From Verrucomicrobiota bacterium (GTDB lineage: Bacteria > Verrucomicrobiota > Kiritimatiellia > Kiritimatiellales > Pontiellaceae): a stretch of 12,274 nucleotides of DNA. Positions 1 through 12,274 of the stretch are shown here, piece by piece; positions within the stretch are counted from its first letter, which is position 1; each line of letters starts with the position of its first letter. Below the pieces are notes generated by a model. It had not been told where the DNA came from, did no database searches, and worked only from the letters and a program-made list of their open reading frames with translations. Location: contig DOEU01000025.1 in assembly GCA_003532555.1 (NCBI GenBank), positions 2,503-14,776 of the forward strand, in the 5' to 3' direction. Position numbers and translations under genes: made by a program.

Positions 1-1780
1 GAGCTATTTCTTCGATATTGATTTTGGATAGAGTGGGGGACTTACTATTCTCAAGTGATTTCAAAAGACGATGAACGACTAGATCCGGATATCGACGAAT
101 GGGTGATGTGAAATGGGTGTAATCTTCGAATGCCAATCCAAAATGACCCACTTGTCTGCTCGCGTATTCTGCTCTTTTAAAATTTTTGAGAATAGCGAGA
201 AGTGCTGTATATTCAGTGGGTGTATCTGCCGCCAATGCAAAGGCTTCATTGAGCTCTTTTCGTGATCGTGGCAAGACCGGAATTCCGAGCGCATTCAGCT
301 CCATTGCCATGCGAGTCCACTGTTCTTCATCCGGTTCTTCATGAATACGGTAGAGAGCTGGGCGATCAGTGGCTCCCATCAGTTTTTCTGCTACAACACG
401 GTTGGCAAGTAGCATGCAATCTTCAATTAATTGATAAGCCTCTTTTGCTTCCGATCGTGGAACCATTGAAGCTACTTCGCCTTTGTCGTTCAGCTTTATC
501 TCCACATCAGGTGTATTAATTTCTAACGATCCCTGTCTAATTCTACGTTGCCGAACTTCACGGATTAAGGGATATAGAATAGAAAGTTTTCTTTGAATCA
601 ATTCGGGAATATTATGATTATTTTCGCCTTCCATATGTTGCTGAACTTGCTGATAGGTCATTCGACATTGTGAGTGTATGACTGCTGGGAAGGTTTCATA
701 GCCAAGTCGCTCACCGTCTGCACTCAAATGAATATAGACCGAGTGGGTTAAATGATCACTATCTGGATTAAGACTACAAATTTTAGTGGTAAGTTCGGTC
801 GGGAGCATCATGACCACTCGGTCGACGAGATAGATGCTATTTCCACGCTTATAAGCTTCATGATCTAAAGCGCTCCCTGGCGTTACATAGGCAGAAACAT
901 CTGCAATATGAACTCCGAGTCTCCACCCCCCTTGTGGATGAGGATCTATAGAGATTGCATCATCAAAATCGCGCGCTGTTTCTGGATCAATCGTAAAGAT
1001 GACTTCTTTACGTAAATCACGACGGCCGTTCATTAAGTCATCAGAAATGGATTCTGGAATATTTTTTGCTTCATTCAAGACATGATCGGGAAAAGCTTCA
1101 TCTAATCCAGCTGCTTTTAAAAGGCAGTCTACATCTACACCCGGAGCCGACGCCTCTCCAAGATTTTCTTTAATTGTACCTGTAATAGATTGATAGGGAT
1201 CATTCCAAGGATCAAGTTCGACTAAAACTTTATGATCTTTTTCAATTTCTCCTGGATCTGCAATCCGCACCGAATTGGGAAAACCAGGATCATCAACGAT
1301 CACGAAACAATGGTAGCGCGCTTTTTTAAGAATCCCTACGACTTGATGTGTTCTTCGCTCAAGAATGCGAACTATCCGACCTTCACTTCGTTTTTGAGAC
1401 GACCCGGACGACCTCCCTCGACTCGACCATTCCGCATGATAACGTTCGGCTTCCACAATATCATTTGGATAAGCCAAGCCCATATTCTTTGCCCCAACAA
1501 ACAATTCATCTTCTTCTGAATTCAAAGGAATAAGAACGGCTCCGCCTTTAGGGAGCATTCTAACGGTCCCTTGAATGAGGTTGCTTTTATCCGGAAGGCC
1601 CCACCGGTTTTTGCGAAGGCATGAGATCAAGCCACGTTCTTCTAAATCCTGCAGAGCATGTCGTAATTCGGTGCGTTGCCCTTTGCTCGTGAAGCCAAGT
1701 GCTTGTGCTAACTCATGCTGCTTCATTGGGAGATAATTGGGTTGTTTGATAAAATCAATAATTTGGTTATCGAAGCTCAT
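1..1780 (-). CDS. rnr: Ribonuclease R (RNB-family 3'-5' exoribonuclease), C-terminus beyond window
   Basis: Processive 3'-5' exoribonuclease that degrades structured RNA in the cytoplasm. About 593 codons are visible, reading right to left from ATG 1780; the family is usually 700-800 aa, so the end of RNB and the C-terminal S1 domain lie off the left edge. The N-terminus (MSFDNQIIDFIKQPNY, then ELAQALG and ELRHALQDLEERGLI) is the winged-helix domain typical of RNase R rather than RNase II. The catalytic metal-binding cluster is IDPETARDFDDA, with D265, D271, D273 and D274. It is followed by GVHIADVSAYV and by an RNB family signature at residues 546-570 (HFGLAFEDYTHF then TSPIRRYPDLVVH). Both motifs are in one frame with no interruption. 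There is no strong Shine-Dalgarno; the start is set by the match to the family N-terminus. It is divergent from glgA with a 25-bp spacer. Identification is firm. Confidence 0.96.
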   Translation of the reverse strand, partial: MSFDNQIIDFIKQPNYLPMKQHELAQALGFTSKGQRTELRHALQDLEERGLISCLRKNRWGLPDKSNLIQGTVRMLPKGGAVLIPLNSEEDELFVGAKNMGLAYPNDIVEAERYHAEWSSRGRSSGSSQKRSEGRIVRILERRTHQVVGILKKARYHCFVIVDDPGFPNSVRIADPGEIEKDHKVLVELDPWNDPYQSITGTIKENLGEASAPGVDVDCLLKAAGLDEAFPDHVLNEAKNIPESISDDLMNGRRDLRKEVIFTIDPETARDFDDAISIDPHPQGGWRLGVHIADVSAYVTPGSALDHEAYKRGNSIYLVDRVVMMLPTELTTKICSLNPDSDHLTHSVYIHLSADGERLGYETFPAVIHSQCRMTYQQVQQHMEGENNHNIPELIQRKLSILYPLIREVRQRRIRQGSLEINTPDVEIKLNDKGEVASMVPRSEAKEAYQLIEDCMLLANRVVAEKLMGATDRPALYRIHEEPDEEQWTRMAMELNALGIPVLPRSRKELNEAFALAADTPTEYTALLAILKNFKRAEYASRQVGHFGLAFEDYTHFTSPIRRYPDLVVHRLLKSLENSKSPTLSKINIEEIA

Positions 1781-1792
1781 GAAGATTTTCTG

Positions 1793-1804
1793 TAATTATA
1801 ATTA
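1793..1804. promoter_or_regulatory. AT palindrome with TATAAT on both strands between rnr and glgA
   Basis: TAATTATAATTA is a perfect 12-bp inverted repeat filling half of the 25-bp spacer between two divergent start codons. It contains TATAAT on the + strand (1797-1802) and TATAAT on the - strand (1800-1795). As a -10 element it would start the rnr message only about 8 nt before its ATG, and the glgA message at about its GTG, giving very short or leaderless mRNAs. The -35 matches at the expected distance are poor on both sides (AGCTCA at 1774-1779 for glgA, TGCAAA at 1823-1818 for rnr). The palindrome is seen; the promoter role is inferred. Confidence 0.4.
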
Positions 1805-1805
1805 T

Positions 1806-3251
1806 GTGAGAATTCTATTTGCAAGTAGCGAAATTATACCATTTGCATCAACAGGGGGTCTAGGAGATGTTTGTGCAGCTTTACCAAAAGCATTGACAAA
1901 ATTAGGCATAGAAATCTTTCGAATTATGCCACTGTATCGCGTGATTGATCGAGATCGGTATCAGATCCAGCCAATGGATCTTGTTCTTCAGATTCCTATT
2001 GGAAGAACCGTCTATGAAGGTCGTCTGTTTAAGCAGGAATATGATGGTGTTATAACGTTCTACATTTACTGTCCCGAATACTTTGATCGTGATGGGATTT
2101 ATGGAGATTCTTATCAAGAGTATAATGATAACTTCGAACGTTTTCTTTTCTTTCAGAAAGCAATTGTTGCTGTGATTGATATGCTTGATCTACATCCTCA
2201 GATAGTTCACTGCAACGATTGGCATACAGGATTACTTCCATTGCTACTTAAATATGGAATCGATGGAACACCTCGATTTGGCTCAGAAAAAACCGTTATG
2301 ACGATTCATAATTTAGCTCATCAAGGTTGGGCTCATGCTGAAAAGTTTTCACTTACTCAACTGCCATCTGTATGTTTTCATTGGAAATTACTCGAGTTTT
2401 TTGGGGAGATTAATTCACTGAAAGGAGGCGTAGTAAGCGCTGATGCAATTACCACAGTAAGCCCAACATATGCCAATGAAATTTTACACCCCGATTTTGG
2501 AAATCAGTTGGAAGGGGTTCTTCGTGAACGTAAAAATTCGTTACATGGTATTTTAAATGGAGTTGATTATTCGAGATGGAATACGACCACTGATCCATAT
2601 ATTGAATCCTCTTTTGATATAGGTGACTTAACAGGTAAAATCAACTGTAAAAAAAAGGTGCAAGAATATTTCGGTCTACCGCTTGAGCCCAAAGCTCCGC
2701 TATTTTGTATGATTTCTCGGTTAACACATCAGAAGGGGTTCGATTTAATCGATGAAACGATTAAATCCATCATGGAGTTGGATGCACAGTGGATTTTTCT
2801 CGGAAGTGGAGATAAGCACTATGAGCAGAAATTGAAAAAATGGGCGGAACGTTGGCCTGAAAAAATAGCCGTTTCAATTAACTATTCAAGTGAACTAGCC
2901 CATCAGTTATTTGCCGGATCGGACATCTTTTTGATGCCCTCTATTTTTGAACCCTGCGGGCAAAGTCAAATTTATAGCATGCGGTATGGAACTATCCCGT
3001 TAGCACATGCAGTAGGCGGTTTGGTTGATACAATACAACCCTATCCAAAGAGAGGCAGCACTGGCTTTTTATTCAAGCCTTTCACTGCAGATGCCTTTGT
3101 TTCTGTAGTTCAATATGCCATTGATACGTTCTATCAACCCCGTCGCTGGAAACCTTTAATGAAACGTGCTATGCGAGCTAATTTTTCAGATTATAACATG
3201 GCAAAGGGATATTTAGATGTATATCAAGGTCTCATTGATAGGCTGGATTAA
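1806..3251 (+). CDS. glgA: Glycogen/starch synthase, GT5 family
   Basis: Transfers glucose from a nucleotide sugar (ADP-glucose in most bacteria) to the non-reducing end of alpha-1,4-glucan; cytoplasmic, GT-B fold. GTG 1806 is chosen because translation then opens VRILFASSEIIPF, matching the usual family start, and gives 481 aa, the normal GlgA length. ATG 1779 (9 codons earlier) and ATG 1737 would overlap the start of rnr and add atypical residues. Visible motifs: STGGLGDV (15-22) in the nucleotide-sugar loop, HCNDWHTGL with H140, the HNLAHQG loop, GGVVSADAITTVSPTYA, the donor-site segment ISRLTHQKG with R305 and K310, and FEPCG with catalytic-site E382. Position 15, lysine (KTGGL) in the E. 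coli enzyme, is serine here. No Shine-Dalgarno precedes GTG. No other glycogen gene is in the window. Function is firm; the exact start is less so. Confidence 0.94.
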   Translation: MRILFASSEIIPFASTGGLGDVCAALPKALTKLGIEIFRIMPLYRVIDRDRYQIQPMDLVLQIPIGRTVYEGRLFKQEYDGVITFYIYCPEYFDRDGIYGDSYQEYNDNFERFLFFQKAIVAVIDMLDLHPQIVHCNDWHTGLLPLLLKYGIDGTPRFGSEKTVMTIHNLAHQGWAHAEKFSLTQLPSVCFHWKLLEFFGEINSLKGGVVSADAITTVSPTYANEILHPDFGNQLEGVLRERKNSLHGILNGVDYSRWNTTTDPYIESSFDIGDLTGKINCKKKVQEYFGLPLEPKAPLFCMISRLTHQKGFDLIDETIKSIMELDAQWIFLGSGDKHYEQKLKKWAERWPEKIAVSINYSSELAHQLFAGSDIFLMPSIFEPCGQSQIYSMRYGTIPLAHAVGGLVDTIQPYPKRGSTGFLFKPFTADAFVSVVQYAIDTFYQPRRWKPLMKRAMRANFSDYNMAKGYLDVYQGLIDRLD

Positions 3252-3407
3252 GAAATATAAGTAACCGGTTCATTTACGCATTGGTTCATGGGGCGAAGGC
3301 GTAGCTATCCTATTTGATGTAATTGTAGTAGTAGGCAACCTTTCACAGTATACAAAGACGATTATTCGACATATTAAGAAAACTTCGAGACATTCTAACG
3401 GTAGTGA
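3252..3407. other. Convergent intergenic gap glgA/sodN, no clear terminator
   Basis: 156 bp between the stop codons of two converging genes. I looked for a GC-rich hairpin followed by a T run on either strand and found none. The only structure is an 8-bp palindrome AACCGGTT (3263-3270) and a short direct repeat GGTTCAT (3267-3273 and 3283-3289). No reading frame of note. Confidence 0.5.
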
Positions 3408-3842
3408 TTAATGCTCGTGAGATTCGCCTAGATACGCATGCTCAAAGGCATGTATCAAATCATTGAGTTTGGCAACATGTACAAGATCAGCTTCTTGTTT
3501 TACTTTCATTGAAGTAACGAGGAGCTCATGTAACAACGCTAGTTTCTTTGCATATTCAGGCATTCCTGGCTTGATGCGTTGCGCCATATAGTAATACGTC
3601 ACAATCTCACTCAATTTATCGGCATGAATTTCTTTGTTCATCACCCAACGAACTGATTGGTTATCATTAGGGTTATCAGCTAATTTTTTAATACTTTTCT
3701 CAATTGTCACCACATGTTCTTTCATTTGGTGAATTCGCATTAAATCATCATAAATTCCGCATGGAATCTGACAATGTCCAAGACTTATTTGAATGTTCGA
3801 TAATACACAGATACTCAGTATAACTAGATATTTCATATTCAT
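3408..3842 (-). CDS. sodN: Nickel-type superoxide dismutase with N-terminal export signal
   Basis: Dismutes superoxide using Ni held by an N-terminal hook. The hook is present intact: His-Cys-x-x-Pro-Cys-Gly-x-Tyr as HCQIPCGIYDD, giving mature H1, C2, C6 and Y9. In front lies a 22-residue Sec-type signal peptide: MNMK, a hydrophobic core YLVILSICVL, then SNIQISLG with Ser at -3 and Gly at -1. The predicted cut falls exactly before H1, leaving a mature protein of 122 aa, the usual NiSOD size. The body fits the all-alpha NiSOD fold: EHVVTIEKSIKKL, then VRWVMNKEIHADKL and a YYYMAQRIK helix. ATG 3842 has AAGGAG 6 nt upstream. It lies 36 bp downstream of the cyclo-ligase gene on the same strand. 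The usual maturation peptidase gene sodX is not nearby. Family call is firm; export is a strong inference. Confidence 0.93.
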   Translation of the reverse strand: MNMKYLVILSICVLSNIQISLGHCQIPCGIYDDLMRIHQMKEHVVTIEKSIKKLADNPNDNQSVRWVMNKEIHADKLSEIVTYYYMAQRIKPGMPEYAKKLALLHELLVTSMKVKQEADLVHVAKLNDLIHAFEHAYLGESHEH

Positions 3843-3878
3843 ATAATGCTCCTTATATTAATTGGTAAAACAGATTGT

Positions 3879-4445
3879 TTAATTCTCGCTACACTCTTTC
3901 ATTCCATCCTTTTCATTACAAACCCAATGTACCCGCTGATCCCAGATATCATGAGGTAAATTCGGTATAATCCGGGATTGGTTACATATACCAATCCGAA
4001 TTCCACGATATGTCGAAAAAATCCGATCATAAAACCCACCACCTCGGCCTAAACGAACTCCTGTCGAATCAAAGGCCAATCCGGGTGCTAGGATAGCTTG
4101 TATCTGATTAAGATTTATCGGGGCGCCGAGCGGTTCAGGCAGATTAAATTTACCTATTTGCAGAATGGAGTTAGGTTTAATTTCACTAAAAGAATAGCCC
4201 ATATCTACTTTGATATATTTGGGTGCATATACACTTCGTCCTTGCGCAAGTAAGCGATCTGCAAATGAGCTTAAGTTAATTTCATTCGGCATTGCCATGT
4301 AGATGCCCACATGCTGAATATCCCTCGAGTCGAACCAGCTCGATAAATAAGAGCAGATGCTTTTACTTTCTATCTCTAAATCCGATGGATTGCATGCAGA
4401 TTGTAAGGATTTTATTTTAGTTCTAAGTTCAGATTTTAACATCAT
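3879..4445 (-). CDS. ygfA: 5-formyltetrahydrofolate cyclo-ligase
   Basis: Converts 5-formyl-THF to 5,10-methenyl-THF with ATP, returning stored folate to one-carbon metabolism; cytoplasmic, about 188 aa, normal length. Diagnostic sequence: the C-terminal motif PGLAFDSTGVRLGRGGGFYDR region (about residues 121-141, counted from the first ATG), the substrate-side YMAMPNEINL segment near 50-59, and GICNQSR...LPHDIWDQRVHWVCNE near the end. The start is TTG-ATG-ATG-TTA; ATG 4445 is preferred, with AAAGG 9 nt upstream, although TTG 4448 or ATG 4442 are possible. ATG 4445 shares its A with the TGA of a small upstream frame (TGATG overlap), suggesting translational coupling. Its placement after a 6S RNA is the classic ssrS-ygfA linkage; sodN follows. 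Also called fau. Confidence 0.95.
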   Translation of the reverse strand: MMLKSELRTKIKSLQSACNPSDLEIESKSICSYLSSWFDSRDIQHVGIYMAMPNEINLSSFADRLLAQGRSVYAPKYIKVDMGYSFSEIKPNSILQIGKFNLPEPLGAPINLNQIQAILAPGLAFDSTGVRLGRGGGFYDRIFSTYRGIRIGICNQSRIIPNLPHDIWDQRVHWVCNEKDGMKECSEN

Positions 4446-4596
4446 CAAGATAAACCTTTACGTTTTTCCAACTCGTCTAACCGTTTCTTAATTGTTCTTT
4501 CAAATTTTGAGGGCACATTCGAGGAGAAAGGGGAACGGTATATGCTAAAGATTTCGGTTTTGATAGGAGCGTTTCAGATAAGCTAAATAAATTCAT
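4445..4596 (-). other. Possible small protein gene read in two frames, between 6S RNA and ygfA
   Basis: ATG 4596 opens 39 codons (begins MNLFSLSETL, ends KEQLRNG) and stops at TAG 4479-4477. A second frame, open from just after TGA 4576-4574, has no ATG but reads like a real protein tail: TEIFSIYRSPFSSNVPSKFE then RTIKKRLDELEKRKGLS, ending in TGA 4447-4445, which overlaps the ygfA start. Joining frame one to frame two needs a single -1 shift (or one missing base) between about 4574 and 4480 and would give a basic protein of about 50 aa. I find no canonical X-XXY-YYZ slip site. It may be a frameshifted gene, a sequencing indel, a recoded gene or chance. AGAAAG lies 4 nt before ATG 4596. I do not recognise the family. 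Confidence 0.3.
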
Positions 4597-4613
4597 AATT
4601 CTTTCTAAAAAAG

Positions 4614-4802
4614 AAACCCCTCGATGGCCGACGTTCAGACTGACCTCTATCACCGTAGTGATATTCGTGGGAACCCGTTAAACCCGTTTCCAGAACCCTC
4701 CCTTATTCAAGGGTGATTGGGCACTGAGCCAAAAGTTTAGTTCCCTTTCTTTAATGCATTGGGAAAGAGGAGTACGCCTGTTCTGCGAACCACGAAGGGT
4801 TT
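4614..4802 (-). ncRNA. ssrS: 6S RNA (regulator of sigma70 RNA polymerase)
   Basis: 6S RNA mimics an open promoter and sequesters RNA polymerase holoenzyme in stationary phase. The 189 nt fold on the - strand into one long irregular arm, as that family does. Closing helix: AAACCCUUCG (4802-4793) with CGAGGGGUUU (4623-4614), continued by GGUU/GGCC, CAGA/UCUG and CCUCU/AGAGG. A large central bubble (about 4765-4746 and 4668-4649) carries on its 3' side a small hairpin, UAUCAC-UACG-GUGAUA (4663-4648), with a UNCG-type loop. The apical arm stacks 4745-4740/4674-4669, 4739-4733/4685-4679, 4726-4719/4698-4691 and the terminal CCCUU-GAAU-AAGGG (4713-4700). U6 follows at 4612-4607. The folate cyclo-ligase gene lies downstream, matching the known ssrS-ygfA linkage. 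The fold was worked out by eye; ends are approximate. A weak -10 (TAAAAA, 4812-4807) precedes it. Confidence 0.82.
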
Positions 4803-4868
4803 AAAATTTTTACTCAAAAACAAAAGAAAAATTACGTGATCGTTCTCTAGATATCGAGAAAAAATCGC
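4803..4868. other. coaB-ssrS spacer with a weak inverted repeat
   Basis: Downstream of coaB on the - strand is a short inverted repeat, TTCTC-(8 nt)-GAGAA (4860-4843), followed after 11 nt by the T-rich run TTTTTCTTTTGTTTTT (about 4831-4816). The gap between stem and T run makes it a poor intrinsic terminator. The T-rich part also lies where the 6S promoter must be. Confidence 0.25.
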
Positions 4869-5510
4869 TTATAGTTGTCTCATCTTAGAGAGTCTCGAAA
4901 TAATTCGGATCGCGCAGGCTGTTTTATCTAATTGCTTCCAATTAACGCTCCCGTTTTCATCAATCCATTTATAGGACGCGGCCATTTTTCCAATCGCTTC
5001 AGGTGAGTTTAGTACAATGGCATTCAAGTTTTTTTCTATCCGTTTCTGTATAGCTTTTTGCTCTGCATCATGTGTTTGAAGAGCAAATCCAATCGTTATT
5101 TGGTTCTTCTTTTTTTTTCTACTTAAATACGCCGCAATGTCAACCGTTGGTGCTAGTGATAGATTAATTGGGTTTTGTTCATGGTCGTATTTTAGAGCCG
5201 AAGGCTGCACTGGGGTATAATCAGCAACAGCAGCGGCAAAAAGAACTACATCGGCATGGACGAACCATTTTCTCGCTTCATGAAGCATTTCTGAAGCGCT
5301 TATCACTTTATGAATACGGCTTTGATCATCGAGTTCTGGAAGTTCTGAAGGGTGAACTGGTCCCGTAATAAAATCAATATCCCATTTTTTGGAGCGAGCT
5401 GCATTTGCTAATGCGGCACCCATTTTACCGCTAGATGCATTGCCTATAAATCGAACAGGATCAAGATATTCATGCGTCGGACCAGAAAGAATGAGTATAC
5501 GCCGACTCAT
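4869..5510 (-). CDS. coaB: Phosphopantothenate-cysteine ligase (stand-alone CoaB)
   Basis: Second step of CoA synthesis from phosphopantothenate: nucleotide-activated joining to cysteine, making 4'-phosphopantothenoylcysteine. The 213 residues match the C-terminal half of bifunctional Dfp/CoaBC: SGPTHEYLDPVRFIGNASSG (residues 9-28, with N24 at the conserved Asn of GNxSSG), AAAVADYTP (92-100), then K107 as the likely equivalent of the catalytic lysine, and GFALQTHDAEQKAIQKRIEK followed by NLNAIVLN. It starts 3 nt after the coaC stop (TGA-TTT-ATG) with no independent ribosome site, so translation is probably coupled. The catalytic-lysine region (SALKYDHEQ) lacks the double-lysine KIKK found in E. 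coli. Ligase identity is secure; NTP preference cannot be read. Confidence 0.92.
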   Translation of the reverse strand: MSRRILILSGPTHEYLDPVRFIGNASSGKMGAALANAARSKKWDIDFITGPVHPSELPELDDQSRIHKVISASEMLHEARKWFVHADVVLFAAAVADYTPVQPSALKYDHEQNPINLSLAPTVDIAAYLSRKKKKNQITIGFALQTHDAEQKAIQKRIEKNLNAIVLNSPEAIGKMAASYKWIDENGSVNWKQLDKTACAIRIISRLSKMRQL

Positions 5511-5513
5511 AAA

Positions 5514-6056
5514 TCAGCTTTTTTGTTGAAGAATTTTTTCAACAATTATCTCAGTATCTGCTAAACGCCCGATCCCCATGGAGCCGCAGGCTAAGCGACC
5601 GGATTCAGGACCTACAGCAATCCAACCATCTTCTTTCAACTGCTCGCAATTTCGTTGGACGGAAACTTGCTTCCACATGTGCGTATTCATAGCTGGGCAA
5701 TATAAACGTTTACAATCTGCTTTTAATGAGAGAACCCCGTTTGAAACAGGGTCTGTTCCTAATCCATGTGCAATCGATCCAATTGTATTTGCGGTTGCCG
5801 GTATAAGTACGAAGAGATCGACTTTCGTTGAAGGATAAAGGTGAGCATATGTTTGATCGAGCGAATCCTGAGAAAGTTGTTCTTGCGTTTGAGTCGGTCG
5901 ACCGGTCAGTGCGCTGAAAGTTAGAGCTGTTATAAAGCGCTCTGCTTGAGGTGTCATACATACATCTACCTCACAACCAGCTTGAACCAATTTGCTGACC
6001 ACTTCAGCTGCTTTATATGCGGCAATTCCTCCGCAAACTCCAATGAGAACTTTCAT
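5514..6056 (-). CDS. coaC: Phosphopantothenoylcysteine decarboxylase (stand-alone CoaC)
   Basis: FMN-dependent flavoprotein of the HFCD family that decarboxylates 4'-phosphopantothenoylcysteine to 4'-phosphopantetheine, directly after the CoaB reaction. In order: GVCGGIAAYKAAEVV (6-20) nucleotide loop; H72 in YAHLYPS, at the place of the catalytic histidine; FMN-binding PATANTIGSIAHGLG (86-100); PAMNTHMW (121-128), the substrate clamp with conserved Asn; and ACGSMGIGRLAD (156-167), with C157 the proton-donor cysteine of the mobile flap. 180 aa is right for a CoaC domain alone. It sits 20 bp after frr and 3 nt before coaB, in the same order as the halves of fused CoaBC. HFCD relatives such as peptide decarboxylases share the fold, but the adjacent coaB settles the role. 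Confidence 0.93.
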   Translation of the reverse strand: MKVLIGVCGGIAAYKAAEVVSKLVQAGCEVDVCMTPQAERFITALTFSALTGRPTQTQEQLSQDSLDQTYAHLYPSTKVDLFVLIPATANTIGSIAHGLGTDPVSNGVLSLKADCKRLYCPAMNTHMWKQVSVQRNCEQLKEDGWIAVGPESGRLACGSMGIGRLADTEIIVEKILQQKS

Positions 6057-6076
6057 GATGATCTATTTAGCCTGAG

Positions 6077-6634
6077 CTAAACCTCTAATATTTCTTTCTC
6101 TTTTGCCGCAAGCAGATCATCCATTTTTGAAATAATCGCATTTGTTATTTTTTGAATTTGGTCCAATGCATTAGCTCGATCATCCTCGGTTAACTCACCC
6201 TGTTTTTCTTGTGTTTTTACCTGCTCGTTCGCATCTCTACGAATATTGCGAACCGCTACACGTTGTTCCTCGGTCGTTCGACCCGCCAACTTTGCCATTT
6301 CTTTTCGACGATCTTCAGATAATTCAGGAATAGGTACACGAATAAGACGTCCATCATTCATAGGTGTGATGCCAATATTGGCACTCACAATAGCTTTTTC
6401 TATAGAACCAAGGGCAGAATGATCAAAAGGATTAATCACTATTTGTCGGGGTTCTGGCGTTGAAATATTAGCTATATCTCGTAATCGAGTTGGTGTTCCA
6501 TAATAATCAACCGTCACATTTTCAACAAGAGCTGGATTGGCTTTGCCTGTTCGCAAACCACTCAATTCTTGTTGTAAAAATTGTACCGCTTTATCCATTT
6601 TATCTTCTGCGTCACGTCGTATTTGACTATCCAT
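6077..6634 (-). CDS. frr: Ribosome recycling factor
   Basis: With EF-G it splits the post-termination ribosome; cytoplasmic, essential in most bacteria. The 185-aa length is exactly typical. The three-helix bundle and beta domain can be followed: helix 1 with LQQELSGLRTGKANPALVEN (residues 20-39), the domain II segment VDYYGTPTRLRDIANIS, then NPFDHSALGSIEKAI, IRVPIPELSEDRRKEM, and the helix AVRNIRRDANEQVK. It has the best ribosome-binding site of the operon (AGGAGAG, 6-7 nt before ATG) and starts 13 bp after the pyrH stop. pyrH-frr adjacency is widespread in bacteria. No oddities. Confidence 0.98.
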   Translation of the reverse strand: MDSQIRRDAEDKMDKAVQFLQQELSGLRTGKANPALVENVTVDYYGTPTRLRDIANISTPEPRQIVINPFDHSALGSIEKAIVSANIGITPMNDGRLIRVPIPELSEDRRKEMAKLAGRTTEEQRVAVRNIRRDANEQVKTQEKQGELTEDDRANALDQIQKITNAIISKMDDLLAAKEKEILEV

Positions 6635-6647
6635 GTCTCTCTCCTAA

Positions 6648-7361
6648 TTATCCTTGGGTCACTAATGTTCCGGATGTATCGCCATTAAAAATTTCCACCA
6701 TGCTATTGGTTTTGAAAAAATCGAAAACAACAATCGGGATTTCACTTTCCATACAGAGTGAGAAAGCTGCCGCATCCATAACTCCGAGCTGCTGTGAAAG
6801 TGCGTCGGCGTAAGTAATCGTTTCGTATCGAACCGCATTCGAATCTTTAATTGGGTCGGCCGAGTAGATTCCATCAACTTTGGTTGCTTTCATAAGAACA
6901 TCTGCATCAATTTCTGAAGCTCGAAGTGCAGCGGCACTATCGGTCGTAAAATAGGGATTTCCCGTGCCAGCACCAAAAATAACCACTCGACCTTTTTCGA
7001 GATGGCGAATGGCGCGACGGCGAATAAACGGCTCTGCAATCGATGGCATTGAGATAGCAGTCATTACCCGCGTTTGGATGCCTTCATTTTCTAACGCACT
7101 TTGGATTGCCATCGCATTAATCACTGTGGCGAGCATTCCCATATAATCACCGGTTGTTCGATCTGTACCGGAGCTTACTCCTTCCAGACCACGAAAAATA
7201 TTTCCGCCCCCGACCACGACCGCGATTTCTGCACCAGCCTCTAAGAGGGATTTAAATTGTGCTGCGACCGATTTTAGAATGATGGGGTCATGGTTCAGGC
7301 CTTCGGCTCGATTTTGGAGAGCTTCTCCGCTAATTTTTAATAGTAGACGTTTATACTTCAT
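6648..7361 (-). CDS. pyrH: UMP kinase
   Basis: Phosphorylates UMP to UDP for all pyrimidine nucleotides; hexameric amino-acid-kinase fold, cytoplasmic, typically controlled by UTP and GTP. Visible features: KISGEAL with K9 (phosphate binding), the VVVGGGNIFRG loop (48-58), RTTGDYMGMLATVINAMAIQ (69-88) forming the UMP site with D72, FGAGTGNPYFTTDSAAALRA (129-148), and the ATP-site stretch ATKVDGIYSADP (159-170). 237 aa is the standard length. GGAG lies 9 nt before ATG 7361. It leads the four-gene transcript pyrH-frr-coaC-coaB, with a good promoter 27 bp upstream. Unlike the common order rpsB-tsf-pyrH-frr, no tsf lies upstream; a divergent hydrolase gene does. Confidence 0.98.
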   Translation of the reverse strand: MKYKRLLLKISGEALQNRAEGLNHDPIILKSVAAQFKSLLEAGAEIAVVVGGGNIFRGLEGVSSGTDRTTGDYMGMLATVINAMAIQSALENEGIQTRVMTAISMPSIAEPFIRRRAIRHLEKGRVVIFGAGTGNPYFTTDSAAALRASEIDADVLMKATKVDGIYSADPIKDSNAVRYETITYADALSQQLGVMDAAAFSLCMESEIPIVVFDFFKTNSMVEIFNGDTSGTLVTQG

Positions 7362-7387
7362 GCGTTCATCTCCGACAATTTAATCGC

Positions 7388-7416
7388 ATCATAAAGCAAG
7401 GTTTGGTAGCTGTAAA
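7388..7416 (-). promoter_or_regulatory. Sigma70-type promoter for pyrH-frr-coaC-coaB
   Basis: TTTACA (7416-7411, 5/6 to consensus), a spacer of exactly 17 nt, and TATGAT (7393-7388, 5/6 to consensus), all on the - strand. Transcription would begin near 7381, giving a leader of about 20 nt with the GGAG ribosome site before pyrH ATG 7361. It is the best promoter match I found in the window. Confidence 0.7.
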
Positions 7417-7439
7417 TTTCCAAACAGCGGAAACTGATT

Positions 7440-8666
7440 ATGATTGGACCTTCGAAAAATAGATATCGGATCTTTTTTTTTCTACTGCTAGGCATAGGAA
7501 TTGCATTCGGTTATCTTTTATATCATGCGCGTATACCGTTCATCATCGAACGGGCTGCTCTTTGGGTTCCGCGGTTTGATTATTCCACTCCGGAGGATGT
7601 TAAGCAGATTGTTAAAAATGCAGCGAACGCTGGGTTTACGGATGTTTTTTTTCAGGTTAGAGGAAATGGAACTGTTTTTTATCCAAGTGATCTTGAACCT
7701 TGGGCCCATGATTTACATGGAGGAGAACTCGAGAAACTCGGAGAAAATCCTGGTTGGAATCCATTGCGATTAGCGGTTGAGCAAGCTAATTATCATAACA
7801 TAAACCTACATGCCTATATCAACGTGCTTCCTGGCTGGAAGGGTCGCTCTAATCCACCATCAGGTCGTCATCAACCCTGGGCAGATCATCCAGACTGGTT
7901 CATGATAGATGCACAAGGAAATACGATGCAACCTACGTCCGGTTGGTATACGTTTTTGAATCCAGCGCATCCAGATGTAATTCGTCATTTATCCGGATTA
8001 ATTCGTGAAATGATGCACTATTCTGTTGCCGGCATTCATCTGGATTATATTCGTTATCCGTATGATTACGTATCGGTTGCTCATGAAATTTACCCGCAAA
8101 TTCCTACCAAAGATTTAAGTCGGTACGCTGACTTTTCATATGATCCATATACCGAAGCCCAGATGATAAAGCATGTGGGCTTAGATAGGTCAAAAGAAGC
8201 GCGCGTTGAAGTGAAAAAAGCGATCATCGAAAACTTAGTTGCAGAACTATCGCACAGCATGAAAAAGATAGATTCAAAAGCCATATTAAGTGCCAGTGTA
8301 CTTGGCAATCCAATTGATGGACGATGGCATGCCGGACAAGTAGCCTCTGATTGGGTAAACCGAGGGACTCTTGACTGGGCCGTTCAGATGAATTATGGGC
8401 AAGATACATTCAGTCTACATGGAAAACGATTTGGTCGATCCTTATCGAAGAAACAAAAAAAGAACCATTGGCTGATTGGAATCTCGGCTACTCATTCAAT
8501 GGAGAAGATTCAATCTCAATTTAAATCTATAGCGGAGCATCGATGCAAAGGGGTTGCTTTTTTTTCATATGGGCTGCTATTTAAGGAGCATGCCTTTACA
8601 AAAAAAAGTTTACTGATAAAGAATCTATTAGAGGTTCACGTAGTTAAAAAACCGCAGACAGACTAG
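7440..8666 (+). CDS. Membrane-anchored glycosidase-like protein, GHL10 (DUF187) family
   Basis: TIM-barrel glycosyl-hydrolase-like protein (GHL10, YngK-like), expected to act on a polysaccharide outside the cytoplasm; the substrate cannot be read. Residues 11-28 form one uncleaved-looking membrane helix (IFFFLLLGIGIAFGYLLY) after a basic N-terminus, so a signal anchor with the catalytic domain outside is likely. Family landmarks: ALWVPRFDYSTPEDVKQIV (40-58), the strand AGFTDVFFQVRGNGTVFYPS, AYINVLPGW (125-133), the FLNPAHPDVIRHL segment, AGIHLDYIRYPYDY (197-210) with D202 as the likely catalytic or binding acid, then SASVLGNPIDG, DWAVQMNYG and IGISATHS near the C-terminus. 408 aa. ATG 7440 has only a weak GGA upstream; no clear promoter is seen. 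Divergent from pyrH (78 bp) and convergent, overlapping by 4 bp, with the next gene. Confidence 0.85.
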   Translation: MIGPSKNRYRIFFFLLLGIGIAFGYLLYHARIPFIIERAALWVPRFDYSTPEDVKQIVKNAANAGFTDVFFQVRGNGTVFYPSDLEPWAHDLHGGELEKLGENPGWNPLRLAVEQANYHNINLHAYINVLPGWKGRSNPPSGRHQPWADHPDWFMIDAQGNTMQPTSGWYTFLNPAHPDVIRHLSGLIREMMHYSVAGIHLDYIRYPYDYVSVAHEIYPQIPTKDLSRYADFSYDPYTEAQMIKHVGLDRSKEARVEVKKAIIENLVAELSHSMKKIDSKAILSASVLGNPIDGRWHAGQVASDWVNRGTLDWAVQMNYGQDTFSLHGKRFGRSLSKKQKKNHWLIGISATHSMEKIQSQFKSIAEHRCKGVAFFSYGLLFKEHAFTKKSLLIKNLLEVHVVKKPQTD

Positions 8667-10531
8667 TTCTCTTCGTTAGCAGTTGTTTCTTTGTATTTCG
8701 CGGAAAGAATCTGTATATTTTCAATGGCTTGGGATTGTTGCTCGTCATTATTAATCAGTCGGCACGCATTTTCATAACTGAGCCAGCAGGATAATCTATC
8801 GGGGTAAGTTTTAACCGCTTGTTGTAATGTGAGAAAAGCTTCATCAAATTTAGTAAGCATTAATTGAGCATTCCCAAGACCGATTAAAGCACCTGGCATC
8901 ACATATTCTTCCTTTAATAATAGGCCAAAAAGAGCTTCTGCTTCTGCTGCCCGGTTTAGGGCTAGGTATATTTTTGCTGCACCGATAAGTATCACTGAAT
9001 TTCCGTTTTGATAGGGTGCTTCTACAAAAGCTTTCCGATGAGCTTCTAGTTTTATTAATCCGCTTTGTTGTATATGGGATAATGAGAAAAGGGGTTCATA
9101 AGCAGGACGATTGATGATTAAAACAGCGGTAGAACCGTCGAAGTAAACGAGTTTCCAGTCGCGTTGAATTAGGGTCACGATTCCCTGAGCTGATGCGGGA
9201 TATAGACAATTGAGGATAAATGCTTCTGGACGATACATTTGATAAAATCGATCAAATGCCTCCTCATCACCCTGTAATAGTTTGTTCAGATCTGTTCTAA
9301 TATTTTCATCATAAATCCCAGATCGATAATCAATGAAGCAGGGCCGATTATAGGTATAGGATAGATACCCACCATCAGCAGGCTGATTAATAGCACGTTC
9401 AGGAAAATTAGGATGCGTTATTAATTCAGATAGGTTTGCAGGATATAGATCCGTCATGTTTCCTAGGCCATAAGTAGAAGCGCTACCGTTTTGGATATAC
9501 GCTTTATTCGTCACTACTGGAATCACAGAAATAATAAATATGGCAAGAGAGGTTACTTGCGCGATAAATAATCCTTTGTTTGATTTAGAGCTAGATTGCA
9601 ATAATTTATCAATATAGACGCTTACAGATTGAATACTTAAAACAAGAAAAGGATATCCTAAAGCCACAAACTGCAGGCTCATTTTTGGAGAAGTCCAAAG
9701 CAATAATATACCTAATACCGCCATAATAGTGTGATAAAGGGGCAAATTTTTCTTTAATGTAATAAGACCCGCTGCACACAATACGATCACGAAAATAAGT
9801 ATTGGTTTAACAGACTCTAACTGGAAAAAATCACTCATAATTGAAAACCAATAAATTGGATTTGGTACGGTGATTATATCCAGAATATGTGAATAGATAT
9901 TAGCGCCTGCCGGATGAAGCAAGGATACAATCAAAAGTAGCGGGATCAGATAGACTAAATTAATGGGTGATTGTTTTATTCTAGATGGTTTTGACTTGGC
10001 CTGAGCAATAGCGGCAATCGCAACCAAAGTAGGACCAAAGAGAAAGCTAGCATGCATCTGGGCCCATAAAATTTGTAGTCCAAGCAGGGCAGCATAAAGA
10101 AGTTTTTGTTTTTTTACATAAGTTAGAATATAACTAAAAAGAGCTATAAATAAGACCATTACGGATCCCTGACCCACTTCAATAGAACGAAATATCAGAT
10201 GTCCAGAAATGAGCAGTGCAAAACTCTGAGAGAGTAAATTCCCCCAAGGGGATGCCACGCGAATGAGCAAGCCAAAAGAGATAAGCAAGGCCAGGCTATT
10301 GAGAAGTGTAACCAATGATGCTCCACCGATTTTCCAACATGTATTTAATAGCAAATCATAGAGATGTGATATATGTGGAGTTGCCTCCGTCTGAACCCAA
10401 GAGAGTTGCGTACCTTGTTCAGCTTGAGCTAAGTGTGACCAAAGTTCTGGAGTGCTAATCGTCCGTATCGAGCAGATCAGAATAAAGGTTAAGCCAAGTA
10501 GCAAGGTAAATTGATTAATTCGACTTATCAT
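8663..10531 (-). CDS. Polytopic membrane protein, GT-C-like, with C-terminal TPRs
   Basis: Not assigned to a named gene. Residues 1-345 hold about 10-11 hydrophobic helices (for example 7-24, 73-92, 122-137, 192-206, 243-260, 267-282, 322-341). Between helix 1 and 2 is a polar loop, TPELWSHLAQAEQG then WVQTEATPHISHLYDLLL, resembling the first external loop of GT-C-type transferases and related membrane proteins (the 'DLWWHLATGR...DPFSYT...W..HEWL' pattern). Residues 380-475 form a soluble domain (DGGYLSYTYNRPCFIDYRSG, WKLVYFDGSTAVLIINRP), as seen after the membrane part of such proteins. Residues 508-610 read as two or three TPR units (AAKIYLALNRAAEAEALFGL; LGNAQLMLTKFDEAFLTLQQ). No catalytic residues can be assigned with confidence. 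GGAG lies 8 nt before ATG 10531. Co-oriented with mutS, 72 bp downstream of it. A cell-envelope glycan role is a guess. Confidence 0.75.
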   Translation of the reverse strand: MISRINQFTLLLGLTFILICSIRTISTPELWSHLAQAEQGTQLSWVQTEATPHISHLYDLLLNTCWKIGGASLVTLLNSLALLISFGLLIRVASPWGNLLSQSFALLISGHLIFRSIEVGQGSVMVLFIALFSYILTYVKKQKLLYAALLGLQILWAQMHASFLFGPTLVAIAAIAQAKSKPSRIKQSPINLVYLIPLLLIVSLLHPAGANIYSHILDIITVPNPIYWFSIMSDFFQLESVKPILIFVIVLCAAGLITLKKNLPLYHTIMAVLGILLLWTSPKMSLQFVALGYPFLVLSIQSVSVYIDKLLQSSSKSNKGLFIAQVTSLAIFIISVIPVVTNKAYIQNGSASTYGLGNMTDLYPANLSELITHPNFPERAINQPADGGYLSYTYNRPCFIDYRSGIYDENIRTDLNKLLQGDEEAFDRFYQMYRPEAFILNCLYPASAQGIVTLIQRDWKLVYFDGSTAVLIINRPAYEPLFSLSHIQQSGLIKLEAHRKAFVEAPYQNGNSVILIGAAKIYLALNRAAEAEALFGLLLKEEYVMPGALIGLGNAQLMLTKFDEAFLTLQQAVKTYPDRLSCWLSYENACRLINNDEQQSQAIENIQILSAKYKETTANEEN

Positions 10532-10533
10532 AT

Positions 10534-10587
10534 TTAAATCTCCATCACATTACTGAGCGCATTAGTACGGTCTTGTATTTGACTCAT
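10534..10587 (-). other. Possible 17-aa leader ORF before the membrane protein
   Basis: ATG 10587 opens MSQIQDRTNALSNVMEI and stops at TAA 10536-10534, 2 nt before ATG 10531 of the membrane-protein gene. The ribosome site of the next gene (GGAG) lies inside its last codons, so reading it could affect initiation downstream. It has no Shine-Dalgarno of its own, so it may be chance. Confidence 0.2.
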
Positions 10588-10603
10588 AAATTTAGTGAAA
10601 ACC

Positions 10604-12274
10604 CTAAAGCAAATCAAGTTGGTTTTGATCTTGAGACATTTTAGGTTGCCGGTTCCGGACAGCGCGAAGAGCCGCTGTTTCCAGCTGACCTGTCTGTTCT
10701 AAAGAAGCGAGAATGGATTCAGCCCGTTCCACGACGACGCTTGGTAAACCAGCTAGTCGAGCGACCTGAATGCCATAACTCTTATCGGCAGCCTGTGGAA
10801 TAATTTTTCTTAGAAACGTAATTTTCTTCCCTTGCTCTTTGACTGCTACACTGTAGTTCTTAACTCGCGAGAGTATGTCGGCTAAGTCCGTTAATTCATG
10901 GTAATGTGTAGCAAAAAGTGTGCGTGGCATGAAGGAAGCGTCTTTTGTTAAGAACTCAGCTACCGACCAAGCAATGCTAATTCCATCGTAGGTACTCGTT
11001 CCCCGTCCTATTTCATCTAAAATAATTAAACTACGATCTGTGGCTTGATTAAGAATGTTAGCTGTCTCCTGCATTTCCACCATAAAAGTGGAACGACCGC
11101 GGGCGAGATCATCACTCGCTCCCACTCGGGTGAATACACGATCTACGAGACCTATCTCAGCTCTTCGAGCAGGAACGAAGGAACCCATGTGCGCAAGTAT
11201 TGTAATAAGCGCCACTTGCCGAATATAGGTTGATTTGCCCGCCATGTTAGGACCTGTTATCAAAATTAGCTGATGATCATTCTGATTTAAAATCGAATCA
11301 TTAGGCACAAAACGTTCATGTTCCATGAGTTGTTCAACAACCGGATGTCGACCTTCTTCAACTTTAATATCGGTGCCCTCCGACATAAGAGGGCGGACAT
11401 AATCGAGAGTCAATGCACGTTCGGCAAGTGATTCAATAACATCAATATATGCAATTTGTTGTGCATTACGCTGTACCGTTTGAAGATATTGTAAGGTCTC
11501 TTTTTTTAGATTCTGAAATAGTTCTTGTTCGAGTGCAACCGCTCTCTCTTCAGCACCTAAAATACGATCAGCATATTCGGTTAATTCAGGCACACTATAA
11601 CGCTCTACATTTGTTAAGGTCTGTTTTCGTTGATAGTGCTCAGGCACTTTATCTAACTGAGATTTACTGATTTCGATATAGTATCCAAAAACTTTATTAA
11701 ACCGCACTTTTAATGTTTTAATGCCCGTTCGCTCAGCTTCTTCAGCTTGAAAGGTCGCCAACCATGAACGTCCATTGGATGCAGCTTCACGAAGATCATC
11801 TAGAGTTGCATTATATCCATCCTGAATAACACCTCCATCACGAAGATGCAGAGGTACTTCGTCTTTGATAGCATTATCAATGTTATCGGTAAGAGAGGGA
11901 ATCGCCTCAAGCTGCTCAGCAGCCACCTCAAGCTGTGTCCCTTGGTCGACAAGGAGTTTTTTTAAATGAGGTATTTGTTGAAGTGCTTTTGATAAGGTCT
12001 GTAGTTCGCGGGGATTATTCGAACTGGCTGAACCGATCCGTGTCATGACTCGTTCCAAGTCACGTATTTCTTTTAAAAAAATACGAATTTCAGAAAGCAA
12101 CGTTTGCTGTTGTATTAAACATTCGATTGCTTCTTGCCGTTGATTAATTTCATTCAATTGATTAAGAGGGCGTAGTAACCACTCTCGAATTAAGCGGGCA
12201 CCCATCGGAGTGCAAGTCGTGTCGATTATTTGTAAAACCGTATTTTTTTGCCCAGATCGATGGGTGTAGAGCGG
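10604..12274 (-). CDS. mutS: DNA mismatch repair protein MutS, N-terminus beyond window
   Basis: Mismatch-recognising ATPase that recruits MutL. The frame is open to the right edge: 23 codons (PLYTHRSGQKNTVLQ...) precede ATG 12205, so that ATG is internal and 556 residues of a protein of about 850 are visible. Present are the end of the core/lever domain (MGARLIREWLLRPL), the clamp and lever coiled coils (about 50-290) and the full ATPase: Walker A GPNMAGKS (fragment residues 341-348), the DDLARGRSTFMVEMQE signature, Walker B LIILDEIGRGTSTYDG (416-431), and FATHYHEL with the conserved His. QAADKSYGIQVARLAGLP closes the helix-turn-helix dimer region. The mismatch-reading FxE motif is off the window. 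The last residues, QLDLL, look like a beta-clamp-binding motif. The stop lies 72 bp before the membrane-protein gene. Confidence 0.97.
   Translation of the reverse strand, partial: PLYTHRSGQKNTVLQIIDTTCTPMGARLIREWLLRPLNQLNEINQRQEAIECLIQQQTLLSEIRIFLKEIRDLERVMTRIGSASSNNPRELQTLSKALQQIPHLKKLLVDQGTQLEVAAEQLEAIPSLTDNIDNAIKDEVPLHLRDGGVIQDGYNATLDDLREAASNGRSWLATFQAEEAERTGIKTLKVRFNKVFGYYIEISKSQLDKVPEHYQRKQTLTNVERYSVPELTEYADRILGAEERAVALEQELFQNLKKETLQYLQTVQRNAQQIAYIDVIESLAERALTLDYVRPLMSEGTDIKVEEGRHPVVEQLMEHERFVPNDSILNQNDHQLILITGPNMAGKSTYIRQVALITILAHMGSFVPARRAEIGLVDRVFTRVGASDDLARGRSTFMVEMQETANILNQATDRSLIILDEIGRGTSTYDGISIAWSVAEFLTKDASFMPRTLFATHYHELTDLADILSRVKNYSVAVKEQGKKITFLRKIIPQAADKSYGIQVARLAGLPSVVVERAESILASLEQTGQLETAALRAVRNRQPKMSQDQNQLDLL

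What the first reader, a model, noticed from the sequence alone, without database searches (positions are those of the whole stretch)
3408..3842. Ni-SOD whose active site is uncovered by signal-peptide cleavage
The Ni hook needs a free N-terminal His1. In the well-studied Streptomyces enzyme a short pro-segment is removed by a dedicated peptidase (SodX), usually encoded next door. Here no such gene is adjacent; instead a 22-residue Sec-type signal with Ser(-3)-Leu-Gly(-1) ends exactly at His-Cys-Gln-Ile-Pro-Cys. Signal peptidase alone could therefore both export the enzyme and create its metal site, and nickel would have to be loaded outside the cytoplasm. Signal and hook are seen; the one-step maturation is inference.
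Basis: partly seen in the sequence, partly recalled or inferred. Interest (0 to 1): 0.72.

Follow-up and report, generated by a model that had tools for sequence, protein, structure and literature searches.

The report
Exported nickel superoxide dismutase without SodX
This bacterial gene encodes a nickel enzyme that destroys superoxide, and its metal-binding end appears to be laid bare simply by cutting off the export signal, as in a whole branch of the family that seems to do without the dedicated cutting enzyme of its better-known cousins.

Summary
Window 3408-3842 (-) encodes a 144-residue Ni-SOD whose 22-residue Sec-like leader ends Ser-Leu-Gly directly before His-Cys-Gln-Ile-Pro-Cys. No sodX is adjacent, and the sodX model finds nothing above its cut-off in the (63% complete) own genome or in 71 sodN-bearing genomes of the phylum; an ordinary signal peptidase I gene is present. 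In a hook-pattern sample of 118 loci from named genomes, 99 have a short, non-export pro-segment (SodX-like gene within 2.5 kb of 61 of the 63 with room) and 19 an export leader (0 of 13 with room). A tree made without the hook separates the classes by one branch; hook residues 3 and 11 mark them. SodX is itself of signal-peptidase family S26. Cleavage, nickel binding and activity outside the cytoplasm are inferred. A 2025 paper used a Ni-SOD signal peptide as bait, so exported Ni-SODs are in print; I found no description of the SodX-free split in the papers I could search.

The parts
3408..3842 (-). sodN-like CDS, 144 aa plus stop
   Evidence: ORF; PF09055 90.8 bits; TIGR02753 30.2 bits, under its cut-off of 90
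3777..3842 (-). Sec-type signal peptide, residues 1-22, ending Ser20-Leu21-Gly22
   Evidence: Lys4, hydrophobic core 6-14, (-3,-1) site after 22; conservation
3750..3776 (-). Ni-hook HCQIPCGIY, residues 23-31 (mature 1-9), first residues of the predicted mature protein
   Evidence: H1, C2, P5, C6, G7 invariant in both alignments
3411..3776 (-). predicted mature protein, 122 residues, four-helix bundle; its only two cysteines are those of the hook (by eye)
   Evidence: model, mean pLDDT 90.7; best matches Ni-SOD
3849..3854 (-). ribosome-binding site AAGGAG, 6 nt before the ATG
   Evidence: read by eye
3879..4448 (-). upstream neighbour, 5-formyltetrahydrofolate cyclo-ligase, 36 nt from sodN on the same strand; no sodX
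   Evidence: PF01812

Best explanation
The gene encodes a nickel superoxide dismutase made as a preprotein. The leader sends it through the Sec translocon; signal peptidase I (LepB, which this genome has) cuts after Gly22 and so frees the amino group and side chain of His1, completing the hook ligands His1, Cys2 and Cys6. Nickel is then bound in the periplasm and the enzyme removes superoxide there. No SodX is needed because the general signal peptidase does at the membrane what SodX, a small member of the same S26 peptidase family, does in the cytoplasm for the other branch. Shown by computation: leader, hook, fold, absence of sodX hits, presence of LepB, family-wide pattern. Inferred: actual cleavage, location, nickel, activity.
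For: Leader ends at the hook in 116 of 116 full-leader homologs and in 69 of 69 phylum genes with a readable N-terminus. sodX model over cut-off in 0 of 71 phylum genomes and 0 of 19 export-type genomes elsewhere. Class contrast in 118 loci: SodX-like ORF near 61 of 63 pro-type but 0 of 13 export-type loci with room. One branch with SH-aLRT 100 separates 98 pro-type from 73 export-type rows with hook columns left out. LepB present. SodX matches Pfam S26, and both leader kinds end in a small residue before His. Model fits solved Ni-SODs best. Cu/Zn-SOD absent from 71 of 71, which leaves the envelope role open.
Against: No protein-level evidence. One of 69 phylum genes, L228, has Pro at -1, a poor signal-peptidase site. 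The score for the TIGR02753 Ni-SOD equivalog is far under its cut-off. The two hook thiols would have to stay reduced outside the cytoplasm. Absence of DsbB and VKOR hits in 67 of 71 genomes would help, but it is phylum-wide and not linked to sodN.
Confidence: 0.82

Rival explanations
1. The leader is cut by signal peptidase at another residue and a second protease or aminopeptidase trims to His1.
For: The (-3,-1) rule alone also allows a cut after Ser15.
Confidence: 0.08
2. A SodX-like protease exists in these genomes but is too divergent or lies in unassembled sequence.
For: The own genome is 63% complete; 24 of 71 genomes have weak partial hits, best 31.9 bits; TIGR02754 is strict, passing only 6 of 31 pro-type genomes given to it.
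Against: Hits spanning at least 70 of 90 model positions occur in 24 of 31 pro-type but 0 of 19 export-type and 0 of 71 phylum genomes, by my reading of the tables. A local SodX profile finds none beside 45 phylum loci or 19 export-type loci.
Confidence: 0.07
3. The hydrophobic segment is not cut and anchors the protein in the membrane.
For: Hydrophobicity alone does not prove cleavage.
Against: The conserved small residue at -1; an uncut leader would block the N-terminal amine that Ni-SODs need.
Confidence: 0.03
4. The exported branch binds another metal or acts as a metal scavenger rather than a superoxide dismutase.
For: Only 15-25% identity to classical Ni-SODs; hook residue 3 is Gln or Glu, not Asp; exported N-terminal-His proteins that capture metal are reported (PMC12537917, passages).
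Against: H1, C2, P5, C6, G7 and the equivalents of Tyr62 are kept; profile of this branch alone has solved Ni-SODs as its best PDB hits, E 8.6e-4.
Confidence: 0.12

Closest known systems
Streptomyces SodN with SodX (sodN SCO5254, sodX SCO5255; PMC3919588, passages)
   Same: Same fold family, hook HCxxPCGxY, N-terminal pro-region removed to free His1
   Different: No SodX; hydrophobic export leader instead of a short pro-segment; Gln3 and Asp11 instead of Asp3 and Pro11
Exported Ni-SOD of Roseiconus lacunae used as bait in signal strapping (PMC12537917: abstract, introduction and passages seen)
   Same: Sod_Ni protein with a signal peptide followed by His; the search there retrieved many Ni-SODs
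   Different: In the parts I saw, maturation without SodX and the split of the family are not discussed
LPMO and CopC type metal sites exposed by signal-peptide cleavage (PMC12537917, introduction)
   Same: His1 and free amine created by export
   Different: Other folds and copper; no cysteine hook
Ubiquitin-NiSOD fusions of algae (PMC6332867, passages)
   Same: A general N-terminal module stands where SodX-type processing would otherwise act
   Different: Ubiquitin instead of a signal peptide; that its removal frees His1 is my inference

Membership tests
Ni-SOD family (Pfam Sod_Ni) | Pfam match over the curated cut-off | tested here: met
   90.8 bits, cut-off 25
Ni-SOD family (Pfam Sod_Ni) | Hook ligands His1, Cys2, Cys6 with Pro5 and Tyr9 | tested here: met
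   position 9 is Tyr in the window, Phe in 11 of 70 phylum rows (70 rows are 69 genes)
Ni-SOD family (Pfam Sod_Ni) | Four-helix bundle like solved Ni-SODs | tested here: met
Ni-SOD family (Pfam Sod_Ni) | Nickel bound and superoxide dismuted | not testable with these tools
   needs protein
Classical sodN equivalog (TIGR02753) | Score of at least 90 bits | tested here: not met
   30.2 bits
SodX-dependent Ni-SOD | sodX gene nearby or in the genome | tested here: not met
   own genome incomplete
Sec / signal peptidase I substrates | Positive n-region, hydrophobic core, small residues at -3 and -1 | tested here: met
   conserved
Sec / signal peptidase I substrates | Demonstrated cleavage and export | not testable with these tools
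   needs protein
Lipoproteins (signal peptidase II) | Lipobox with Cys directly after the cut | tested here: not met
   Cys24 is preceded by His23, kept in 116 of 116 full-leader homologs; a lipobox needs a small residue there (rule recalled)
Twin-arginine (Tat) substrates | RR motif in the leader | tested here: not met
   none in the window leader; RR in 2 of 116 homolog leaders

The most novel reading that the evidence does not exclude
The Ni-SOD family split once into two maturation lineages that do not mix in this sample: a cytoplasmic one clipped by its own small S26 peptidase, SodX, and an envelope one clipped by the general S26 signal peptidase. The hook itself records the route (Asp3/Pro11 versus Gln or Glu3/Asp11), and the export lineage appears only in two-membrane phyla, so a nickel enzyme is assembled outside the cytoplasm with no dedicated maturation factor.
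Probability: 0.6. Interest if true: 0.62.

Novelty: new variant of a known kind. Interest (0 to 1): 0.48.

Why it matters
If true, a nickel metal site is built by the general export machinery alone, and the leader and two hook residues predict where a Ni-SOD works. [quoted passage not shown] It also offers a candidate envelope superoxide dismutase for bacteria in which no Cu/Zn-SOD was found (0 of 71), and a test of how nickel reaches a site outside the cytoplasm.

Tried and rejected
Dedicated neighbour: clustering the ORFs within 3 kb of 63 export-type loci gave no recurrent metal-handling gene that I recognised; the largest cluster (45 loci) is antisense reading of sodN itself, and recurrent true neighbours in up to 15 loci look like housekeeping genes, named by eye except glgA.

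Disulfide machinery as an explanation of why free thiols could survive: DsbB in 1 of 71 and VKOR in 4 of 71 sodN genomes, but 2 of 387 and 20 of 387 in the phylum draw. VKOR is in 4 of 62 sodN genomes against 16 of 325 others, so there is no link to sodN. Other disulfide systems were not searched.

Replacement of cytoplasmic SOD: rejected as general, since 42 of 71 sodN genomes also have Fe/Mn-SOD; the own incomplete genome shows none.

Single-sequence search of the PDB gave 0 hits. The profile A1 contains three classical Ni-SODs, so its strong hits are partly by construction; A2, of this branch alone, is the fair test.

Limits. Class was set by hook residue 3. Leader hydrophobicity agrees but just overlaps (export-type 2.11-3.59, pro-type up to 2.14), and three phylum leaders (L009, L040, L219) fall under 2.0. 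The local SodX profile was built from 16 SodX sequences of pro-type genomes, so hits beside those loci are by construction. The Fisher value of 7e-13 ignores relatedness. The tree is a quick one on 107 columns, SH-aLRT only and unrooted, made when 44 of the 69 readable phylum genes were at hand.

Full report

Host. The window lies in an unnamed 1.08 Mb assembly, 63% complete. A homolog at 84% identity is named Kiritimatiellaceae, so a Kiritimatiellota-like bacterium is likely. Neighbours are ordinary: glycogen synthase, 5-FTHF cyclo-ligase, CoaB and CoaC, and MutS by Pfam.

Is the leader real? In the 120 listed homologs of 2636 found the hook follows the leader directly; 116 have a leader of 18 residues or more, and all 116 have Lys or Arg in the first eight residues and A, G or S at -1; 114 have no acidic residue and 114 a hydrophobic core of mean 2.0 or more. 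Across the phylum, 62 of 387 genomes drawn have a Sod_Ni gene, and nine more came from the search of close relatives, 71 in all. I could read 69 of the 71 N-termini; two are cut by contig ends. All 69 have a hydrophobic leader directly before His-Cys. At -1, 68 have A, G or S and one (L228) has Pro. One search counts 70 rows because L018 and L231 are one gene.

Is SodX missing? The sodX model gives 12.7 bits (cut-off 63.25) in the own genome, on an ORF that is signal peptidase I. In the 71 genomes none passes the cut-off; 24 have weak partial matches, best 31.9 bits. As a positive control I gave the same model 50 named-source genomes: it passes in 6, all pro-type, and by my reading spans at least 70 of 90 positions in 24 of 31 pro-type and 0 of 19 export-type genomes. 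So the cut-off is strict, but the contrast does not depend on it.

The wider pattern. Ninety-nine have a short leader without an export core and a hook of the form HCD.PCG.YDP (97 Asp3/Pro11, one His3/Pro11, one Asp3/Thr11); nineteen have an export leader and HC[EQ].PCG.YDD. A SodX-like ORF lies within 2.5 kb in 90 of 99 against 0 of 19; where both flanks are at least 1.5 kb, 61 of 63 against 0 of 13. The profile for that was trained on 16 SodX sequences from pro-type genomes. None was found beside the 45 phylum loci then held, with flanks of up to 1.5 kb. A tree of 171 SodN rows with the hook left out separates 98 pro-type from 73 export-type rows by one branch, SH-aLRT 100; it is unrooted. 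Within the export branch the phyla are mixed, as expected of gene transfer, yet the leader type is kept. The phyla named for 18 of the 19 export-type loci all have two membranes (general knowledge); one has no phylum in its record. The pro-type set also includes a few two-membrane bacteria (Campylobacterota 2, Pseudomonadota 1).

Mechanism. Three SodX sequences tested match Pfam S26, the signal-peptidase family. Pro-type leaders end in A, S or G before His (97, 1 and 1 of 99) with V, A or G at -3, much like the export leaders. So one kind of peptidase appears to make the same cut in both lineages: a small dedicated one in the cytoplasm, the general one at the membrane. I therefore take one-step maturation by signal peptidase I as most likely. 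Nickel loading outside the cytoplasm follows if Sec exports the chain unfolded, which is established for Sec substrates (recalled) but not shown here.

Context of function. None of the 71 genomes has a Cu/Zn-SOD hit (4 of 14 control genomes do), while 42 have Fe/Mn-SOD. An envelope role beside a cytoplasmic SOD fits. A possible weakness, oxidation of the hook thiols, could not be settled: DsbB and VKOR are rare here, but throughout the phylum and not in relation to sodN.

What is known. PMC12537917 (abstract, introduction and passages seen) used the signal peptide of a Roseiconus Sod_Ni with an added His as bait and retrieved many Ni-SODs; so exported Ni-SODs are in print. PMC3919588 (passages) names SodX as the cognate peptidase. 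PMC8346466 (passages) calls cyanobacterial Ni-SOD cytoplasmic and treats lack of sodX as possible lack of function. PMC6332867 (passages) describes ubiquitin-NiSOD fusions. I did not find the split between SodX-linked and export-leader Ni-SODs stated in seven searches of the held library; key older surveys, such as Dupont 2008, are not held and may mention it.

Noticed in passing
window 4869-6056 (-): CoaB-like (DFP, 213 aa) and CoaC-like (Flavoprotein, 180 aa) are two separate adjacent ORFs rather than one CoaBC protein.
   Followed up: no
   Followed up: no
L059, L063, L068, L079, L092, L129: sodN with a SodX-like gene nearby in records titled Micrarchaeota, Euryarchaeota, Aenigmatarchaeota and Woesearchaeota, although a 2021 paper calls NiSOD restricted to bacteria (PMC8346466, passages).
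   Followed up: partly
phylum draw of 387 genomes: DsbB is found in 2 and VKOR in 20 of 387 genomes, so the usual disulfide-forming pairs seem rare in this phylum.
   Followed up: partly
L111, L157, L163: Three contigs titled Bifidobacterium breve MAGs carry pro-type sodN, unexpected for that species; the labels may be wrong.
   Followed up: no
window 1737-3842 and related loci: Recurrent neighbours of sodN within 3 kb are shared by up to 15 of 63 export-type loci; one cluster looks like glycogen synthase (glgA), which also adjoins sodN in the window (cluster names by eye).
   Followed up: partly
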